Assembly: GCF_003003125.1 (NCBI RefSeq)
Contig: NZ_PVTZ01000001.1
Coordinates: 372,001 to 436,000, forward strand
Source: Laceyella sediminis
GTDB taxonomy: Bacteria > Bacillota > Bacilli > Thermoactinomycetales > Thermoactinomycetaceae
Length of the DNA stretch: 64,000 bases
Direction of reading: 5' to 3'
Part shown: positions 1-64,000 of the stretch, piece after piece
Numbering within the stretch: the stretch's first letter is position 1
Layout of the letters: each line of letters begins with the position of its first letter
Position numbers and translations under genes: made by a program
Notes under the pieces: generated by a model
What the model was told of the DNA's origin: nothing
Seen by the model: only the letters and a program-made list of their open reading frames with translations
The model's database searches: none

Positions 1-193
1 TTCTCCTCACCATAAAATAACCAGCCTTGTTTGAAAACTGCTTCTTCGCTGAACGGCGGCGCGGGCAATCATCATATTCGTTGTCGCTCTCGCTTCACTG
101 CCCGCTTTCCACCTCCGTTCATCATTCATCTATCCTGTATGAGCATTTTCCACATGGGAAATATCCATAAACCACAACAAACAGCTTATCCCA

Positions 194-628
194 TCAGGGC
201 CCAAACAGGTGCGCTTGTTGGGCGACATCCTCAATCGTATAGCTGTTTAACACAGATTGAAATTGCTCTTCCGCTTTTGCGAGAATCATGGAAATCATTT
301 TTTCCGTACCGGTTTTTGGAACCGACCAATAGGGGGTAGTTTGTCCCTTGCCAGGAGCACGGTACACGTCTCCCACAGTGATATCTGAAGCTTTCTTGGA
401 CAAAGTGTATCCACCGTACCGCCCGCTGACTGTCGTCACTAATTGGGCCTTGGACAACGACGCCAAGATTTTCCTGATGTATGTAGTATCCACACCCAAG
501 GCTTCCGCAATGACGTGGCTTTTCATAAGCGAATCTGATTTGGATAGCAGGACCAGCGCGCGAAGGGACACATGAAACCAGCTCGGGCCCAGATCACCAG
601 ATTGAATAAGTAACTGCAACTTATCCAC
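194..628 (-). CDS. Rrf2-family transcriptional regulator
   Basis: A 144-residue protein with the Rrf2 winged-helix fold: the helix-turn-helix lies around residues 38-60 (a VIAEALGVDTTYIRKIL segment) and the wing around 66-78 (VSGRYGGYTLSKKA). Rrf2 proteins such as IscR and NsrR bind Fe-S clusters through three cysteines in the C-terminal half. This protein has no cysteine at all, so it is more likely a cluster-free regulator of the YwnA/CymR type. It is transcribed away from the broken esterase to its right. A perfect inverted repeat over that gene's promoter (780-806) is the obvious candidate target. What signal it senses cannot be read from the sequence. Confidence 0.85.
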   Translation of the reverse strand: MDKLQLLIQSGDLGPSWFHVSLRALVLLSKSDSLMKSHVIAEALGVDTTYIRKILASLSKAQLVTTVSGRYGGYTLSKKASDITVGDVYRAPGKGQTTPYWSVPKTGTEKMISMILAKAEEQFQSVLNSYTIEDVAQQAHLFGP

Positions 629-749
629 CTCTATGTCAGTTGATGATCGTTTAGGGCGTGCCTAGCAGTTACGCCGAGTGGCAAAAGCAATACTTGCTTA
701 AATTAGACAAGCCCTAATTACATTCACTATATCACATTAGGAAAAAGTC

Positions 750-778
750 TTGACAACTTTCCCCCGATGATTGATAAT
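750..778 (+). promoter_or_regulatory. sigma-A promoter of the broken esterase gene
   Basis: A perfect -35 box TTGACA (750-755) and a GATAAT -10 box (773-778) are separated by exactly 17 bases. The expected transcription start falls near 785, inside the inverted repeat that follows. Confidence 0.75.
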
Positions 779-779
779 T

Positions 780-806
780 TAATTGTGACTGATTCGGTCA
801 CAATTA
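780..806 (+). promoter_or_regulatory. Inverted-repeat operator overlapping the start site
   Basis: Two perfect 10-base arms, TAATTGTGAC (780-789) and GTCACAATTA (797-806), are separated by 7 bases. The repeat begins two bases after the -10 box and covers the predicted transcription start, the usual position for a repressor site. The divergent Rrf2-family gene is the natural candidate for the binding protein; this is inference from position. Confidence 0.7.
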
Positions 807-835
807 AAAAATTAGGGCCATGGAGGATGATTCAT

Positions 836-1781
836 ATGGATTTCGAAAGCAGAGTCTTGCCCGAACTAAGACCCGTTTTAGCGCTTCTCCCGCAAATGAA
901 GTTGCCTGAGGACCTCCAAAAGATCGTAACGCCCCTATTCCCGAATATGAAAAGTCCCCTCATGTCATTACGACTACACGCATGATCGCCGGGCCGGCTG
1001 GCGAGATAATGGTGAAGGTTTACGAACCAGCAAACCGGCCAGACACCCCCTTGCCTGGGTTATTGTACATTCACGGTGGTGGTTATGTTCTCGGTCATCC
1101 GGATCGAGATGATATCAACTGCGAAATTACGGTTTTGGAAGTCAATTGTGTCGTTGTGTCCGTCGATTATCGTCTCGCTCCGGAACATCCTTATCCTGCG
1201 GCGATTGAGGATTGTTATGCCGCTTTGAATGGATGGCAGACTCTGCAACGGAATTGAACATAGATAAGAAACGCATTGCCGTTGGCGGAGGGAGCGCAGG
1301 AGGAGGATTGACTGCCGCTGTTACACTGATGGCCCGTGATAAAGGGGGCCCTGCGATTTGTTTCCAAATGCCGTTATATCCCTTGATTGACAACCGCAAC
1401 ACCTCTCCTTCCAGCCGGGAAATCACATCACCCAAAGCTGTCTGGAACCGTGACCACAACATCGCCGCCTGGAAAATGTATTTGGGCGAACATGCTTCTG
1501 GCGAAGTTTCTCCTTATGCCGCACCGATCCATGCCGATAATTTCGAAGGACTCCCACCAACTTATACCTGTGTAGGACAATTAGACCCCTTCCGTGATGA
1601 TACCATCAAATATGTTTCCCGACTCGTTGAAGCAGGTGTCGATGTAGAATTCCATTTATATCCAGGTTGTTCCCACGGCTTTGAAGTATTTGCACCGGAA
1701 GCAGAGGTTAGCAAACGAGCCGGAATGGAATATATGAACGCGTTAAAAAGAGCATTGCATCCCGCTCCAGCTTCCGAATGA
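836..1781 (+). pseudogene. alpha/beta-hydrolase (HSL-type esterase), two frameshifts
   Basis: Read across three frames, this encodes a hormone-sensitive-lipase-type carboxylesterase of about 315 residues. The oxyanion motif HGGGY, the nucleophile motif GGGSAGG, the acid region GQLDPFRDD and the catalytic histidine in CSHGF are all present. The start is the ATG at 836, 8 bases after a GGAGGA site. The frame is lost in the C run at 956-959, where one added C would restore it, and again near 1228-1230, where one added base joins YAAL to WMADS. Two independent one-base losses make a pseudogene likely; sequencing error is possible, at least at the homopolymer. Promoter and operator remain intact upstream. 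Confidence 0.85.
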
Positions 1782-1808
1782 TAGGAACAGCAAAACAGAT
1801 GAATACGA

Positions 1809-1838
1809 ACAGGCTACCTCTCATATGGGGTAGCCTGT
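1809..1838 (+). terminator. Intrinsic terminator after the esterase
   Basis: A perfect 10-bp stem (ACAGGCTACC / GGTAGCCTGT) with a 10-base loop is followed by CTTTGT, a short T-tract. Confidence 0.7.
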
Positions 1839-1909
1839 CTTTGTGCAAGCAAAATCTTGGATCTATCGTTTTACCATTTGGGCTTCTCCACCGCCCAGTA
1901 TATTTATCA

Positions 1910-2053
1910 CTAGCCGGCTTCTTTTTTCAGGTTTGATTGCAAAATGGAAACCACCAAGCTTCTTACGTCACTCCAGCGTTGATCATTCTCTTCGTCTGAA
2001 ATGTTGGGCGGAATTATCACGATCTTGGTCTTGCCAATCTGCTTCTCGATCAT
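1910..2053 (-). CDS. Small hypothetical protein, 47 aa
   Basis: A 47-codon frame begins with an ATG (read leftwards from 2053) preceded at 9 bases by a strong GGGGGAG ribosome binding site. The peptide has an Ile/Val-rich N-terminal segment (KTKIVIIPPNISDEE) and ends in a predicted helix with Leu/Val spacing (VRSLVVSILQSNLKK). I do not recognise it. The composition and binding site look like a real gene rather than chance. An overlapping ATG seven bases upstream opens another frame of only 25 codons. Confidence 0.5.
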   Translation of the reverse strand: MIEKQIGKTKIVIIPPNISDEENDQRWSDVRSLVVSILQSNLKKEAG

Positions 2054-2108
2054 CGCGCATCACTCCCCCACAATCACATTAATGCTTGGCAAAAGCGCTT
2101 AGTTCAAT

Positions 2109-2507
2109 TTATTTCTCTGCAACTTGTCCCATGCCATCAAGCAAATGGTCACATAGCGTATATGATGTCATACATTCATTGAAATGATCCATTAAAGGTT
2201 TCCTTAATTTCGAAATATCCTTCCATTTATTCTCGGTAGTCCCGCCACCAATAATGAGATCTTCCTCATGAAGTGAAGTCAAATAATTAATGTATTTCTT
2301 ATAAGACACAGATAGTTCGGTAAGTAATTTTCTCTTTTCCTTGTAAATCTCCGTCTTTCTCTGCTCCACTCCAGCCATTTTTCCCCCAATCCATGCTCCA
2401 AACAAAGCCGATACCGCACCAACCACTCCAACCAAGACTGTAATGTATGCTTCTGTTATCGAGATCGTTTGCATCTCTTCACTCTCTTTCAATAATTGTC
2501 CATTCAT
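2109..2507 (-). CDS. Hypothetical protein with one membrane segment
   Basis: A 132-residue protein with one hydrophobic segment at about residues 18-45 (AYITVLVGVVGAVSALFGAW), followed by a Lys/Glu-rich, probably helical cytoplasmic part. No known domain is recognised. Codon use is AT-rich compared with the core genes further right, like its neighbours up to about 4.4 kb, which fits acquired DNA. An alternative start lies 11 codons downstream at MQTISITEAY. The gene lies about 60 bases downstream of a second membrane-protein gene on the same strand. Confidence 0.6.
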   Translation of the reverse strand: MNGQLLKESEEMQTISITEAYITVLVGVVGAVSALFGAWIGGKMAGVEQRKTEIYKEKRKLLTELSVSYKKYINYLTSLHEEDLIIGGGTTENKWKDISKLRKPLMDHFNECMTSYTLCDHLLDGMGQVAEK

Positions 2508-2535
2508 ATATACCTAATTTGATCCAAATCAAAAG

Positions 2536-2556
2536 GCCAACCAGTGGCTGGCTGGC
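2536..2556 (-). terminator. Probable intrinsic terminator
   Basis: GCCAGCCAG and CTGGTTGGC (minus strand) form a 9-bp stem with a 3-base loop and one G-T pair, followed by CTTTTG. It lies just after the stop of the 2566-3054 gene. Confidence 0.5.
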
Positions 2557-2565
2557 GTTTCGCTT

Positions 2566-3054
2566 TTATTTGTCATAATTAGTGAGGCGTTTGTTCTTTA
2601 GCGACAGGAATAATAATATTAATCCTATTATAAATAGAATGATCATTAGCCAAACAAAGCTAAAGTAATAAAAGCTATGGGATCGAAGGTATTGTGCAAT
2701 CATTTTTGAATGAGTCCAACCATATAGTCCAACTCCTAGTGATTCGAATAAGAAATATTGGCCATATAGATAAATGGAACAAGATAAGGTAGCAAAACCA
2801 GTAAGGGTATATTTGTAAATTGGTTTACTTTTTCTAAAGATCATAATCAGTCCTGTAATAAAAAAGACGAGGATAAAACACCACAGTAATAACCAAAACT
2901 CTCTGGGTGGACTTGTATGAAGCATAAAATACATTGTCCCGCCGTCATTCTCTTTTGAAGGCGTGAAAAACATGATCGCAGTTGCAAAGAAATGGATTCC
3001 GATTAGGTAAATACTCAATGCAAACCAACCGAAGCCTAAATGACGAGAACTCAT
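2566..3054 (-). CDS. Four-TM hypothetical membrane protein
   Basis: A 162-residue protein starting at the ATG at 3054, which follows a GGAAGGGGA site at a sensible distance; an upstream ATG seven codons earlier has no comparable site. Hydrophobic segments lie near residues 9-30, 55-75, 85-107 and 133-158, giving a compact four-helix integral membrane protein with a basic tail (SLKNKRLTNYDK). No family is recognised. It is AT-rich and sits beside a divergently transcribed secreted protease gene, so a linked role such as protection or export is possible but unsupported. Confidence 0.65.
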   Translation of the reverse strand: MSSRHLGFGWFALSIYLIGIHFFATAIMFFTPSKENDGGTMYFMLHTSPPREFWLLLWCFILVFFITGLIMIFRKSKPIYKYTLTGFATLSCSIYLYGQYFLFESLGVGLYGWTHSKMIAQYLRSHSFYYFSFVWLMIILFIIGLILLFLSLKNKRLTNYDK

Positions 3055-3223
3055 AAAAAGTATCCCCTTCCACAAATTTTCTTTAGCGAATCATATGATA
3101 AATTAGATAGATAATTAATTATTGAAAAATAACATAAATTCATTTATTTTTAATATAGTAATAAAATAATAAAACTCGCTTAATTTTATTTTACCTTTTC
3201 TAAAAAGTAAAGGGGAGAACCTG

Positions 3224-4399
3224 ATGAAGAAATGGTTTATTTGTGTTCAAATCATTCTACTCTTCAGTTTATTTTCTAATGTAGGTTTTGCTACGGAAAG
3301 TGATTCTGTCGTTAGTGCGAATGAGGCAGAAAACATTGCACAGGTTTATGCTTCTAATAAGTCGTTTGAATGGGAAAATGCAACATATAAAGTACTAACC
3401 AAGTTGTATGATTACGATGACTCTTTGCTGGGTTATTATGTGAGTGTTTATGAAGGGGATAAAGAGGTTGGCTATGTTGTTGTAAGTGCGCGAGAAGATC
3501 TTGCTCCCGTTTTAGAAGCGGGCAATCATGGATCCCAAACATACCGTTTGCTTCCTGAGATAAATAAAAGGAATAAAATTTATTATCTTGGAGCAATGCA
3601 ATATAACTATGCTAAAAACAAAAATGAGTTGGAACAAAGAGTAAATGATAAAAAAGCTCGTTTACTTATACAACTTGAAAAGGAAGGAAAAAAAGGAACA
3701 GATCAATATAACAAGCTAAAGGACAAGAAAATTACACCTGTAAAAAAGGATATAAACAGCTTTAAAGCAGCTTGGAAACAATATAAGAGTAAAGTCTCTT
3801 CTTCTCGTTCTACTTTTTCAGCCGAAGCTACTTATAAAGAACTCGATGTCCCTTTAATTGGACAGAAGCTTTCTTCTAATCCTAATAATGCTTGTGGTCC
3901 GACAACAGGTGCAATGATTGCAAACTATTATAAAAATAGAGGATATAACATTTACGGAACGGCCAACTACGGTAATTCTCATCAAAAGTTTATTGATCAT
4001 TTGAAAGTAGATATGGGTACGGATGCTTTAGGGACTTCTACAACTGAATATAATAACGGCATGATTGATCATTTTGGGCATACAAATCAATGGCCTTACT
4101 ATGACGGATTTCCAGCAGAAGGGAATTTTACTTGGTATAAAGAACGAATTGATCATAATGAACCCGTAGCATTCTATATTGATTTGGTAGATGATGGTGG
4201 GTATAGCTGGACCTATCATTGGGTAGCGGGAAAAGGATATGATGTGTCTAGTTACTCTGAATTTGTGTTTAATAATCCTGGGAATGTTATCGATACAAAT
4301 GGCGATGGGACGACTGATGCTCCTGATGAAGTTTGGCTCTTATGGACCAACAATGATCAAGATATGTATATGGTATGGCATGGATTTAGTTATTATTGA
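3224..4399 (+). CDS. Secreted C39-like cysteine peptidase
   Basis: A 391-residue protein with a Sec signal peptide (residues 1-23, hydrophobic core ICVQIILLFSLFS, then GFATES). Next comes a small alpha/beta region at about 30-105 that resembles inhibitory propeptides of secreted cysteine proteases, then a Lys-rich helical linker (125-190). From about 205 to the end it has a papain-like C39_2-type domain: the probable nucleophile Cys is in NNACGPTTGAM, the probable His in WTYHWVAGKGYD, and an Asn follows in FNNPGN. A DTNGDGTTDAPDE loop near the C-terminus looks like a calcium-binding dockerin-type loop. The start has a good AAAGGGGAG site. It is AT-rich, in the accessory region. The substrate is unknown. 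Confidence 0.75.
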   Translation: MKKWFICVQIILLFSLFSNVGFATESDSVVSANEAENIAQVYASNKSFEWENATYKVLTKLYDYDDSLLGYYVSVYEGDKEVGYVVVSAREDLAPVLEAGNHGSQTYRLLPEINKRNKIYYLGAMQYNYAKNKNELEQRVNDKKARLLIQLEKEGKKGTDQYNKLKDKKITPVKKDINSFKAAWKQYKSKVSSSRSTFSAEATYKELDVPLIGQKLSSNPNNACGPTTGAMIANYYKNRGYNIYGTANYGNSHQKFIDHLKVDMGTDALGTSTTEYNNGMIDHFGHTNQWPYYDGFPAEGNFTWYKERIDHNEPVAFYIDLVDDGGYSWTYHWVAGKGYDVSSYSEFVFNNPGNVIDTNGDGTTDAPDEVWLLWTNNDQDMYMVWHGFSYY

Positions 4400-4406
4400 T
4401 TTAAGG

Positions 4407-4438
4407 AAAGAGCTCAGGTATATTCTTGGGCTCTTTTT
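4407..4438 (+). terminator. Intrinsic terminator after the C39-like protease
   Basis: AAAGAGC and GCTCTTT arms, with a 16-base intervening segment that contains further weak pairing, are followed by TTTT. Confidence 0.75.
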
Positions 4439-4469
4439 ATATTCAGCATACTTTTTGCCCAAAATAAAG

Positions 4470-4491
4470 CCTACCTGGTGAGGTAGGTTTT
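4470..4491 (+). terminator. Second short hairpin, possible terminator
   Basis: CCTACCT and AGGTAGG form a 7-bp stem with a GGTG loop and a TTTT tail. It could back up the terminator 30 bases upstream. The T-tract is weak. Confidence 0.4.
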
Positions 4492-4742
4492 GATGATCTC
4501 TTTCAACACGTTTTCCCTTTGTTTCCGCCTATTCCCCAAGCTGATCACTTGGTGATATTTCCTTTTCCCAACAACTTGATTTTCCCCTTGTCGTTCCACT
4601 CGGGACAGGTTGAATAATGTAACTTCCCTTGAACAGCTTTGGGTACGTCTTAGCGATAAAGTGTCCAATCGCAGAATAGAATTGGCATAGAAAGATCTGG
4701 ATAGATGGGAAATTCACCAGAGAAAGGCAAGGAGTGAAGCGG

Positions 4743-6296
4743 ATGGAGCGGGTGTGCATCTATCTGAGGAAGTCCCGTGCCGACCAAGAAGCAGAGGAGC
4801 GCGGAGAAGGGGAAACACTGGCCAAACACCGGAAAGTGCTATTCGATGTGGCTCGAGAAAGAAATCTCCATGTGGTCAAAGTCAGGGAGGAAATCGCTTC
4901 AGGAGAAAGCATACAACACCGCCCCGAGATGGTGGCTCTTTTGCAAGAAGTAGAATCCGGTCACTACGATGCCGTCTTGGTCATGGACATTGACCGCTTG
5001 GGGCGGGGCAATATGCAAGATCAAGGTATCATATTGGAAACTTTTAAACAGGCAAAAACGGCCATTATCACCCCAAGAAAAACATACAACTTAGATGATG
5101 AATTTGATGAAGAGTATTCGGAGTTTGAGGCGTTCATGGCCCGAAAAGAGTTCAAAATCATCAAGCGGCGCCTGCACCAAGGGCGCATACGTTCCGTCAA
5201 GGATGGCAATTACATCGGGTCTCGCGCGCCCTATGGTTACAATAAAACAAAAGTAGGCAAAGACCATACATTAACGATTAATGAGGAACAGGCGACTATT
5301 GTGAGGATGATCTTTGACTGGTATATCCACGACGGGTTGGGCTCACTCAAGATCGCCAAAAAATTGAACGACATGGGTGTGCCCTCGGCAAATGGAAAGG
5401 ATTGGACGAATAATGTCATCCTGCAAATCTTGCGAAATCCAGTCTATATCGGCAAAATCCGCTGGAGGCACATTGAACGAAAAAAATCCAAAGAACCAGG
5501 CAAAAACGTGACCGCAACACGGAGAAATGAAGAGGAAGCCATCATTGTTGACGGCAAACACCCCCCGCTCATCCCTGAAGACGTTTTTTTTAGAGCCGAG
5601 GCCATCCGCAAAAACAAAATTCATCCCCATTGGAAACTCGGCACAGCCTTGAAAAACCCTTTGGCCGGACTTATCATCTGCGGTAAGTGCGAGTCGGCCA
5701 TGGTGATGAAATACGGGAGAACCAAAAATCGGCACCAATATCTAACCTGCGATCGCAATGGAGCTGGTTGTACGAATAAAAGCAGTCGCCTGGACTTGGT
5801 AGAAGAACATATATTGAATCAGCTTCGCCAATGGCTAACCCATTGCAAAATGACTATCAAACCTTCGGAGATCGCGGACGCGGAAAAGGGAAAAAAAGTG
5901 GAAACTTACTTGTTGCTCAAAAAAAACCTGCGCCAAGAAATCGCTCACTTGCAAACACAGCAAGAAAAACTCCATGACTTATTGGAAAGAGGCATTTATG
6001 ACGAAACCACGTTTCTGAAACGGTCACAAAGCATTACCAACCGCCTGCAAGCAGCAGAGGCCGCGCTAAAACGGGTCGAAGCGAACATAAGGCAGGAGCA
6101 AAGTGCATCGGCATGCCTCCAATCTAAGGTCAGCGAAATCGAACACGTACTGGATGTCTACCCCGCCGCGGAAACTTACCAACAAAATCAATTGCTCAAG
6201 CTGATTCTAGACAAATGCGTTTATCTCAAAGAGAAACATCAGAAGAATGATGAATTCGAGCTACAGTTGTATCCGCGCCTAAATTCACTGCAATGA
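4743..6296 (+). CDS. Large serine recombinase (integrase)
   Basis: A 517-residue protein. The N-terminal resolvase domain (about 1-150) carries the catalytic serine S11 in IYLRKSRAD, and arginines in QHRPEM and DRLGRG. A recombinase domain follows (about 165-280, with SRAPYGYNK and ILRNPVYIGKIRW), then a zinc ribbon (ICGKCESAM ... LTCDRNGAGCTNK). A long coiled coil lies at about 385-465, then a C-terminal tail. This is the full architecture of phage and ICE integrases and of sporulation recombinases. ATG 4743 is chosen because it sits 8 bases after GGAG; GTG 4734 has no room for a ribosome binding site. No other phage or conjugation genes are nearby, so the element is small or mostly lost. 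Confidence 0.92.
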   Translation: MERVCIYLRKSRADQEAEERGEGETLAKHRKVLFDVARERNLHVVKVREEIASGESIQHRPEMVALLQEVESGHYDAVLVMDIDRLGRGNMQDQGIILETFKQAKTAIITPRKTYNLDDEFDEEYSEFEAFMARKEFKIIKRRLHQGRIRSVKDGNYIGSRAPYGYNKTKVGKDHTLTINEEQATIVRMIFDWYIHDGLGSLKIAKKLNDMGVPSANGKDWTNNVILQILRNPVYIGKIRWRHIERKKSKEPGKNVTATRRNEEEAIIVDGKHPPLIPEDVFFRAEAIRKNKIHPHWKLGTALKNPLAGLIICGKCESAMVMKYGRTKNRHQYLTCDRNGAGCTNKSSRLDLVEEHILNQLRQWLTHCKMTIKPSEIADAEKGKKVETYLLLKKNLRQEIAHLQTQQEKLHDLLERGIYDETTFLKRSQSITNRLQAAEAALKRVEANIRQEQSASACLQSKVSEIEHVLDVYPAAETYQQNQLLKLILDKCVYLKEKHQKNDEFELQLYPRLNSLQ

Positions 6297-6374
6297 TATC
6301 CATCCTATCATCCCCAACCTGTACAATAACATCCTTACCTTAGCAACCTTCTCATTGTTGATCCAATGATAAAA

Positions 6375-6404
6375 AAGGGATTCTTTTAATTATAAGAATC
6401 CCTT
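6375..6404. terminator. Bidirectional terminator
   Basis: Perfect 11-bp stem AAGGGATTCTT / AAGAATCCCTT with an 8-base AT loop. T-rich flanks on both strands serve the recombinase on the left and the TPR-like gene on the right. Confidence 0.85.
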
Positions 6405-6427
6405 CATTTAACTCTTTATCGATTGTA

Positions 6428-6871
6428 TCAGTCCCTACGGATCAACCTTAAATGTTTTTTAGCCGTTTGATTATCAGGCTCCATCTCTAAAATAGATTTA
6501 GCTATTTTCTCAGCCTCTTCATCACTCAGCAACTTATCGGGTATAGCATGATAAAACAATAGATGTTCTTTAAAAGAGGCATCTTCTGGAGAAAGTTCTA
6601 CAGCTCTTTTTGCATGATAAAATCCAACATTGTAAGCTCCATCAATAGAGCAAAGAGGTAAACTCATGAGATGCGAAGCGATGCAATGGAAGGTTGCTTC
6701 CTCATGCTTAACGATTAAACTACTCACAAATGCATAATATTCTATACTCTCCGTGTTATATGCTAGCTCAAGCGTCCAATCGAGAAGTTCTTCTCGATCT
6801 ACATCTTTTATTCATTCATATGCTTCACTATATTTTCCACAGCCAATCAAATGACGCAATTCATCCTTCAT
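6428..6871 (-). pseudogene. TPR-like protein gene with an in-frame TGA
   Basis: Read leftwards from the ATG at 6871 (preceded by AAGGAAG) the frame runs 148 codons, interrupted only by TGA at codon 20 (6812-6814). A TGG-to-TGA change is a plausible origin. The rest reads continuously as an alpha-helical, tetratricopeptide-like protein (AKRAVELSPEDASFKEHLLFYH; AEKIAKSILEMEPDNQTAKKHL), similar in style to small helical-repeat proteins found beside secreted toxins in Bacilli; that likeness is only an impression. Translation could restart at the GTG before SSLIVKHEE, giving 99 residues. With one stop and no other damage, this is either a recent pseudogene or a sequencing error. Confidence 0.65.
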
Positions 6872-7011
6872 TTATGTTTCTTCCTTTTTCGTTTCATACC
6901 ATATTTCAATATACAATATGCCCCTGTCTTTTCACCTAGAAAGAGGAACATCTGTTTGTTTAGCCGAATTAACATAAGAATTCTACATCAACCATAGAAA
7001 GGTGATACTCA

Positions 7012-7989
7012 TTGACATTTACACACGGTGATTCCGTCAATCAACCCTTCTTTGTGAAAGCAGTGCAAGTGCGTACTTATAAAAATTCTGAGCAACGAAA
7101 GTATGTAGAGCTAGTCATGTTTGCGCAATCTGGAGAAAGCTTTCCCGGGCGTATTTGGGATTGGCAGGAAAAAATAAAAACGTATGAGCGCGAGATTCAG
7201 CAAGGCGATGTTATTCACATCACAGGGGAAGCCAGCGAATATCAAAAACAAATACAAATCCGCGTTGATCACCTTGAATGGCGGGACGAAGACAAAGCCA
7301 CCTGGGTTGACCAATTATTACCGCGTCCCAAACAATCGGCCGACCGCCTCAAGCAACGTTTGCATGGCATGGTTAGCACCATGGAGCACCCCATTTTGCG
7401 AGCGCTCGCTGAAGCCGTTCTTTCTGATCGTGAGATCTCTGAGCGCTTATATTCCTACCCTGCCGCGAAAACGAATCATCATGCTACGCTTCACGGGCTA
7501 CTACATCACATTGTCTCCATGATGGAATGCGCCAATAAAGTGCAGCAGCAATATCCTTTCTTAAATCGGGACCTCCTCCTAGCCGGTGTCTTGTATCATG
7601 ATCTAGGAAAAATCGGCGAATTGACCCATCTCCGCGATGGTGGGGATTATACGCTGGAGGGAAAACTGCACGGCCATATCCATTTTTCCGCCACACTGCT
7701 GCAACGCTTCGGGCAACAGCAAGGTGTGGTAAAAACGGAAGCGTTCAAGTTGCTCCAGCACATGGTTTTGTCCCACCATGGAAAGTTGGAATGGGGATCA
7801 CCGGTGACGCCAAAAATTCCAGAAGCGGTGGTTCTGCATATGATTGACAAGCTGGATGCGATGATGTTCTGCATGTTTAGTGAAATGCAATCGCTCCAGC
7901 CTGGAGAATGGGTGAAACGGACGAAATCCCTTGAGAATGACATGTTAAAACATTCACTACTCAATGAAACAGAAGATTATTTCAGTTAA
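7012..7989 (+). CDS. yhaM: 3'-5' exoribonuclease YhaM
   Basis: A 325-residue protein with the YhaM/CBF1 layout: an N-terminal OB-fold (about 10-92, with GDVIHITGEASEYQKQIQIRV) that binds RNA, and a C-terminal HD phosphohydrolase domain (about 155-285) with metal-binding residues in HGLLHHI, the HD pair in LYHDLGKIGE, a second histidine in GHIHFS and HMVLSHHGKLEWGS. YhaM shortens single-stranded RNA and DNA 3' ends in a Mn2+ or Co2+ dependent way. Length matches the Bacillus protein. The start is a TTG at 7012, six bases after AAAGGTGA. It is followed directly by a catalase remnant in another frame. Confidence 0.93.
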   Translation: MTFTHGDSVNQPFFVKAVQVRTYKNSEQRKYVELVMFAQSGESFPGRIWDWQEKIKTYEREIQQGDVIHITGEASEYQKQIQIRVDHLEWRDEDKATWVDQLLPRPKQSADRLKQRLHGMVSTMEHPILRALAEAVLSDREISERLYSYPAAKTNHHATLHGLLHHIVSMMECANKVQQQYPFLNRDLLLAGVLYHDLGKIGELTHLRDGGDYTLEGKLHGHIHFSATLLQRFGQQQGVVKTEAFKLLQHMVLSHHGKLEWGSPVTPKIPEAVVLHMIDKLDAMMFCMFSEMQSLQPGEWVKRTKSLENDMLKHSLLNETEDYFS

Positions 7990-8367
7990 ATAATCATTTT
8001 CCGTCTCCATGATGCGATAGCATATAAATTAACCAAAGACGCCACCCCGGAGCAACTTAAGGAAGCCGGACTGGGCGAACATTTTGTCGATCACGACTCC
8101 GCTCTCTTCTATCACAATGCGGCGGGAGTACCATTCACTGCCACCTATATCCAAGCCAAGGGTGATCCCATCGCCGATTTGTATGAAGACATTGCCGCTG
8201 AGGAGAAAGCACGCGCCACCTACCAATGGCTGATCGACATTTCTGATGACCCAGACATCAATGATGCGCTGAAATTCCTGCGCGAACGGGAAGTGGTACA
8301 CTCGCAACGCTTCCGAGAAGCAGTGGAGCTGCTCAAGGAGTATCGGGATCAGAAGAAGTTTTTTTAG
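7990..8367 (+). pseudogene. Manganese catalase, 3' remnant
   Basis: An open frame of 125 codons begins immediately after the yhaM stop and matches the C-terminal part of the YdbD-type dimanganese catalase. It contains LHDAIAYKLTKDATPEQL, FYHNAAGVPFTATYI, DLYEDIAAEEKARATYQWL and VVHSQRFREAVELLK. The family is about 270-300 residues, so the N-terminal half, with several metal ligands, is missing. There is no plausible start codon with a ribosome binding site; the first in-frame candidate is a TTG at 8179. The junction just after the yhaM stop looks like a deletion that fused the two loci. Confidence 0.85.
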
Positions 8368-8398
8368 GCTAATCTGTATGGGTTGCGGTGAAACGGGA

Positions 8399-8459
8399 AA
8401 AGCCTGGAACTGCCTGTGGTCACAGGGCGGTGAGCGCAGATTGTCTCCAGGCTTTTTTT
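8399..8459 (+). terminator. Terminator after the catalase remnant
   Basis: Outer arms AAAGCCTGGA and TCCAGGCTTT enclose an inner hairpin (GCCTGTG / CACAGGGC), followed by a run of seven T. It is strong and probably the original catalase terminator. Confidence 0.85.
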
Positions 8460-8511
8460 CATTTTTGCTAACGGATAAGCATGGCTTTTTCTGTCCAAAA
8501 CGGCCTTCCAG

Positions 8512-8841
8512 TTACGCAATGAGATTTGGACCAAACACGACCAGCGTCCACACCATGGTGATGATGAAATAGAGGACAAGCCCTGCCAAAACAGGGGTGA
8601 ATCGAATCTTGATAGCGGCGTTCTCCGTTTTTAACCCCGTCGTCGCTTGAATCTCCGCATCCATCCACTTGCTCAGAACGCCCCCCTTGGTGTTGAAATA
8701 AATAAAAAGGATGAGAAACATTAATCCCACAAAACAAGCAACCTCCACCAGTGCGACATCAAGCAACTTGGCACATAAGTAACTGCATAACCATTCTGTC
8801 GCTATGGTGGCGAGCAGGGAAATAACATATTTTACGTTCAT
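8512..8841 (-). CDS. Three-TM hypothetical membrane protein
   Basis: A 109-residue protein with hydrophobic segments near 5-25, 31-50 and 82-105, separated by a hydrophilic loop (FNTKGGVLSKWMDAEIQATTGLKTEN). The start ATG follows GAAGGGGGCG at normal spacing. No family is recognised; it resembles small membrane proteins conserved in Thermoactinomycetaceae-like Bacilli, which is an impression only. It is a lone gene, transcribed towards the strong terminator of the catalase remnant. Confidence 0.65.
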   Translation of the reverse strand: MNVKYVISLLATIATEWLCSYLCAKLLDVALVEVACFVGLMFLILFIYFNTKGGVLSKWMDAEIQATTGLKTENAAIKIRFTPVLAGLVLYFIITMVWTLVVFGPNLIA

Positions 8842-9030
8842 ATACGCCCCCTTCTCGTCTGATTATTGAAAAAATTCTTTATTCATCAAATGTATTATAC
8901 AATAGATGCAACACGAATCACAGCTAGGGGCGCTTTGTACCTGTTTTGACTGGAAAGGTGTGGCCCTTGGGTTCATTTTCTGCTGTCTGAGCTGCTAGTG
9001 TCCGGGCTACAATGGAAAGGAGGTGATCCT

Positions 9031-9696
9031 ATGTGCGGCCGTTTTTCCTTGTCCGCTGAACTTGACCAATTGGAAAGGCAATTTGAGATGATGTTGATCG
9101 ATGAGGTAAGTCCCCGCTACAATATCGCTCCCACCCAACCCATTCTGTCGGTGGTGCTGGAAGAGGGAGCCCGGGTGGGGCGACACATGCGCTGGGGGCT
9201 CGTTCCTGGTTGGGCCAAAGATGTGAAGATCGGCTACAAAATGATCAACGCCAGAGCCGAAACCCTTGACGAGAAGCCGACATTCAAAGGTCTGCTGAAA
9301 AGACGCCGTTGCTTGATCTTGGCTGATGGCTTTTATGAATGGAAAAAAACCGGGAATGAAAAGCAACCGTACCGCTTTCAGATGGCTGACGGCAAGCCGT
9401 TTGCTTTTTCCGGGCTTTGGAATCATTGGAACCATGAAGACAAAACCCTCGTTTCTTGTACCATTATCACCACCGCCCCCAATGCCATCGCCAAAGAAGT
9501 GCACGACCGCATGCCGGCCATCCTTCGATCCGAAGATTATGAAACTTGGTTGCACCCTGATATGGAGGACTTGGCACTTCTGAAATCCTTGTTGCAACCC
9601 TACCCTGCGGATGAAATGGAGGCTTACCCCGTATCCACACGCGTCAATTCGCCAAAAAACGATGACCCCTCCATCTTGTTACCGCTCGCCCATTGA
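9031..9696 (+). CDS. SRAP-domain protein (HMCES/YedK family)
   Basis: A 221-residue protein starting MCGRFSL. After removal of Met1, Cys2 forms a stable thiazolidine crosslink with abasic sites in single-stranded DNA. Other family signatures are RYNIAPTQP (about 31-39), MRWGLVPGWA, NARAETLDEKPTF, RRCLILADGFYEWKK with the active-site Glu, and HDRMPAIL with the active-site His. ATG 9031 is set by the perfect AAGGAGGTGATC site just upstream and the need for Cys at position 2; the frame is open further upstream. It protects cells from abasic-site damage. It is a single gene ending in a shared terminator. Confidence 0.95.
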   Translation: MCGRFSLSAELDQLERQFEMMLIDEVSPRYNIAPTQPILSVVLEEGARVGRHMRWGLVPGWAKDVKIGYKMINARAETLDEKPTFKGLLKRRRCLILADGFYEWKKTGNEKQPYRFQMADGKPFAFSGLWNHWNHEDKTLVSCTIITTAPNAIAKEVHDRMPAILRSEDYETWLHPDMEDLALLKSLLQPYPADEMEAYPVSTRVNSPKNDDPSILLPLAH

Positions 9697-9714
9697 GGCT
9701 TCTTTTGACATAAA

Positions 9715-9747
9715 AAAGACAAGGCGTTAACGTCGCCTTGTCTTTTT
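9715..9747. terminator. Bidirectional terminator
   Basis: AAGACAAGGCG and CGCCTTGTCTT arms with a 7-base loop and T-runs on both strands, between the convergent SRAP and nucleotidase genes. Confidence 0.9.
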
Positions 9748-9771
9748 CCATACATATACCCTGGTGTCGCC

Positions 9772-12700
9772 TTATTGGGCCAGCGAGGCGCTCCCAACTT
9801 TCTGGATGCGCCCTTCCGGCTTATACGTAAACGGTTTGGGAAGCGTTTTGACGAATGCTACTGTTGCCTCCAGGTCTTCCGGACCCACTTCCATATCGGT
9901 GGCGCGAGCCGCAATTCCATATTTTTCATTGCCGTACATGTAGTTATTGACCACCACCGTGTACTCTTTGGTTTTGTCAATCCGGCTACCATCCGGCAAG
10001 ATGATGCCCACTACCCGTTTGGTATTGGCATCCCAAGTGTATCTGAAACCTGCGATATGAAAATCCAGGCCGCTGTCACCAATCTGATTGTTTAAAATCT
10101 CTTCCAGATCTGCTCCGCTCAATTTGACTTTATTCAACACATTGCCAAACGGTTGGACCGCAAACAGTTCGCCGAAAGTGACATCCCCGGCGTCCAACGG
10201 AGACCGAACACCGCCGCCATTCATCAGGGCAAAATCAGCGTCCATTGCCGCTTTCATGCCGTCTGCGATCAAATTGCCCAACCCGAGATCACCAATCGCC
10301 GCCGTGCTCGGATAGCCTTTGGGCAGATCCGTTGCGGAGACACCAACCACTTCTGCTTTAATCGGAGCGATCAGATCTTCATACTTTTTAATGATGGAGG
10401 CCACAGTGGCGTCCGGTGTGTAATCTTTTTGGTATACGGTGACGATTTCGGCTTTCTTGCTGACGATTTCTCCCGTCGCGGCGTCAATTTCCAAATCCAC
10501 ATCTGAAAATGCGGAACCGTAAGAATACGCTTGCACGATGAGCTTGTTATCCACCATTTGGTTAACGCGCACATGGTTGTGGGCAGCAAAAATAACATCA
10601 ACTTCATCATCCACTTGCTCAGCGATCTCTGATGCGTCAAAAGCGTCAGCTTTGCCACCTTGCACCGCGGGGTTGTGTGCAAGCACGACAATCGCTTTAA
10701 TCCCCTGTTTTTTCAATTCGCCTACATATTTGTTGATGGCTTCTACCTCACTGCGGATCTCCAGGGTCTCATTCCCTTTTTTGACGATTATGTGTGGCGT
10801 CTCTTGGGTCACCACGCCGATGAAACCGATTTTTTGGCCACCCACTTCTTTGATCGTGTATGGTTCAGTGATCAACTCCCCTGTCGATGTATCATACGCA
10901 TTGGCGGCAACAATCGGGAAGTTCATGCCATCGTAGCCTTTCGTCCCTTTGGGATGCTCACCACCTTTAATCATCCGGCGCAACTCAGCAATTCCTTCAT
11001 CAAACTCGTGATTTCCCAGTGTGCCCACGTCAAAACCCATCGCTTCCATCACTTCTACCGTCGGCTCATCTTGATACAATGCCGAGATGAGTGGGCTACC
11101 ACCGATCATGTCACCAGCGTGAACCAACAGGGTGTTCTTGTTTTCAGCTTCACGCTGTTTCATGGCTGCCGCCGTGTATTCCATGCTACCAGCTAGAACC
11201 TCTTGCCCGTCCAGCTTCACTTTGGTGTCAGTGTCCAGTTGGCCGTGCAAATCATTTAAGCCTAGCAACTGTACTTTCACCTTGTCTTCCGGTTGCTGCG
11301 CTTGTCCCAAATCGATGGAGAAAATGGCAAACCCTTTGTCATCGGTTCGGTTCGTCGGCTTGATGTTGCTTCCCTCTTCGAGATAAGCTTCCGCGCGCGG
11401 TGATGTGGTGAAAGTAACATGCGCTTCACCGGCGATCGGGGCAATTGACCAGTTGCCATCGGCCGCGGGATTGATCTCTTTTTGCTCAGCGATATAGTCC
11501 ATGAGAACTTGGCGGTTTTCTTCCGTGGAGTCCAACACCCATTCGCTTTCCTTGACGCCAGGGAAGTTGCCGCCTCCATTGGCGCGGTAATTGTTGGTGA
11601 CCACGATAAATTCCTGTTCAGGATTGACTGGTTGACCGTTATAAGTCAAATTGACAATGCGGTTCGCTTTGGCGTTGATCAGGTTGCCATTCGTGTCATA
11701 CTTCGCAGGTTGCGTGACATCAATCTGATAACGCACGCCGTCGATCACGTCAAAGTTGTACACTGCAAACGACGGATTTAACAGCGGCTGCTCTTCGGCA
11801 TTGCCGGGAATGATCTGATTAAATTTGCCTGCTGACATTTCCAGCCACTCTTTCACCGTGGAACCGGTGACTTTGATCGCTTTCAATGTGTTGTCGTACA
11901 AATACAAATCCCCGGCGCTACGAATCGTGAGATCACCTTTTTTAATCTCGGTGTATTCATCTGGTCCGTTGCGCCCGGCTTTAAATGGCGCGCCGACAGA
12001 CAAAATGGGCAAATCTTTATATTCGGGTTTCGACGTGGCGATCATTTTCTCCACATACCACTTCTGCGCGTTGGTCACCACTTGGATCGAAGGGTCGTCC
12101 TGAACCAGCGAAAAGTAACTGTGAATGTCGCCGGTGGTTTTGCCGATGGGGGTATTCACGTAAGCGACGGTTGCTTCGTGATCCTTTTTGATGGCTTTGA
12201 CCACAGCTCGATCAGGCTGAACCGTGCTGACGGTTTTGGTTTTTCCGGTGGTTGGGTCCTTGAAATCTTTCCATGTCTCGCGTGTCGATGACTGGGAAGT
12301 GACCACCCGCCATTTGCCTTTTTCCTTCGTCAAGACGAGGTCAATGATGCCCAGAGAGCCTCCGCCGTAGCCAGCTTGCACCGCCGGAACCCCGTTAATG
12401 GTGCCTCGTTGGTTGTTGACGCCAGGTAACGGCTTCTTGTCGGGGCCGAGGAACAATTCATCAAGAGCGGCCTCACTTTTCGCTGGAAATACCTTGTGCG
12501 TGTGAGAGAACGTGATGGCGTCGATGCCTGGCACTTCGCTCAAAGAGTAAATCACATCTTCCGTGTTGTTCTTGTTGCCGCTGAAGCCGGAATGGGCCAT
12601 GGCCACGACCAAATCGGCCCCTTTTTTCCTCATTTCGGGCACGAATTTTCTGGCCGTTTGCACCACATCTTTGGCGATGACTTTCCCTTCCAGGTTCGTT

Positions 12701-13356
12701 TTGTCCCATTCATTGATTTGTGGCGGAACAAAGCCGATGAAGCCGATTTTCAGCATGTGGGTTTTGCCCCGCACATCGACCACTTTCTTTTTCATGATTT
12801 GATACGGTTTAAACCGGTTCTTGTCATTCTTGGGATTCTTGTCGTGATCATCCACATAAACATTGGCGTTCACATAAGGAAATTTGGCGTCGTTATAAGC
12901 TTCCTCAAGGAAATCCAGTCCGTAGTTGAACTCATGGTTGCCCAATGTCGCGATATCATAACCCATGAGGTTCATGGCCTTGAAGACGGGATGCACTTCT
13001 CCTTTTTTCAAAGGCTTGATTTTCGCTTTGTACGTTCCGAGCGGCGTTCCTTGGATCAAATCCCCATTGTCGACGAGTACGGTATTTTTCACTTCTTTGC
13101 GCGCTTCTTTCACCAGCGTCGCCGTTTTGGCCAAACCCACTTTCTCATAATCTGCGTTTTTGTAATAGTCGTAGTTCAAGAGATTGGTATGCACATCAGT
13201 TGTTTCCATGATGCGCAACTTCAGCAGATGGTGTTGGTCAAATTTGGGCGATTTGGCAGCCTCAGCTTTATTTGAAAACAAAGGTGCCGCAATGAGGCTC
13301 AAGGCGATTGAAGCAGATAAAACCTTTCTGGCATGGCTGGACATTCGCATTTTCAT
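9772..13356 (-). CDS. Secreted 2',3'-cyclic-nucleotide 2'-phosphodiesterase/5'-nucleotidase, duplicated-domain
   Basis: A 1194-residue exported enzyme of the YfkN class. A signal peptide (residues 1-33, ending NKAEA) is followed by two metallophosphatase plus 5'-nucleotidase C-terminal units. The first covers about 45-620 (metal motifs METTDVHTNL, VDNGDLIQGTPLG, TLGNHEFNYG, AMAHSG, FSHTHK) and the second about 700-1185 (LGLNDLHGQ, VHAGDMIGG, TLGNHEFDEG, VLAHNPA, AAHNHV, then LMNGGGVRSPLDAG). Such proteins dephosphorylate 2',3'-cyclic and 5'-nucleotides outside the cell for phosphate and nucleoside scavenging. Bacillus YfkN is longer and has a C-terminal wall-sorting or membrane anchor. This one ends at GSASLAQ without anchor, so it is probably released. 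Confidence 0.92.
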   Translation of the reverse strand: MKMRMSSHARKVLSASIALSLIAAPLFSNKAEAAKSPKFDQHHLLKLRIMETTDVHTNLLNYDYYKNADYEKVGLAKTATLVKEARKEVKNTVLVDNGDLIQGTPLGTYKAKIKPLKKGEVHPVFKAMNLMGYDIATLGNHEFNYGLDFLEEAYNDAKFPYVNANVYVDDHDKNPKNDKNRFKPYQIMKKKVVDVRGKTHMLKIGFIGFVPPQINEWDKTNLEGKVIAKDVVQTARKFVPEMRKKGADLVVAMAHSGFSGNKNNTEDVIYSLSEVPGIDAITFSHTHKVFPAKSEAALDELFLGPDKKPLPGVNNQRGTINGVPAVQAGYGGGSLGIIDLVLTKEKGKWRVVTSQSSTRETWKDFKDPTTGKTKTVSTVQPDRAVVKAIKKDHEATVAYVNTPIGKTTGDIHSYFSLVQDDPSIQVVTNAQKWYVEKMIATSKPEYKDLPILSVGAPFKAGRNGPDEYTEIKKGDLTIRSAGDLYLYDNTLKAIKVTGSTVKEWLEMSAGKFNQIIPGNAEEQPLLNPSFAVYNFDVIDGVRYQIDVTQPAKYDTNGNLINAKANRIVNLTYNGQPVNPEQEFIVVTNNYRANGGGNFPGVKESEWVLDSTEENRQVLMDYIAEQKEINPAADGNWSIAPIAGEAHVTFTTSPRAEAYLEEGSNIKPTNRTDDKGFAIFSIDLGQAQQPEDKVKVQLLGLNDLHGQLDTDTKVKLDGQEVLAGSMEYTAAAMKQREAENKNTLLVHAGDMIGGSPLISALYQDEPTVEVMEAMGFDVGTLGNHEFDEGIAELRRMIKGGEHPKGTKGYDGMNFPIVAANAYDTSTGELITEPYTIKEVGGQKIGFIGVVTQETPHIIVKKGNETLEIRSEVEAINKYVGELKKQGIKAIVVLAHNPAVQGGKADAFDASEIAEQVDDEVDVIFAAHNHVRVNQMVDNKLIVQAYSYGSAFSDVDLEIDAATGEIVSKKAEIVTVYQKDYTPDATVASIIKKYEDLIAPIKAEVVGVSATDLPKGYPSTAAIGDLGLGNLIADGMKAAMDADFALMNGGGVRSPLDAGDVTFGELFAVQPFGNVLNKVKLSGADLEEILNNQIGDSGLDFHIAGFRYTWDANTKRVVGIILPDGSRIDKTKEYTVVVNNYMYGNEKYGIAARATDMEVGPEDLEATVAFVKTLPKPFTYKPEGRIQKVGSASLAQ

Positions 13357-13584
13357 CCATCATTCACCCTTTTAACAATTTGCAGACTTTGACATGCTAT
13401 ATTAAAAACTCGCAATAAATAGTATAGCAAATAAACGACACCAATTAATATGAATATAAATTAATACATAAACAAAAAATATTTTCTTAAAATTCCCTTT
13501 TTACTACAAATGGTGCTTTGCCCATTTGCGCTTGACCGCGCTCGGTCGTTCTCAAACCTAAAAAACCGCTGGTTCCGCACATGA

Positions 13585-13621
13585 CAAAAGGTTGGCTTCC
13601 ACTCGGAAAGCCAACCTTTTG
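13585..13621 (-). terminator. Intrinsic terminator after the 55-aa gene
   Basis: Perfect 14-bp stem CAAAAGGTTGGCTT / AAGCCAACCTTTTG with the T-run inside the closing arm, directly downstream of the minus-strand gene at 13635-13802. Confidence 0.8.
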
Positions 13622-13634
13622 CGTTGTCTATCTA

Positions 13635-13802
13635 TTACATTAATCCCAATTTTGTTTTCAGTTCCCGCCGTTTTTGTTTCAACTGTTTCAACTCTTCATA
13701 TAAGTCGTATTGCGCCAAAAATTCATGGCGCTCTTTCGCCAGAAGGTACTCCTGCTTCACGGAAAAGAGACGCTCCTCCAGTGCTTTCAATTGTTCAACC
13801 AT
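13635..13802 (-). CDS. Small coiled-coil protein, 55 aa
   Basis: A 55-codon frame with an ATG seven bases after GAGGTG and a perfect terminator 14 bases beyond the stop, so it has all the parts of a gene. The product is almost wholly charged helix with heptad-like spacing (LKALEERLFSVKQEYLLAKERH; LKQLKQKRRELKTKLG). This suggests a coiled coil that acts by binding a partner or nucleic acid. No family is recognised. It is too short to be found without looking at the intergenic DNA. Confidence 0.65.
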   Translation of the reverse strand: MVEQLKALEERLFSVKQEYLLAKERHEFLAQYDLYEELKQLKQKRRELKTKLGLM

Positions 13803-13988
13803 CGCAAGCACCTCGATTCATTCTTTTTAATGATAGTTTTTCAGAACTAAAGCTTACTTACCCCAATTGCAAACAAGCTAAACCACATTTTTTGACACAT
13901 TCTCAAACAATTTCGCCTAAATGAGAGAAAAAACTGAATACAGGGCGAAAGCACGACAAAAAACTGGAAAAAACCCACTATATTCACA

Positions 13989-14016
13989 TTGACCCACGTC
14001 GAATCTCTGTTAAAAT
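13989..14016 (+). promoter_or_regulatory. sigma-A promoter for the two small genes at 14.1-14.4 kb
   Basis: TTGACC (13989-13994) and TAAAAT (14011-14016) with a 16-base spacer, about 45 bases before the GTG start at 14062. Confidence 0.6.
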
Positions 14017-14061
14017 AGTACTCTGGCAAACTAGCGTTTATATGAAAGGAGTTATTGGCTC

Positions 14062-14217
14062 GTGTCCGTAAACCCACAATATATGCCTTCTTTTCTGGAA
14101 GAATTTCGCACAATGAAACTGGAAATGATGATTCGCGATCTTCACAAATTGAGCCATGAGGAGCTTATCCGAATCAAAAAGGAAATTGATGAACTCCTTC
14201 ATTCTGAAAAAGAGTAG
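14062..14217 (+). CDS. Small hypothetical protein, 51 aa
   Basis: A 51-codon frame from a GTG at 14062, after GAAAGGAG with a 10-base gap and a good promoter further upstream. The peptide is helical (FLEEFRTMKLEMMIRDLHKL; EELIRIKKEIDELLHSEKE). The C-terminal half is a little like the helical hairpin of Spo0E-type phosphatases, but it lacks their SQELD signature, so that function is not assigned. It is followed ten bases later by another small helical gene and both end at one terminator, so they form a two-gene operon. Confidence 0.65.
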   Translation: MSVNPQYMPSFLEEFRTMKLEMMIRDLHKLSHEELIRIKKEIDELLHSEKE

Positions 14218-14227
14218 GATGAATCGT

Positions 14228-14446
14228 ATGACTCAACCGACAGAAAAATTGTTAATTCAAACCTACAAACATATTAATGAATCGCGTAATCTATTGGAGC
14301 AGCTGATTAATCAGTTGGGACAACAGCAACAATTCGTCCATCACCTCCCTGAAGATATTCAACATCTTATTCAGATCGCCCTCGAATTATCACCCGAGCA
14401 GCGCAAAACCCTGAGACTCTTCATCGAATCCCTCAAACACGACTAA
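14228..14446 (+). CDS. Small hypothetical helical protein, 72 aa
   Basis: A 72-residue product beginning MTQPTEKLL. ATG 14228 is preferred because AGGA lies 8 bases upstream; an in-frame ATG three codons earlier is possible. The protein is rich in Gln and Leu (INESRNLLEQLINQLGQQQQF; LSPEQRKTLRLFIESLK) and probably folds as a helical bundle. No family is recognised. It is second in a two-gene unit with the 51-aa gene and ends at a clear terminator. Confidence 0.65.
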   Translation: MTQPTEKLLIQTYKHINESRNLLEQLINQLGQQQQFVHHLPEDIQHLIQIALELSPEQRKTLRLFIESLKHD

Positions 14447-14447
14447 A

Positions 14448-14479
14448 CACCCCTACCTTCAACAATGAAAGTAGGGGTG
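14448..14479 (+). terminator. Terminator of the small two-gene operon
   Basis: CACCCCTAC / GTAGGGGTG 9-bp stem with a 14-base loop, followed by CTTGT. It begins four bases after the stop of the upstream gene and lies at the 3' end of the convergent gene at 14484, which it may also serve. Confidence 0.7.
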
Positions 14480-14483
14480 CTTG

Positions 14484-14906
14484 TCATGTACCAAACCGCC
14501 TCTGAAATATGTCCCGCGACAGGACAGAAGACCGGAACATCTTATACATTTTTGCCGCATCGACAGCCACAAACAAGCCCGTGCCCGGCGTGATCGTCTC
14601 TCCTTTGATGCGGATATAATCATGGCGCGCTAACAGTCGTAACGTGGCCGGCCACGCGTCCTGGCCATCAGGCCCAAGCGCGTCGCCAAACAAGTTGATC
14701 AGCTGGCTGACATGGATGGAATAAGTTCTCTTTTGTTGGCGCAAATCCGGGTCCAGTTGTGGATAAATCAATAAACCCCATAAAATAACAAGGGCCGCCC
14801 TTTTTGTTGGTTCCCACAACCGATGGGGATACATTTCTTCCTGTTCAGACTGGACAGGCCGCGAACGCAAATATGCGCTCATCTCATTCACTGACAACGG
14901 TTTCAT
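14484..14906 (-). CDS. Hypothetical protein, 140 aa
   Basis: A 140-residue soluble protein with a strong start (GGAAAGGGGAG before the ATG). The middle has a hydrophobic helix (RAALVILWGLLIYPQL) followed by a region like a winged-helix DNA-binding fold (IHVSQLINLFGDAL ... WPATLRLLARHDYIRIKGETITPGTGLFVAV). The fold suggestion rests only on the helix-helix-hairpin pattern, and no named family is recognised. It lies between two intergenic segments with their own promoters, so it is probably a single-gene unit. Confidence 0.6.
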   Translation of the reverse strand: MKPLSVNEMSAYLRSRPVQSEQEEMYPHRLWEPTKRAALVILWGLLIYPQLDPDLRQQKRTYSIHVSQLINLFGDALGPDGQDAWPATLRLLARHDYIRIKGETITPGTGLFVAVDAAKMYKMFRSSVLSRDIFQRRFGT

Positions 14907-15207
14907 GGAAATCTCCCCTTTCCGCAGTGAACAAAACCAAAAAAAACCAATTTATAGCGCCTAATATGGGTTATGGTCAAAAGTCCGCCATTATATACCT
15001 GTCCATTCAAACATCTTCTATGTATATAATTTCATGTTCATTTACTTAAATTTTCTTACCAAATAATATGCGACGCCTCCAGTTTTACTGTAAAATACCA
15101 GAGTATAAAAAGTTTTTACAATGGGTGCTAGAAAAGATTATGTCTTTTCTGTTATATTTATAAGTAAAGATTTCGACGATAATTATCGACAAAAGGGGGC
15201 GAACCCA

Positions 15208-16056
15208 ATGATTTTTGATACAAAAAAAGGTAAATATACTGACGAGGAAAATCAAATTATCATTGATACGATGAATCAAGGATTAAAAGAAGGAAAACGG
15301 GAGCGTGAGATTTTAAAGGAATTGTCACAACAATTAAAACGAGGCTATGCAGGCATCATGTCCCATGTTCGAAAGCTGAGATCGGAATATCCCGACCGCT
15401 TCCACTCTTATGATGACCAAGGAGATGGAAACCGTTTGAACAGCTGGAGTGAAGAGGAAGAGGAGCTCGTGATCAAGACCGTGAATCAATTCTTGGAGGA
15501 AGGAAAACCGTTGTCCCAAGCCATTGCCGAACTGGAAAGCCAGCTCTCCCGAACCCAGGGTGCCATCTATCAACGCATTTATACGCTCAGACGGAAGCAT
15601 CCCGACAAATTTACGCATCTCCCCGAAAGACGACCGCGACGCCGGCGGAAAATGCATGATTGGGAACCGCAACATGCCTCGATTCCTTCACTTGATGAAT
15701 ACAGCGCACGCAATCAATCGGGCTTTGACCATTTCTCGTCGACTGCAGAGCAACAGCTAGCCACCGCTATCGACCACCTTCATACATACAACAAATCCCT
15801 ATTCAAACCCATTGCGTTTAACAACAAAGATCAAGCAACCTCTTTGACCAATGAGGAAGAAATGGTAATCAAAGCCTTCACGGAACGTTATGGACACCTC
15901 AATCCCGAATCGCGGAACAAAATGATCGATCTGATGCGTACATACGGCAGCACCCGCGTTTCCATCGCCATTTTCACCCTTGCTGAAGACAAAGCCTTTC
16001 CTGTTTACATTCTGGAGTTCTTGGAGCGGCGGTTACGCAATCATAAGTTTTTGTGA
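15208..16056 (+). CDS. RsfA/YlbO-like sporulation transcription regulator
   Basis: A 282-residue protein with two SANT/Myb-like repeats: residues 9-60 (YTDEENQIIIDTMNQGL ... YAGIMSHVRKLRSEYPDRF) and 73-125 (WSEEEEELVIKTVNQFL ... QGAIYQRIYTLRRKHPDKF). Paired repeats of this kind define the RsfA family, which in Bacillus includes the forespore regulator RsfA and the mother-cell regulator YlbO (GerR). The C-terminal region (about 205-282, ending FLERRLRNHKFL) is conserved-looking but of unknown role. ATG 15208 follows AAAAGGGGGCG; the frame is open further upstream without a ribosome binding site. Lying near ylbF and ylbG supports the YlbO assignment. A terminator follows. Confidence 0.82.
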   Translation: MIFDTKKGKYTDEENQIIIDTMNQGLKEGKREREILKELSQQLKRGYAGIMSHVRKLRSEYPDRFHSYDDQGDGNRLNSWSEEEEELVIKTVNQFLEEGKPLSQAIAELESQLSRTQGAIYQRIYTLRRKHPDKFTHLPERRPRRRRKMHDWEPQHASIPSLDEYSARNQSGFDHFSSTAEQQLATAIDHLHTYNKSLFKPIAFNNKDQATSLTNEEEMVIKAFTERYGHLNPESRNKMIDLMRTYGSTRVSIAIFTLAEDKAFPVYILEFLERRLRNHKFL

Positions 16057-16080
16057 AATAGTAAACGAATTCAACAAAAA

Positions 16081-16110
16081 AGCACGAACCAATTACGGTC
16101 CGTGCTCTTT
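16081..16110. terminator. Bidirectional terminator
   Basis: AGCACGAACC / GGTCCGTGCT, one mismatch, with CTTTT on the right and A6 on the left, between the RsfA-like gene and minE. Confidence 0.85.
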
Positions 16111-16379
16111 TAAATCGGCTCTTTCAATCTGACTGGGATGCTTGCGTTGATGATGGTGGTTCTCTCTTTTGCCTGTGGAATCACTTCGACATGCCCCACC
16201 ACATCATACCCGAACTCATCGCACAACTCGATTAGGCGCGTGCGAAACATCTTGATTTTTTTCTCATCAATATCTGAACGTTGAAAGCTTAGCACCAGTG
16301 ACAACCGGTCATCAGCCGTCACTGCGGTCGGCTCGTCTTTATCGCGACCGAACATGTTTAAAAAAGCCACAATGCTCAC
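16110..16379 (-). CDS. minE: MinE cell-division topological specificity factor
   Basis: An 89-residue protein with MinE features: an N-terminal amphipathic segment (MSIVAFLNMFGR) that would bind membrane, the switch region RLSLVLSFQRSDID that contacts MinD, and the beta-alpha-beta-beta dimer core ending in TTIINASIPV. MinE stimulates MinD ATPase and drives its release from the membrane, setting the division site at midcell. It starts at a GTG 14 bases after the minD stop, so the two are co-transcribed. MinE is absent from Bacillus subtilis, which uses DivIVA and MinJ. Similarity to Escherichia coli MinE is modest, but the gene pairing is decisive. Confidence 0.8.
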   Translation of the reverse strand: MSIVAFLNMFGRDKDEPTAVTADDRLSLVLSFQRSDIDEKKIKMFRTRLIELCDEFGYDVVGHVEVIPQAKERTTIINASIPVRLKEPI

Positions 16380-16392
16380 CCCAATGGCCTAC

Positions 16393-17193
16393 TCAAGCAA
16401 TACTGAATAGACGTTTGATTTTTGTGATCAGGTTGGTTTCCTCCAATTCCAAAAAAGGCACATCTTCACCAGCAATTCTGCGTGCGATATTGGAAAAAGC
16501 TTTGCCGGCCATGGATTTGGCATCCAAGATCACCGGTTCCCCCGTATTGGACGAACGGATGATCCGTTTGTCTTCCGGCACCACCCCGAGCAGGCTGATC
16601 GCCAGATGGCTTTGCACACGCTCAACACTCAACATGTCCCCATCTCGCACCATGCCGGGTTGAACCCGGTTGACCACCAAATCAATATGTTTGACATTGG
16701 CCGCTTCCAACAATCCGATTACTCGGTCTGAATCACGTACCGACGGGATCTCGGGGTTCACTACGAGGATGGCACGATCTGCAGGGGCTATGGCATTACG
16801 AAACCCACCCTCGATTCCGGCAGGAGAATCAATCAAGATGTAGTCGAATTCCTTACGCAGTTCATCTACGACTGCCGTTAGTTGATCGGGTGAGACCTCT
16901 TCTTTGTATCTCGTCTGGGCTGCCGGCAATAGGGCCAGCTCCGGAAACTCTTTGTGTCGGACCAGTGACTGACGCAATTGGCACACACCTTCGATGACGT
17001 CAACCAGGTCATACACAATCCGGTTTTCCAATCCCAGCATTAAATCCAACTTGCGGAGTCCGATATCGGTATCCACCAGGCACACTTTGTAGCCAAGCTG
17101 GGCAAGGCCTAGACCAAGCGAGGCGACTGTCGTCGACTTCCCCACTCCGCCCTTGCCACTTGTCACGGTGATAGCCATTGACCTGTGGTTCAT
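16393..17193 (-). CDS. minD: Septum-site-determining ATPase MinD
   Basis: A 266-residue deviant-Walker ATPase: SGKGGVGKST at about 12-21 with signature lysine K14 and P-loop lysine K19, VDTDIGLRKLDLMLGLENR (switch I region), and LIDSPAGIE (switch II). The C-terminal LITKIKRLFSIA is the amphipathic membrane-targeting helix typical of MinD. MinD with ATP dimerises on the membrane, recruits MinC to block FtsZ at the poles, and is released by MinE. No minC is in the window. Start ATG 17193 follows AAAGGGG; an internal Met6 is less likely. Confidence 0.93.
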   Translation of the reverse strand: MNHRSMAITVTSGKGGVGKSTTVASLGLGLAQLGYKVCLVDTDIGLRKLDLMLGLENRIVYDLVDVIEGVCQLRQSLVRHKEFPELALLPAAQTRYKEEVSPDQLTAVVDELRKEFDYILIDSPAGIEGGFRNAIAPADRAILVVNPEIPSVRDSDRVIGLLEAANVKHIDLVVNRVQPGMVRDGDMLSVERVQSHLAISLLGVVPEDKRIIRSSNTGEPVILDAKSMAGKAFSNIARRIAGEDVPFLELEETNLITKIKRLFSIA

Positions 17194-17405
17194 TCCGCGA
17201 TTACCCCTTTCCTAACCCTCTTATGTATCTGAAGCGCCACTCGTTTTTCACATTGGCTGTTTCCCGCGTTTTTCTACAAGATTCAACATTATTGTAGCAA
17301 ACCCGCAACAATAAAAAAAGTAAGAAATCAGCCCCAAACCCTTGCAGGTTCGCTTGCCGACTCCTTACCCATCGGACTTTCACGCCGCAACCGAGCGACC
17401 GGTTG

Positions 17406-17765
17406 TCAGCGGGTGCGTTTATATGTTTCCAGTTCACTCGACAATAAGCGCCAAACAAGGAGGACGGCCGTCATATCGTCCACATACCCCACCGCCGGCA
17501 ACACGTCCAGAACAACATCGGTCGGTATGATGAAGTACAGAAGCGCCGCCCCGATCAACCCTTTTTTGGCTGCGTGTACTTCTGGATCCCGAAAATATTG
17601 ATACATGATCTTCAATTTGTCGATGATGGCATCGATCCCGCCGACTCGTTCCACTTTGTGGTTAAACTCATTAACAATGGTTTGCGAGCCTTCTTTGGTC
17701 ATGGCCCGACTTTTAAATGCCATCAGCTTATTCCAAATGCGTTGTCGATCTGGATGTTCAGCCAA
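17406..17765 (-). CDS. DUF1232 membrane protein (YkvA-like)
   Basis: A 119-residue protein with the DUF1232 signature AALLYFIIPTDVVLDVLPAVGYVDD, in which a hydrophobic helix is interrupted by a conserved Pro-Thr-Asp and followed by acidic residues. It is probably membrane-associated; the biochemical role of the family is unknown. The start is a TTG seven bases after GGAGGG. It lies 56 bases downstream of the zinc-ribbon gene on the same strand and upstream of minD, so the three to four genes may be co-transcribed. Confidence 0.8.
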   Translation of the reverse strand: MAEHPDRQRIWNKLMAFKSRAMTKEGSQTIVNEFNHKVERVGGIDAIIDKLKIMYQYFRDPEVHAAKKGLIGAALLYFIIPTDVVLDVLPAVGYVDDMTAVLLVWRLLSSELETYKRTR

Positions 17766-17821
17766 CGAGAGACCCTCCTCCAGCGTGATCGTGCGGATGA
17801 AACGGCGAATGCGGCTTCAGC

Positions 17822-18331
17822 TCAATAAAACCGCTTGTGACAATGCGAACAACTGGTCGCTTCGCTCTCAACCTGATGCGCGCAGAAAGGACAAAGATAT
17901 AACACAGCCACGCGGGTTCCGCCCATATCGATAGAGGCTGGCGCGTCTTGGTGCTCCTCCGCTTGTGGGAGCGCTTCAACGGTGGCCAGATCATCCTCTA
18001 CCAGCGTCGGAGTGACTTCTTCCGCGTGATCGGCCTGTTGGTTAGACCGCTTCAACACTTCCAATTCCTGTTGCAAGGCATGCAACTGTTCATATTGATC
18101 ACGCACCGTTTTTAAGAGCTGATTGATCGCTTCCGACTCAGACAGATCCTGATTTTGTTCCCACGTTTGATAAACTTCCCGGCCCAAATTGGCGATGAGC
18201 CGATCGATATCATCTTTTTTTCCTTTTATCCGCAATGTCAAACGGCTGATTTCCAACATCTGTTGAGACATTTGACCCGCCGTTTCTACCCCTTTTTCCA
18301 GCTTCTGTTTCAATTCTTGTAAAAAACTCAT
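17822..18331 (-). CDS. Coiled-coil protein with C-terminal zinc ribbon
   Basis: A 169-residue protein. Residues 1-110 are predicted helix and coiled coil (LQELKQKLEKGVETAGQM; QYEQLHALQQELEVLKR), then an acidic linker, then a zinc ribbon at the C-terminus (YLCPFCAHQVES ... CSHCHKRFY) with two CxxC knuckles. ATG 18331 follows AAGGAGCG; the frame is open upstream but lacks a site. The layout resembles small Bacilli proteins annotated only as zinc ribbon proteins; the partner is unknown. It is first in a minus-strand run that continues with the DUF1232 gene. Confidence 0.7.
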   Translation of the reverse strand: MSFLQELKQKLEKGVETAGQMSQQMLEISRLTLRIKGKKDDIDRLIANLGREVYQTWEQNQDLSESEAINQLLKTVRDQYEQLHALQQELEVLKRSNQQADHAEEVTPTLVEDDLATVEALPQAEEHQDAPASIDMGGTRVAVLYLCPFCAHQVESEATSCSHCHKRFY

Positions 18332-18429
18332 CCTATCGCTCCTTAAGTGCACCTTGCTGGTATTAATATTAACCAGTCGTTCTTCCTTGCACAAGAATGA
18401 TTTCGATCAGAATCGTTCCCTGCCACGCA

Positions 18430-18480
18430 AAAAACGCCGCGTCCTCTCATCTCCCCGGGAGCGCACCGGAGAAACGCGGT
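18430..18480 (-). terminator. Terminator of the MFS transporter gene
   Basis: CCGCGT and ACGCGG arms with additional CTC/GAG pairing inside a long GC-rich hairpin, followed on the minus strand by T6. Confidence 0.65.
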
Positions 18481-18566
18481 TCCGTTCATCATATACCCCT
18501 TCTTTCGACATTTCTATCCGATTGGACGAGATTTCACCGTTTTATCCAAAATTAGTTCGCAGATCG

Positions 18567-19781
18567 TCAAGCTGAGCTTTTCATCGTCGCCATCGACTCC
18601 TTGCCAGCGCCTTTCAATCCTGCTTTTAACCATAAGGCTGCCACCAAGAGGATCACTGACGTAATCAAGAAAATGCCGCGAATCCCGATGAGACCAGACA
18701 ACACCCCATACGTGGCTGGCCCCAGCATATTTCCGATGCAGTTGGCACTCGTCAGATAGCCGAAGACCGTGCTCTCCTTACCGGCTGGCGCAAACTTTCG
18801 AATCAGCGTGCTTACCGAAGGCATCAATCCCCCTAAGCAAAGCCCCAATAAAAATCGGCAAATCAGCAGTTGCCAGACAGAATGGACAAACACATGCGGA
18901 ATAAAAAACAACGCGGCGGCAATCAAACAACCGAACAAAACTTTCTCCGAACCGTATCGGTCTCCCAATTTGCCCAGAATCGGGGCAAAAATCATGTTTG
19001 AAAAACTGGTAATAGAAATGACTAACCCCGCAAAAAAAGCGACATACCCTCCCGGAACGCCCAGTTCCGTCACAAACAACGACATTTGGGGCCCCGGGCC
19101 CAACGTCGCAAACTGCAATAAGATGGCCACGGTAAACATAATCACCAACGGGCGCTGGTGCAAAATCATAGACCCTTCCGACCAAAAGCTCACCCGCTTT
19201 TCCTGTTTGACTGGGACAAATTCCTCTTTCACCGCAAACAACACGATGAAGCTGGCCGTCATCAGGCAAGCGGAGGTCCAGAAAAAGATTTCGCTGTATC
19301 CGATGACCTCAGCCAACATTCCCCCGACAAATGGTCCCATGATCGACCCAGCCACAGCTCCCGACGACAACATTCCTAAAGCGTAACCAGCCTTTTCTTT
19401 CGGGGTGTTGGTAGCGACAAGGGAAATCGAAGCGGGAATAAATCCGGAAATGGTGCCGTTCAACAAGCGGAGGATCAACAATTGCCACGGCGATGTGGCT
19501 AGGCCAGTCAAAAAGATGACGATAGCCATGCCAAAACCCGACCGCAAAATCATGATTTTCCTGCCATGCCGGTCAGCTAGACGACCCCAGATGGGTGCCA
19601 CGATAAACGCCGACAGAAAATTGGCGCCGAAAATAATCCCGGCCCAAAAGTTGATGTCGGACGGTTTGGTGCCCATCTCTTTCAAATACAACGGCAGAAA
19701 CGGGATGACCATGGACATGGCCCCCAACACGAGAAACTGGGAAAACATCAAGATATATAAATTTCTTTTCCACTGCTCCAT
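18567..19781 (-). CDS. MFS multidrug-type exporter
   Basis: A 404-residue protein with 12 predicted membrane helices. The loop 2-3 motif A is GRLADRHGRK, repeated in weaker form in the second half (GKLGDRYGSEK). Motif C-like GSIMGPFVGG lies in helix 5, the antiporter signature of drug/H+ exporters. The closest relatives by look are the YitG and NorA-like drug efflux proteins of Bacillus. The substrate cannot be predicted. It starts at an ATG preceded by AAGGAGAG, has its own terminator, and no neighbouring regulator. Confidence 0.85.
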   Translation of the reverse strand: MEQWKRNLYILMFSQFLVLGAMSMVIPFLPLYLKEMGTKPSDINFWAGIIFGANFLSAFIVAPIWGRLADRHGRKIMILRSGFGMAIVIFLTGLATSPWQLLILRLLNGTISGFIPASISLVATNTPKEKAGYALGMLSSGAVAGSIMGPFVGGMLAEVIGYSEIFFWTSACLMTASFIVLFAVKEEFVPVKQEKRVSFWSEGSMILHQRPLVIMFTVAILLQFATLGPGPQMSLFVTELGVPGGYVAFFAGLVISITSFSNMIFAPILGKLGDRYGSEKVLFGCLIAAALFFIPHVFVHSVWQLLICRFLLGLCLGGLMPSVSTLIRKFAPAGKESTVFGYLTSANCIGNMLGPATYGVLSGLIGIRGIFLITSVILLVAALWLKAGLKGAGKESMATMKSSA

Positions 19782-19970
19782 TCGTTATCCTCTCCTTACG
19801 TTCATTTTAAATTTCGTATACAGAAACATCAAACCGGATCCGTTTTCCCTGCACGTGATAAAAGGCCGTCATGCCGTGTGTCGGCTCAGGAACATAGACA
19901 GATGGCACTTTGTTGCATCCTTGCGCCGCGAAAAACTATGTCCATGCGACCGACATTCCGTTTCAAACAC

Positions 19971-19997
19971 AAAAAAACTGCCACGCTATCGTGGCAG
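19971..19997 (-). terminator. Terminator of ylbG
   Basis: CTGCCACG / CGTGGCAG 8-bp perfect stem with a CTAT loop, followed by T7 on the minus strand. Confidence 0.9.
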
Positions 19998-20005
19998 GAT
20001 CGAGC

Positions 20006-20260
20006 TCATGCTTGTTGTGTTCTCTTGTTTTTAGCAAAATCAAACGATATATTCGTGCGTTGCGATCTTTCAACTCGTTGCACATAGGGCAAACGCTCAA
20101 TCCGGTGAATCACCTGATCAGCGGTTTTGCCGTCCACATACAGGTAAACGTATTTCAACCGTTTAGAAATGTAATGGATATTTCCCATGCGTCCCAACGA
20201 ACGGGCTGCCTTAATGTCTTTGACCCACACAGCCAGACCTAACCGTTCCACAATATCCAT
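20006..20260 (-). CDS. ylbG: YlbG (UPF0298, DUF2129)
   Basis: An 84-residue protein matching the YlbG family: the N-terminus RLGLAVWVKDIKAARSLGRMGNIHYISKRLKYVYLYV includes the conserved Trp-Val and the Gly-Asn-Ile-His-Tyr run. The C-terminal LPYVQRVERSQR is also typical. In Bacillus it lies next to ylbF, and here too it is close, separated only by an oppositely oriented gene. The function is unknown; the family is restricted to Bacilli. The start has a good AAAGGAG site. Confidence 0.9.
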   Translation of the reverse strand: MDIVERLGLAVWVKDIKAARSLGRMGNIHYISKRLKYVYLYVDGKTADQVIHRIERLPYVQRVERSQRTNISFDFAKNKRTQQA

Positions 20261-20482
20261 ATGTGATTATCTCCTTTGCCAATACCATATGTCCGGAGGG
20301 CGCTGCCATCTTGTCAATACACGGTGCGATTTGTAACAAATCTGTCTAATCTCATGGTACCATTGAAACCGGCCAGATTCAACGGAAACCATTACACAGT
20401 TTTCCGATTGGCTCCAGCGCTGTTCCATCCGCACACGACTTTGTTAAAATGAATGCATATCCCATCTGTGGAGTGAGAGCCG

Positions 20483-20809
20483 ATGATTCATCCTGTGGAT
20501 CTGTTTGTCGAGCATTTGATGCACTTGGATTCCCTGCCGTTTGAACGGCTGGAGCACAAGACATTTGCTGGGGCCTCTTTTTTCTACATTCAAGTGGAAA
20601 ACCAATCTGACCAAAAACAAGTGGAATCGTTCATAGAAAAAGAAGCAGCCCGCTTCACTGAAGGAACTGCTTGGCAAGCGTCCTTTTCGTTTGTACGCCA
20701 TTCAGAGCGGCGGGGACTGATCTACCGGTTTCAGCTGTCCGTTCCCAATGAGAAAAGCTTTTGTTGCGGAAACCAATGCCCCCACTGCATCCTATACCGA
20801 AACCTTTAA
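20483..20809 (+). CDS. Hypothetical protein with C-terminal Cys motif
   Basis: A 108-residue protein with start ATG after GGAGTGAG. The N-terminal 85 residues look alpha/beta (FAGASFFYIQVENQSDQKQV; RGLIYRFQLSVP). The last 20 carry FCCGNQCPHCILYR, a tight CC-x3-C-x2-C cluster that could bind zinc or an Fe-S cluster. I do not recognise the family. It is inserted on the plus strand between ylbG and ylbF and its stop overlaps the 3' end of ylbF by a few bases. Confidence 0.65.
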   Translation: MIHPVDLFVEHLMHLDSLPFERLEHKTFAGASFFYIQVENQSDQKQVESFIEKEAARFTEGTAWQASFSFVRHSERRGLIYRFQLSVPNEKSFCCGNQCPHCILYRNL

Positions 20810-21228
20810 GCCCCTCCGCCGCATGGTCGGCGTCCCGCTTTGACGACTGGATTGCGATGGTTAGAAGGCACCTTGATCGTATCCGACACCGCTTGGGCGA
20901 TCAACGTCGAAACATCGTGCAACAGCGTGTCCAACTCTTCCTCAGCCTTCAGAAAGGCTTGAATGGTGGGGTGGGCTTGCAACTTCTCTTGGAAGCGCAG
21001 GGCTTCTTCCTTCGCTTCATGGTAATTCGGATGAAAAATGCCAAACCGCTTCGCTTCCTCATACCGTTCTTTCACCCGCTGAAAATCTTTAATGATCTGT
21101 TGCGCTTCCGGATCTTCTTGCAACCGCCGTTTGCACTCCAAATATCTTTCCACTTCTTCTGAGTCATTTATCTTATCGGCCAATTTATATGCGCCAAGGA
21201 GTATTTCTGCCATATCTAACGTTTCCAT
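20806..21228 (-). CDS. ylbF: YlbF/RicF, subunit of the Y-complex
   Basis: A 140-residue helical protein of the YlbF/YmcA family (IIKDFQRVKERYEEA; RFQEKLQAHPTIQAFLKAEEELDTLLHDVSTLIAQAVS). In Bacillus YlbF, YmcA and YaaT form the Fe-S-containing RicAFT complex that directs RNase Y to cut mRNA and speeds phosphorelay-driven development. A single cysteine lies in the Gly-rich tail (RRPCGGGA), near where RicF has its cluster-ligating cysteine. The start ATG follows GGGAGGAAAG. The stop meets the convergent 20483-20809 gene. Confidence 0.88.
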   Translation of the reverse strand: METLDMAEILLGAYKLADKINDSEEVERYLECKRRLQEDPEAQQIIKDFQRVKERYEEAKRFGIFHPNYHEAKEEALRFQEKLQAHPTIQAFLKAEEELDTLLHDVSTLIAQAVSDTIKVPSNHRNPVVKAGRRPCGGGA

Positions 21229-21327
21229 TTCACTTTCCTCCCTCTCCCCATTCTACCTTAACAGCGCCCCATTCGCATCTATAACCAGCTGGTAGCGTAT
21301 GGCACCGCCCATCCTCTGCGCCCGCTC

Positions 21328-23190
21328 TCATTCGTCGATGAGTTGGAGTTTCTCCAGCCGTGCCAGCGGCAACCGCACTTCACGCCCGCTACGCTCCGCT
21401 GTCAGCCACCAATCTCCTGAACGCTCCTCGACGCGAAGCGGGTATAACACTTGTCTTTCTCCGCCACACTCCACTTTGACACGCAAGCCGCTATGAATCC
21501 CGTGTTGCAATAATTCCCGCTTCATCGGCAACCGGTAGGCGCGCATCCCGCTCCACCAGAGCTTAGGTAGGTGTTCGAACCCACGGGAAACGGCATCAGG
21601 ATCAGGCAGGTTCTCCTCCATTTGCCAATCATGCATGCGATCGTGCCCCCCTGTCACACGCGCGGCGTTTTCGGGGGCCTTCCTGCTCTCCCGCTTCCGC
21701 TCAACCACTTCCAATCCGGCCTCAGTCAGCCAACGATCCACCACTTCTTTTTTCGTTTGCGGAACAAGTAGCCGCCCGTCCTCCATCAGCACCGCTTGCC
21801 ATGCGGACAAATGCGGGGTAATTCGTTCATGCGGCAGAGACAGGGGTAAGGCATACTGGACCAACACTTCGCAAAAAACAAGCGAGGATCGCTTGGCTTC
21901 GTCCCGAATTTTTCTCGCCACTCCGTCGGGAACCGGTTGGCCGCTCCAGGCTGTCAGAAAATCAAGTTGCTGCTCGGTGGTCATGCCCCGCCGTCGCGCC
22001 CTGTGCAAAGACTCTTCTGTGATCAGGTAAAACAGCACTTGTTCGCCTCCCATAAAATCGGCCAATTGCTCCAACTGCCTACGCTGTGACGGTGGAAAAT
22101 GGCCGGGTACGATCAGTTCCATATCCGGTTGGACATAAATTGGCATCTCCGGAAGCGGGGCTTGTTGCCATGGCGGCATCTCCGTCAGCCGTACACACCG
22201 TTCCCCCGATTTCGTCAAACCCGTCTCCAGCCATCCCGCGGCCGTCATCACGGCGACAAACGCGTCCAACCGTTCTTCGTACTCCCGCGCCTTGCGCCCT
22301 TTTTCCCTGTACCAGCACCGCTTTATCGCCTTCCATTGCGACAATGGCAACCACTGGCGCGGCTCCACCTCTTCCATTAGGAGAAAGTCGGCCTCCAAGC
22401 CAGGAATCCGCCGCGAGAGCAACTCTCGTGTAGCCCAATACAATCCGTTCATCCATTCTTCCCAATCTTGGTCCGTCCATTGTTGCCAACAACTGGCGTC
22501 AACGGTGAGGATCTGCCCGTCCTCCGCGATCAATCCAAGCTGCCGACCCAGATCGAGCAAAAAGGCTACCCAGGGCGGCATCTCCGTGCCCCACCAAGGC
22601 GTGTGGCGCAGGGCTTCTGAAGCCAATCCCAGCTCCACATCCATTTTTTGCGCATCTGTCTTATGAATTCCTCCTGTACGCGTCAGGCGCCAAGGTTCCT
22701 GCTCCAATCGGGCTAACAAATGAAACAGCGCCTGTCCCAATCCATAGCTGGGCTCTCCCTCAACCGACACATCCCCTTGCCCATGCCATGTCTCCACATC
22801 CTTTTTAAACAGAACGCGACTCAGCAATTGCCTGATTTCCAAAGGGCACATATAGATGCGTTGCCGATGTTTGTCCCGAAAGGCATAAATCCAGCCCCGG
22901 CGTACTAAACCTGCCACCGCTCTCTGCCATGCCGAGTGGGAGAGGCGTCGCTCCCGTGCCCATACTTCTCCTTCCCTTTCAGGAACAGCGCCCGCACGTG
23001 CGGCAAACAGAAACGAGAGAAACACCTGCCGCTCCACCTGGTCCAACTGCTCCCACGCCTGAGTAAAATGAGACACCTGGAGCAGCGCGCGGCACAGCTC
23101 GTTGCGCGTTTGGCACCCGTATTGCGAACCGATCTGGGCCACCGCACTATCTGACAACTGATTCAGACAATGGCTAAGCTCCTGTGCCAT
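21328..23190 (-). CDS. Helicase-associated protein (XPB/Ssl2 N-terminal-like, Helicase_C_3)
   Basis: A 620-residue soluble protein encoded directly after, and overlapping by 17 bases, the XPB-type helicase gene. The N-terminal half is helical with winged-helix-like segments. At about 340-490 it has the helicase-associated domain pattern (PIYVQPDMELIVPGHFPPSQRRQL ... EQQLDFL) seen in actinobacterial proteins that accompany XPB. The C-terminal part contains beta-rich Arg-heavy segments (GLRVKVECGGERQVLYPLRVEERSG is broken up here as GLRVKVECGG and YPLRVEERSG). It probably acts as a partner of the helicase in DNA repair. Translational coupling by overlap supports a complex. Confidence 0.72.
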   Translation of the reverse strand: MAQELSHCLNQLSDSAVAQIGSQYGCQTRNELCRALLQVSHFTQAWEQLDQVERQVFLSFLFAARAGAVPEREGEVWARERRLSHSAWQRAVAGLVRRGWIYAFRDKHRQRIYMCPLEIRQLLSRVLFKKDVETWHGQGDVSVEGEPSYGLGQALFHLLARLEQEPWRLTRTGGIHKTDAQKMDVELGLASEALRHTPWWGTEMPPWVAFLLDLGRQLGLIAEDGQILTVDASCWQQWTDQDWEEWMNGLYWATRELLSRRIPGLEADFLLMEEVEPRQWLPLSQWKAIKRCWYREKGRKAREYEERLDAFVAVMTAAGWLETGLTKSGERCVRLTEMPPWQQAPLPEMPIYVQPDMELIVPGHFPPSQRRQLEQLADFMGGEQVLFYLITEESLHRARRRGMTTEQQLDFLTAWSGQPVPDGVARKIRDEAKRSSLVFCEVLVQYALPLSLPHERITPHLSAWQAVLMEDGRLLVPQTKKEVVDRWLTEAGLEVVERKRESRKAPENAARVTGGHDRMHDWQMEENLPDPDAVSRGFEHLPKLWWSGMRAYRLPMKRELLQHGIHSGLRVKVECGGERQVLYPLRVEERSGDWWLTAERSGREVRLPLARLEKLQLIDE

Positions 23191-24661
23191 TCATCCATCC
23201 CTCCAACTCAACCAATTCATAGCGATATCCTTGTTCCGCCAAAAAACACTGCCGTCGCCATGCATATTCCTCCTCTACCGTATTCTCTGTCACAAGTTGA
23301 TAAAAATAGGCTTTGCCCCCAGGGGACGAGCTTCGGAGAACACGACCAAGCCGTTGCGCTTCCTCCTGCCTAGAGCCATACGTGCCCGATACTTGGATGC
23401 CGACTGATGCAGAAGGAAGATCCACCGCTAAATTTGCCACTTTGGACACCACCAGCACGGGGATTTCCCGCGAACGAAACTTCTCATACCATTCTTCCCG
23501 CAACGCTTGCGGCATGCGCCCCGTGATGAGCGGAAAGCCAAACCTCCCGGCGATCTCTTCCAATTGCCGCAAGTAATGGCCGATGATCAATATCTGCTCT
23601 CCTTCGTGCAACGCCAGCAAGTGAGCGATGGCCTCCAGTTTGGCTGGGTTTTCGGCGGCGATCCGCACCTGTTGTTTCTTATCTGCGATCCGGTAAGCCC
23701 GTTCGGCATCTGATGGCATGGGGATGCGCATCTCACGGCATACAGCCTCCCGAATCCAACCTTGCCGCTCCAAGTCTTTCCACGAACATTGGTAGGCCAA
23801 AGGGCCGATCAAAGAAAAAACTTCATTCTGCTTACCATCTTCACGAATCAGTGTTGCTGTCAATCCCAACCGGCGCGCCGCATGTAATTCAGCAGTCAGG
23901 CGAAACACGGGCGCGGGTAACATGTGCACTTCATCGTATATCACCAACCCCCAATTTCGTTGACACAAAGCCTGTAAATGCGGATAAGTGTCTTCTTGCG
24001 TGTCACGATGAGTCAACATCTGGTAGGTTGTCACGGTGACCGGGCGAATCTGTTTCCGGTCTGCGGTATATGTTCCCACCTCAGTCGCGCGCAAAGTCGT
24101 TTTGTTCAGCAATTCCCGCTCCCACTGTTTGACTGAAGTTGCATTGGGGGCCAGAATCAGGGTTTCCGTTTGCAGTTTGGCCATCACTCCCAAGCCGACC
24201 ACCGTTTTGCCCGCACCGCAAGGCAACAGGATAATCCCCCCCCCCGCCTGACGGGCCAATCCAAGGTAAGACTCCACCGCCTGTCGCTGATAATCGCGCA
24301 ATTCGGCAAAGCGCGACGAACTCTCTAGGTTTATATCGAGAAATTCCTTCGGCTCCGGCAACGGTTGCGATGGAGCTGACGCGAACCCCTCTTTGATCCG
24401 CTGCGCAATTTGCGATGGCACAGGCAATTTGCTGTGTTGACGGAGCCAATGAATCCAAGCTTCCGCTGTCCGTTCCTCTACAGCATGGCGCACCCTGGCC
24501 GGATCGATGCTCAGTCGAAACATGAGAAGTTGCTCCGTCTCTTTCACCTGATAAGCCAGCGCCCGCAATTCGCGGCACAGGTGAACGATGTCCGGGTGCC
24601 GCCTTTCCACAAAGATCGTTCCATCGCTATGGATGATAAATGGTCGCTGTTCTTGGTTCAT
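23174..24661 (-). CDS. XPB-type DNA repair helicase
   Basis: A 495-residue superfamily-2 helicase. It has an N-terminal damage-recognition-like region (1-115), then helicase domain 1 with the Q-like motif RDYQRQAV, Walker A CGAGKT (149-153), the DEVH box (243-246) and TAT (268-270). The LIRED sequence (272-275) contains the RED motif diagnostic of XPB. Helicase domain 2 carries EAQRLGRVLRSS as motif VI. Bacterial XPB homologues unwind DNA 3' to 5' and are found patchily in Bacillota and actinobacteria; Bacillus subtilis lacks one. The start has GTGGAGGGAAG upstream. It forms an operon with the overlapping partner gene. Confidence 0.9.
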   Translation of the reverse strand: MNQEQRPFIIHSDGTIFVERRHPDIVHLCRELRALAYQVKETEQLLMFRLSIDPARVRHAVEERTAEAWIHWLRQHSKLPVPSQIAQRIKEGFASAPSQPLPEPKEFLDINLESSSRFAELRDYQRQAVESYLGLARQAGGGIILLPCGAGKTVVGLGVMAKLQTETLILAPNATSVKQWERELLNKTTLRATEVGTYTADRKQIRPVTVTTYQMLTHRDTQEDTYPHLQALCQRNWGLVIYDEVHMLPAPVFRLTAELHAARRLGLTATLIREDGKQNEVFSLIGPLAYQCSWKDLERQGWIREAVCREMRIPMPSDAERAYRIADKKQQVRIAAENPAKLEAIAHLLALHEGEQILIIGHYLRQLEEIAGRFGFPLITGRMPQALREEWYEKFRSREIPVLVVSKVANLAVDLPSASVGIQVSGTYGSRQEEAQRLGRVLRSSSPGGKAYFYQLVTENTVEEEYAWRRQCFLAEQGYRYELVELEGWMNGTGA

Positions 24662-24803
24662 CTACTTCCCTCCACTCGTTCATAGCTTGCCCGTTTCCAT
24701 TAAAACCCATGTGCGGTGGGTGGACATGAGAACTACGCAACATCCCATGCAGGAAAACCGTCTTATAATATATAAATCTCTTGGCATATAAGGAGGAATA
24801 CCC

Positions 24804-25241
24804 TTGAAAACCTTTTTTCGTTGGTTTTGGTTCCCCTTGCTTATCATGATGTTTGTCATTGGCTGCACGAACCATGCCCCACCTTCAGGAGGATCACCTA
24901 TGGATAAAGAAAAATCGTTGCCTTTCACCCAGTTGAAACCAGACCAAATCCCTGAGAAAGTGAAACGGGAAGGAGAACAATGGCGCGCCCAAGAAGCCTC
25001 AGCCAAGGTGGTTTCTGGTGACCATGTGATTGTCAGCATCGGCGAGCGCCCGACCGGCGGCTATAATGTGCGGGTGGATCGTATCATCAAACAAGGGTCG
25101 CGTATCATTGTGAACGCGACAGAGATCCCGCCCAAAGAAGGCATGATGGTTACCCAAGCCTTCAGCTATCCGCAAGCAGTAGTCAAATTGCAGGAGAACA
25201 TCGGATCGGCCGAAGTAGAAGTCAGACTGAGCAAATCCTGA
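24804..25241 (+). CDS. Lipoprotein with PrcB-type C-terminal domain
   Basis: A 145-residue predicted lipoprotein: a hydrophobic signal with lipobox FVIGC, so Cys21 would be lipidated. It is followed by a Pro-rich linker and a PrcB_C-like domain (about 68-143, GDHVIVSIGERPTGGYNVRVDRI ... EGMMVTQAFSYPQAVVKL, given in parts: GERPTGGYNV and MVTQAFSYPQ). The GERPTGGY signature marks this family, named from a treponemal protease-complex subunit. It acts outside the membrane; binding partner unknown. The first residues MKTFFRW follow AAGGAGGAAT. It ends at a perfect bidirectional terminator. Confidence 0.8.
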   Translation: MKTFFRWFWFPLLIMMFVIGCTNHAPPSGGSPMDKEKSLPFTQLKPDQIPEKVKREGEQWRAQEASAKVVSGDHVIVSIGERPTGGYNVRVDRIIKQGSRIIVNATEIPPKEGMMVTQAFSYPQAVVKLQENIGSAEVEVRLSKS

Positions 25242-25242
25242 C

Positions 25243-25287
25243 ACACAAAAGGAACGGCCCTCATCACGAGGGCCGTTCCTTTTGTGT
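25243..25287. terminator. Perfect bidirectional terminator
   Basis: Two perfectly complementary 20-base arms (starting ACACAAAAGGAACGG) with a 5-base loop, between a plus-strand lipoprotein gene and a minus-strand micro-gene. Confidence 0.9.
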
Positions 25288-25425
25288 TCAGTCCTCCTTC
25301 ACCCGCTCTGGCGCGTGAGGTTCTTCGCGGCGGAGCGGCTCGGGCTCTTGGGGAGTCATGATTTCCGGCAACGGAGGTTGATATATCTCCGGCTCGGTAA
25401 GCGGTGTCAGATCGGGGATTCTCAT
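25288..25425 (-). CDS. Pro/Glu-rich micro-protein, 45 aa
   Basis: A 45-codon frame with ATG after GAGGAGGAGAACGC, its stop abutting the perfect terminator. The peptide is rich in Pro and Glu (RIPDLTPLTEPEIYQPPLPE; PQEPEPLRREEPHAP) and must be largely extended or disordered. No family is recognised. The neighbour upstream on the same strand is a coat-like protein, so a spore-associated role is possible but only by location. Confidence 0.6.
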   Translation of the reverse strand: MRIPDLTPLTEPEIYQPPLPEIMTPQEPEPLRREEPHAPERVKED

Positions 25426-25550
25426 GTTGCGTTCTCCTCCTCGTTTAAAGTTCTGTCGGTAGTTTCCCCTCTCATAAGCCGTTTACCGAGGCATCTTTTT
25501 CCAAATTACTCAGCAAGCAAGACGACCTATAACCGTTCCTATTATTTTCG

Positions 25551-25913
25551 CTATTCTTTCCCCTTCTGATTTTGCTCTTGCTTGCGGTAGGCTCGAATCC
25601 AAGGAGATTCAGGAGATTCAGGAGATTCCCACACCGGAGAGTAGTAACCCGGCGGCCTATAACTTCCCTGTCCTGGTGGCATCATAGGAGTAGTCGGTTG
25701 ATAAACCGGATTCGGCGCATATGGCATTCCCCATGGCCACATGGGAACCATTGGCGATACCGGGTGCGGGACGACATGGGCCATCGGGCCACCGCAACAC
25801 CCCGACGTCATCGGCATGGGTGAATAATGGTAGTGATGATGAGGCGGCGTGCCATGCACATGCGCTCCCTCATAATAAGGCCGGAAATAGGGGGGAACAG
25901 CTTGATTATGCAT
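25551..25913 (-). CDS. His/Pro/Tyr/Met-rich spore-coat-like protein
   Basis: A 120-residue protein starting at ATG 25913 (AAAGGAGG at 8 bases). It is dominated by Pro, His, Tyr, Met and Gly (HGTPPHHHYHYSPMPM; GCCGGPMAHVVPHPVSPMVP), with no hydrophobic core. Composition and the CCGG motif resemble CotD and other inner-coat proteins of spores. Three direct copies of a 9-base unit near the 3' end encode a Glu-Ser-Pro repeat. Assignment as coat protein is inference from composition. Confidence 0.6.
   Translation of the reverse strand: MHNQAVPPYFRPYYEGAHVHGTPPHHHYHYSPMPMTSGCCGGPMAHVVPHPVSPMVPMWPWGMPYAPNPVYQPTTPMMPPGQGSYRPPGYYSPVWESPESPESPWIRAYRKQEQNQKGKE
25602..25628 (+). repeat. 9-bp triplet repeat in the coat-like gene
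   Basis: AGGAGATTC occurs three times in direct tandem. On the minus strand it encodes (Glu-Ser-Pro)3 in the 25551-25913 protein, a likely length-variable tract. Confidence 0.85.
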
Positions 25914-26002
25914 TAAAAATCCTCCTTTATCCAATCATTCCTCAGTTCACCCTATGCCGAATCAAGCTTGTCTTATGTCAAACGGAGAAGGAGCGCAGGT
26001 CA

Positions 26003-27361
26003 ATGAACAAGGGAGCCCAGGAATCGGAACGCCTGCTCAACCATCTGCGGCGCAAAGACAAAGCCGCTTTCCGTCTGCTGGTGGAGGAAATGCAACCCTA
26101 CGACCTTGAACAGTTCTTTCTCCGCCTCAACGAATTTGAACGGCGCCGTTTCTTGTACTTATTGGAAACCGAAGAAGTAGCCACGCTGTTGGAAGAATGC
26201 GATCTCCATACGCAACGCCACATCATCAACAGCCTTGGAAAACACCAAATCGCCGACGTTTTGGCACTGATGTCGCGGGATGACGTGGTTGATCTGTTGG
26301 GAAGCATGGAAAGCGCAGAGCGAACAAACTTGCTCACGCAAATGGAACACCGTGAAGCGGCCAAGGTTCGCGCTTTGCTCGATTATCCGGAGGACAGTGC
26401 GGGCGGGTTGATGACAGACGAATTCGTCAGCATCCATCCCAAAGCGAGTGTACAAGATGCAGTCAGCTTGTTGCGCCGCAAAGCAGAGGAGTCGGAAACG
26501 ATTTATTATCTTTATGTCCAGCAAGCAGATGGAACGCTGGTGGGGGTTTTATCGCTGAGGGAATTGATTTTAGCTGAGCCAGACCAGTCCATTGAAGAAA
26601 TCATGGTGGAACGGGTGATATCTGTTCCGGTGAACATGGATCAAGAAGAAGTGGCCCGCATTATGAGCCGCTATCATTTCTTGGCTCTACCAGTAATTGA
26701 CCCGGCCCGGCGGTTGCTCGGCATCGTGACGGTCGACGACATCATCGACGTGCTGATTCAAGAAGCGGAGGAGGATATCCAGCACCTGTCGGGATTAACT
26801 TCCGGCTTGGATGAACAAGCCGTCTCCTCTTGGCGTTCGGCGCAAAAACGAATTCCATGGCTGATGCTGTTGTTGGCCATCGGCTTGGCAACCGCCAATT
26901 TAATCAATCTATTTCAGCCGACAATCGCCGCGGTACCAGCGCTTACCGCTTTCATGCCGATGGTAGCGGGCATGACCGGCAATGCTGCCACGCAATCTTT
27001 GGCCTTGATAATCCAACGACTCCCTCACGAACGGACTGGTGTTCCGTTCGTGGCAAAAATGTTAAAGCAAGAAGGGTTAGCGGGGTTGCTCGTAAGCATG
27101 GTTTGCAGTTTTCTGTTCGTTCTTTTGGTTGCATTAGCCTTTCATCAACCTCGTCTGGGCCTGGTCATCGGCGGCGCGATGTTTGCCACCCTGTTATTGG
27201 GCACCTTAATCGGGACGTTGATCCCGTTGTTGCTCAACCGTATGAACATTGATCCCACGGCTGCTTCCGGGCCAGTGATCACCACGTTAAACGATATCTT
27301 GTCTCTGTTGATCTACTTTGGCTTGGCCACGCTATTCATCGATCAACTTACACATCCGTAA
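26003..27361 (+). CDS. mgtE: Magnesium transporter MgtE
   Basis: A 452-residue Mg2+ channel. An N-terminal superhelical MgtE_N domain (about 15-125, LNEFERRRFLYLLE) is followed by two CBS domains (about 140-255, with DYPEDSAGGLMTDEFVS linking them) that sense cytoplasmic Mg2+. A plug helix (EEDIQHLSGL) and five membrane helices (about 285-450) with conserved pore segment FMPMVAGMTGNAATQSLALI close the protein. ATG 26003 follows GAAGGAGCGCAGG; the open frame upstream overlaps the divergent coat-like gene and is not coding. No M-box riboswitch fits in the short upstream gap. A CorC/HlyC-like gene follows 15 bases later, probably in the same transcript. Confidence 0.95.
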   Translation: MNKGAQESERLLNHLRRKDKAAFRLLVEEMQPYDLEQFFLRLNEFERRRFLYLLETEEVATLLEECDLHTQRHIINSLGKHQIADVLALMSRDDVVDLLGSMESAERTNLLTQMEHREAAKVRALLDYPEDSAGGLMTDEFVSIHPKASVQDAVSLLRRKAEESETIYYLYVQQADGTLVGVLSLRELILAEPDQSIEEIMVERVISVPVNMDQEEVARIMSRYHFLALPVIDPARRLLGIVTVDDIIDVLIQEAEEDIQHLSGLTSGLDEQAVSSWRSAQKRIPWLMLLLAIGLATANLINLFQPTIAAVPALTAFMPMVAGMTGNAATQSLALIIQRLPHERTGVPFVAKMLKQEGLAGLLVSMVCSFLFVLLVALAFHQPRLGLVIGGAMFATLLLGTLIGTLIPLLLNRMNIDPTAASGPVITTLNDILSLLIYFGLATLFIDQLTHP

Positions 27362-27376
27362 GGGGGTGAATCTTCC

Positions 27377-28711
27377 TTGGCTACCGATATTCTGACGTTT
27401 TTGTCACAAATGGCGATGATCCTATTTTTGGTTTTGCTAAACGGCTTTTTTGTGGCATCCGAGTTTGCCATTGTCAAAGTGAGACACACCCGGATCGCAC
27501 AATTGAGCGAAGAAGGGCATCACCGCGCGAAAACGGCGCAAAAAATATTGGCTGATTTGGATGCCTACCTGTCCGCGACCCAATTGGGAATCACATTAGC
27601 TTCACTCGGTTTGGGTTGGATTGGTGAGCCTTACTTGGCCCATTTACTCACTCCCGCGCTTGCTTGGCTGGGAATCACCAAACCGCTCATCCATGTGGTT
27701 TCCTTTGTGCTCGCCTTTTCCATCATCACTTTCCTACATATCGTCCTTGGGGAGATGGCACCGAAGTCATTGGCGATTCGCCGAGCAGAAGCCACTGCCT
27801 TGTGGACGGCCAAGCCGTTGCACTGGTTTTTCGTCATTTTTAAACCGACCATCTGGCTCTTAAACGGTGCGGCCAACCTTATTTTGAAATGGATTGGCGT
27901 AGAATTGGTGCCCGATCAGCAACAAGCTCATACAGAAGAAGAAATTCGGATGTTAGTAGAGCAAAGCCATAAAAGCGGAATCATCGACCAAACCGAGCTG
28001 TCCCTGTTTGACAATATTTTTGATTTTACCAACCGGATCGCCAGGGAAGTGATGGTTCCCCGCGTGAACATGGTTTGCCTGTATCGGGATCGCTCTTTGG
28101 AAGAAAACCTGGACATCATCCAGAAAAGCCCCTTCACCCGTTATCCCCTGTGTCACAAAGACAAAGACGACATCCTGGGTATCATTCACATTCGCGATGT
28201 GTACAACGATATCGTCAACCAGAAGGTTCCGGTGTTAACTGAGGTAGCGCGTCCACCCGTTTACGTCCCAGAAGGGATGGAAATCAAAGATGTCTTGCGC
28301 ACCCTGCAAAAACATCACACTGAACTCGCCATCATCATTGATGAATTCGGCGGAACGGCGGGTCTGATCACGATTGAAGATATTGTTGAGGAGATTGTCG
28401 GGGAGATTCAAGACGAATTTGACAACGAACAGCCCTTTTTTCAACAAAAAGGGGACGAAACATCGATTTCCGCCCAACTGTTGATCGAAGAAGTAAATGA
28501 ACATTTTCACATCGCCATCGAAGATGAGGACAATGATACGATCGGCGGATGGTTTTTTTCCCAGTTGCAGGAAATACCCAAGACCGGCTCCGCGATTGAA
28601 GCCCACGGACACCGCTTTTCCGTGCAGGAAATGGAAGGCAGGCGCGTGACCCGCATCTTGGTCAAACCCCTACCGCCCGCAGCCGAACCAACCGCGTCGC
28701 CGGAAGACTAG
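27377..28711 (+). CDS. CNNM/CorC-HlyC-type divalent-cation transporter
   Basis: A 444-residue protein: a DUF21 membrane domain (about 1-190, four hydrophobic segments, LNGFFVASEFAIVKV at the start), a CBS pair (about 205-335, with TRYPLCHKDKDDILGIIHIRDV and IIDEFGGTAGLITIEDI), and a CorC_HlyC domain (about 350-432). The family exports or transports Mg2+ and related ions; Bacillus MpfA is a Mg2+ exporter of this type. The start is a TTG after AAGGGGGTGA. Pairing with mgtE in one operon suggests a Mg2+ uptake and release pair. The end lies three bases before the convergent subtilisin stop. Confidence 0.92.
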   Translation: MATDILTFLSQMAMILFLVLLNGFFVASEFAIVKVRHTRIAQLSEEGHHRAKTAQKILADLDAYLSATQLGITLASLGLGWIGEPYLAHLLTPALAWLGITKPLIHVVSFVLAFSIITFLHIVLGEMAPKSLAIRRAEATALWTAKPLHWFFVIFKPTIWLLNGAANLILKWIGVELVPDQQQAHTEEEIRMLVEQSHKSGIIDQTELSLFDNIFDFTNRIAREVMVPRVNMVCLYRDRSLEENLDIIQKSPFTRYPLCHKDKDDILGIIHIRDVYNDIVNQKVPVLTEVARPPVYVPEGMEIKDVLRTLQKHHTELAIIIDEFGGTAGLITIEDIVEEIVGEIQDEFDNEQPFFQQKGDETSISAQLLIEEVNEHFHIAIEDEDNDTIGGWFFSQLQEIPKTGSAIEAHGHRFSVQEMEGRRVTRILVKPLPPAAEPTASPED

Positions 28712-29754
28712 ATTTGTGCCAATCCCCTGCCGGTATAAGGGTCCACGCCGCGCGGAGGCAAATCGATTGCCCGGGCGAACAGCAAATTTTTGAGCACCGT
28801 CGCTGGCACGCGCGGATACGCCGCTCGATACACCGCCAGTACACCGGTCACATGAGCGGCTGCCATGGAAGTGCCACTCAGTACGGCATACCGTTGGTTG
28901 GCGTACGTGCTTAAAATCTGCGAACCCGGCGCGGCGATATCCACCTTGCCCGTGGCTGAATAAGAGGCTCTCCGATTGGCTCTCGTCAAAGCCGCAACCG
29001 AGATCACGGACGGGATGCGGGCAGGAATCTCGACCGTGTCCCCGCTACCAGACGGGTTGCCTGCATTGCCGGCGGCAGCTACAACTAAAATGTCGCGGTT
29101 GGTGGCCGCTTGAATTACTTGCGTCAATGCAGTCGGAATGATCATGCCACCGCTGATGCTGATATTGAGAATGTGCATGCCATTGTCAATCGCCCATTCA
29201 ATCCCCTTGATCAGATTGTTAATTGTGCCGCTTCCGTTGCGGTCTAACACCTTCACCGCATACAGGGATACCTTTGGCGCGATGCCCACCACACCAAATT
29301 GATTGTTCAGCGCGCCGATCACCCCAGCGATATGAGTGCCATGCCCATTGTCATCCTGCGGATAGCGATTGGGTTCGACAATATTGATTCCCCCTTTGAT
29401 ATTGCCCGCCAAATCGGGGTGCAACAAGTCGATCCCGGTATCCAATATCGCCACCCGCACCCCTTCCCCCTGATTGGGGCGTCCATTTCCGATGACACGG
29501 GTGATGTTCCAAGGGGAGATCTGGCGGGATGCCGCACGCCGTTGGTTGGATATCCGCGCTTTCGCCAACACCCGTTCTACCTTGAAATATGGCAGGGTCA
29601 GGCTCATTTGCGCCACCAATGGCCGGGGGCGTCGCGTTTTTTTGGAGGAGGAAGCGTTCAGCCTCTCTTGGCAGCTGACCGTTTCCATCGCGTCTTCCGC
29701 TGGCTCAGCCGTCAAATCGGCAAGGTCCACTCTCTGCCAATGATTCGCTAACAT
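28708..29754 (-). CDS. Intracellular subtilisin-like serine protease
   Basis: A 348-residue S8 peptidase without signal peptide. The catalytic triad is Asp105 (AILDTGID), His138 (NGHGTHIAG) and Ser296 (SGTSMAAAH), with the oxyanion Asn230 in VAAAGN. The N-terminal extension of about 95 residues contains SLTLPYF, reminiscent of the LIPY-type propeptide motif of intracellular subtilisins, then a basic linker (RRPRPL). In Bacillus such proteases turn over protein in stationary phase. The ribosome binding site AAAGGGGTGAT is buried in the 3' arm of a perfect 13-bp hairpin (29758-29794), so translation or upstream readthrough may be controlled. Confidence 0.9.
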   Translation of the reverse strand: MLANHWQRVDLADLTAEPAEDAMETVSCQERLNASSSKKTRRPRPLVAQMSLTLPYFKVERVLAKARISNQRRAASRQISPWNITRVIGNGRPNQGEGVRVAILDTGIDLLHPDLAGNIKGGINIVEPNRYPQDDNGHGTHIAGVIGALNNQFGVVGIAPKVSLYAVKVLDRNGSGTINNLIKGIEWAIDNGMHILNISISGGMIIPTALTQVIQAATNRDILVVAAAGNAGNPSGSGDTVEIPARIPSVISVAALTRANRRASYSATGKVDIAAPGSQILSTYANQRYAVLSGTSMAAAHVTGVLAVYRAAYPRVPATVLKNLLFARAIDLPPRGVDPYTGRGLAQI

Positions 29755-29757
29755 AAT

Positions 29758-29794
29758 ATCACCCCTTTATCCTAGTTATGAATAAAGGGGTGAT
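29758..29794 (-). promoter_or_regulatory. Hairpin sequestering the subtilisin ribosome binding site
   Basis: On the transcript strand, ATCACCCCTTTAT (5' arm) pairs perfectly with ATAAAGGGGTGAT (3' arm) across an 11-base loop. The 3' arm holds the complete ribosome binding site of the protease gene, three bases before the ATG. No T-run follows on this strand, so it is not a normal terminator of the upstream gene. Confidence 0.65.
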
Positions 29795-29829
29795 TTTGCT
29801 TGGATTCTACTCCAAAGAACCGTTGATTT

Positions 29830-30015
29830 TCAGTTTTCATCCTGCCCATTTTCCGTCCGCTTTTTAGGCGCCCTACCTGCTTTACGCACTGCTTCCTTCA
29901 GCAAAAACTCAATTTGCCCGTTGACACTACGAAATTCATCGGCTGCCCATTTCTCAAGTGAGTCATAGAGTTGCTGATCGATCCGAAGGAGAAAGCGTTT
30001 TTTGCTTGCACTCAT
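29830..30015 (-). CDS. Arc/MetJ-type ribbon-helix-helix protein
   Basis: A 61-residue basic protein with the ribbon-helix-helix pattern: beta strand KKRFLLRID, helix [14 protein letters not shown], and helix [16 protein letters not shown]. The ATG overlaps the stop of the SPFH gene (ATGA), so the two are translationally coupled. Arc-type proteins of this short form often accompany SPFH genes in Bacilli. It may be a repressor of its own operon, but no operator was found. The C-terminal tail is hydrophilic ([11 protein letters not shown]). Confidence 0.8.
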
Positions 30016-30869
30016 GAATACAGCGAACCGGTGTTGATCACCGGAGTCGTTTCTCCTTCAGAAACCAAAGCCACCAACAGGTTATTGACCATTGCCGCTT
30101 TTCTCTCTTCGTCCAACTCCACTACTCCTTGCTGTTCCAACTCTTGCAAAGCCATCTTAACCATACCCATCGCCCCTTCGACAATTTGCTTGCGGGCGGC
30201 GACTACCGCTTGCGCTTGCTGGCGCCGCAACATCGCCTGAGCGATCTCTGGCGCATACGCCAAGTGGCTGATTCGAGCTTCCAACACTTCCACACCAGCA
30301 ATTTCCAAGCGTTCTTGCAATTCCTCGCGCAATGTTTCTACTACGTCTTCCGGCGCCCCCCGCAATGATGGATTGCCTTCTTCATGACTGTCATAAGGAT
30401 ACCGGCTAGCCAGCGTCCGAATCGCCGTTTCACTCTGCACATCGACAAACGCGCTGAAGTTCTCCACATCAAACACAGCTTTGGCCGTATCCACTACACG
30501 CCACACGATCACGGCGCCGATGACAATCGGATTCCCATCCGCATCGTTCACTTTAATCTTGTCGCTGTGGAAATTGCGCACCCGCAGAGAAAGCTTTTTG
30601 CGGCCCACCAGCGGATTAGTCCAGTAAAACCCATCATTTCGAATCGTCCCCACATAACGGCCGAAAAACGTTAACACATGGGCTTCATTCGGCTGGATTA
30701 AACCAAACCCGTTGGCGCAAATGAGCACCACTGCGATGCAGGTAATGCCCAGGGCCAAATTTTCCATCCCAAAGATCAAGATGAGGCCTGCCCCCAATAA
30801 AATTAATTCAATGAGCAGAAAGAGAAATCCGTTCATTTGGAACGCTTTTTTTTCTCTGATATTATTCAC
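30012..30869 (-). CDS. SPFH/Band 7 membrane protein
   Basis: A 285-residue protein. Two N-terminal membrane helices (about 12-32 and 35-55) are followed by a prohibitin/stomatin-type Band 7 domain (about 60-235, [59 protein letters not shown]). These proteins form large membrane rings that organise lipid microdomains and modulate membrane proteases. The start is a GTG at 30869 behind AAAGGAG. The gene is the head of a two-gene unit with the overlapping ribbon-helix-helix gene. Confidence 0.88.
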
Positions 30870-30932
30870 GCGTCAACAACTCCTTTTTTTCAGAAATTTA
30901 ATATTGTTATATTCATATGATATCACATTGAT

Positions 30933-30982
30933 AACAAAAAGACATCCCCCCAAATTGATTTTTGGCAAGGATGCTTTTTGTT
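30933..30982 (-). terminator. Terminator after the GDSL hydrolase gene
   Basis: AACAAAAAG-ACATCC and GGATG-CTTTTTGTT arms with one bulge; the T-run is in the closing arm. It begins at the stop of the minus-strand gene at 30983. Confidence 0.75.
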
Positions 30983-31633
30983 TCACACCGGGGCGTGGAC
31001 CGTTCCGGATTCCCCAGCCACTGATTGGATAGCCAATTTGGCTAATTCGTCATGTCCTACTTGATTGGGATGCACTTCATCGAAAAAATAATCGTGTCGA
31101 TGCAAGAAGACATCGTAGGGGTTGAAAAATTGACAACCCACTTCCTCACAAATTTTGGCATAGGAGCGGTTCATCATCTGCACAATCGCCGCGCTGGTTT
31201 GAAATCCCCATTCATAGGCGGGAGGAGGCAGATAAAATCCCATCAAGCTAATTCTCGATGACGGGTTATTCATGGCGATGATGGATAAGATGGATTTCAC
31301 GCGATCGATGATTTGCCTCGATGTATTCAACAAATCTCTTAACCCGAAATGACCGCGCTCATATAGCTCGATAAAGTCACACCCGCCGGTGGTTACCGAA
31401 ATATGGGTCATTTTAGGAAATAGCTTGTGCATGCCGGGGCTGTTAACCAAACTCAACAATTCCTCCGACGTCATTCCCGATACACCCCAATTTCGCATAT
31501 GGCACCGATCCGAATGCTTGATATGCTGGAAGAATTGGGACACGAAACTCTTAGTTGGGCTTTCCGCCCCAATTCCTTCCGTTAATGAATCTCCCAATGC
31601 CAAGTAAGAAACAGGCTTAATACCTTCCCGCAT
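30983..31633 (-). CDS. SGNH/GDSL-family lipase/esterase
   Basis: A 216-residue protein with the four SGNH blocks: ALGDSLTEGIG (nucleophile Ser), NWGVSGMT (Gly), TTGGCDF (in place of the Asn block) and FFDEVHPNQVGHDEL (Asp-His pair). It has no signal peptide, so it acts in the cytosol or is delivered during sporulation. ATG 31633 is preferred because AAGGGGGGAG precedes it. It overlaps the 3' end of spoVAD by 17 bases, so it is coupled to that sporulation gene. The substrate is unknown; a lipid or peptidoglycan ester in the forespore would fit. Confidence 0.8.
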   Translation of the reverse strand: MREGIKPVSYLALGDSLTEGIGAESPTKSFVSQFFQHIKHSDRCHMRNWGVSGMTSEELLSLVNSPGMHKLFPKMTHISVTTGGCDFIELYERGHFGLRDLLNTSRQIIDRVKSILSIIAMNNPSSRISLMGFYLPPPAYEWGFQTSAAIVQMMNRSYAKICEEVGCQFFNPYDVFLHRHDYFFDEVHPNQVGHDELAKLAIQSVAGESGTVHAPV

Positions 31634-32660
31634 CTGTTTGTTCTCCCCCCTTTTCATTCTCGAACACCACCGCATGGGCAATGCATGGGATCGATTCCCC
31701 CTGCTGGTAAGAGATTGGACTTAAGAGCGCGCCTGTGGCCACCACCAGTATCCGCTGGTATTTGCCGACACACATTTCATGTAGCAAATGCCCATAAGTG
31801 ACAACCGCGCTGCTGGCACACCCGCTTCCGCCGGCAAAAGTGTCCTGTTCCGAGGTATAGATCATCAATCCGCAATCTTGGAAACGCTCCCCCATAACAT
31901 AGCCGGCTTTCTCCAGCAGTTCGCGAGCGATGGGCAAACCAACGGAGGCTAGATCTCCAGTGACGATCAGGTCATAATCTTTGGGTGAGCGTCCCGTGTC
32001 CTGAAAATGCTTTTGGATCGTGTCCGCCGCTGCAGGGGCCATGGCCGATCCCATATCAAACGGATCTTTGATCCCCATATCCTGCACACTGCCGATCGTG
32101 GCATGGGTGATCCGCGGACCTTGGTGAGCCGAGCCCACTACACAAGCTCCCGCACCCGTCACTGTCCACTGCGCCGTATCAGGCTTTTGCCCCCCGTATT
32201 CTGTGGGATATCGATATTGTTTCTCGGCGGTGCAATTGTGGCTGCTGACCGCCGCTACCGCATACTTAGCAAAACCTGCATCCACCAATGCCGCCGCTAA
32301 TGTCAGGGACAACATAGAAGTAGAGCAGGCGCCGTACACTCCCATAAACGGTATTTGGTTCGTCTTGGCCGTAAAGGAGGAGGAGATGTTTTGATTCAAC
32401 AAATCCCCAGCCAAGAACACATCGATTTCTCGCTCTGTAAGCCCGGCTTTATGTATGGCGATGGTCACCGCATCTTCCATCATGGTGCGCTCCGCTTTTT
32501 CCCACGTGTCCTGCCCCGCGTACAAATCGGGGTAAATCCGGTCGTAACTATCTTTGAGCTTCCCTTCCCCTTCCATAGGGCCCACCGTGGCCGCACTGGA
32601 CAAGACATGAACATGATTTGCGAATTTCCAAGTGCATTGCCCGATTTTGTTACTCGCCAT
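31617..32660 (-). CDS. spoVAD: Stage V sporulation protein AD
   Basis: A 347-residue thiolase-fold protein of the SpoVAD family. Signatures include SAATVGPMEGEG, LAGDLLNQNISSSF, PFMGVYGACSTSMLSL, HNCTAEKQYRYPTEYGGQ and FAGGSGCASSAVVTYGH. SpoVAD binds dipicolinic acid and works with SpoVAC and SpoVAEb to move it into the forespore and out on germination. Here no spoVAC or spoVAE is adjacent: the neighbours are a 29-codon micro-ORF upstream and a GDSL hydrolase overlapping downstream. It may be a stand-alone or second spoVAD copy. The start has AAGGGGAAGAG. Confidence 0.95.
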   Translation of the reverse strand: MASNKIGQCTWKFANHVHVLSSAATVGPMEGEGKLKDSYDRIYPDLYAGQDTWEKAERTMMEDAVTIAIHKAGLTEREIDVFLAGDLLNQNISSSFTAKTNQIPFMGVYGACSTSMLSLTLAAALVDAGFAKYAVAAVSSHNCTAEKQYRYPTEYGGQKPDTAQWTVTGAGACVVGSAHQGPRITHATIGSVQDMGIKDPFDMGSAMAPAAADTIQKHFQDTGRSPKDYDLIVTGDLASVGLPIARELLEKAGYVMGERFQDCGLMIYTSEQDTFAGGSGCASSAVVTYGHLLHEMCVGKYQRILVVATGALLSPISYQQGESIPCIAHAVVFENEKGGEQTDAGRY

Positions 32661-32709
32661 GGTTCTCTTCCCCTTATTTGGTAATCAAGTCGAATGTCAT
32701 GCGGGTCAT

Positions 32710-32799
32710 TCAAAAGATAAAGGCGATCCCCGTCCCCATCACCTTTATCGCAAACGCGCTGGCTAAGAACGCATTTCCTTTGAGGCCATCGTTTCCCAT
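32710..32799 (-). CDS. Candidate 29-aa hydrophobic peptide upstream of spoVAD
   Basis: A 29-codon frame starts with ATG 8 bases after AGAGG and ends 50 bases before spoVAD. The peptide is short, hydrophilic for nine residues (MGNDGLKGN) and then hydrophobic to the end (AFLASAFAIKV ... AFIF), enough for one membrane span or an amphipathic helix. Spore genes of this size are known in Bacillus (for example spoVM), but this sequence does not match any I recognise. It could be a leader of spoVAD. Confidence 0.4.
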   Translation of the reverse strand: MGNDGLKGNAFLASAFAIKVMGTGIAFIF

Positions 32800-32847
32800 T
32801 CCCTCGTCCTCTTTTTTATCGTGCAGTTTTCCATTTGTCTTTATGCA

Positions 32848-32880
32848 CAAAAAAAGGACACCCTGTCTAGAGTGTCCCTT
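32848..32880 (-). terminator. Terminator of the cupin gene
   Basis: GGACAC / GTGTCC stem, extended by AAA/TTT pairs, followed by T8 on the minus strand. Confidence 0.8.
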
Positions 32881-32885
32881 TGTTT

Positions 32886-33233
32886 TTATGCGGTTGTTTC
32901 CGCTTGTGAAAAATGGTGCGCGGCATCCACTTTTTTGGCTGAACACACCAGCAGATTGCATCCTTCCTCTGTTTCCAGCGTTTGGGTGTGATTGAACGGG
33001 GTGAAAAAATAATCGCCTTCATTCAATTCAAACTGGCCGATTTTCACCCGTCCATTGACCACGTAGATTTGTTCGCCCCCATGATGTCCATGCATGGGGA
33101 AACGGCTCCCCGGCTCCATTTTTAGCACTAAGCTGTATTCGTCCGCCTCTTTGCGCAAATACGACATTGAAACGCCAGAGCCAACTTGAATATAATCGCG
33201 TTCATTGCGCCGGATTAAGTAGATTTTGTTCAC
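32886..33233 (-). CDS. Cupin-domain protein
   Basis: A 115-residue single-domain cupin. Motif 1 is PMHGHHGGEQIYVVNG with the metal-ligand histidines and Glu, and motif 2 is GDYFFTPFNHTQTL with the third His. Cupins of this size bind metal and act as isomerases, dioxygenases or sensors. No substrate can be assigned. The GTG start at 33233 has a weak ribosome binding site (GGGGG followed by a T-run), and a start at MSYLRKEA, 22 codons later, is possible. Confidence 0.78.
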   Translation of the reverse strand: MNKIYLIRRNERDYIQVGSGVSMSYLRKEADEYSLVLKMEPGSRFPMHGHHGGEQIYVVNGRVKIGQFELNEGDYFFTPFNHTQTLETEEGCNLLVCSAKKVDAAHHFSQAETTA

Positions 33234-33413
33234 TTAAAAAACCCCCAACTTTCCTTTTTTGCTCCTCTAGTTCTTTACAACCATCAAGCTGGGTTGGCCG
33301 CCGTTCACAAGCGTCTTCCTGCTGGTTCGCGCTTGCGAACCGCAACGTTCCATCTTTACCCAATCTAATAACCCTTTTCTGCACTATTCAAACCATTTAT
33401 GTCACTAAAAACG

Positions 33414-33445
33414 AAAAAAGGCCACCAGCCGGAGCCGGTAGCCTG
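33414..33445 (-). terminator. Terminator of the CBS gene
   Basis: An 11-bp stem built from AGGCTACCGGC and GCTGGTGGCCT (two G-T pairs, 3-base loop), followed by T6 on the minus strand. Confidence 0.8.
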
Positions 33446-33448
33446 CTA

Positions 33449-33898
33449 TCATGATTGGAGATCATTTGATGCATGCGGGTTATGCGTCTCCGAAATCTCG
33501 CTGAGAGCCTGGCTCGCTTCATCCTGGTAGGGTTGGTTGACGGCCAGGTCACCCAGGGAAACGACGCCGACCACCTGATTGTTTTCAACAACCGGAAGAC
33601 GACGCACTTGCGCTTCCGCCATGATCCGAGACGCCTCATCCACTGTCATATCCGGTGTGCCGCTGACAATGTGGGTGGACATGATGTCTCTGACCGAACG
33701 AGAGTTGGGCATTTTGTTGGCGATTCCGCGTGTCACCAAGTCTCTGTCAGTCACAATGCCCAGCAACCGGCCGTTTTCCACGACAGGAACCATGCCGATG
33801 TTCTGTTCCCTCATCTTGCTAGCAACACTGTAGACGTTTTCTTGCGGATTGACCGCCGTCACATTGGTGGACATGATATCGCGCAATTTGTGCATCAT
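33449..33898 (-). CDS. Two-CBS-domain protein (YhcV-like)
   Basis: A 149-residue protein made of a CBS pair: residues 7-60 (IMSTNVTAVNPQENVYSVA ... GIVTDRDLVTRG) and 70-125 (IMSTHIVSGTPDMTV ... VGVVSLGDLAV), then a short acidic tail. Free-standing pairs of this kind bind adenine nucleotides and act as energy sensors. It matches Bacillus YhcV in length and motifs. ATG starts after AGGGAGGGGATCC. It has its own terminator; a monocistronic unit. Confidence 0.88.
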   Translation of the reverse strand: MMHKLRDIMSTNVTAVNPQENVYSVASKMREQNIGMVPVVENGRLLGIVTDRDLVTRGIANKMPNSRSVRDIMSTHIVSGTPDMTVDEASRIMAEAQVRRLPVVENNQVVGVVSLGDLAVNQPYQDEASQALSEISETHNPHASNDLQS

Positions 33899-33956
33899 GG
33901 ATCCCCTCCCTGCCCTTTATCATTGCCCGATTCTCTTTATCCATACTTGGCATCTT

Positions 33957-35120
33957 TTAACGCCCGAGGCGCTCCGCGATCAAGCGGACAAACAGCTCCG
34001 TGCCCACTTTCAAGGCTTCTTCATCAATATCAAACCGGGGATGGTGATGCGGGGCGGTGATCCCTTTGTCGGGGTTTCCTGCTCCCACAAAACAGAACGC
34101 TCCAGGAATCTGTTCCAAGTAATAGGCGAAATCTTCCCCGCCCATGATCGGCTTCATCTCTTGAACCGTTCCCACCTGGCGAGCGATTTCAATCAGCTGC
34201 TGCGTCTCTTTTTCATGATTGATGAGCGGGGGATATCCCCAACCATATTGAAACCGATAATCGGCTCCAAACATGTGACAGGTATGTCGAACCACTTCTT
34301 CCACGCGCTTGGCCAGTGCTTCGCGGACGCCCTTGTTGAAACTGCGCACCGTCCCCTTCATCCGGCACCGTTCGGCGATGACATTAAACGCGTTCCCGCC
34401 TTCAATCGCCCCGACAGAGATGACCCCCGAATCCAATGGGTCTACTTGCCGCGAAATGATGGTTTGTAAATGGGTGATCACGTGCGCGGCGATCACTACC
34501 GCATCCGTCGCTTCATGCGGCAAGCCGCCATGCCCACCCTTGCCGATGATTTCCACTTCAAACGAATCAGCCGCCGCCATGAGCTCGCCGCTACAAAGGC
34601 TGATCGTTCCGACGGGGTGCGGCGTCCACAAGTGAATGCCGAAAATGGCATCCACTCCCTCCAGCACCCCCGCTTCGATCATTTGCCTAGCGCCGCCCGG
34701 CAACAGCTCCTCGGCATGCTGGAACAAAAACAATACATTCCCCGCCAATCTATCCCGCATTTCGGTCAACAAGCGGGCCGCTCCCATCAGCATCGTCATG
34801 TGCCCGTCATGCCCACAGGCATGCATCACCCCAGTCACTTGCGAGCGATAAGAGACCGTTTTCTCGTCCTGGATGGGCAACGCATCCATATCGGCTCTGA
34901 GCGCGATGGTGGGACCAGGCGCGGCACCCCGCAACAATCCGGTCACCCCATAACCGCCCCAACCCGTTTTTACTTCCAGTCCACACGACTCCATGAAGTC
35001 GATCAACTTGCGCTGCGTCTGTTGTTCCTGAAACGAAAGCTCGGGATGCTGGTGAAAATCCCTACGCCACTCAACCATTTGCGGAAACAGGTCAGCCACC
35101 CGCTTTTTTAATCCTTCCAT
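33957..35120 (-). CDS. M20D amidohydrolase (peptidase M20 family)
   Basis: A 387-residue protein with the M20D layout. Residues DFHQHPELSFQE, ALRADMDALPIQD and MHACGHDGHMTMLMGAARLL are followed by the HAEELLPGGARQMIEAGVL motif and the lid domain (about 180-290). A C-terminal metal ligand is in PIMGGEDFAYYLEQIPG. Members hydrolyse N-acyl amino acids, including N-acetyl-diaminopimelate and indole-3-acetyl conjugates. ATG 35120 follows GAAGGAAGGGACG and gives the standard length; the frame is open 17 codons further upstream without a site. Confidence 0.9.
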   Translation of the reverse strand: MEGLKKRVADLFPQMVEWRRDFHQHPELSFQEQQTQRKLIDFMESCGLEVKTGWGGYGVTGLLRGAAPGPTIALRADMDALPIQDEKTVSYRSQVTGVMHACGHDGHMTMLMGAARLLTEMRDRLAGNVLFLFQHAEELLPGGARQMIEAGVLEGVDAIFGIHLWTPHPVGTISLCSGELMAAADSFEVEIIGKGGHGGLPHEATDAVVIAAHVITHLQTIISRQVDPLDSGVISVGAIEGGNAFNVIAERCRMKGTVRSFNKGVREALAKRVEEVVRHTCHMFGADYRFQYGWGYPPLINHEKETQQLIEIARQVGTVQEMKPIMGGEDFAYYLEQIPGAFCFVGAGNPDKGITAPHHHPRFDIDEEALKVGTELFVRLIAERLGR

Positions 35121-35305
35121 TTTCCCGTCCCTTCCTTCTCCATGGAAATGGTTGGTTTTACCTCTCGCCAATACGCTTATCCCACGCTTCTTTTCGCCAG
35201 TTGTCGGACTTCTGTCACGCGTGTTGCAGTTGCGCGATCTGGAAGTTCATACTATCATTAATAAGGACTTACTATGGTGCCAGTCAAAGGAGGCGCACAT
35301 TTCCC

Positions 35306-35650
35306 ATGATATTTCAAGAGATCAAAACCAAAGGTATTCGAAAAGAGTTTCGTGAACTGGAAAAATTGATGAAACAACTTCAATTTATCCGCTGGACCTG
35401 GGATTTTGAAAAAGTGACCTATGAAATAAAATACACAGTGGACGGCGTGGACTATTACTTGCGCCTGCGGGGAACAGTCGTCAACAACTACATGTTGGAA
35501 AACCCCAAAGCGTTGGTAGAGTTGGATCACCCTTCGTTTGTTCGCCACTTTTTCCCACACGGTCTGGATCACAACGCAGAGGTCCCGGCCGCGTTGAAAG
35601 AAGAAGTGGACGCGAAATTGGCTGAATTGGAAAAAGCGCTTACGGCGTGA
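35306..35650 (+). CDS. yugN: YugN-like family protein
   Basis: A 114-residue protein matching the YugN family: an N-terminal helix (FQEIKTKGIRKEFRELEKLMKQ), then a beta-rich middle (FIRWTWDFEKVTYEIKYTV; YYLRLRGTVVNNYMLE) and C-terminal LDHPSFVRHFFPHGLDHNAEVP. The family is known from Bacilli and its function is unknown. The start ATG lies 12 bases after AAAGGAGG. The gene is divergent from the M20 gene, with a shared promoter region of about 180 bases between them. Confidence 0.85.
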   Translation: MIFQEIKTKGIRKEFRELEKLMKQLQFIRWTWDFEKVTYEIKYTVDGVDYYLRLRGTVVNNYMLENPKALVELDHPSFVRHFFPHGLDHNAEVPAALKEEVDAKLAELEKALTA

Positions 35651-35703
35651 CCTACCATCCGTTCAGACGCACAAAAAGAGGGCGGAACCCATTCCCCCTC
35701 TTC

Positions 35704-36075
35704 TCACTTCTCCGTTTGCGAACCCCGCTTTTCCCTTGCACAATCCACCCCATCCACCCGCACGTTGACCCTTGTCACTTCCAGCCCCGTCATGTTCTCG
35801 ACGGCCTGCTTAACATCGCGTTGCAGTCGGTGGCAAACCTCATTGATCCTGCATCCGTATTGCACGATCACCCGCAGGTCGATAGAGGCTTGGGTGTCCT
35901 GGACAACCACCTGCACCCCGCGCATGTTCCCTTTGCCGCTGACGCGTTTTTTAATCCCTTCCGTCATGCCACTGGACATGCCGCTGATCCCCTGTGTTTG
36001 CGCGGCCGCAAGTCCGGCGATAACCGCAACCACGCCGTCGGTGATCCGTATGGAACCTCCATTGGATTCAACCAT
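35704..36075 (-). CDS. Asp23/Gls24-family envelope stress protein
   Basis: A 123-residue protein with the Asp23 (Gls24/YloU/YqhY) domain: SIRITDGVVAVIAGLAAAQ, the loop GISGMSSGMTEGIKKRV, and DLRVIVQYGCRINEVCHRLQRDVKQAVENMTGL. These proteins are envelope-stress or lipid-metabolism regulators. The genuine start is ATG 36075 after AAAAGGAGG; the frame is open further upstream into the neighbouring terminator region without a ribosome binding site. It is a stand-alone copy, not next to accC or nusB as in yqhY. Confidence 0.88.
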   Translation of the reverse strand: MVESNGGSIRITDGVVAVIAGLAAAQTQGISGMSSGMTEGIKKRVSGKGNMRGVQVVVQDTQASIDLRVIVQYGCRINEVCHRLQRDVKQAVENMTGLEVTRVNVRVDGVDCAREKRGSQTEK

Positions 36076-36197
36076 GTGAAGCCTCCTTTTCGTGAAGCGC
36101 TCCAAAGCATCCCCACTGTAGTGTAACATGAAATAGCTTGCCGCGGCCCGCTTTCCTGCTGTACGGGAAAAAAAAGCCCCGCCTGCTTTTTCGCTTG

Positions 36198-37016
36198 TCA
36201 ACTCACTTTGTAACCAGCGATTTTGACCATCAACTGCACTTGCGGGTGTGACAAATTCACTTTATAGCCATAATACGTTTTATCATCCATTTCGATCTCC
36301 ACTGGGACAATGTACTTGCCCTTGAGCAACTTGGTGAACAGCTCGTTGGCTTCCAAATCAGTCACATGAAACTTCCTCATGAAATCGTTCTTGATCCACG
36401 TGCTTCCGTAACTTTTGCCAATGTTGTTCGGATCGTGGTACCATTCATAGATTTGGACCACAGCATTGTGAATCAGCCGATCCACCCGGGAGAGCGTCTG
36501 GAATTCCCGAATATTCAAAAATTCGAATAAATTGTGGGTATTATCACAAAACTCATGTAATTGCGCTGATCTGGACAAACTTTCGTCATATAAACAAAAA
36601 AGTTCCACCCGCTTTCCTTTGGACCACAGCCGATCGAGTAGCGGAATCATGTCCTGATCCGCACTGACAATGACAAACGTGTGGATTTCCGGGATTTGGT
36701 GAAGCACTTCCATCGCATCCAAACATAGCTGGATGTCCGCCGCGTTTTTGCGCTCTTTGCCGTCCCGCCCGTTTCCGTATACCTGATGCACATGAACGCG
36801 CTTTTTCTGCAAGCTCATCATCGATATCTCCAGTTGCTCGAAGTCGGCATACGCTTCAACCATCCGGATCGCTTCCCGGCCGTAATACTCCTGCAATCTC
36901 AGGAAAAGGTTGTGCGTTTCATCGGGATGATCGGGATCCATATGATATTTTTTTAAGCCGTAATAGACATTTTCCAAATCAATAAATATCGCCGTATCCT
37001 TAACCTTTGCGCTCAT
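36198..37016 (-). CDS. NYN-domain (LabA/DUF88-like) protein
   Basis: A 272-residue protein. The N-terminal NYN domain (about 5-165) is a PIN-like nuclease fold with acidic residues in FIDLENVYYG, NAADIQLCLDAME and VSADQDMIPLLDRL, the usual Mg2+-binding set. A C-terminal region (about 185-272) looks like a winged helix or OST-HTH-type RNA-binding module (GSTWIKNDFMRKFHVTDLEANEL). It is likely an RNA nuclease or RNA-processing factor. Start ATG follows AAAGGGGGGGGACG. It is a single gene. Confidence 0.85.
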   Translation of the reverse strand: MSAKVKDTAIFIDLENVYYGLKKYHMDPDHPDETHNLFLRLQEYYGREAIRMVEAYADFEQLEISMMSLQKKRVHVHQVYGNGRDGKERKNAADIQLCLDAMEVLHQIPEIHTFVIVSADQDMIPLLDRLWSKGKRVELFCLYDESLSRSAQLHEFCDNTHNLFEFLNIREFQTLSRVDRLIHNAVVQIYEWYHDPNNIGKSYGSTWIKNDFMRKFHVTDLEANELFTKLLKGKYIVPVEIEMDDKTYYGYKVNLSHPQVQLMVKIAGYKVS

Positions 37017-37123
37017 CGTCCCCCCCCTTTCCCATCAATCAAGCATGTTGAACTATTTCGATCTTTCCGAGTGTTTTCCTGCCAAAACAGCCCAAAATCG
37101 TCTCAAACGTTCTTTGATCGAAT

Positions 37124-37151
37124 TTGACATTTTTCCGCTAATTCGTATGCT
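37124..37151 (+). promoter_or_regulatory. Promoter of the Ca2+/H+ antiporter gene
   Basis: TTGACA (37124-37129) and TATGCT (37146-37151) with a 16-base spacer, about 90 bases before the start codon. Confidence 0.55.
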
Positions 37152-37243
37152 AGATTGGGTGTAGTATTTATCATTCATTCTCTATTCTTGTCGAGGGACG
37201 AACGAATAGGTCGATCAACCAATATACTAAAGGGGTGAATACC

Positions 37244-38305
37244 TTGAACAAAAAATGGTTTTATCCAATTTTGATCTTATCCACTCTCATCAGTACCGTT
37301 GTTCATTTTACCGTTCACAACCAACCATTGCAATTCGCGACAGCCTGTTTGTCCCTTTTATTCTGGGCAGCCATGCTGGGAAAAGCGACCGAAAACGTGG
37401 CCCACTACGCTGGTGAGCGGTTGGGCGGCCTGCTCAATGCGACATTCGGCAATGCGGCCGAACTGATTATCGCCATCTTCCTGGTCAAAGAAGGATTCTT
37501 TGACATGGTGAAAGCGAGCGTAACCGGATCCATCATCGGGAACTTGCTCTTGGTGCTTGGACTTAGCTTGTTCGCCGGCGGTTTGAAATTCAAAACACAG
37601 CAATTTAACCCCATGCTGGCCGGCCACAACGCATCTTTGATGATGCTTTCCGTCATCGCCCTGTTTGTGCCCGCGGTGTTCCTGCAACAATTGCCCTCGG
37701 CCAAGATCAATAATGTGAGCTTAATCATTTCCGGTGCCCTCATCCTGGGTTACTTCTTGTGGCTGTATTTCTCTCTGGTTACCCATAAAGAAGAGTTGGG
37801 TGAAAAAATTGACGGCATGCCGGACCATGTCGAGGGGGAAGAGCCGGAATGGAGCAAAGGAGTCTCCATCTTGCTACTCGTCGTGTCCACCGCATTTGTT
37901 GCCTTGCAGAGTGAATGGCTCGTACATAGCGTAGAAGCCGTAGCCCAAGCGCTGGGCTGGTCTGAACTGTTTGTCGGCGCCTTTTTGATCGCCATCATCG
38001 GCAACGCCGCCGAACACAGCGCGGCCATCTTCTTGGCCATGAAAAACCGCATCGGGGCGGCTGTGGAGATCGCCATTGGTAGTAGCTTGCAAATCTCCTT
38101 GTTCGTGGCGCCCATGTTGGTGTTTATCAGCTGGCTGTTTGGCAATCCCATGAACATCATTTTCAGCACATACGAAATCGCGGCCATCGCCGTGTCCGCC
38201 TTTATCGCCAGCTCCATCTCTCGCGATGGATCGACCAACTGGTATGAAGGGGTTCTGCTGTTGATCGTATATACGATTTTGGGCACCGTGTTTTTCGTGG
38301 TGTAA
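37244..38305 (+). CDS. Ca2+/H+ antiporter (CaxA/ChaA family)
   Basis: A 353-residue cation/proton exchanger with about 10-11 membrane helices. The two conserved alpha repeats that bind Ca2+ are GKATENVAHYAGERLGGLLNATFGNAAELIIA (given in parts: ENVAHYAGERLGG and ATFGNAAEL) and IAIIGNAAEHSAAIFLAMKNRIG. An acidic loop lies between the halves. In Bacillus the homologue YfkE (ChaA) exports Ca2+ and is linked to spore germination. The start used here is the TTG at 37244, placed correctly after AAAGGGG; a GTG three codons upstream would overlap that site. Confidence 0.92.
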   Translation: MNKKWFYPILILSTLISTVVHFTVHNQPLQFATACLSLLFWAAMLGKATENVAHYAGERLGGLLNATFGNAAELIIAIFLVKEGFFDMVKASVTGSIIGNLLLVLGLSLFAGGLKFKTQQFNPMLAGHNASLMMLSVIALFVPAVFLQQLPSAKINNVSLIISGALILGYFLWLYFSLVTHKEELGEKIDGMPDHVEGEEPEWSKGVSILLLVVSTAFVALQSEWLVHSVEAVAQALGWSELFVGAFLIAIIGNAAEHSAAIFLAMKNRIGAAVEIAIGSSLQISLFVAPMLVFISWLFGNPMNIIFSTYEIAAIAVSAFIASSISRDGSTNWYEGVLLLIVYTILGTVFFVV

Positions 38306-38311
38306 TGAGCA

Positions 38312-38343
38312 AACGGACTTCCAACAGGGAAGTCCGTTTTTTT
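38312..38343 (+). terminator. Terminator of the antiporter gene
   Basis: AACGGACTTCC and GGGAAGTCCGTT arms with a 4-base loop and T7 tail. Confidence 0.9.
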
Positions 38344-38406
38344 CTGACCGATTTGTTTTAGCACAAAAAAAGACTCCGCGATTGGAGTCATACGTTCACA
38401 CTCCCA

Positions 38407-38688
38407 TCAAGACGGGAGAATTTTAGAATATAAATCTGCTAACTTCCGTTCCAGATCATGAATAATCTGTTGACCTTGGTCGCGAGTGATGAGCCCAGCT
38501 CGAACGGCAAAGTCGATTTCGCGTGACAAACCGAACATCTGTGTGTCTAACACTTCTTCATAAAGAGGACATTTCGGTAACATCAGGTTTTGCAATTGCA
38601 CCGAAATCAGCTGAGCGATTTTTTCCGCATCCTCTTGCAAGAGTTGTAAGGCTTTTAGATTTAAATCGGTCTGTGTTGGCGTGGTCAA
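38407..38688 (-). CDS. ylaN: YlaN (UPF0358)
   Basis: A 93-residue protein with the diagnostic core [27 protein letters not shown] and an N-terminal helix [20 protein letters not shown]. The family is conserved in Bacilli, and in Bacillus subtilis YlaN becomes essential under iron limitation and interacts with the Fur repressor. The start is taken as the TTG at 38688 after GGGGGGGG, which gives exactly the family's usual length; the open frame extends 22 codons further upstream without similarity to the family. Confidence 0.9.
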
Positions 38689-38910
38689 AGTAACCCCCCC
38701 CAGCGACCGTTCTGATCGGTCTATAAGTAACGGCCCATACTTTACACTAAACACAGTGTATCATGATCAACATTTCTTTGCAAAAAAAACAGAACTTGCG
38801 AGAAAGCGCACGCCGCAAGCACCAACCACTTTTCCAATAATTTCACCCGCCGCTCGCGCATCTCCTTTCTGACGCGTGAGTCGGTGGACATCTGCTATAA
38901 TGAGGTAACT

Positions 38911-38946
38911 GAAGCTGTTATCGTGAGTTAAAGTAGAAACAGCTTC
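38911..38946 (+). promoter_or_regulatory. Hairpin in the leader of the 38994 gene
   Basis: GAAGCTGTT (38911-38919) and AACAGCTTC (38938-38946) pair perfectly, extended outward by GGTAA / TTACC with a small offset. A TATAAT at 38896-38901 lies just before it. No T-run follows, so it is probably a 5'-untranslated structure rather than a terminator. Confidence 0.45.
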
Positions 38947-38993
38947 AACCTTACCGACAAATTACGTGATTTTTCAAAGGAGCATCGCATATC

Positions 38994-39359
38994 ATGAGTC
39001 CGATCATCCTTATCACCGGCAATGTCGCATTTCGCATCAATCTTGACCCCTCCATTTGGATCTTGGATGACCGCCGCTTTCCACTGGAGGATCGCATTGC
39101 AGGGACGGAAGGATTAGCAATGGAATTGGGTCCCTATCTGGACAAGGCTGAACCAGATGCGTCGGTGACCAAAGTCATCTGCCACCGTGAACAAAAAGAA
39201 GCGGTCACCCTGACGCTAGATCAGGCGCGCACCGCCATCCTCTGTTTTGCCAAGGACGGTCGCCCGATTCGCGAGGGAGGGCCGGCCTTGCTCTATCTCG
39301 CTGATGGGAGCAACAAAGAGCAACCAATCGATTACATCAGGGAACTAGAATTGGTGTAA
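38994..39359 (+). CDS. Hypothetical protein, 121 aa
   Basis: A 121-residue soluble protein after CAAAGGAGC. It has a beta-rich start (PIILITGNVAFRINLDPSIWILDDRRFPLED). The C-terminal half (LTLDQARTAILCFAKDGRPIREGGPALLYLADGSN) recalls the Gly-Gly-Pro-x-Leu segment of sulfite-oxidase or molybdopterin-type folds, although the protein is too short to be such an enzyme. I do not recognise the family. It is transcribed from its own promoter, with a hairpin in the leader, between ylaN and the Hfq-type gene. Confidence 0.6.
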   Translation: MSPIILITGNVAFRINLDPSIWILDDRRFPLEDRIAGTEGLAMELGPYLDKAEPDASVTKVICHREQKEAVTLTLDQARTAILCFAKDGRPIREGGPALLYLADGSNKEQPIDYIRELELV

Positions 39360-39412
39360 CAAGCATGGAGACATCCGCTTCCTCTCCAGTGGGAGCAGAT
39401 GTCTCCTTCCGC

Positions 39413-39655
39413 TTATTCATCCGCTCGGTTATCGGGTTGTTTTGTATCAATGTCAACATAACGCATGGGTTGGATCGAAGAAATGGCATGTTTAAAAATG
39501 AGTTGCTGCCGACCTTTGTCATCGATAAGAAGGACGATGAATGGGTCAAAAGCAGCAATATACCCCCGAACGGTCACTCCGGTGGCCATGAAAACGGTGA
39601 CCAAGATGCGTTCCTTTCGCATTTGATCCAGCAAACGATCTAGGATGTTCGACAT
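39413..39655 (-). CDS. hfq: Hfq-family RNA chaperone
   Basis: An 80-residue protein with a complete Sm-like Hfq core: LDQMRKERILVTVFMATGVTVRGYIAAFDPFIVLL (shown in parts: MRKERILVTVFM and GYIAAFDPFIVLL) is the Sm1 motif region, and IFKHAISSIQP is the Sm2 signature (family consensus F/Y-KHAIST). Hfq forms hexameric rings that bind U-rich and A-rich RNA. The C-terminal 18 residues are short and acidic. The usual neighbours of hfq (miaA, mutL) are absent here, so this could be a second copy. An AAAGGATGAGCGCAGGGG stretch lies before the ATG. Confidence 0.78.
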   Translation of the reverse strand: MSNILDRLLDQMRKERILVTVFMATGVTVRGYIAAFDPFIVLLIDDKGRQQLIFKHAISSIQPMRYVDIDTKQPDNRADE

Positions 39656-39849
39656 CCCCTGCGCTCATCCTTTCATAAAGAGTTAAACCGACCGGCACCG
39701 AGCCTCCCTGGGGTCTCCTCTACATGAGAACAGCGGCAGGGCGCCGCAAAAATAAAATAAAAATTTCGAATTTATATTTCATTTACCACAAACCCCACTT
39801 TCCCAAACATAGCTGAGAGACATCCCTCATCGGAATGTCTCTCATATCC

Positions 39850-40329
39850 TTATTTTCTAATCATGTAAAACGTCCCAGTGGTGAATGCGATCAATTTGTT
39901 TTTTTCATTGGTGATCTCACAGGTGGCCGTGGCCAAAGTAGACCCCATATGTACCAATCGCGCGCGAGAGATCAGCTCTTTGCCCAGTCCCTGTTTTAAA
40001 TAATTCACTTTTAACTCCACGGTGACGGCACCTTTATACCCTTCCGGCAACCGCTGATTAATCAGCGAACCAATCGTCGAATCGGCCAGTGTCGCCGTAA
40101 TCCCCCCGTGCACAATTCCTGCCCTGTTCAGGGTGAAGGGTGTCACCGGGACGCGAAATTCATATACATCGTCTTCCACAAACCGGCCTTTCAACCCCAT
40201 AAACCCTGAAATATAAGCGCTGTTCCGCTCCCGCTTCTGTTTGATCGCCTGCACAGCTAGCGCCAACAGTTGCTTTTCTTCATCTGTCCCATTCTGCAAG
40301 ATCTGTTGCAATTCTCCATCCAAATTCAT
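39850..40329 (-). CDS. PaaI-type hot-dog thioesterase
   Basis: A 159-residue hot-dog protein: GIVHGGITATLADSTIGSL carries the HGG motif and the conserved active-site Asp region, and VTVELKVNYLKQGLGKELISRARL is the second strand pair. PaaI-like enzymes hydrolyse acyl- or hydroxyphenylacetyl-CoA; the physiological substrate here is unknown. Start ATG has AAAGGAAACG. A second, related PaaI gene is at 47777-48253. Confidence 0.87.
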   Translation of the reverse strand: MNLDGELQQILQNGTDEEKQLLALAVQAIKQKRERNSAYISGFMGLKGRFVEDDVYEFRVPVTPFTLNRAGIVHGGITATLADSTIGSLINQRLPEGYKGAVTVELKVNYLKQGLGKELISRARLVHMGSTLATATCEITNEKNKLIAFTTGTFYMIRK

Positions 40330-40367
40330 GGCTCACCGTTTCCTTTCCCCTACTGCTTTTTTAGGGT

Positions 40368-40409
40368 GTGTCTGGGTGTCGCTGGCTTATTCACCAGACA
40401 CGCTCTAGG
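40368..40409 (+). repeat. Dispersed repeat, copy A
   Basis: Contains CGCTGGCTTATTCACCAGACACGCTCT (cited in two parts: CGCTGGCTTATTC and ACCAGACACGCTCT), the end motif of a family also present near 48.36, 51.37, 61.1 and 61.33 kb. The copy is bounded by GTGTCTGG and CCAGACAC, so it can fold on itself. Confidence 0.7.
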
Positions 40410-40493
40410 CTAATCATTCTTATTTTAAACAATATCCCCCACCCAATAAAGAAAAGCTTGACAAGTCAGAGAAGAGGGGGAAGCAAAGCAAAA

Positions 40494-40521
40494 CCCACCT
40501 TCGCCGTTTAGCAAAGGTGGG
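40494..40521 (-). terminator. Terminator of the DD-carboxypeptidase gene
   Basis: CCCACCTT / AAGGTGGG stem with further pairing in the loop and TTTT on the minus strand. Confidence 0.8.
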
Positions 40522-40568
40522 TATACAACTTGGTTTCTACCATGTGGGCTGGCTTGGACAAAACTGGT

Positions 40569-43028
40569 TTACCACAACTTTTGGAAAAACCGCTCCAATT
40601 GCCCTGCCGGTTCGACCCGCTGGGTGATGCTGACTGGAAATGTGGTCATCATCTGCAAAGGCTTCCCACGGTATAACACTTGCGCTTCGCCGACAATCGC
40701 CCCTGCTTTGAGCGGAGCTTTCAATCCAGTGAAGAAGCGGACTCTGATCTCATACTGATCTCGCTCACCCCGGTGAATCGGCAAGCGAATGTCGTACTTG
40801 CTGACAACCGGGACATATTGCCCGTCCCCATTTGGAACCCGTAACTTCGCTCCTTGGATCACTTCACCGCGTTTTAACAAAGTGGCTGTTTCAAATTGAT
40901 TAAATCCATAATCAAACAGCTTCTTCGTCTCCAAGAAACGGCCATCTTCAGAGCTAGTGCCCATGACAACTGTGATCAGTCGGCGGCCTTCTTGTTGCGC
41001 CGTTCCGGTGAAGCAATAGCCAGCTGCTTGGGTAGAACCGGTCTTCAAGCCATCAACGCCAGGGTAGTAATGGTCAAAGCCTGGTAGCATGCGATTCCAG
41101 TTGACCACTTTCATTTGCCGTTCCGTCCCCGGGCGGAACGTATATTGGGAAACGGAGGTCATCTGCGTAAATTCGGGATGCTCTTGCAATAATGTTCGCG
41201 CCAGGATCGCAGCATCCCGCGCAGACATCACATGCTCCCCATCCACTTGCGGAGGATCAGGGTAATCGGTCATCTCCAACCCCGTCGCATTGCGAAAATG
41301 CGTGTTTCTAAGTCCCAGTGCCTTGGCTGTCTCATTCATCCGGTGCACAAATTGCGTTTCGCTTCCCGACACCCGCTCGGCCAAAGCCGCAGTAGCGTCA
41401 TTCGCCGAATATACAGCCATGCCCATGAACAAGTCTTTTACACTCATCAACTCGCCGGCTTCCAGATCGATCTGGGCTTCATTAATTCCCGCCACCCGCG
41501 GGCTAACTTGCACCATTTCATCCCAAGTCAACTTATTGTTGCGGATTTCCTCTAGCACAATGTATTCGGTCATCATTTTGGTCATGCTTGCTGGTGGGAG
41601 AGGTTGATCCATCTGTCTTCCGAAAAGGGGCAATCCTGTCTGATAATCCATCAGGATATAAGATTTGGCCTCCATTTTCGGCTCGGCGATCGGGACGTTT
41701 GGATCTACCTGATAGGTGATCAACAGCTTCGGTCTTTTGGTGATATCATCCACATAATCGCTGGAGCGGAAAGACTTGCGGTCATTGCTTTCCGTATGAT
41801 GGCGCAAAGAAATACCGTAGTTGGGGGTTCCGCTGTACCAGTTTTTGCTCAGCTCTGTCAAATCCCAAGCGTATTCCCCCGCACCGGCCACATTTGTTTG
41901 GGTCACCGCGGCTCCCACGGTCGGCTGATTCTGCCAGGTGAGCCCACCACTGGTCCACTCCGATGTGACCGGATGCACATCCACCTGCTCTTCTTGCGCA
42001 GTGGCGTATTGGTGCAAAAACAATTTAGCGTCCTTGATCTTTGCCCCTGTGGGAAGCGCGGGCAAATCAAATTTGAGATAAGTACGTGCAACGCCATAAT
42101 CCGCGTGGGTACCCGTAATCACATAAGGAAACAATCGATAATTTTGGGTGGGGTTTTTGCTGGAGACGAGGTTGTCATACGTCTGTTTCACCCCTTGCAG
42201 ACCCACTGTCGGGTCAATCACCACCGGATAAACCCGTTTCGGGTCTCTCAACCACTTGTCATCCGCTTTGATATCGAGATAAGTGACGCCATTTTGCTGA
42301 CGCAAGGCAAATTTCACCTTATGGGAAGAAGCGTCTTGCTGATCGTACATAAAAGGGGCGGGAACTTCAAAGACGGATTGTCCCTTCGCGTTGATAAACT
42401 GGATAGACCCGTCTTTTTGCAACTTTGGTTTGGCGTGTTTGGCTTTCAGTGCCATAGTAAAAACGGATCGGCCTGTGTACTTATGCAACACCCATTCTTC
42501 TTTGACGCCCGTAACTCCAACTTTGTAGACCAGATCCGTCCCTTCATACACATTGGGATAGCGAATGCCATGATCCAATTGTTTAACCGCTACCCGCTTG
42601 CCATCGATCAATCCGAAATCAACCTTCACTGGGCCTTGTTCAAACCGGATCAGCGAAGGAGAAGTGGATCGTCCGGCAAACGCAAAGCGGGTGGCATGTC
42701 CCAACTCGATATAAGTCATCCCTGCCCCCGCCGTATTGGCCTTCATTTTGGCTTTGCGTTGCTCCCGAATATCCATCCATGCGCCGTTCTTCTTATAATG
42801 AACCGGCTCTAAGTACTGCTCCGTGACATAGGTTTTTCCGTCGTTTTTGATGTAGGTTTTTGACTTTTCCGTCCGGAGTTCGACCAATTCCTTCACTTTG
42901 CCCATCGGTTCAGGTTTGGTTTTGTTTTGCGCGAAAACGGACGGATTGGGCGATAGAAACAACATGGCCACCATCGCAGTCAGCAATGGAATAGACAGCC
43001 ATTGGCGCCGCTTGGCAGGTCGTTTCAA
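40569..43028 (-). CDS. D-alanyl-D-alanine carboxypeptidase with WapA-like and DNRLRE modules
   Basis: An 819-residue exported protein. After a signal peptide (hydrophobic core WLSIPLLTAMVAMLFLS, cleavage near VFAQN) come: a region (about 40-275) like the N-terminus of WapA-type wall-associated proteins (YVTEQYLEPVHYKKNGAWMDI in part; VYEGTDLVYKVGV); a DNRLRE/CBM96-like beta module (about 280-445, ARTYLKFDLPALP; WTSGGLTWQNQP; YGISLRHHT); and a complete DacA/DacF-type DD-carboxypeptidase (about 455-819) with PPASMTKM (Ser-x-x-Lys), YSAND and LKTGST. The DD-carboxypeptidase trims pentapeptide side chains; the front modules probably anchor it to the wall. TTG 43028 is chosen because GAGGAG lies 8 bases upstream; a GTG at 43037 leaves no spacing. 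Confidence 0.88.
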   Translation of the reverse strand: MKRPAKRRQWLSIPLLTAMVAMLFLSPNPSVFAQNKTKPEPMGKVKELVELRTEKSKTYIKNDGKTYVTEQYLEPVHYKKNGAWMDIREQRKAKMKANTAGAGMTYIELGHATRFAFAGRSTSPSLIRFEQGPVKVDFGLIDGKRVAVKQLDHGIRYPNVYEGTDLVYKVGVTGVKEEWVLHKYTGRSVFTMALKAKHAKPKLQKDGSIQFINAKGQSVFEVPAPFMYDQQDASSHKVKFALRQQNGVTYLDIKADDKWLRDPKRVYPVVIDPTVGLQGVKQTYDNLVSSKNPTQNYRLFPYVITGTHADYGVARTYLKFDLPALPTGAKIKDAKLFLHQYATAQEEQVDVHPVTSEWTSGGLTWQNQPTVGAAVTQTNVAGAGEYAWDLTELSKNWYSGTPNYGISLRHHTESNDRKSFRSSDYVDDITKRPKLLITYQVDPNVPIAEPKMEAKSYILMDYQTGLPLFGRQMDQPLPPASMTKMMTEYIVLEEIRNNKLTWDEMVQVSPRVAGINEAQIDLEAGELMSVKDLFMGMAVYSANDATAALAERVSGSETQFVHRMNETAKALGLRNTHFRNATGLEMTDYPDPPQVDGEHVMSARDAAILARTLLQEHPEFTQMTSVSQYTFRPGTERQMKVVNWNRMLPGFDHYYPGVDGLKTGSTQAAGYCFTGTAQQEGRRLITVVMGTSSEDGRFLETKKLFDYGFNQFETATLLKRGEVIQGAKLRVPNGDGQYVPVVSKYDIRLPIHRGERDQYEIRVRFFTGLKAPLKAGAIVGEAQVLYRGKPLQMMTTFPVSITQRVEPAGQLERFFQKLW

Positions 43029-43162
43029 TTTCTTCACTCCTCTCTGGAACCCATGCCCCGTGTTGATGCATCCCTTTCTTGGGGTTTTAAGGGCTCAATT
43101 CATTATTCGGACCACCTTTGTATTTTTTTGCATCGGGCACGGCTTCCAACTGTTAAAAAATA

Positions 43163-43185
43163 AAAAAAAGCCTCAGTGCTGAGGC
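43163..43185 (-). terminator. Terminator of the M42 peptidase gene
   Basis: GCCTCAGTGCTGAGGC hairpin followed by T8 on the minus strand. Confidence 0.85.
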
Positions 43186-43227
43186 CCATTTCAATGATTT
43201 GCTTTTTCTCCACAACCGCCGCTCACA

Positions 43228-44274
43228 TCAAAGCGAGGCGGATTGCAAGTAGTGGTACAAAAGCCGATAAGTGTGTTCCAACGCGTCTCGGTGGGTTCGC
43301 TCATAGGCATGGGAAGCGTCTACACCGGGGCCGATCAATGCGTGCATCACATCAAACCCTGCTCTGACAGCCGCGCTACCATCGGACGCATAATACGGAT
43401 AAAGATCCACTTGATAATAAATTCCGTGCTCTTCCGCCAACCGGATCAATTTGCTTGTCAGTTCATAATGATAAGGGCCACTTCCATCTTTGGCACAAAT
43501 AGAGACGCAAAATTCGTCCGTCGTCTGCCCTTCCCCGATGGCACCCATGTCAATCACCAGATATTCACGCACTTGAGCAGGGATATTGGAATTGGCGCCA
43601 AACCCAACTTCTTCAAAATTGCTAAAGAAAAAATGCGTTGTATGCGGCAATTTTATATTATTTTCTTTAATATCAGCCATTAATTCTATCAAAATGGCCG
43701 CACTTGCCTTATCATCCAAATGACGGGCTTTGATAAAGCCTGATTCTGTTTCTACCACTTGTGGATCAAATGCAACGTAATCACCTACACTGATTCCCAG
43801 CGCCTTAACATCATCCGCGTTGCTCACTTTGGCGTCTAGGCGCACTTCGATATGCTCATCCGACCGTTTCTGCTCTTCGGCGTCCGCATACACATGCACA
43901 GAGGTGTGGGTCGCCAAAATCGTTCCCGGCACCACCTGTCCCGACCGCGTTTTGACAAAGCAATAAGCCCCATCGACGGAAAACCAACCAAATCCGCCAA
44001 TTTTGCTCAACCGCAACCGTCCGTTGGCCTTGATCTCTTTCACCATGGCCCCCAATGTGTCTACATGCACAGTGACCAAACGGTGGACATCGTCATCCTC
44101 TCCTTTCATGGTCACCATCAAACTGCCTTTGTTGTTTTTTTTGCACGGCAAACCCAAGGCATCCATGCGCTGTTCGATATATTGGATCGCCTCATGCGCG
44201 CACCCTGTGGGGCTTTGAATATTTAACAATTGAACCAACGTCTGGCGTGTCTCTTTCTCTCGAAAAAAGGCCAT
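43228..44274 (-). CDS. M42-family aminopeptidase
   Basis: A 348-residue metallopeptidase of the FrvX/YsdC/PepA-glutamyl type. Metal and catalytic residues lie in VTVHVDTLGAMV, HLDDKASAAILIELM, FEEVGFGANS, LVIDMGAIGEG and HAYERTHRDALEHT. A large inserted domain (about 80-170) makes the usual tetrahedral 12-mer shell. These cytosolic enzymes trim peptides from the N-terminus. ATG 44274 follows GGGGAGGGTGCC. It is followed by its terminator and preceded by a PTS gene on the same strand with its own terminator. Confidence 0.9.
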   Translation of the reverse strand: MAFFREKETRQTLVQLLNIQSPTGCAHEAIQYIEQRMDALGLPCKKNNKGSLMVTMKGEDDDVHRLVTVHVDTLGAMVKEIKANGRLRLSKIGGFGWFSVDGAYCFVKTRSGQVVPGTILATHTSVHVYADAEEQKRSDEHIEVRLDAKVSNADDVKALGISVGDYVAFDPQVVETESGFIKARHLDDKASAAILIELMADIKENNIKLPHTTHFFFSNFEEVGFGANSNIPAQVREYLVIDMGAIGEGQTTDEFCVSICAKDGSGPYHYELTSKLIRLAEEHGIYYQVDLYPYYASDGSAAVRAGFDVMHALIGPGVDASHAYERTHRDALEHTYRLLYHYLQSASL

Positions 44275-44302
44275 TAGGCACCCTCCCCGCAATCAGAATA
44301 AA

Positions 44303-44338
44303 GGCTTCCTTCGCCTTGCCCAATATCAGAAGGAAGCC
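44303..44338 (-). terminator. Terminator of the EIIA(Glc) gene
   Basis: GGCTTCCTTC and GAAGGAAGCC 10-bp arms; weak T-tract on the minus strand. Confidence 0.7.
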
Positions 44339-44353
44339 CCATTCACGATTATT

Positions 44354-44848
<495 letters not shown>

Positions 44849-44858
44849 CTACCTTCTT

Positions 44859-45989
44859 TTAAAATGAATTGCTATTTTTTAGGTTCTCCGGATTGAGCGG
44901 AATCAAGTCATCAACCACAAACAACCCATCTTTTCTGATCAATTCTCCGTCGAAGTAGATCTCCCCTCCGCCGTATTCGGGACGTTGGATGCAAACCAGA
45001 TCCCAATGCACGGAGGAGCGATTGCCATTGTCAGCATCTTCATAAGCGTTACCCGGCGTGAAGTGGAAGCTACCATTGATCTTCTCATCAAATAGCGTAT
45101 CTTTCATCGGGTGGTTGATGTATGGATTGACCCCGATGCTGAATTCGCCGATGAAGCGGGCGCCTTCGTCCGTATCCAACACTTGGTTGATGCGCTCCGT
45201 ATCGTTGGCTGTCGCTTTCACGATTTTGCCATTTTCAAATTCGAAACAGATGTTTTCGAAGGTGACGCCTTGGTACACGGACGGCGTGTTAAACGTGATC
45301 TTTCCATTGACCGAGTCCTTAACGGGTGCCGTGTATACTTCACCGTCAGGAATATTGCACTCCCCGGCACACTTGATCACGGGGATGTCTTTGATTGAGA
45401 ATGTCAAATCTGTGCCAGGCCCGACGATCCGCACTTGATCCGCTTGCTCCATCCGTTTCACCAGTGGTTCCATTACTTCCGCCATGCGCTCGTAATCCAC
45501 ATTGCACACTTGGAAATAAAAGTCTTCAAACGCCTCCGTACTCATGTTGGCCAATTGTGCCATGGAAGAGTTCGGGTACCGCAACACAACCCACTTGGTG
45601 TTTTTGACCCGCTCGTTGCTATGTACTGGCTGTCTGAACATGCGCGCATACAGACTCATTTTGTCATCCGGCACATCGCTCGTCTCCGAAACGTTGTCGC
45701 TTCCGCGGATGCCGATGTAGCAATCCATGTCTTTCATCTGGTTGAGTGCATGGCGCGCCCAGATTTCTTGGTGCTCCTCAGAGGTTCCGAGCAACAGCGC
45801 CCGCGTGATCTTCTCATCATGCAGTTGCACATACGGATAACCGCCAGCTTCATACACAGCGGCAATCAGCTCGCGCGCTAGTTCACGCTCTTTTCCGAAA
45901 ACATCTATTAAAACGCGTTCCCCTTTTTGCACCTTGCACGAATGTTCAACCAGTATTTTGGCCAATTTGGAAATACGAGAATCCCGCAT
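44859..45989 (-). CDS. M29 aminopeptidase (AmpS/PepS type)
   Basis: A 376-residue metallopeptidase of the M29 (AmpS/aminopeptidase T) family. Metal ligands lie in CAGECNIPDGEVYTAP (Glu), NICFEFENGKIV, GEFSIGVNPYI, NRSSVHWDLV (His) and GGGEIYFDGELI. The N-terminal half has the characteristic RVLIDVFGKERELAREL start. These are cobalt- or manganese-dependent enzymes, classically described from thermophiles. Start ATG after AAAAGGGGATG. A palindrome and possible promoter lie about 30 bases upstream. Confidence 0.92.
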   Translation of the reverse strand: MRDSRISKLAKILVEHSCKVQKGERVLIDVFGKERELARELIAAVYEAGGYPYVQLHDEKITRALLLGTSEEHQEIWARHALNQMKDMDCYIGIRGSDNVSETSDVPDDKMSLYARMFRQPVHSNERVKNTKWVVLRYPNSSMAQLANMSTEAFEDFYFQVCNVDYERMAEVMEPLVKRMEQADQVRIVGPGTDLTFSIKDIPVIKCAGECNIPDGEVYTAPVKDSVNGKITFNTPSVYQGVTFENICFEFENGKIVKATANDTERINQVLDTDEGARFIGEFSIGVNPYINHPMKDTLFDEKINGSFHFTPGNAYEDADNGNRSSVHWDLVCIQRPEYGGGEIYFDGELIRKDGLFVVDDLIPLNPENLKNSNSF

Positions 45990-46018
45990 GACTTCATCCC
46001 CTTTTCATTTGTGAGTGA

Positions 46019-46032
46019 TCATTGTACAATGA
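46019..46032. promoter_or_regulatory. 14-bp perfect palindrome between divergent genes
   Basis: TCATTGTACAATGA is a perfect palindrome, flanked by GTGA on the left and CAC on the right, which extend the symmetry imperfectly. It contains TACAAT on both strands and sits about 30 bases upstream of the M29 gene and 107 bases upstream of the reductase gene, a plausible operator or promoter core. Confidence 0.4.
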
Positions 46033-46138
46033 CACGAGATCAAATGGTCAAGCCTAATTCCAGCACAATCGAACCCTCAATAATTTATTTTATCATGAAT
46101 TTTCCTGATGACAAATGCCATAACTGGGAGGAATTGAA

Positions 46139-46639
46139 TTGTTCACATTTGAAAAAGCGGCCGGAGACAAGCAAACCCGGTTGAACAGCATCGTGAACCA
46201 AGTGGCCCATCTGATTGATGGGGAAAGGGACTGGTTGGCCAATCTGTCCAATACAGCTTCCCACCTCTACCATACCCTCGGTGAGGTCAACTGGGTTGGT
46301 TTTTACCTCATAAAGGGAAACGAACTGGTCCTCGGACCGTTTCATGGCTTGCCGGCCTGCATTCGCATCCCAGTGGGGAAAGGCGTGTGCGGAACGGCCG
46401 TGCAAGAAGCGAAAACCCTGCTGGTAGAAGATGTACACGCCTTCCCAGGCCACATCGCCTGCGACGCCGCCACCCGCTCGGAAATGGTCATTCCTTTGAA
46501 AGTGGATGGTCGGATCATCGGCGTGCTGGATATTGACAGTCCGGTCACTAGCCGATTCGACGACATCGACCGCGCGGCACTGGAGCAGGTAGCAGAGCTT
46601 TTGTGCCAAGGGTGTGACTGGAGCAGTTTATTAAAATAA
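46139..46639 (+). CDS. Free methionine-R-sulfoxide reductase (GAF type)
   Basis: A 166-residue single GAF-domain enzyme. The three cysteines of the family are present with the right spacing: Cys74 (HGLPACIRI), Cys84 (GKGVCGTAV) and Cys108 (GHIACDAATRSE), corresponding to Cys84, Cys94 and Cys118 of the Escherichia coli enzyme. It reduces free L-methionine-R-sulfoxide using thioredoxin. Other family residues are VNWVGFYLI and VLDIDSP. It matches Bacillus YtsP in length. Start is a TTG after GGGAGG. A bidirectional terminator follows. Confidence 0.93.
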   Translation: MFTFEKAAGDKQTRLNSIVNQVAHLIDGERDWLANLSNTASHLYHTLGEVNWVGFYLIKGNELVLGPFHGLPACIRIPVGKGVCGTAVQEAKTLLVEDVHAFPGHIACDAATRSEMVIPLKVDGRIIGVLDIDSPVTSRFDDIDRAALEQVAELLCQGCDWSSLLK

Positions 46640-46664
46640 AAAAGCCACGATTCGCGTGGCTTTT
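46638..46664. terminator. Bidirectional terminator
   Basis: AAAGCCACG / CGTGGCTTT stem, with A and T runs outside both arms, between the reductase gene and the convergent lipoprotein gene. Confidence 0.88.
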
Positions 46665-46665
46665 C

Positions 46666-47223
46666 TCACTTCATATTGTATCCCCATTGCATAGGGCGGA
46701 ATTTTACTTTCCAGATTCCGGCCTTGTTCTTTACCATCTGGAACTGGCCCAGATTCTCCCCTTCTTCCGGAAATTCCAGATAGCCTGTTTTTTGATCCAC
46801 TTCGATAAACTTAACTTCTTGCATCCGGGCGAAGAGCTTGCGCATCTTTTCAGCCATCTTATGGCCTTCTTCTTGCATCATTTTCATATGCTCTTGCTTG
46901 CTCCATTCCCTTTGTTCCACATCGTCAACAAACAGTTCGTATTGCGTGTTGTAATCATGGGTTTCAATAGCATGGAAGTAGAGCTTGGCGACCATGATGG
47001 GGTCGGCCTCTTTTAGCACACGATCATCAAATTTCTTTTTAAAGGCGGCATACACCTTCAATTCGTCTGGACTTAATTGCATTAGGTTGCTCTCTTCGGC
47101 TAACGCGATTTTGTTCTCATTGCCCACGACCGTGCCTGTTCCAAGCTCTTCAGTTTCTTGGCAGCCCAGAAGGAGGGCGCTGGACAAACATATCGCGGCC
47201 AACACTTTCCAACCTTTTTTCAA
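46666..47223 (-). CDS. Lipoprotein, 185 aa
   Basis: A predicted lipoprotein with signal KKGWKVLAAICLSSALLLGC (lipobox LLLGC). The mature part is acidic and helical, with repeated Lys/Glu and Met residues (WSKQEHMKMMQEEGHKMAEKMRKLF). The C-terminal 50 residues form a probable small beta domain (VKFIEVDQKTGYLEFPEEG; AGIWKVKFRPMQW). No family is recognised. Start is a TTG after AGGAGGGG. Extracytoplasmic location is the only firm inference. Confidence 0.7.
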   Translation of the reverse strand: MKKGWKVLAAICLSSALLLGCQETEELGTGTVVGNENKIALAEESNLMQLSPDELKVYAAFKKKFDDRVLKEADPIMVAKLYFHAIETHDYNTQYELFVDDVEQREWSKQEHMKMMQEEGHKMAEKMRKLFARMQEVKFIEVDQKTGYLEFPEEGENLGQFQMVKNKAGIWKVKFRPMQWGYNMK

Positions 47224-47301
47224 GAAATACCCCTCCTAAATCCTCATCAGAAAAATAATAGCATGTTTTCGGGCTGAGAGCTTGTCATTACAGTGAACAA
47301 G

Positions 47302-47330
47302 AAAAAAACCTTCCTAGCGGCGGAAGGTTT
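47302..47330 (-). terminator. Terminator of the PaaI-Nudix operon
   Basis: AAACCTTCC / GGAAGGTTT stem with a 7-base loop and T7 on the minus strand. Confidence 0.88.
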
Positions 47331-47764
47331 CATTCGCGCTCGATCCCGCGAAAATCAGTGTACACGCGGTAAGCGCGGCGGATCTCCTCTTTCATCCAAT
47401 CGGGAAATTCTCCTTGATCCAAGTCGGCCATCGGCACCCAGTGGTAACTCTCATGCTCGGCGCTCAACCGCACTTGGCCCAACGGCTGGTCGCAGGCAAA
47501 CTTGACGATGATCAAGTGCTTCTCCTCTTGAATCTCATCATAGATGTAAGCCGGTGCAATCACTTTTACTTGCAATCCTGTCTCTTCCATCACTTCTCTG
47601 GACAACGCGTCCATCAAAGGTTCGGAAGGCTCTAATCCGCCTCCCGGAAAATCCCACCCATGCGTCTCTTTCCTCGTCCGCTCTTCCTCGGACTTGCGTA
47701 AGATTAGCACATGATCCCGATCGAAAATAATAGCTTTCGCAGCAATCTTATAAGGTTTATTCAT
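47330..47764 (-). CDS. Nudix hydrolase
   Basis: A 144-residue Nudix protein. The Nudix box is GGGLEPSEPLMDALSREVMEETGL (split here as GGGLEPSEPLM and SREVMEETGL), at about 44-66, giving the Mg2+-binding glutamates. A His-rich RLSAEHESYHWVP follows. ATG 47764 lies after GGTGGGGGC; a GTG at 47776 would start one base before the upstream stop. Substrate unknown; likely a nucleoside diphosphate derivative. It directly follows the PaaI gene and ends at one terminator. Confidence 0.88.
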   Translation of the reverse strand: MNKPYKIAAKAIIFDRDHVLILRKSEEERTRKETHGWDFPGGGLEPSEPLMDALSREVMEETGLQVKVIAPAYIYDEIQEEKHLIIVKFACDQPLGQVRLSAEHESYHWVPMADLDQGEFPDWMKEEIRRAYRVYTDFRGIERE

Positions 47765-47776
47765 GTTAGCCCCCAC

Positions 47777-48253
47777 CTACTTCAAGCGAAAAAAGGTTGA
47801 GGAAGCTGTCGCGATTAACTTTTCCCGCTCGTCGGTTACTTTCGTCTCCATCACGATGATGGTTTTTCCCTTTTTGATGACGGACGTTTCCGCCGTCAGC
47901 CATCCCGTTTCGCCCGGCGCGAGGAAATGCACGTTCAAATCCAGCGTCACCGCTTTCGCCTGGCTCCCCTCGGCTTGGATGACGGTCGAACCCATCGCCG
48001 TGTCAATAAACGTCGCCGTCACGCCACCGTGCAACATGCTGAAGCGGTTGCGCAATTCATCGGTGATGCACATGCGGTGCAAGTAAACTCCTTTGTCTGC
48101 ATCATAACCGAGCACTTGAAAATTCATCATCTCTTCGATATAGGCAAGCGGGCTGACACGAGTGCGTTTCAAAGCTTGCACCAATTTGTGGATCGTCTTC
48201 ACTTCCGATGGGGTCAAGTCTTGCATCTCTTGATATAAGGTTTCCAATGTCAT
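47777..48253 (-). CDS. PaaI-type hot-dog thioesterase
   Basis: A 158-residue hot-dog protein with SMLHGGVTATFIDTAMGSTVI as the active-site segment and VTLDLNVHFLAPGETGWLTAETS as the following strands. It resembles the gene at 39850-40329 in motif and length and may be an older duplicate. The start ATG follows GGTAGGAAAG. It is first in a two-gene operon with the Nudix gene, with stop and next start almost touching. Confidence 0.87.
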   Translation of the reverse strand: MTLETLYQEMQDLTPSEVKTIHKLVQALKRTRVSPLAYIEEMMNFQVLGYDADKGVYLHRMCITDELRNRFSMLHGGVTATFIDTAMGSTVIQAEGSQAKAVTLDLNVHFLAPGETGWLTAETSVIKKGKTIIVMETKVTDEREKLIATASSTFFRLK

Positions 48254-48606
48254 CGCGCTTTCCTACCTTGCCAACTGTTTTATGTCTTACTTTATATTAA
48301 CGAATCAAAAAAGGGTTAGCAAGCAACCCCGGCTCGTGCGTCGGGGCATCCGGCTAGCGCGGTCTGGTGAATAGCCAGCGACTCCAAAACCGTTTTTGAT
48401 CTATCAGCCACGCCTAACGGAGCCTAAGGCTTGCTGGCGAACGGATGGCGGAATCCCAGACGCTTGTGGTAATCTAACTTGGAATAAGCCGTTCCCTTCA
48501 CGCTCATGCGTCTAGCCGGTGACTTCCACGCGTTGACCGAACCGTTTGATCCAGCCCAATCGCGGGGAAGATATAGCTAATTCCTAGACAGAGGGTGAAC
48601 AACATC
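48254..48606. other. Intergenic region with dispersed repeat copy B
   Basis: About 350 bases with no supported gene. It contains a CCCCG / CGGGG hairpin near 48331-48348, then repeat copy B at about 48361-48407, then GC-rich sequence without a clear promoter. A ribosome binding site for the next gene lies at the end. Confidence 0.6.
48361..48407 (-). repeat. Dispersed repeat, copy B
   Basis: Reads GTCTGGTGAATAGCCAGCG, then ACTCCAAAACCGTTTT on the plus strand. The reverse complement of the 61.1-kb unit reads GATGAATAGCAGCGGCTCC, then AAAACCGTTTTCCC, so the match extends across about 45 bases, not just a short core. Confidence 0.75.
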
Positions 48607-49515
48607 ATGAGATGTGACAAGACGTTGCTCCTCATCAATCCCCATGCCGGAAACAATGAACTCTCCCAACACATCGGCCGACTCTTCTCCAAGTTCCGCC
48701 ATGCGTTGGGATCGATTGAAGTGGTCCACACCAACCAGCCGGGTGATGGAGCCAGGGCCATCACCTCGCAGGCGGCGGACGTCGACCTCATTATCGCCGC
48801 TGGGGGAGACGGCACTGTACATGAATGCATCAATGCCTTAAGCCAGTTAGAAGGGCGCCCGGTGTTCGGCATCTTACCCGCAGGCACTTGTAATGATTTT
48901 TCGCGTACGCTCGGCATTCCCCAAACCATTGACGAGGCGGTGGAGACCTTGCTTGAAGGCAGGGTAGAAGCGATCGATGTCGGTAAGCATGACGACCGCT
49001 ATTTTCTTAACTTCTGGGGTATCGGGCTGATCACGCAAGTATCTGAACAGATCGACAGCGAAATAAAAAAACAGTTTGGCCGTATCGCCTATTACTTGAG
49101 TGCCTTACACACGATCCAAGAGCAACGAAGCTTCCACGTGGAAGTAAACGGAGATGGGGGGCATTACAAAGGCGAAGCAGTAATGGTACTGGTGGGAAAC
49201 GGTTCCTATGTCGGCGGAGTGGAAGCGTATTTCCCACACAGCCAAGTCAATGATGGGTTGTTGGACGTCTTGATCTTCAAAGAACTCTCGCTCTCCGCCG
49301 TCACTTCGCTCACCTATTCGCTGTTCACAGCGGAAAAGCCGAGTGCCGAAGGGTTGATTTCGTTCAAGACTTCCCACCTCGAAGTCATCACGAAACCGAG
49401 CTTAAAGGTGGACTGCGACGGGGAGAAAAATACGTTCACCCCCACTCGCCTGCAAGTGTTACCAGGCCATCTGCGCATGTTGGTCGGGCCGGACTTCTAT
49501 TCTGCTTCCAAGTGA
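48607..49515 (+). CDS. Diacylglycerol kinase family lipid kinase
   Basis: A 302-residue protein of the DgkB/YegS family: LLLINPHAGNNEL at the N-terminus, the ATP-binding GGDGTVHECINAL, GILPAGTCNDFSRTLGIP, and VGNGSYVGGVEAYFPHSQVNDGLLDVLIF near the middle and end. It probably phosphorylates diacylglycerol or a related lipid during membrane lipid recycling. ATG 48607 follows AGAGGGTG. The 3' end overlaps the convergent histidine-phosphatase gene by 19 bases. Confidence 0.9.
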   Translation: MRCDKTLLLINPHAGNNELSQHIGRLFSKFRHALGSIEVVHTNQPGDGARAITSQAADVDLIIAAGGDGTVHECINALSQLEGRPVFGILPAGTCNDFSRTLGIPQTIDEAVETLLEGRVEAIDVGKHDDRYFLNFWGIGLITQVSEQIDSEIKKQFGRIAYYLSALHTIQEQRSFHVEVNGDGGHYKGEAVMVLVGNGSYVGGVEAYFPHSQVNDGLLDVLIFKELSLSAVTSLTYSLFTAEKPSAEGLISFKTSHLEVITKPSLKVDCDGEKNTFTPTRLQVLPGHLRMLVGPDFYSASK

Positions 49516-50099
49516 GGGGTCTGGTTAAATGACCGCAATTTCCACCCATCCAATTCATGATGGGTCAGATGTGAAATGGCCGTATTATCTAGCCTGGTTT
49601 TCCCAAAGTCGATTTCTCCTTGAGTCAGCACGCCTAACGCGGCGGTAATACACATGCCATGGGCCACAATCAGAATCCGTTCGCCGCGGTGCTTGCGCAC
49701 CAATTCTTCACACTTGCGCACAAACCGCTCCTGTACCGCTGTGGTGGGTTCCACTCCGTACACGCCACCCGTCAGCCGCACCGTCTCCCAGTCAGGGTAC
49801 TCCCGCAACACTTCTTCCACCGTGCGCCCTTCCCATTCTCCACCGTAGCGCTCGCGAAATTCGGGAAAACAAGTGACGGATATCCCCTGTTTGGCCGCGA
49901 TGCACCTCGCGGTTTCATGAGCCCGCTCCAAATCACTGGAGTAAATGGCGGCAAACGGCTGATCGGCCAAATAGGCGGCAACCCGTTCAGCTTGTTGCCG
50001 CCCCAGCTCGCTCAACGGCACATCCTGTTGCCCTTGATAGCGCTTCGTTTGGTTCCACTCGGTGACGCCATGGCGCACTAGAAATACATGGGTTTCCAT
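49497..50099 (-). CDS. Histidine phosphatase (phosphoglycerate-mutase-like)
   Basis: A 200-residue protein with the phosphatase pattern: the phospho-acceptor His in VFLVRHGVTEWN, Arg in SSDLERAHETARCI, Glu in FRERYGGEWEGRTVEEVL and the second His in LIVAHGMCITA. It is likely a broad phosphomonoesterase rather than the glycolytic enzyme. ATG 50099 follows GAGGAAGACGAGG; the frame is open another 13 codons upstream. Gene ends overlap the lipid kinase gene 3' end. Confidence 0.9.
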   Translation of the reverse strand: METHVFLVRHGVTEWNQTKRYQGQQDVPLSELGRQQAERVAAYLADQPFAAIYSSDLERAHETARCIAAKQGISVTCFPEFRERYGGEWEGRTVEEVLREYPDWETVRLTGGVYGVEPTTAVQERFVRKCEELVRKHRGERILIVAHGMCITAALGVLTQGEIDFGKTRLDNTAISHLTHHELDGWKLRSFNQTPHLEAE

Positions 50100-50250
50100 C
50101 CTCGTCTTCCTCTCTGCCATATGATTTGCCTTTCTCATAATATTATATATTGAACCTATTGATAAAAGTGCCCCGCGCCCGATTTTTCAGTCTACGGCTT
50201 CCCCCTCTCTGATCACGTGTTTTTGCCATCAGTCGCGCACGTTTGGCATA

Positions 50251-50279
50251 AAAAACCGGGCTCTTTCACAAAAGAGCCC
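50251..50279 (-). terminator. Terminator of holB
   Basis: GGGCTCTTT / AAAGAGCCC perfect stem, 4-base loop, T-run on the minus strand. Confidence 0.88.
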
Positions 50280-50284
50280 AGTTC

Positions 50285-51295
50285 TCAAACCTTGGACAGC
50301 GAGATCAGTTGCCAACCGTTCTCCATGGTCAGCCGCCCTTCTTGAATCGACATGACCATCTGCTCGATAATGCTCTGGTTGCTGTATTGCGGTCGAATCA
50401 ACAACCGACGGGCGATCATGACATTATCCATCGCCAACAACAATTTATCCTGCCCGTACCGGTCGGGAAAGCGCACCTCCCACTCCCGGAAAACACGCGC
50501 TCCATCTACCGTCACATGCATAAGTACATCGCGATACCAAAGGAGCAGGACATCGAGAAGCTGCTCCGCACGCCCTTGCTCCACTTCGGTTTGAAACCAT
50601 TTTTCAGTCGGGGTCAACAGCGCGCTCATTTGCCCGGCCAAAATTTGGTTGCCCCAGTCAATGATCCGCCGGCACATCTCTTCAAACGCTTGCGGGTCAA
50701 ACTCCCCCATATCCACTTTTCCTGGCAGGTGGGCCAACACATTCGCCACTTTAGCCGGCAGACCGTCCTCCGCCAGTTTCTGACGCTTTTGCTCCGGGGA
50801 AAGTTCGGGAAAGCGGATGCGTTGGCACCGGGATTGGATAGTGGGAAGCAAATCGGACAAATTCTCCGTAATCAACACCACCACCATGGGGGAGCTGGGT
50901 TCTTCAATGAATTTCAACAGACTGTTGGCCGTTTCATCGCGCATCTTGTCTGCCTGTTCCAGCACGGCGACGCGGGTGATGCCTTGGCGCGCACTGTATT
51001 TGAACTTGGCTTGCAGCTCCCTCACCTGGGCGATTTTGATCACATTCCCGTCCGGCTGGATGGTCACCACATCGGGATGGTTGCCGTGGGCAATTTGCAG
51101 GCATGAGGGACAGCGGTCGCACGGATCCCCCTTGCTCTCTTCACAATTGACGGCTTTCGCCAATTCCAACGCCAATTCCCTTTTGCCTGTCCCCGGCTTG
51201 CCGTAAAAAATAAACGCGTGCGCCAGCTTGTTTTGCCGGATCGCGCGCTGGAAAAACTCCGCCAAACGGGGTTGCATCGCATTTTGGAAAGACAT
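50285..51295 (-). CDS. holB: DNA polymerase III delta' subunit
   Basis: A 336-residue AAA+ clamp-loader subunit: Walker A FYGKPGTGKRELA, a zinc-binding cluster CDRCPSCLQIAHGNHPD, the ATP-sensing DETANSLLKFIEEPSSP and SRCQRIRFP arginine/serine sensor segment. It is part of the complex that loads the beta clamp on DNA. ATG 51295 follows GGAGG; the frame is open 21 codons further, without a site. It is a single gene here; in Bacillus holB is in a cluster with tmk and yabA. Confidence 0.92.
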   Translation of the reverse strand: MSFQNAMQPRLAEFFQRAIRQNKLAHAFIFYGKPGTGKRELALELAKAVNCEESKGDPCDRCPSCLQIAHGNHPDVVTIQPDGNVIKIAQVRELQAKFKYSARQGITRVAVLEQADKMRDETANSLLKFIEEPSSPMVVVLITENLSDLLPTIQSRCQRIRFPELSPEQKRQKLAEDGLPAKVANVLAHLPGKVDMGEFDPQAFEEMCRRIIDWGNQILAGQMSALLTPTEKWFQTEVEQGRAEQLLDVLLLWYRDVLMHVTVDGARVFREWEVRFPDRYGQDKLLLAMDNVMIARRLLIRPQYSNQSIIEQMVMSIQEGRLTMENGWQLISLSKV

Positions 51296-51365
51296 CTGAC
51301 CAAGCCTCCGCTCGCACCATTTTGGTTTTATCATCACATGGGCGTGGGGAAAAAGCAAGGCGAAG

Positions 51366-51390
51366 GGCGTGTCTGGTGAATGGCTAATTG
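51366..51390 (-). repeat. Dispersed repeat, copy C
   Basis: CGTGTCTGGTGAATGGCT matches the reverse complement of the end motif in copies A and B, with divergence after 18-20 bases. Confidence 0.6.
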
Positions 51391-51704
51391 AGCCAAAGCA
51401 TCAGAGAAAATCATTCTTCTCTTCGGGTTGCTTTTTCTCATTTTCCACCTTTATCCCTTCAGACTTATTGTAAATAATTACCTATTGACTTATAGGAAAT
51501 TTCATTATATGGACGATTAAAAAATAGTAAATAAAATATAAAGTGACAAATAATATACATAATTTCATGTAGAGACTTGCTTTGTAATATGAACTGTTCC
51601 GAAAATGAGGACAATCAAGTCTTCCCCTCTTCAAATCGTGCATACCTCTTTGTAAAACAGGTACTTGGTTGTTTTTGTTTAAAAATTGTCCGAAAAGTCG
51701 ATGA

Positions 51705-51734
51705 TTGACTTTTTAGTGAGCGACCGCTTACAAT
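51705..51734 (+). promoter_or_regulatory. Promoter of the tetR-type gene
   Basis: TTGACT (51705-51710) and TACAAT (51729-51734) with an 18-base spacer. The expected start site is at or next to the ATG at 51741, so the messenger would be nearly leaderless. Confidence 0.65.
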
Positions 51735-51736
51735 AA
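51713..51736 (+). promoter_or_regulatory. TetR operator, copy 1
   Basis: TTAGTGAGCG and CGCTTAC-ATAA arms form an imperfect palindrome lying over the spacer and -10 box of the tetR-type promoter. The same core recurs in a larger palindrome downstream (52328-52367). Confidence 0.75.
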
Positions 51737-51740
51737 AGGT

Positions 51741-52319
51741 ATGAGACGCAAACATATAGACAGCAAACGGGACGAGATTGTGCAAGCCGCCGAGCGATTG
51801 TTTGCCCTCAAGGGCATTTCTGAAACATCCGTCCGGGATATAGGGAAAGAAGCGGGTGTTACCGACTCGGCAATTTATAAGCACTTTTCCAGCAAAGACG
51901 AGTTAATCAAAGAACTTTTGACACAATATCTGATTCGCTACGCCGAACTCATCGATCGGATCGGAGCAGAGCCCCTTTCCTTCCGGGAACGCTTTGATCA
52001 GTTGCTCTTGGCGATTATCGACCAGCATGATGCCAATCCGTTTGGCTTATTGTTGTTGGGGGAGCGCTACCTTTATTTGGTCAGCACCTTGCAGGACAAA
52101 CGCCTGCCGCTTCATGCCATGAGCGACTTTCTGGATAGCGGCATCAAAAGCGGGGAGCTTCCGCCGCAAGACGTTAAGCTCACATCCACCCTCTTTTTTG
52201 GCGCTGTCTTAAATTTGATCCGCATCAACCAAATCGGTTTGGTTCACCCCAAATCTCCAGCCGACTATTTGCAAGAGATTCGGTCACGTTTCTATGGTTT
52301 GTTGGGGCTACGCATGTAG
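51741..52319 (+). CDS. TetR-family transcriptional regulator
   Basis: A 192-residue TetR protein. The N-terminal helix-turn-helix is AAERLFALKGISETSVRDIGKEAGVTDSAIYKHFSSKDELI (given in parts: RDIGKEAGVTDSAIYKHF is the DNA-binding helix pair). The C-terminal ligand domain is about 60-190. It is probably an autorepressor, binding the operator in its own promoter and the matching palindrome ahead of the cytochrome P450 gene. Only AAAGG precedes the ATG, at very short spacing, consistent with the near-leaderless transcript. Confidence 0.88.
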   Translation: MRRKHIDSKRDEIVQAAERLFALKGISETSVRDIGKEAGVTDSAIYKHFSSKDELIKELLTQYLIRYAELIDRIGAEPLSFRERFDQLLLAIIDQHDANPFGLLLLGERYLYLVSTLQDKRLPLHAMSDFLDSGIKSGELPPQDVKLTSTLFFGAVLNLIRINQIGLVHPKSPADYLQEIRSRFYGLLGLRM

Positions 52320-52327
52320 CCCTTTTC

Positions 52328-52367
52328 CCGGGCGTTTTAGTGAGTGATCGCTTACTAAAACGCCCGG
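52328..52367 (+). promoter_or_regulatory. TetR operator copy 2 in a 40-bp palindrome
   Basis: Outer arms CCGGGCGTTTTAGT and ACTAAAACGCCCGG surround the inner GAGTGATCGCTT core, with only two internal mismatches. The core TTAGTGAG...CGCTTACTAA matches the site at 51713. The GC-rich outer arms without T-run could also act as a weak transcription barrier. It sits about 95 bases before the P450 start. Confidence 0.8.
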
Positions 52368-52461
52368 AAAGGGGGGATCATAAAACCTTACGTTTGCAAT
52401 TGCATTTACCTCCATTATCAGGCACCCAGAACCCATACCTATAAAAGGAGAATGGAACCAC

Positions 52462-53658
52462 ATGAAAAAACAAATTACCGCCGGTACTTTCTTTATGAAA
52501 GAATTGGATTCACCAGAAAAGAGATTGTTTCCTTTTTCTGTATTGAACGAACTGCGTGAAAGTACGCCCGTTCGTTATGACGAAAATCGGCAATGTTGGG
52601 ATGTTTTCCTCTATGAAGATGTTGATGCGATCCTGCGCAACCATGATCTTTTTTCCTCCGAACGAAAAAGGACAGTCGAACACGATGATATTCTCACCAT
52701 GGACCCGCCGCGCCACAACCATATGCGCAATCTAGTCAGCAAAGTCTTTTCGCCCAAAGCCATGCAAAATCAGGAGACTAAAATCCGGGAATTGGCCAAT
52801 GACTTGCTGAGCCAAGTGCTTGATCAAGGTCATATGAACATGATTCACGACTTGGCCGCTCCGTTGCCCGTCATCATTATTGCCGAAATGTTGGGGGTGC
52901 CCAAGGAAGACCGTCTCATCTTTAAAGAATGGTCCGACACCGTCGTCAAAGGGGTGAGCGGCGATTCCCAAGAAGAATACGAAGCCGTTGCCGCTGAACA
53001 TAAGCGAGTAAACCAGGAATTAACTCAATACTTCTTGAGCATGATGGCCAAACGCAGGCAAGAACCGCAAGCAGATTTGATCACGTCTCTTCTGCATGCG
53101 GAAATCGATGGGGAAAAACTGACCGACAAAGAGATTGTGGATTTCTGCATCCTCCTGCTCGTTGCCGGCAATGAAACCACCACCAATTTGATTACGCACG
53201 GAATCCGCGTGTTGACAGAACAGCCAGAACTGCAATCGACGTTGAAACAAGATCCGGCTTTGATCCCTAGCTTTGTCGAAGAAACATTGCGGTATTACTC
53301 GCCTGTGCTGGGACAGGCACGAATCGCCAAACAAGATGCGGAAATCCGCGGTCAGCAAATCCGCCAAGGCGACACCGTAACAGTCTGGCTTGCCGCAGCT
53401 AACCGCGATCCACGCAAATTTGCTAAACCTGACCGCTTTAAAGTGGATCGCTCGCCAAATCCCCATCTGTCTTTCGGCAAAGGCATCCACTTTTGCTTGG
53501 GTGCTCCCCTGGCCCGTTTGGAAGCGAGAATCGCCTTTGAAACCATTTTGGGACGCATGGCGAACTTGTGTTTGAAAGAAGGGACGAACCTTGTAATCAA
53601 TCCCGCGCCGTTCCTCTATGGCGTTCACGAATATCCCATTACCTTCGCCCGCGTTTAA
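52462..53658 (+). CDS. Cytochrome P450
   Basis: A 398-residue soluble bacterial P450. The I-helix oxygen-binding motif is VAGNETTTN (about 235), the K-helix ExxR is in EETLRYYSP, and the heme-binding loop is FGKGIHFCLGAP with Cys345 as the thiolate ligand. General features resemble Bacillus CYP107/109 enzymes that hydroxylate fatty acids, steroids or macrolide-like compounds. No ferredoxin or reductase gene lies nearby. It is preceded by a TetR operator, so it is probably induced by a ligand of that regulator. ATG after AAAGGAG. Confidence 0.95.
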   Translation: MKKQITAGTFFMKELDSPEKRLFPFSVLNELRESTPVRYDENRQCWDVFLYEDVDAILRNHDLFSSERKRTVEHDDILTMDPPRHNHMRNLVSKVFSPKAMQNQETKIRELANDLLSQVLDQGHMNMIHDLAAPLPVIIIAEMLGVPKEDRLIFKEWSDTVVKGVSGDSQEEYEAVAAEHKRVNQELTQYFLSMMAKRRQEPQADLITSLLHAEIDGEKLTDKEIVDFCILLLVAGNETTTNLITHGIRVLTEQPELQSTLKQDPALIPSFVEETLRYYSPVLGQARIAKQDAEIRGQQIRQGDTVTVWLAAANRDPRKFAKPDRFKVDRSPNPHLSFGKGIHFCLGAPLARLEARIAFETILGRMANLCLKEGTNLVINPAPFLYGVHEYPITFARV

Positions 53659-53699
53659 AATCAGTTCCAAGGCACATGCATCGACTCCAGCTCTCCTTT

Positions 53700-53722
53700 G
53701 CCACCTCTTCGGTGGCTTTTTT
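53700..53722 (+). terminator. Terminator of the P450 gene
   Basis: GCCACC / GGTGGC stem with a 5-base loop and T6 tail. Confidence 0.9.
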
Positions 53723-53864
53723 GTTGGCTTGTCTACAATCTGAAACTGTCTTCTAGACAGTTCTGCCTAGACTTTTTCTACTAGGGTATTTCGTCGGATA
53801 TTTGAAGTTTGTTACTTTGGTCGTCTTTGGATCTCTATGCTCCGACCTTGTCTTGATAAATCTT

Positions 53865-53893
53865 TTGTTTTCCGTGTTCCGCCCGTTTATAAT
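53865..53893 (+). promoter_or_regulatory. sigma-A promoter of trmB
   Basis: TTGTTT (53865-53870) and TATAAT (53888-53893), with a 17-base spacer, 40 bases before the ATG. Confidence 0.7.
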
Positions 53894-53932
53894 AAAACAC
53901 GAAAATACTTGGTAGAATGGTTGAGGCTAACG

Positions 53933-54613
53933 ATGAGATTAAGAAGAAAACCTGAAGCAAAGCAAAAATTGATGGAACATCCCCTTGTCTTCACCCCAAC
54001 AGAGGACAACAAAGGGCAGATGCAAGGCCAGTGGCGCTCCGTCTTCCCTCATGAAACCCATCCGCTCCATGTAGAGCTTGGCACGGGGAAAGGCCAATTC
54101 CTGGCCAAAGCATCGACATTGCGGCCTGATATCAATTGGATCGGGGTGGAACGGATTGAAGAGCCGCTCTTGCAGGCTGTCCGCAAGGGTGAAGCTACCG
54201 AGAACACCAACCTCCGCTATGTATGGGCCGATGTGGAAAACTTGACCGACATTTTCGCAACCGGTGAAATCGACCGCATCTATCTGCACTTCAGCGATCC
54301 TTGGCCCAAAAAGCGGCATGCCAAGCGTCGCTTAACTTACCGCCGGTTTCTTGATTTATATGAACAAGTGTTGGCGCCGGCCGGCGACCTGATCTTAAAA
54401 ACGGACAGTGTCTCCCTATTCGACTTCTCGTTGGAAGAATTTCAAGAGCGGGGATGGGAAGTGATCGAAATCAGCCGCGATCTGCACCACAGCCCTTATG
54501 CCGCCATCAACATCACCACAGAATACGAAGATAAGTTCTCTTCCCGAGGCATGCCCATTCACTACGTGCGGGTCACTCCGCCCAAAGAGCGGGCCGTAGC
54601 TGACGAAAATTAA
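53933..54613 (+). CDS. trmB: tRNA (guanine-N7)-methyltransferase
   Basis: A 226-residue class I methyltransferase: the SAM-binding VELGTGKGQFL (about 45-55), the acidic WIGVERIEEPLL, RIYLHFSDPWPKKRHAKRRLTYRRFL (split here as LHFSDPWPKKRH and RLTYRRFLDLYE), and a C-terminal TEYEDKFSSRG with the conserved Thr-x-Tyr-Glu. It forms m7G46 in tRNA. ATG 53933 gives the normal length; the frame is open further upstream but lies in the promoter region. Confidence 0.95.
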   Translation: MRLRRKPEAKQKLMEHPLVFTPTEDNKGQMQGQWRSVFPHETHPLHVELGTGKGQFLAKASTLRPDINWIGVERIEEPLLQAVRKGEATENTNLRYVWADVENLTDIFATGEIDRIYLHFSDPWPKKRHAKRRLTYRRFLDLYEQVLAPAGDLILKTDSVSLFDFSLEEFQERGWEVIEISRDLHHSPYAAINITTEYEDKFSSRGMPIHYVRVTPPKERAVADEN

Positions 54614-54637
54614 CAGCCGGAACAAGCCGCTGGCACA

Positions 54638-54665
54638 TTGACTTTTCCTAGATTTCCCCTATAAT
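54638..54665 (+). promoter_or_regulatory. sigma-A promoter of rpsD
   Basis: TTGACT (54638-54643) and TATAAT (54660-54665), with a 16-base spacer. Transcription would start near 54672, leaving a leader of about 200 bases before rpsD. Confidence 0.7.
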
Positions 54666-54679
54666 TATTCTTTGTATGG

Positions 54680-54874
54680 CTCAAACTGCCTCCGAGGGAA
54701 TTTGAGGATAGCATGCAAACGATAGGTGAGAGGATCACCCTCACTGATTCGCCCCATGAGCCCTTCATGGGTGTCCGGCCTTTCGCCGCTATCCGGAAGG
54801 CGCGGATAACGTTAGCGAGTCAGCACCCTGTCATTTGCAAGAAACAAATGCAAATGATGAAAGGAGCAATAACA
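54680..54874 (+). ncRNA. S4 autoregulatory mRNA leader
   Basis: The long leader contains nested pairing: CTCAAACT with AATTTGAG (54680-54705), GGATAGC (54706-54712) with GCTATCC (54788-54794), an inner GTGAG/CTCAC hairpin and a CCCATGA/TCATGGG hairpin. Ribosomal protein S4 represses its own messenger in Bacillus by binding a structured leader. The long structured leader with a multi-way junction right before rpsD fits this, although I cannot verify it against a covariance model. Confidence 0.6.
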
Positions 54875-55477
54875 ATGGCACGTTACACTGGACCAACATG
54901 GAAACTGAGCCGTCGCCTGGGCATCTCTCTTTCCGGCACCGGCAAAGAGTTGGCTAAACGCCCATATGCCCCAGGTCAACACGGACCAGGCCAACGCAAA
55001 AAATTAAGTGAGTACGGACTTCAGCTTCAAGAAAAACAAAAACTGCGCCTGATGTACGGCGTGGGCGAAAAACAATTCCGCAACTTGTTTGTGCGCGCAG
55101 GCAAAATGAAAGGGATTCATGGTGAAAACTTCATGAAACTCCTGGAATCTCGCCTTGACAACCTCGTTTACCGCGCTGGTTTCGCCCGCACCCGCGCCCA
55201 AGCCCGCCAATTGGTGGTGCATGGCCACATCACGGTAAACGGCAAAAAGCTCGACCGTCCGTCTTACCAAGTACAACCTGGCGAAGTGATCGGATTGCGT
55301 GAAAAAAGCCGCAATCTGAGCATCATCAAAGAAGCTCTGGAAGAGCGTCAATACCTGCCAGAGTTCATGTCTTTTGATGAGAACAAACTGGAGGCTACCT
55401 ACAACCGCCTGCCAGAGCGTTCCGAAATGCCATCCGAAATCAACGAAACCATGATCGTTGAGTTCTACTCCCGCTAA
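54875..55477 (+). CDS. rpsD: 30S ribosomal protein S4
   Basis: A 200-residue primary 16S rRNA-binding protein: [46 protein letters not shown] (in parts: [14 protein letters not shown] and [13 protein letters not shown]), and the S4 RNA-binding domain with [28 protein letters not shown]. It lacks the zinc-finger cysteines (no CxxC near the N-terminus), so it is the zinc-independent form. ATG 54875 after AAAGGAG. It has its own promoter, structured leader and terminator. Confidence 0.98.
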
Positions 55478-55497
55478 GTTGGGGGATTTGATAAAAA

Positions 55498-55528
55498 AAC
55501 GGCTGATCCCATGGATCAGCCGTTTTTT
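55498..55528 (+). terminator. Terminator of rpsD
   Basis: AACGGCTGATCC and GGATCAGCCGTT arms with a 3-base loop and T6 tail. Confidence 0.95.
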
Positions 55529-55828
55529 CATGGTTACTAAGTGTCAGCGAGGACTATGAATCTTATTTTACATATATTTATCCCTTTCTATATATAACTC
55601 ATTAGCAATTTTTGTTAAAATATAGATACAGGGGTTCGTTTCTCTTCTCACCACCCCATCCCATCCTCCATCCCTTCATTCCTTTGCCTTACCGTTGTTT
55701 CAACATTCAAAAACCTTGTTCGAATCTGATATCGCTTTTTTTGCGCCGTTACCCGGTGCTGAACCCCAATCCCCTTTTTCATACCGATTAGAACGTTTTC
55801 CAAAATCCCCAAAGGTTAGGTGATCCCT
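55529..55828. other. Intergenic region, no gene seen
   Basis: About 300 bases, AT-rich in the left half. No hairpin, riboswitch or gene could be supported. A TTGTTAAAATATAG stretch near 55615 could be a promoter for the Nudix gene but lacks a convincing -35 box. Confidence 0.5.
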
Positions 55829-56239
55829 GTGACACCACCTAAACATATTCTCGCCGCATATGTGCTGATCCTCAACTATGACGCGGAAATCCTGCTTGTC
55901 AAACATCCTCAACGCGGTTGGGAGCTTCCCGGTGGTCAAGTAAAAGAGAATGAATCCATCCGCCTTGCCGCCATTCGCGAGGTCAAGGAAGATACCGGGG
56001 TCCACATCAAACTCGTCAAATACTGCGGCATATTCCAAAATGTGCGCTCGAATATCTGCAACTTGCTATTCATCGGCAAACCGATCGGCGGTCGCATCTC
56101 CACCGATAGCGATGAATGCGAAGATGCTGGTTATTTCCCGGTTGAAACAGCGATGCGCCTCGTCACATGGCGCCATATTAAACAACGGATTCTCTACTGT
56201 TTAGATGAACGCAAACACCCATTCTTTGTAGAATATTAA
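55829..56239 (+). CDS. Nudix hydrolase
   Basis: A 136-residue Nudix protein with the box GGQVKENESIRLAAIREVKEDTGV (split here as GGQVKENESIRL and IREVKEDTGV). The glutamates REVKED fit the REUXEE pattern with Asp as the last acidic residue. The start is taken as the GTG at 55829 after AGGTGATCC; a GTG three codons earlier is possible. Substrate unknown. The last residues (HPFFVEY) are followed by the convergent 56308 gene. Confidence 0.85.
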   Translation: MTPPKHILAAYVLILNYDAEILLVKHPQRGWELPGGQVKENESIRLAAIREVKEDTGVHIKLVKYCGIFQNVRSNICNLLFIGKPIGGRISTDSDECEDAGYFPVETAMRLVTWRHIKQRILYCLDERKHPFFVEY

Positions 56240-56307
56240 GGGTCAGCTCCGCCTTTTGAAGGGCCGGAGGCGGAGCCGGCATGTTTCTCCTAGTCGTTGA
56301 GCATCAG

Positions 56308-56691
56308 TTAGCAGCCATGCGTTTGGTTTAACACATCCCGTCCCCAGCAGTGTCGCGTCTTCAGAAGATGGCGGAGGCACTTGTGATCTGACAGCTTCGC
56401 CTCCACATACCGACGCAAGGATTCTTCTACGAACGGCAAGACACGAAAGTTGTGCTCGTGAAGCCCTGTCTGTACCAATGACAGCATTTCTCGATAAAAC
56501 GCTACATCCAGCCGACTGTCCCCACACACACATTCCTCATCCATGTGGGCTTCCATTTTAGCTACCGCTTCCTCCAATTCAGCCTTGATCTCTTCCATCA
56601 ATTCTTCATGCCAATACTCATGGTGCAACTTCTCCCACACCCGCAGTCCATGATCATGCGACTGCAATCCTTTATCGCTTCGCTTAGCCAA
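56308..56691 (-). CDS. Cys/His-rich hypothetical protein, 127 aa
   Basis: A 127-residue acidic helical protein (HEELMEEIKAELEEAVAKMEAHMDEE) with several Cys and His residues near 52-56 (CVCGDS) and in the last 25 residues (DHKCLRHLLKTRHCWGRDV ... HGC). Spacing suggests metal binding but does not match a known finger. I do not recognise the family. It lies alone between the Nudix gene and tyrS. The ATG lacks a strong ribosome binding site (AGGATGGGG lies within reach). Confidence 0.6.
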   Translation of the reverse strand: MAKRSDKGLQSHDHGLRVWEKLHHEYWHEELMEEIKAELEEAVAKMEAHMDEECVCGDSRLDVAFYREMLSLVQTGLHEHNFRVLPFVEESLRRYVEAKLSDHKCLRHLLKTRHCWGRDVLNQTHGC

Positions 56692-56907
56692 AATAAACCA
56701 TCCCCATCCTTTTAGACGGAATTTAATCTCACCTACATTATACTGAAAAATAAGAAAAATCGGTAAAAGGTTGATGATTTATTTATCCGGATTTGACACC
56801 GTGACACAAGCTTGTCATCACACCGGGACAAACAAGCCGACGGAGGCGACCCTCCATCGGCATGCCGTCCTGGTATCGGGATCGGATTGTACCTACCTTG
56901 GATTACG

Positions 56908-58167
56908 TCAACCCAAGATCACTTTGGCAAACTTTCGCCGGCCCACTTGCACAACCATCCCATCTTGCACTTCCACTTTTGCCTGCGGGTCCGTCACTTT
57001 CTCTTGGTTGATACGCACGCCCCCTTGCTGGATCATGCGGCGACCTTCTCCATTGGTGGCCACTAGCCCCAATTTGCTGAGCAAGGCGACAATCCACATC
57101 CGTCCATCCTCCAAGTCGGCGGCATTGACCTGCACTTCGGGCATGTCATCCGGCAAGTCACGCTGTTGGAACACGGTCTTGAAGTGGTGCTCAGCTTCTT
57201 GCGCAGCTTGTTCACCGTGGTACATCCGCACCAGCGTGCGACCGAGGCGCATCTTGGCATCCCGTGGGTGGATGGTTCCTTCAGCCAATCCTTGCTTCAG
57301 CTCCTCTAACTCCTCCAGCGACAGATCCGTGGCCAGTTCAAAGTATTTCACCATCAGCTCATCTGGGATAGACATCGCCTTGCCGTACATGTTGTTGGGT
57401 TCCTCATCCACCCCGATGTAGTTGCCCAAGCTTTTGCTCATCTTCTTCACGCCGTCTAAGCCTTCCAACAACGGCATGGTGAGAATCACTTGTTCCTCTT
57501 GCGCATATTCTTTTTGTAGTTGGCGCCCCATGAGCAGGTTGAAGGTCTGGTCCGTTCCACCTAACTCGATATCGCTTTTGAGCGCCACTGAGTCGTATCC
57601 TTGCATGAGCGGGTAGAAAAATTCATGAATGCTGATCGCTTGCCCACTTTGGTAACGCTTGGAGAAGTCATCCCGCTCCAACATGCGAGCTACCGTGCAC
57701 TTGGAAGCGAGGAATGTCACATCGGCAAAAGTGAGCGGGCTCAGCCAAGAGCTGTTGAAGTGGATTTCCGTCTTATCCGGGTCCAACACTTTGAACAATT
57801 GCTCGGTGTACGTCTTGGCATTTTCCTTCACTTCCGCTTCCGTCAACTGTTTGCGCGTCTCCGACTTGCCTGTCGGGTCGCCGATTTGGGCCGTGAAATC
57901 ACCGATAACCAGTTGCACAATGTGGCCCAGCTTCTGAAAGTCGCGCAGCTTGTTGAAAACCACCGTGTGGCCGATGTGCAGGTCCGGTGCAGTCGGGTCT
58001 AAACCCAATTTAACCTTGAGCGGCTCTCCCGTTTCAATCGAACGGCGCAATTTGGCAATCAATCCTTCTGCTGGAAGGATTTCTGCCGCTCCGCGTTGAA
58101 TTATCTTCAGTTGTTTCTCCAATTCAGCCTGAACTTCAGGCTTCATCGCTTGCTCTTGCGTACCCAT
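56908..58167 (-). CDS. tyrS: Tyrosyl-tRNA synthetase (type 2, TyrZ-like)
   Basis: A 419-residue class I synthetase. The HIGH motif is in [21 protein letters not shown] is in [12 protein letters not shown], and an S4-like RNA-binding domain forms the last 65 residues ([13 protein letters not shown]). The [11 protein letters not shown] version belongs to the second bacterial subfamily (TyrZ in Bacillus subtilis) rather than the main TyrS. ATG 58167 starts after GGTTGGTGG; the frame continues upstream into the T-box terminator, which is not translated. Expression is governed by the T-box leader at 58194-58432. Confidence 0.96.
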
Positions 58168-58193
58168 GTTTACCACCAACCTTTTTGAAATAT

Positions 58194-58432
58194 AAAAAAC
58201 CCCGCCCCTCAAAAGGGACGGAGTTTATTTCCGCGGTACCACCCTAATTGAAAGCACGAATTGGCTTTCCCCTCATTGCATAACGGATCGCTCCGTACGC
58301 CGGCGCCCTTAGGCCGGCATCAGCTCCCAAGTGTAATTCATCGATAGCGGTCCACTGGTTCGCACCAACCACCAGCTCTCTGACATGGATTCCATCCATC
58401 GACTACTGCGCTTGTTCACAGCTTTTCAATAT
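58194..58432 (-). promoter_or_regulatory. T-box leader of tyrS (specifier UAC)
   Basis: On the minus strand, the conserved T-box AGGGTGGTACCGCG (about 58232-58247) is followed by a CCGTCCC/GGGGCGG terminator hairpin with T6 (58194-58221). Upstream stem I has the AGTAG entry, the AG-rich bulge and GGTTGGTGCGAACC distal loop, and then GAATTACACTTGGGAG with TAC (58333-58335) as the tyrosine specifier. Uncharged tRNA-Tyr would pair here and stabilise the antiterminator. Confidence 0.95.
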
Positions 58433-58509
58433 GTTACCTGACGAGTCAGGGGCTTGTGACATGCGATTATGCTATAATATTACCCTAGAACGAGGAGGGT
58501 ATCAAGTGA

Positions 58510-60858
58510 ATGGATAAACACCAAATGCGGCGTTCTCGCAAGAGTTCCAATACTCGCATATTCAAGAAAATCCTTGGGGCCCTTTACGTCTTATTCGTCG
58601 TCGCACTGATTTTGGTTGCGGCGGGAATCGGAGTCGGGGCGGGGATCGTGTCCGCCATGGTGAAGGATGAGCCGATCCGCACCAAAGAAGATTTTCAAAA
58701 GGATTTGGACAGTCTGTTCCAAAACAGCTACGCTTACTTCCAAACCCAAGACGGGCAAGGCCAACCCTTGAGAATCGGCGCGTTTCGCAATGGTGGCGAC
58801 ATGCGCAAACTGATTCAATCCAAAAACGATGTGAGCAAGTATCTGGTGGATGCCTTTATCTCCGTCGAAGACCGCGACTTTTACAAACACAAAGGCGTGG
58901 TTCCCCGGTCGCTATTACGCGCATCGTACCAGCAACTGGCCAAGTCCGAGGTGAGCACTGGCGGAAGCACGATCACGCAACAGCTCGTCAAAAACGTCAT
59001 CCTGAAAGACTTCGACAAAGACCTCGAGCGGAAGGCAAAAGAAATCATTTTGGCCATCCGACTCGATGCCATGTATGAAAAAGATGAAATTCTAACTTAT
59101 TATATGAACTCTGTCTTTTTTGGCAATGGGGCCAACAAACAGCGACTTCATGGCGTACAGGCTGCGGCCAAAGGCTTGTTCAACTTAGACCCCAAAGACT
59201 TAAATCTGGCCCAATCCGCCTATATCGCCGGCATGGTGCAGCGACCCAATGATTACAACCCCTTTGGGGGCGAAAAAAACCTCGCCCGCGGCAAAAAACG
59301 CATGAAGCTCGTGTTGGATAAAATGCTAGAAAACAATAAAATCACTAAAGAAGAATATAATAAAGCTCTAAGTTTTGACATCAAACAATCCCTAGCCAAG
59401 CCCAATAAAGAGAGCAACGGCTACACCAACTACTCATACATCATGTACGCTCTGGAAGAGGAAGCAGCCGAAATCCTGATGAAGAAGGACGGCTTGGACA
59501 TTGAAAAACTGAGTCAGGAAGGGAAATACCTGGCGACTTTGAACCACTACATCGAACAAGTGCTGACGCGCGGCTACCACATCTACAGCACCATCGACAA
59601 ACCGATGTACGACGCCATCAACGCCGCCGCTAGCAAAGGGCTGACCTTTCACACCCGCACCTACAAAGGAGTGAAAGAGCAAGAACAGCTGGGCGCCGTG
59701 GTCTTAGACAACCGCACCGGCTCAGTGCTGGCATTTGTACCCACTTCCAACAACAAAGGGAAGCTAAACCACGCACTTGACGCTTACCGCCAGCCCGGCT
59801 CGGCCATCAAGCCGCTCATCGTGTACGGCCCAGCGATGGAAGAAGGGATTATCAGCCCCTCTACCCTCATTCTGGACGAGAAATATCCAAAAGCAGACGG
59901 CTCTGGCTATTACGAGAACGCGGCCAACAAATACTACGGCCCCGTGACAGTAACCAAAGCGCTCACGTATTCGTTCAACATCCCGGCCATCAAAACATTT
60001 AACAAAATGGGCCACAATGTGGGTTTCGATTACTTACGCAAACTGAACATCCCTCCCCACAAAAATGACACGGAAGCGGCGGCCATCGGTGGGCAATACC
60101 GTGGCTACACCGTGGATAAGATCACTGCCGCGTTTGCCACGTTCGCCAATGAAGGGAGATACAATTCCCCTCATCTGATCGCCAAGATCACCGATGCGAA
60201 CGGCAACACCATCTATGAGCACCAAGCAGAACAAAAACAGGTCTTCTCGCCGCAAACCTCCTACCAGATGATCAAAATGCTGCGCACTGTCGTCACCCAG
60301 GGCACCGGGGTCTATATCGGTTCCCGCGTATACGGGTATGACCTTGCCGGCAAAACAGGAACGACCAGCGACGACAAAGACCTGTGGTTCATCGGTTCCA
60401 CGCCAAACATCACCATCGGCGCCTGGGGCGGGTATGACCATAACTTCCGCATGTCCCATAACGACAAATTCACCAAGCGGGCGTGGGTCAATATCTTTAA
60501 AGCCGCTGCAGCTGCCGCACCAGAATACTTTGACAAAAACGCCCGGTTCCAATCGCCCGGCGGCCTAAGAGACAACATCTCCTGCTTGGATTGCGGCGCC
60601 ATCAACGACTACTTGTCGAAGCAAAAGAAGAAAGAGGAAGAAGAACAGAAGCAGAGAAAGCCAAACCAGCCTGGCGACAATCCCGGTAACGAGCCTGGTA
60701 ACGAACCTGGCGATGAGCCCGGTGACAACCCTGGCGACAATCCGGGAGACGGCCCCGGTGACAATCCGGGAGACGATCCTGGTGACAATCCCGGTGGCGA
60801 ACCTGGGGATGGCAATCAAAGACCCACCTTCCCGCCGCGCCCACCCAATCGGGATTGA
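58510..60858 (+). CDS. Class A penicillin-binding protein (PBP1A-like), first copy
   Basis: A 782-residue bifunctional murein synthase. A cytoplasmic basic start and membrane helix (about 24-48) are followed by a glycosyltransferase domain (about 75-260: catalytic Glu in ISVEDRDFYKHKG, then GGSTITQQLVKN). The transpeptidase domain (about 370-640) has QPGSAIKPL (Ser-x-x-Lys), TYSFNIP (Ser-x-Asn) and AGKTGTTSDD. After this comes SCLDCGAIN, a Cys pair also seen in the neighbouring copy, a Lys/Glu linker, and a tail of Pro-Gly-Asp/Asn/Glu repeats. It lies back to back with tyrS. ATG lies 11 bases after GAGGAGG. Confidence 0.93.
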   Translation: MDKHQMRRSRKSSNTRIFKKILGALYVLFVVALILVAAGIGVGAGIVSAMVKDEPIRTKEDFQKDLDSLFQNSYAYFQTQDGQGQPLRIGAFRNGGDMRKLIQSKNDVSKYLVDAFISVEDRDFYKHKGVVPRSLLRASYQQLAKSEVSTGGSTITQQLVKNVILKDFDKDLERKAKEIILAIRLDAMYEKDEILTYYMNSVFFGNGANKQRLHGVQAAAKGLFNLDPKDLNLAQSAYIAGMVQRPNDYNPFGGEKNLARGKKRMKLVLDKMLENNKITKEEYNKALSFDIKQSLAKPNKESNGYTNYSYIMYALEEEAAEILMKKDGLDIEKLSQEGKYLATLNHYIEQVLTRGYHIYSTIDKPMYDAINAAASKGLTFHTRTYKGVKEQEQLGAVVLDNRTGSVLAFVPTSNNKGKLNHALDAYRQPGSAIKPLIVYGPAMEEGIISPSTLILDEKYPKADGSGYYENAANKYYGPVTVTKALTYSFNIPAIKTFNKMGHNVGFDYLRKLNIPPHKNDTEAAAIGGQYRGYTVDKITAAFATFANEGRYNSPHLIAKITDANGNTIYEHQAEQKQVFSPQTSYQMIKMLRTVVTQGTGVYIGSRVYGYDLAGKTGTTSDDKDLWFIGSTPNITIGAWGGYDHNFRMSHNDKFTKRAWVNIFKAAAAAAPEYFDKNARFQSPGGLRDNISCLDCGAINDYLSKQKKKEEEEQKQRKPNQPGDNPGNEPGNEPGDEPGDNPGDNPGDGPGDNPGDDPGDNPGGEPGDGNQRPTFPPRPPNRD
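60664..60815 (+). repeat. Pro-Gly-Asp minisatellite in the PBP gene
   Basis: About 12 imperfect tandem copies of a 12-base unit related to CCTGGYGAYRAY encode a run of Pro-Gly-Asp/Asn/Glu at the C-terminus of the first PBP. It forms a flexible extracellular tail. Copy number is likely variable. Confidence 0.85.
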
Positions 60859-60878
60859 TCCCGCCAAGGCCCGATTAA

Positions 60879-60918
60879 CAAACAACCCTCCACCCGTCAA
60901 GGGATGGAGGGTTGTTTG
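60879..60918 (+). terminator. Terminator of the first PBP gene
   Basis: CAAACAACCCTCCA and TGGAGGGTTGTTTG perfect 14-bp stem with a 12-base loop. The T-tract is within the stem. Confidence 0.85.
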
Positions 60919-60924
60919 TATCCA

Positions 60925-61155
60925 CTCGGTCGAAATCATCAGCTGTACCAGTATGAAACACTTCTCATCAACAGCAAATGACCAAATATGGCTTGATCAT
61001 ATCTAGCACATCAAATTAAAAAGAAGCGGCGGAAAAACCTTTTCCCAATGAGCGCCTTGCCACGCATGAAGCGAATGGGAAAACGGTTTTGGAGCCGCTG
61101 CTATTCATCAGGCTTGCTCTCACTCCCCCGCCGATTTGCTACAAAAAAAGAATAG
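60925..61155 (+). repeat. Tandem intergenic unit, copy 1 (repeat D1)
   Basis: A unit of about 230 bases starts CGGTCGAAATCATCAGCTGT and runs to the next copy. It contains CAAATGACCAAATATGG, TCTAGCACATCAAATTAAAA and a long hairpin from AGCGGC (about 61025) through TTTTCCCA ... TGGGAAAA to GCCGCT (about 61100). It ends in the dispersed-repeat motif GCTATTCATCAGG. Confidence 0.85.
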
Positions 61156-61360
61156 GTCGAAATCATCAGCTATACCCGTATAAAACACTTTCCATCCACA
61201 GCAAATGACCAAATATGGTATTGATCGTGTCTAGCACATCAAATTAAAAAGAAGCGGCGGAAAAACCTTTTCCCAATGAGCGTCGATGCACAAATGAAGC
61301 GAATGGGAAAACGGTTTAGGGACCGCTGGCATATTCATCAAACACGCTCTCTTGCTTGTA
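61156..61360 (+). repeat. Tandem intergenic unit, copy 2 (repeat D2)
   Basis: A second, slightly diverged copy of the same unit (GGTCGAAATCATCAGCTATA ... CAAATGACCAAATATGG ... TCTAGCACATCAAATTAAAA), with the same AGCGGC / TTTTCCCA ... TGGGAAAA hairpin. It ends in TGGCATATTCATCAAACACG. The two copies are about 85 percent identical by eye over 200 bases. Confidence 0.85.
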
Positions 61361-61523
61361 TAACCATCCATCCTCACTATACATTCCCATTCTCTTTATT
61401 AATGAATACAAAATCAAAAATCATTGTTTCATCAGAAAAGATATTGTCATAATTTGTATAACACCTAGCATGCATATCCCTGTGATATAATTATCTTCGC
61501 ATGGAACCAAGGGGGGGCGAAAG

Positions 61524-63809
61524 ATGAAAAAATACCCTTACAATAAACAAAAAGCCAAAGGGAAAAAAAAGTCATTAAAAATAATTGGCAAAGTTCTATA
61601 TATTAGTTTAGCTACTATTTCTATTATATCCGTTGGCACTGTTGGGGTTGGTGCAGGAGTTGTCTCAGCGCTAACCAAAGACGAAAAAATACGTACCAAA
61701 TCTGATTTCGACAAAGAATTGTCTGGTTGGTCACAAACGAGTTACGCTTATTTCCGATCTGAAGATGGGAAGCAACCACCTAAACCGATTGGTGCGTTAA
61801 TCTCCCCTGATGATCGCAAGCTCGTCAAAAAACTGGATGAAGTCACCCCTTATTTGACCGATGCTTTTTTATCAGTCGAAGACCATGAGTTTTATCAACA
61901 TAAAGGGATCGTTCCTTCATCTCTGATCCGTGCAACTTGGCAACAAGTTTCCGGTAGTGAAGTGACCACAGGCGGTAGTACCATTACACAACAATTAGTG
62001 AAAAATGAACTCTTCACCCAAGAAAAATCGTTAGAACGGAAAGCCCTTGAAATTATTAATGCCTTAAGGATTGAAAAATATTACAACAAAGAGCAAATCT
62101 TTGTGGCTTACATGAATAGTGTTTACTTTGGCAAAGGTGCTCACGGAAAGCACATGTATGGCGTTGTAGCTGCTGCACGCGGGATCTTCAATAAAGACGT
62201 CAAAGAACTCAGTTTGCCACAAGCGGCTTATATTGCTGGGATGGTTCAACGCCCCAATGCATACAATCCATTCCGAGGGGATGACAATATCCGGTTAGGG
62301 ACAAAACGGATGAAATTGGTTCTGACTAAAATGCTTGAGAACAAAAAAATATCGAAAGCTGACTATGATCAAGCAATTAAATTCGATATTAAAAGCTCCC
62401 TAGCCAAACCAACTGATTTTGTGAATCCATTGGAAAAATACCCCTACATCATTACAGCCACAGAAAACGAAGCCGTTGATATTTTGATGGAGCAGGACAA
62501 AGCAGAAAAAAACGAAGCAAATATCAAAGAATACCGTGACCGCATCAAAAAAGGCGGATATAAAATCTATACCACCATTGATGAGCAACTCTATAATGCT
62601 TTGAATGACTCGATCAAAAATATGAATGTCCCAGGAAAATGGAAAAACGGTAAGAAAGTCAAAGAGCAAATTGGGGCAACACTCATTGACAATAAAACCG
62701 GTTCCGTACTTGCATTTGTTTCAGGAACCGACTTTAAAGATACACAACTTGATCACGCGTTTGAAGTAGAACGGCAACCCGGTTCGGCAATCAAACCGCT
62801 GTTGGTTTACGGTCCCGCCTTAAACGATGGCATCATCTCCCCTGATTCGATGATTTGGGATGAACCCGTTCCCAAAGGTGACGGTACGATGTACAAAAAC
62901 GCAAACGGGAAATACAAAAATGGCCCGGTCACAGCGACTTATGCCTTGCAATGGTCGTTGAACACTCCGGCGATCAAATTGATCAAAAAACTTGGGGTGC
63001 AACACGCTTTCGACTACTTGCGGAAGATGGACATGCCCCCGCATAAATGGGATGGCGAAGCCTCGGCTCTCGGTGGGATGAGCAAAGGATATACGGTAGC
63101 TCAAATGACTGCTGCTTTTGCCATGATCGCCAACTCCGGTGTATACAACAAACCTCATCTAATCGAGCGAATTGAAGATTCTTCTGGCAATGTCATTTAT
63201 GAATTTAGTAAGCAGTTTAAAGAGAAACAAATCTTTAGCCCGCAAGCAACATACCAATTAACACAGATGATGCGGGAAGTTGTACGTTCAGGTACGGCTA
63301 AAATCATCGGTGGACAATTGGGTGGATACAATATCGCTGGTAAAACGGGAACCACCAGTAATTATGTTGATCTATGGTTTGTAGGCTTTTCTCCCGAGGT
63401 GTCTCTGGGAGTATGGTCCGGTTATGATCAACATTATAAATACGCACATGAAACGTTCACCAAGCAAGCATGGGCTCGCCTGTTCAAAGCGGCGGCTCAA
63501 ACCAAGCCAGATCTGATTAAACCGGGTAGCAATTTTAACAATCCAGGCGGATTGACAAGCGGCAAATGTTTTGAATGCGGCCGCGCCGTCCCGAAAACCG
63601 ATGCGGAACCTGGGAAAGAGCCCGCACAGGGAGAGGGACAACCCCAAGGACAACAACCTCCGGCAGGAGGGACTCCTCCGCAAGGAGATCAACCCAATAC
63701 GGGACAAACTCCCCAACAGCCAGCTGGAGATCAATCTCCTCAACAGCCGACTGGGGGAGATAACGGGCAAAACAACACGCAAAATGGTGGCGGCGAAACG
63801 CCGCAATAA
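61524..63809 (+). CDS. Class A penicillin-binding protein (PBP1A-like), second copy
   Basis: A 761-residue paralogue of the upstream PBP: membrane helix at about 23-48, glycosyltransferase domain with LSVEDHEFYQHKG and GGSTITQQLVKN, and transpeptidase domain with RQPGSAIKPL, QWSLNTP and AGKTGTTSNY. A KCFECGRA Cys pair then matches the CLDCG of the first copy, and a Gln/Pro/Gly-rich tail closes the protein. It is clearly more AT-rich than its neighbour over the first 700 codons, so one copy may have been acquired or is under different codon pressure. ATG follows AAGGGGGGGCG. It ends at a strong bidirectional terminator. Confidence 0.93.
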   Translation: MKKYPYNKQKAKGKKKSLKIIGKVLYISLATISIISVGTVGVGAGVVSALTKDEKIRTKSDFDKELSGWSQTSYAYFRSEDGKQPPKPIGALISPDDRKLVKKLDEVTPYLTDAFLSVEDHEFYQHKGIVPSSLIRATWQQVSGSEVTTGGSTITQQLVKNELFTQEKSLERKALEIINALRIEKYYNKEQIFVAYMNSVYFGKGAHGKHMYGVVAAARGIFNKDVKELSLPQAAYIAGMVQRPNAYNPFRGDDNIRLGTKRMKLVLTKMLENKKISKADYDQAIKFDIKSSLAKPTDFVNPLEKYPYIITATENEAVDILMEQDKAEKNEANIKEYRDRIKKGGYKIYTTIDEQLYNALNDSIKNMNVPGKWKNGKKVKEQIGATLIDNKTGSVLAFVSGTDFKDTQLDHAFEVERQPGSAIKPLLVYGPALNDGIISPDSMIWDEPVPKGDGTMYKNANGKYKNGPVTATYALQWSLNTPAIKLIKKLGVQHAFDYLRKMDMPPHKWDGEASALGGMSKGYTVAQMTAAFAMIANSGVYNKPHLIERIEDSSGNVIYEFSKQFKEKQIFSPQATYQLTQMMREVVRSGTAKIIGGQLGGYNIAGKTGTTSNYVDLWFVGFSPEVSLGVWSGYDQHYKYAHETFTKQAWARLFKAAAQTKPDLIKPGSNFNNPGGLTSGKCFECGRAVPKTDAEPGKEPAQGEGQPQGQQPPAGGTPPQGDQPNTGQTPQQPAGDQSPQQPTGGDNGQNNTQNGGGETPQ

Positions 63810-63813
63810 TAGT

Positions 63814-63851
63814 AGCACCTTCCCCATCACGACGGGGAAGGTGCTTTTTTT
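63814..63851. terminator. Bidirectional terminator
   Basis: AGCACCTTCCCC / GGGGAAGGTGCT perfect 12-bp stem with an 8-base loop and T7, between the second PBP gene and acsA. Confidence 0.95.
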
Positions 63852-64000
63852 CAATCTTCCATGGTAGACAAATCGCCTGTGGGTAAACCCAACTCCCAGG
63901 CTTTCAACACCCGGCGCATGATTTTTCCGCTTCTTGTCTTCGGCAACTTATCCCTAAACTCAATCTCGCGCGGGGCAGCATGGGCGGCCAAACGCGTCTT
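63851..64000 (-). CDS. acsA: Acetyl-CoA synthetase, C-terminal end (partial)
   Basis: The window holds the last 49 codons on the minus strand, starting inside the gene at the right edge. The reading is [15 protein letters not shown], then [15 protein letters not shown] and a C-terminal [19 protein letters not shown] contains the lysine that is acetylated to switch off the enzyme, in Bacillus by AcuA, and this tail matches Bacillus AcsA. The tyrS-acsA neighbourhood is conserved with Bacillus, although two PBP genes are inserted here. The gene continues beyond the window. Confidence 0.92.

What the first reader, a model, noticed from the sequence alone, without database searches (positions are those of the whole stretch)
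40569..43028. DD-carboxypeptidase fused to WapA-like and DNRLRE modules
DacA/DacF proteins are usually about 390-440 residues. This one carries about 450 extra N-terminal residues that look like wall-associated proteins plus a DNRLRE/CBM96-type beta module. It may be anchored to wall polymers and act at a special site, for example on the spore or septum. I do not know a described protein of this layout.
Basis: partly seen in the sequence, partly recalled or inferred. Interest (0 to 1): 0.6.

Follow-up and report, generated by a model that had tools for sequence, protein, structure and literature searches.

The report
Wall-trimming enzyme wearing toxin's head
In Laceyella and one related genus, a copy of a normal cell-wall-trimming enzyme (DD-carboxypeptidase) has gained the secreted, wall-binding front part of a WapA/Rhs-type toxin protein, apparently in place of the usual membrane anchor; the parts are known, but the combination is rare and I found no description of it.

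Summary
The gene (minus strand, 43037 or 43028 to 40569) encodes a signal peptide, a DUF7948-like domain, a CBM96/DNRLRE domain, a Peptidase_S11 domain with intact SxxK/SxN/KTG motifs, and PBP5_C. The first 410 or so mature residues are a defined module, 45% identical to the head of a 1926-residue WapA/Rhs-type protein in the same genome. The S11 half is a DacA paralogue; ordinary DacA, DacF and DacB are also present. Four of 42 genomes of the order (two genera) carry the fusion. It was not seen elsewhere in samples of about 400 Bacilli and 400 Bacillota genomes. Each half of the four fusions forms one supported clade, so one fusion event is simplest. Both halves are under purifying selection. 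Relatives without the fusion keep the two Laceyella flanking genes side by side, so the gene was inserted there. DacA's C-terminal amphipathic helix is cut short in Laceyella and, with PBP5_C, missing in the other genus. Best model (inferred): an exported DD-carboxypeptidase held in the wall by a toxin-family head instead of at the membrane. The spore/septum suggestion has no support here. New variant of a known kind; moderate interest.

The parts
40569..43028 (-). Whole gene: secreted DNRLRE/S11 fusion, 819 aa from TTG 43028 (822 aa from GTG 43037)
42930..43037 (-). Signal peptide (KRPAKRRQWLSIPLLTAMVAMLFLSPNPSVFA|Q)
   Evidence: read from the sequence: basic n-region, hydrophobic core, cleavage-like VFA|Q
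42204..42917 (-). DUF7948-like N-terminal domain of the WapA-type head
41697..42203 (-). DNRLRE / CBM96 beta-sandwich domain of the WapA-type head
40953..41687 (-). Peptidase_S11 (DD-carboxypeptidase) domain; S481xxK484, S541xN543, K662TG (819-aa numbering)
40653..40895 (-). PBP5_C domain (absent in the fusion of the other genus)
40572..40652 (-). C-terminal tail with shortened amphipathic helix (ends LERFFQKLW)
43168..43187 (-). Terminator-like hairpin between the upstream M42 peptidase gene and the fusion gene
   Evidence: no more such hits than in shuffled sequence
40493..40522 (-). Terminator-like hairpin after the fusion gene (13 pairs)
   Evidence: no more such hits than in shuffled sequence

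Best explanation
A duplicated vegetative DD-carboxypeptidase (DacA/PBP5 type) lost its own signal peptide and gained, at clean domain borders, the exported head of a WapA/Rhs-type surface protein (signal peptide, DUF7948-like domain, DNRLRE/CBM96 domain). The protein is exported by Sec. The head binds a polymer of the cell's own wall and holds the enzyme in the wall. There the S11 domain removes the terminal D-Ala from pentapeptide stems, in wall layers that the membrane-tethered DacA reaches poorly. Shown here: the architecture, intact catalytic motifs, homology of the head to WapA-type heads, DacA ancestry, a single origin of the fusion as the simplest history, purifying selection, and a degraded or lost membrane anchor. 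Inferred: export, wall binding, enzyme activity, and the site of action.
For: Domains and motifs. Head 45-58% identical to heads of WapA/Rhs proteins of the order, including one in the same genome. Each half of the four fusions is monophyletic (100/100 for the head, 100/99 for S11), with S11 among the family's DacA-type enzymes. Own DacA (guaB, pdxS, pdxT, serS context), DacF (sigma factor and purine nucleoside phosphorylase context) and DacB (spmA, spmB context) are separate genes; contexts read from the sequences. dN/dS 0.117 overall, 0.139 for the DUF domain, 0.068 for DNRLRE, 0.073 for S11. DacA orthologues mostly end ...RLFFRxxGDxxxxWF; the fusion ends LERFFQKLW (hydrophobic moment of the last 18 residues 0.36 against 0.59 for own DacA), and the other genus's fusion lacks both PBP5_C and the helix. 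In S. suis WapA the N-terminal region with DNRLRE and LysM is described as cell-wall binding (PMC12704120).
Against: Binding by DNRLRE is demonstrated for alginate (PMC9971899) and, by its entry title, for chondroitin sulfate (8wab), not for bacterial wall polymers; only one of six basic alginate-contact positions aligns with a Lys/Arg here, and the essential Arg36 does not. In S. suis, LysM, which is absent here, may do the wall binding. The DUF domain is basic here (net +15), but in the own WapA-like head the two domains have net +2 and 0, so charge is no general argument. A 10-residue C-terminal helix remains in Laceyella and might still touch the membrane. Nothing shows expression.
Confidence: 0.6

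Rival explanations
1. The head drives release or cell-to-cell delivery, so the enzyme acts outside the producer, on neighbouring cells' peptidoglycan, like a WapA toxin with an enzyme in place of the Rhs shell and toxin.
For: The head is that of WapA/Rhs proteins, including a likely polymorphic toxin in the same genome whose last ~180 residues are only 44% identical between species.
Against: No DUF6531, no YD/Rhs shell, no variable C-terminus: S11 is 97.8% identical between species. The flanking genes are M42 and 4HBT genes that are adjacent in relatives without the fusion. The enzyme is a DacA paralogue.
Confidence: 0.1
2. The DNRLRE/DUF7948 head binds an external polysaccharide (matrix, plant or fungal) and serves adhesion, the S11 part being a second, independent activity.
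For: Known CBM96 ligands are external polysaccharides (PMC9971899, 8wab); DNRLRE domains of the order are also fused to GHL10 glycosidase-like domains.
Against: A peptidoglycan-specific enzyme tethered to a foreign polymer would be kept from its substrate; in the other genus the head is the only possible anchor left.
Confidence: 0.15
3. The enzyme is still mainly a membrane-bound DacA-type enzyme and the head is a spacer or a passenger.
For: PBP5_C and a short C-terminal helix remain in Laceyella; no ligand of the head is known.
Against: The head is constrained (dN/dS 0.07-0.14) and kept in two genera at 57-58% identity; the other genus lost PBP5_C and helix but kept the head.
Confidence: 0.12

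Closest known systems
DacA / PBP5-type DD-carboxypeptidase (peptidase S11, class C low-mass PBP)
   Same: S11 domain, PBP5_C, three catalytic motifs; nearest relatives are the family's DacA-type enzymes (50-54% identity)
   Different: About 410 extra N-terminal residues; C-terminal amphipathic helix shortened; separate from the true dacA gene
WapA / Rhs-type wall-associated proteins of Bacillota
   Same: Signal peptide plus DUF7948-like plus DNRLRE head, 45-52% identical to Rhs proteins of the order
   Different: No DUF6531, no YD/Rhs repeats, no variable toxin end; an S11 enzyme instead
CBM96 (alginate-binding TM6-N4, 7vbo; chondroitin sulfate-binding 8wab)
   Same: DNRLRE profile and predicted beta-sandwich (Z 10.8 and 13.0)
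   Different: Most alginate-contact basic residues not conserved; ligand unknown
SPOR-domain DD-carboxypeptidases of Alphaproteobacteria (from memory, not tested)
   Same: An S11 enzyme with an added envelope-binding domain
   Different: Unrelated binding domain; other phylum

Membership tests
Peptidase S11 (DD-carboxypeptidase) | S11 catalytic domain over the curated cut-off | tested here: met
   236 bits against 27.6
Peptidase S11 (DD-carboxypeptidase) | SxxK, SxN and KTG active-site motifs | tested here: met
   S481/K484, S541/N543, K662-T-G invariant in 25 aligned sequences
Peptidase S11 (DD-carboxypeptidase) | Penicillin binding and D-Ala release | not testable with these tools
   needs protein
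Canonical DacA (PBP5) orthologue | PBP5_C domain | tested here: met
   48.6 bits, 715-795; absent in the other genus's fusion
Canonical DacA (PBP5) orthologue | Full C-terminal amphipathic membrane helix | tested here: not met
   Tail ends LERFFQKLW, about 9-10 residues short of the usual RLFFRxxGDxxxxWF
Canonical DacA (PBP5) orthologue | dacA gene context (guaB, pdxST, serS) | tested here: not met
   A different gene of the genome holds that place (L142)
WapA / Rhs wall-associated protein | Signal peptide and DNRLRE-bearing head | tested here: met
WapA / Rhs wall-associated protein | DUF6531 and YD/Rhs repeats | tested here: not met
   none; present in L118 and L116
WapA / Rhs wall-associated protein | Variable C-terminal toxin | tested here: not met
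   S11 97.8% and C-terminal part 96.4% identical between species
CBM96 / DNRLRE domain | Profile match over the cut-off | tested here: met
   64.7 bits against 26 (Pfam), 130 against 34 (NCBIfam)
CBM96 / DNRLRE domain | Alginate-contact residues Lys10, 22, 25, 27, 31, Arg36 | tested here: inconclusive
   Only Lys10 has a basic partner in the profile alignment; register is unsure by one residue around Arg36
CBM96 / DNRLRE domain | Carbohydrate binding | not testable with these tools
   needs protein

The most novel reading that the evidence does not exclude
A polymorphic-toxin delivery head has been joined to a housekeeping peptidoglycan carboxypeptidase so that the enzyme edits the wall of neighbouring cells rather than the producer's own wall.
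Probability: 0.07. Interest if true: 0.7.

Novelty: new variant of a known kind. Interest (0 to 1): 0.4.

Why it matters
It is a natural experiment in which a toxin family's head has apparently been reused to relocate a housekeeping wall enzyme from membrane to wall. Comparing DacA, the fusion and the headless enzyme would test directly whether DNRLRE heads bind the bacterial wall, which is mostly assumed for WapA proteins, and what a DD-carboxypeptidase does away from the membrane.

Tried and rejected
Linker or misassembly: rejected. Common fusion: rejected; in the order's 42 genomes the roughly 140 strong S11 matches lie in frames of 308-511 residues except the four fusions at 716-841, and the sampled class and phylum searches gave none further. 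Conserved operon with the neighbours: rejected; the flanking M42 and 4HBT genes are adjacent in relatives and the fusion lies elsewhere in the other genus. Repeats that would mark a recent insertion: only weak chance-level matches. RNA elements: none. Structure prediction: the S11 half is confident, the head only partly; the DUF7948-like domain got no match above background. A viral-contig scan with the DNRLRE alignment could not be run. Papers naming both DNRLRE and carboxypeptidase: one, on S. suis WapA, which does not describe such a fusion in the passages read.

Full report
What is there. The finding lies on the minus strand of a Laceyella genome (96% protein identity to the L. sacchari copy). 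The frame runs from 43037 (GTG) or, more likely by its ribosome-binding site, 43028 (TTG) to 40569. From the N-terminus it encodes a signal peptide, a DUF7948-like domain, a CBM96/DNRLRE domain, Peptidase_S11 and PBP5_C. The catalytic Ser481-x-x-Lys484, Ser541-x-Asn543 and Lys662-Thr-Gly are present and invariant in 25 aligned sequences. Terminator-like hairpins lie on both sides, so the gene is probably transcribed alone; the number of such hits is no higher than in shuffled sequence.

The head. Residues 30-445 are not linker. They are a module that occurs, at 45-52% identity, at the front of Rhs/WapA-type proteins of the order, including a 1926-residue protein of the same genome with DUF6531 and ten scored Rhs repeat stretches. 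The same module heads a DUF2690 protein in another family and varied surface proteins across Bacillota, 27 of 398 sampled genomes. The DNRLRE domain matches solved carbohydrate-binding modules 8wab and 7vbo by profile (5e-9, 6e-6) and by predicted fold (Z 13.0 and 10.8). The model of the head is of moderate confidence (mean pLDDT 62). The residues that bind alginate in 7vbo are mostly not conserved, so the ligand is unknown. In S. suis WapA the corresponding N-terminal region with DNRLRE and LysM is called the cell-wall-binding region (PMC12704120).

The enzyme half. The genome has ordinary DacA, DacF and DacB genes in their usual contexts (contexts read from the protein sequences, DacA beside guaB, pdxS, pdxT and serS). 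The fusion's S11 domain groups with the DacA-type enzymes of the family. DacA-type proteins of the order mostly end in a conserved amphipathic helix, RLFFRxxGDxxxxWF; the Laceyella fusion stops about ten residues short, and the other genus's fusion has lost the helix together with PBP5_C.

Distribution and history. The fusion occurs in both Laceyella species held and in two of three genomes of one other genus, four of 42 genomes in the order. The search of 398 Bacilli and of 398 Bacillota found no other; these are samples, and the thresholds (1e-88, 1e-85) could miss a very diverged fusion. Head and S11 halves of the four fusions each form one clade (100/100 and 100/99), so a single fusion is the simplest history. 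In Laceyella the gene sits between an M42 peptidase and a 4HBT thioesterase gene, 2.9 kb apart; in seven relatives of the family without the fusion these two genes are neighbours 31-263 bases apart (G004, G008, G011, G016, G018, G019, G021), as in a genome of another family. So the fusion gene came into this site; in the other genus it lies elsewhere. Both halves are under purifying selection (dN/dS 0.07-0.14 by domain, 0.29 in the C-terminal part on few changes), whereas the own WapA-like protein's last ~180 residues differ strongly between the two species (44% identity), as expected of a polymorphic toxin.

How it probably works. Export by Sec is inferred from the signal peptide. Because the head belongs to wall-associated proteins and the usual membrane anchor is degraded or lost, the simplest reading is that the head holds the enzyme in the wall, where it trims pentapeptides. 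Wall binding, activity and the place of action are inferences. A toxin-like role on other cells is not excluded, but the fusion lacks the Rhs shell and the variable toxin end and its enzyme is a conserved DacA paralogue. There is no evidence for a spore or septum role.

Comparison. It is a member of peptidase S11 by the tested features, derived from DacA but not a canonical DacA (anchor and context not met), and not a WapA (no Rhs part). I know of S11 enzymes with added SPOR domains (from memory), so an S11 enzyme with an envelope-binding domain is a known kind; this head and its toxin-family origin are the new part. The paper searches found no description, within an open-access library only.

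Noticed in passing
L118:2281-8058 (same genome, G000:C1 near 242-244 kb): A 1926-residue WapA/Rhs-type protein; its last ~180 residues are 44% identical to the L. sacchari counterpart while the rest is 95-99%: probable polymorphic toxin.
   Followed up: partly
L175:3672-5462: The same head fused to DUF2690 in a genome of another family, lying near the same thioesterase-NUDIX-aminopeptidase-M42 gene block that holds the S11 fusion in Laceyella.
   Followed up: partly
window:41697-42203 (DNRLRE domain): The bacterial DNRLRE/CBM96 domain shows profile and predicted-fold similarity to animal TGF-beta/BMP prodomains (4ycg Z 11.4; profile E 0.002), suggesting a shared fold or ancestry.
   Followed up: no
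L123:6622-8643, L177:3896-5833, L178:2594-4744: DNRLRE domain fused to glycosyl hydrolase-like GHL10 in several genomes of the order.
   Followed up: no
L122:7297-8700: A broken copy of the head module (split over several frames) in genome G017.
   Followed up: no
L189, L193 (viral contigs): The whole DUF7948+DNRLRE head also occurs in proteins on viral contigs, and PHROG 37549 (virion structural protein) matches it.
   Followed up: no
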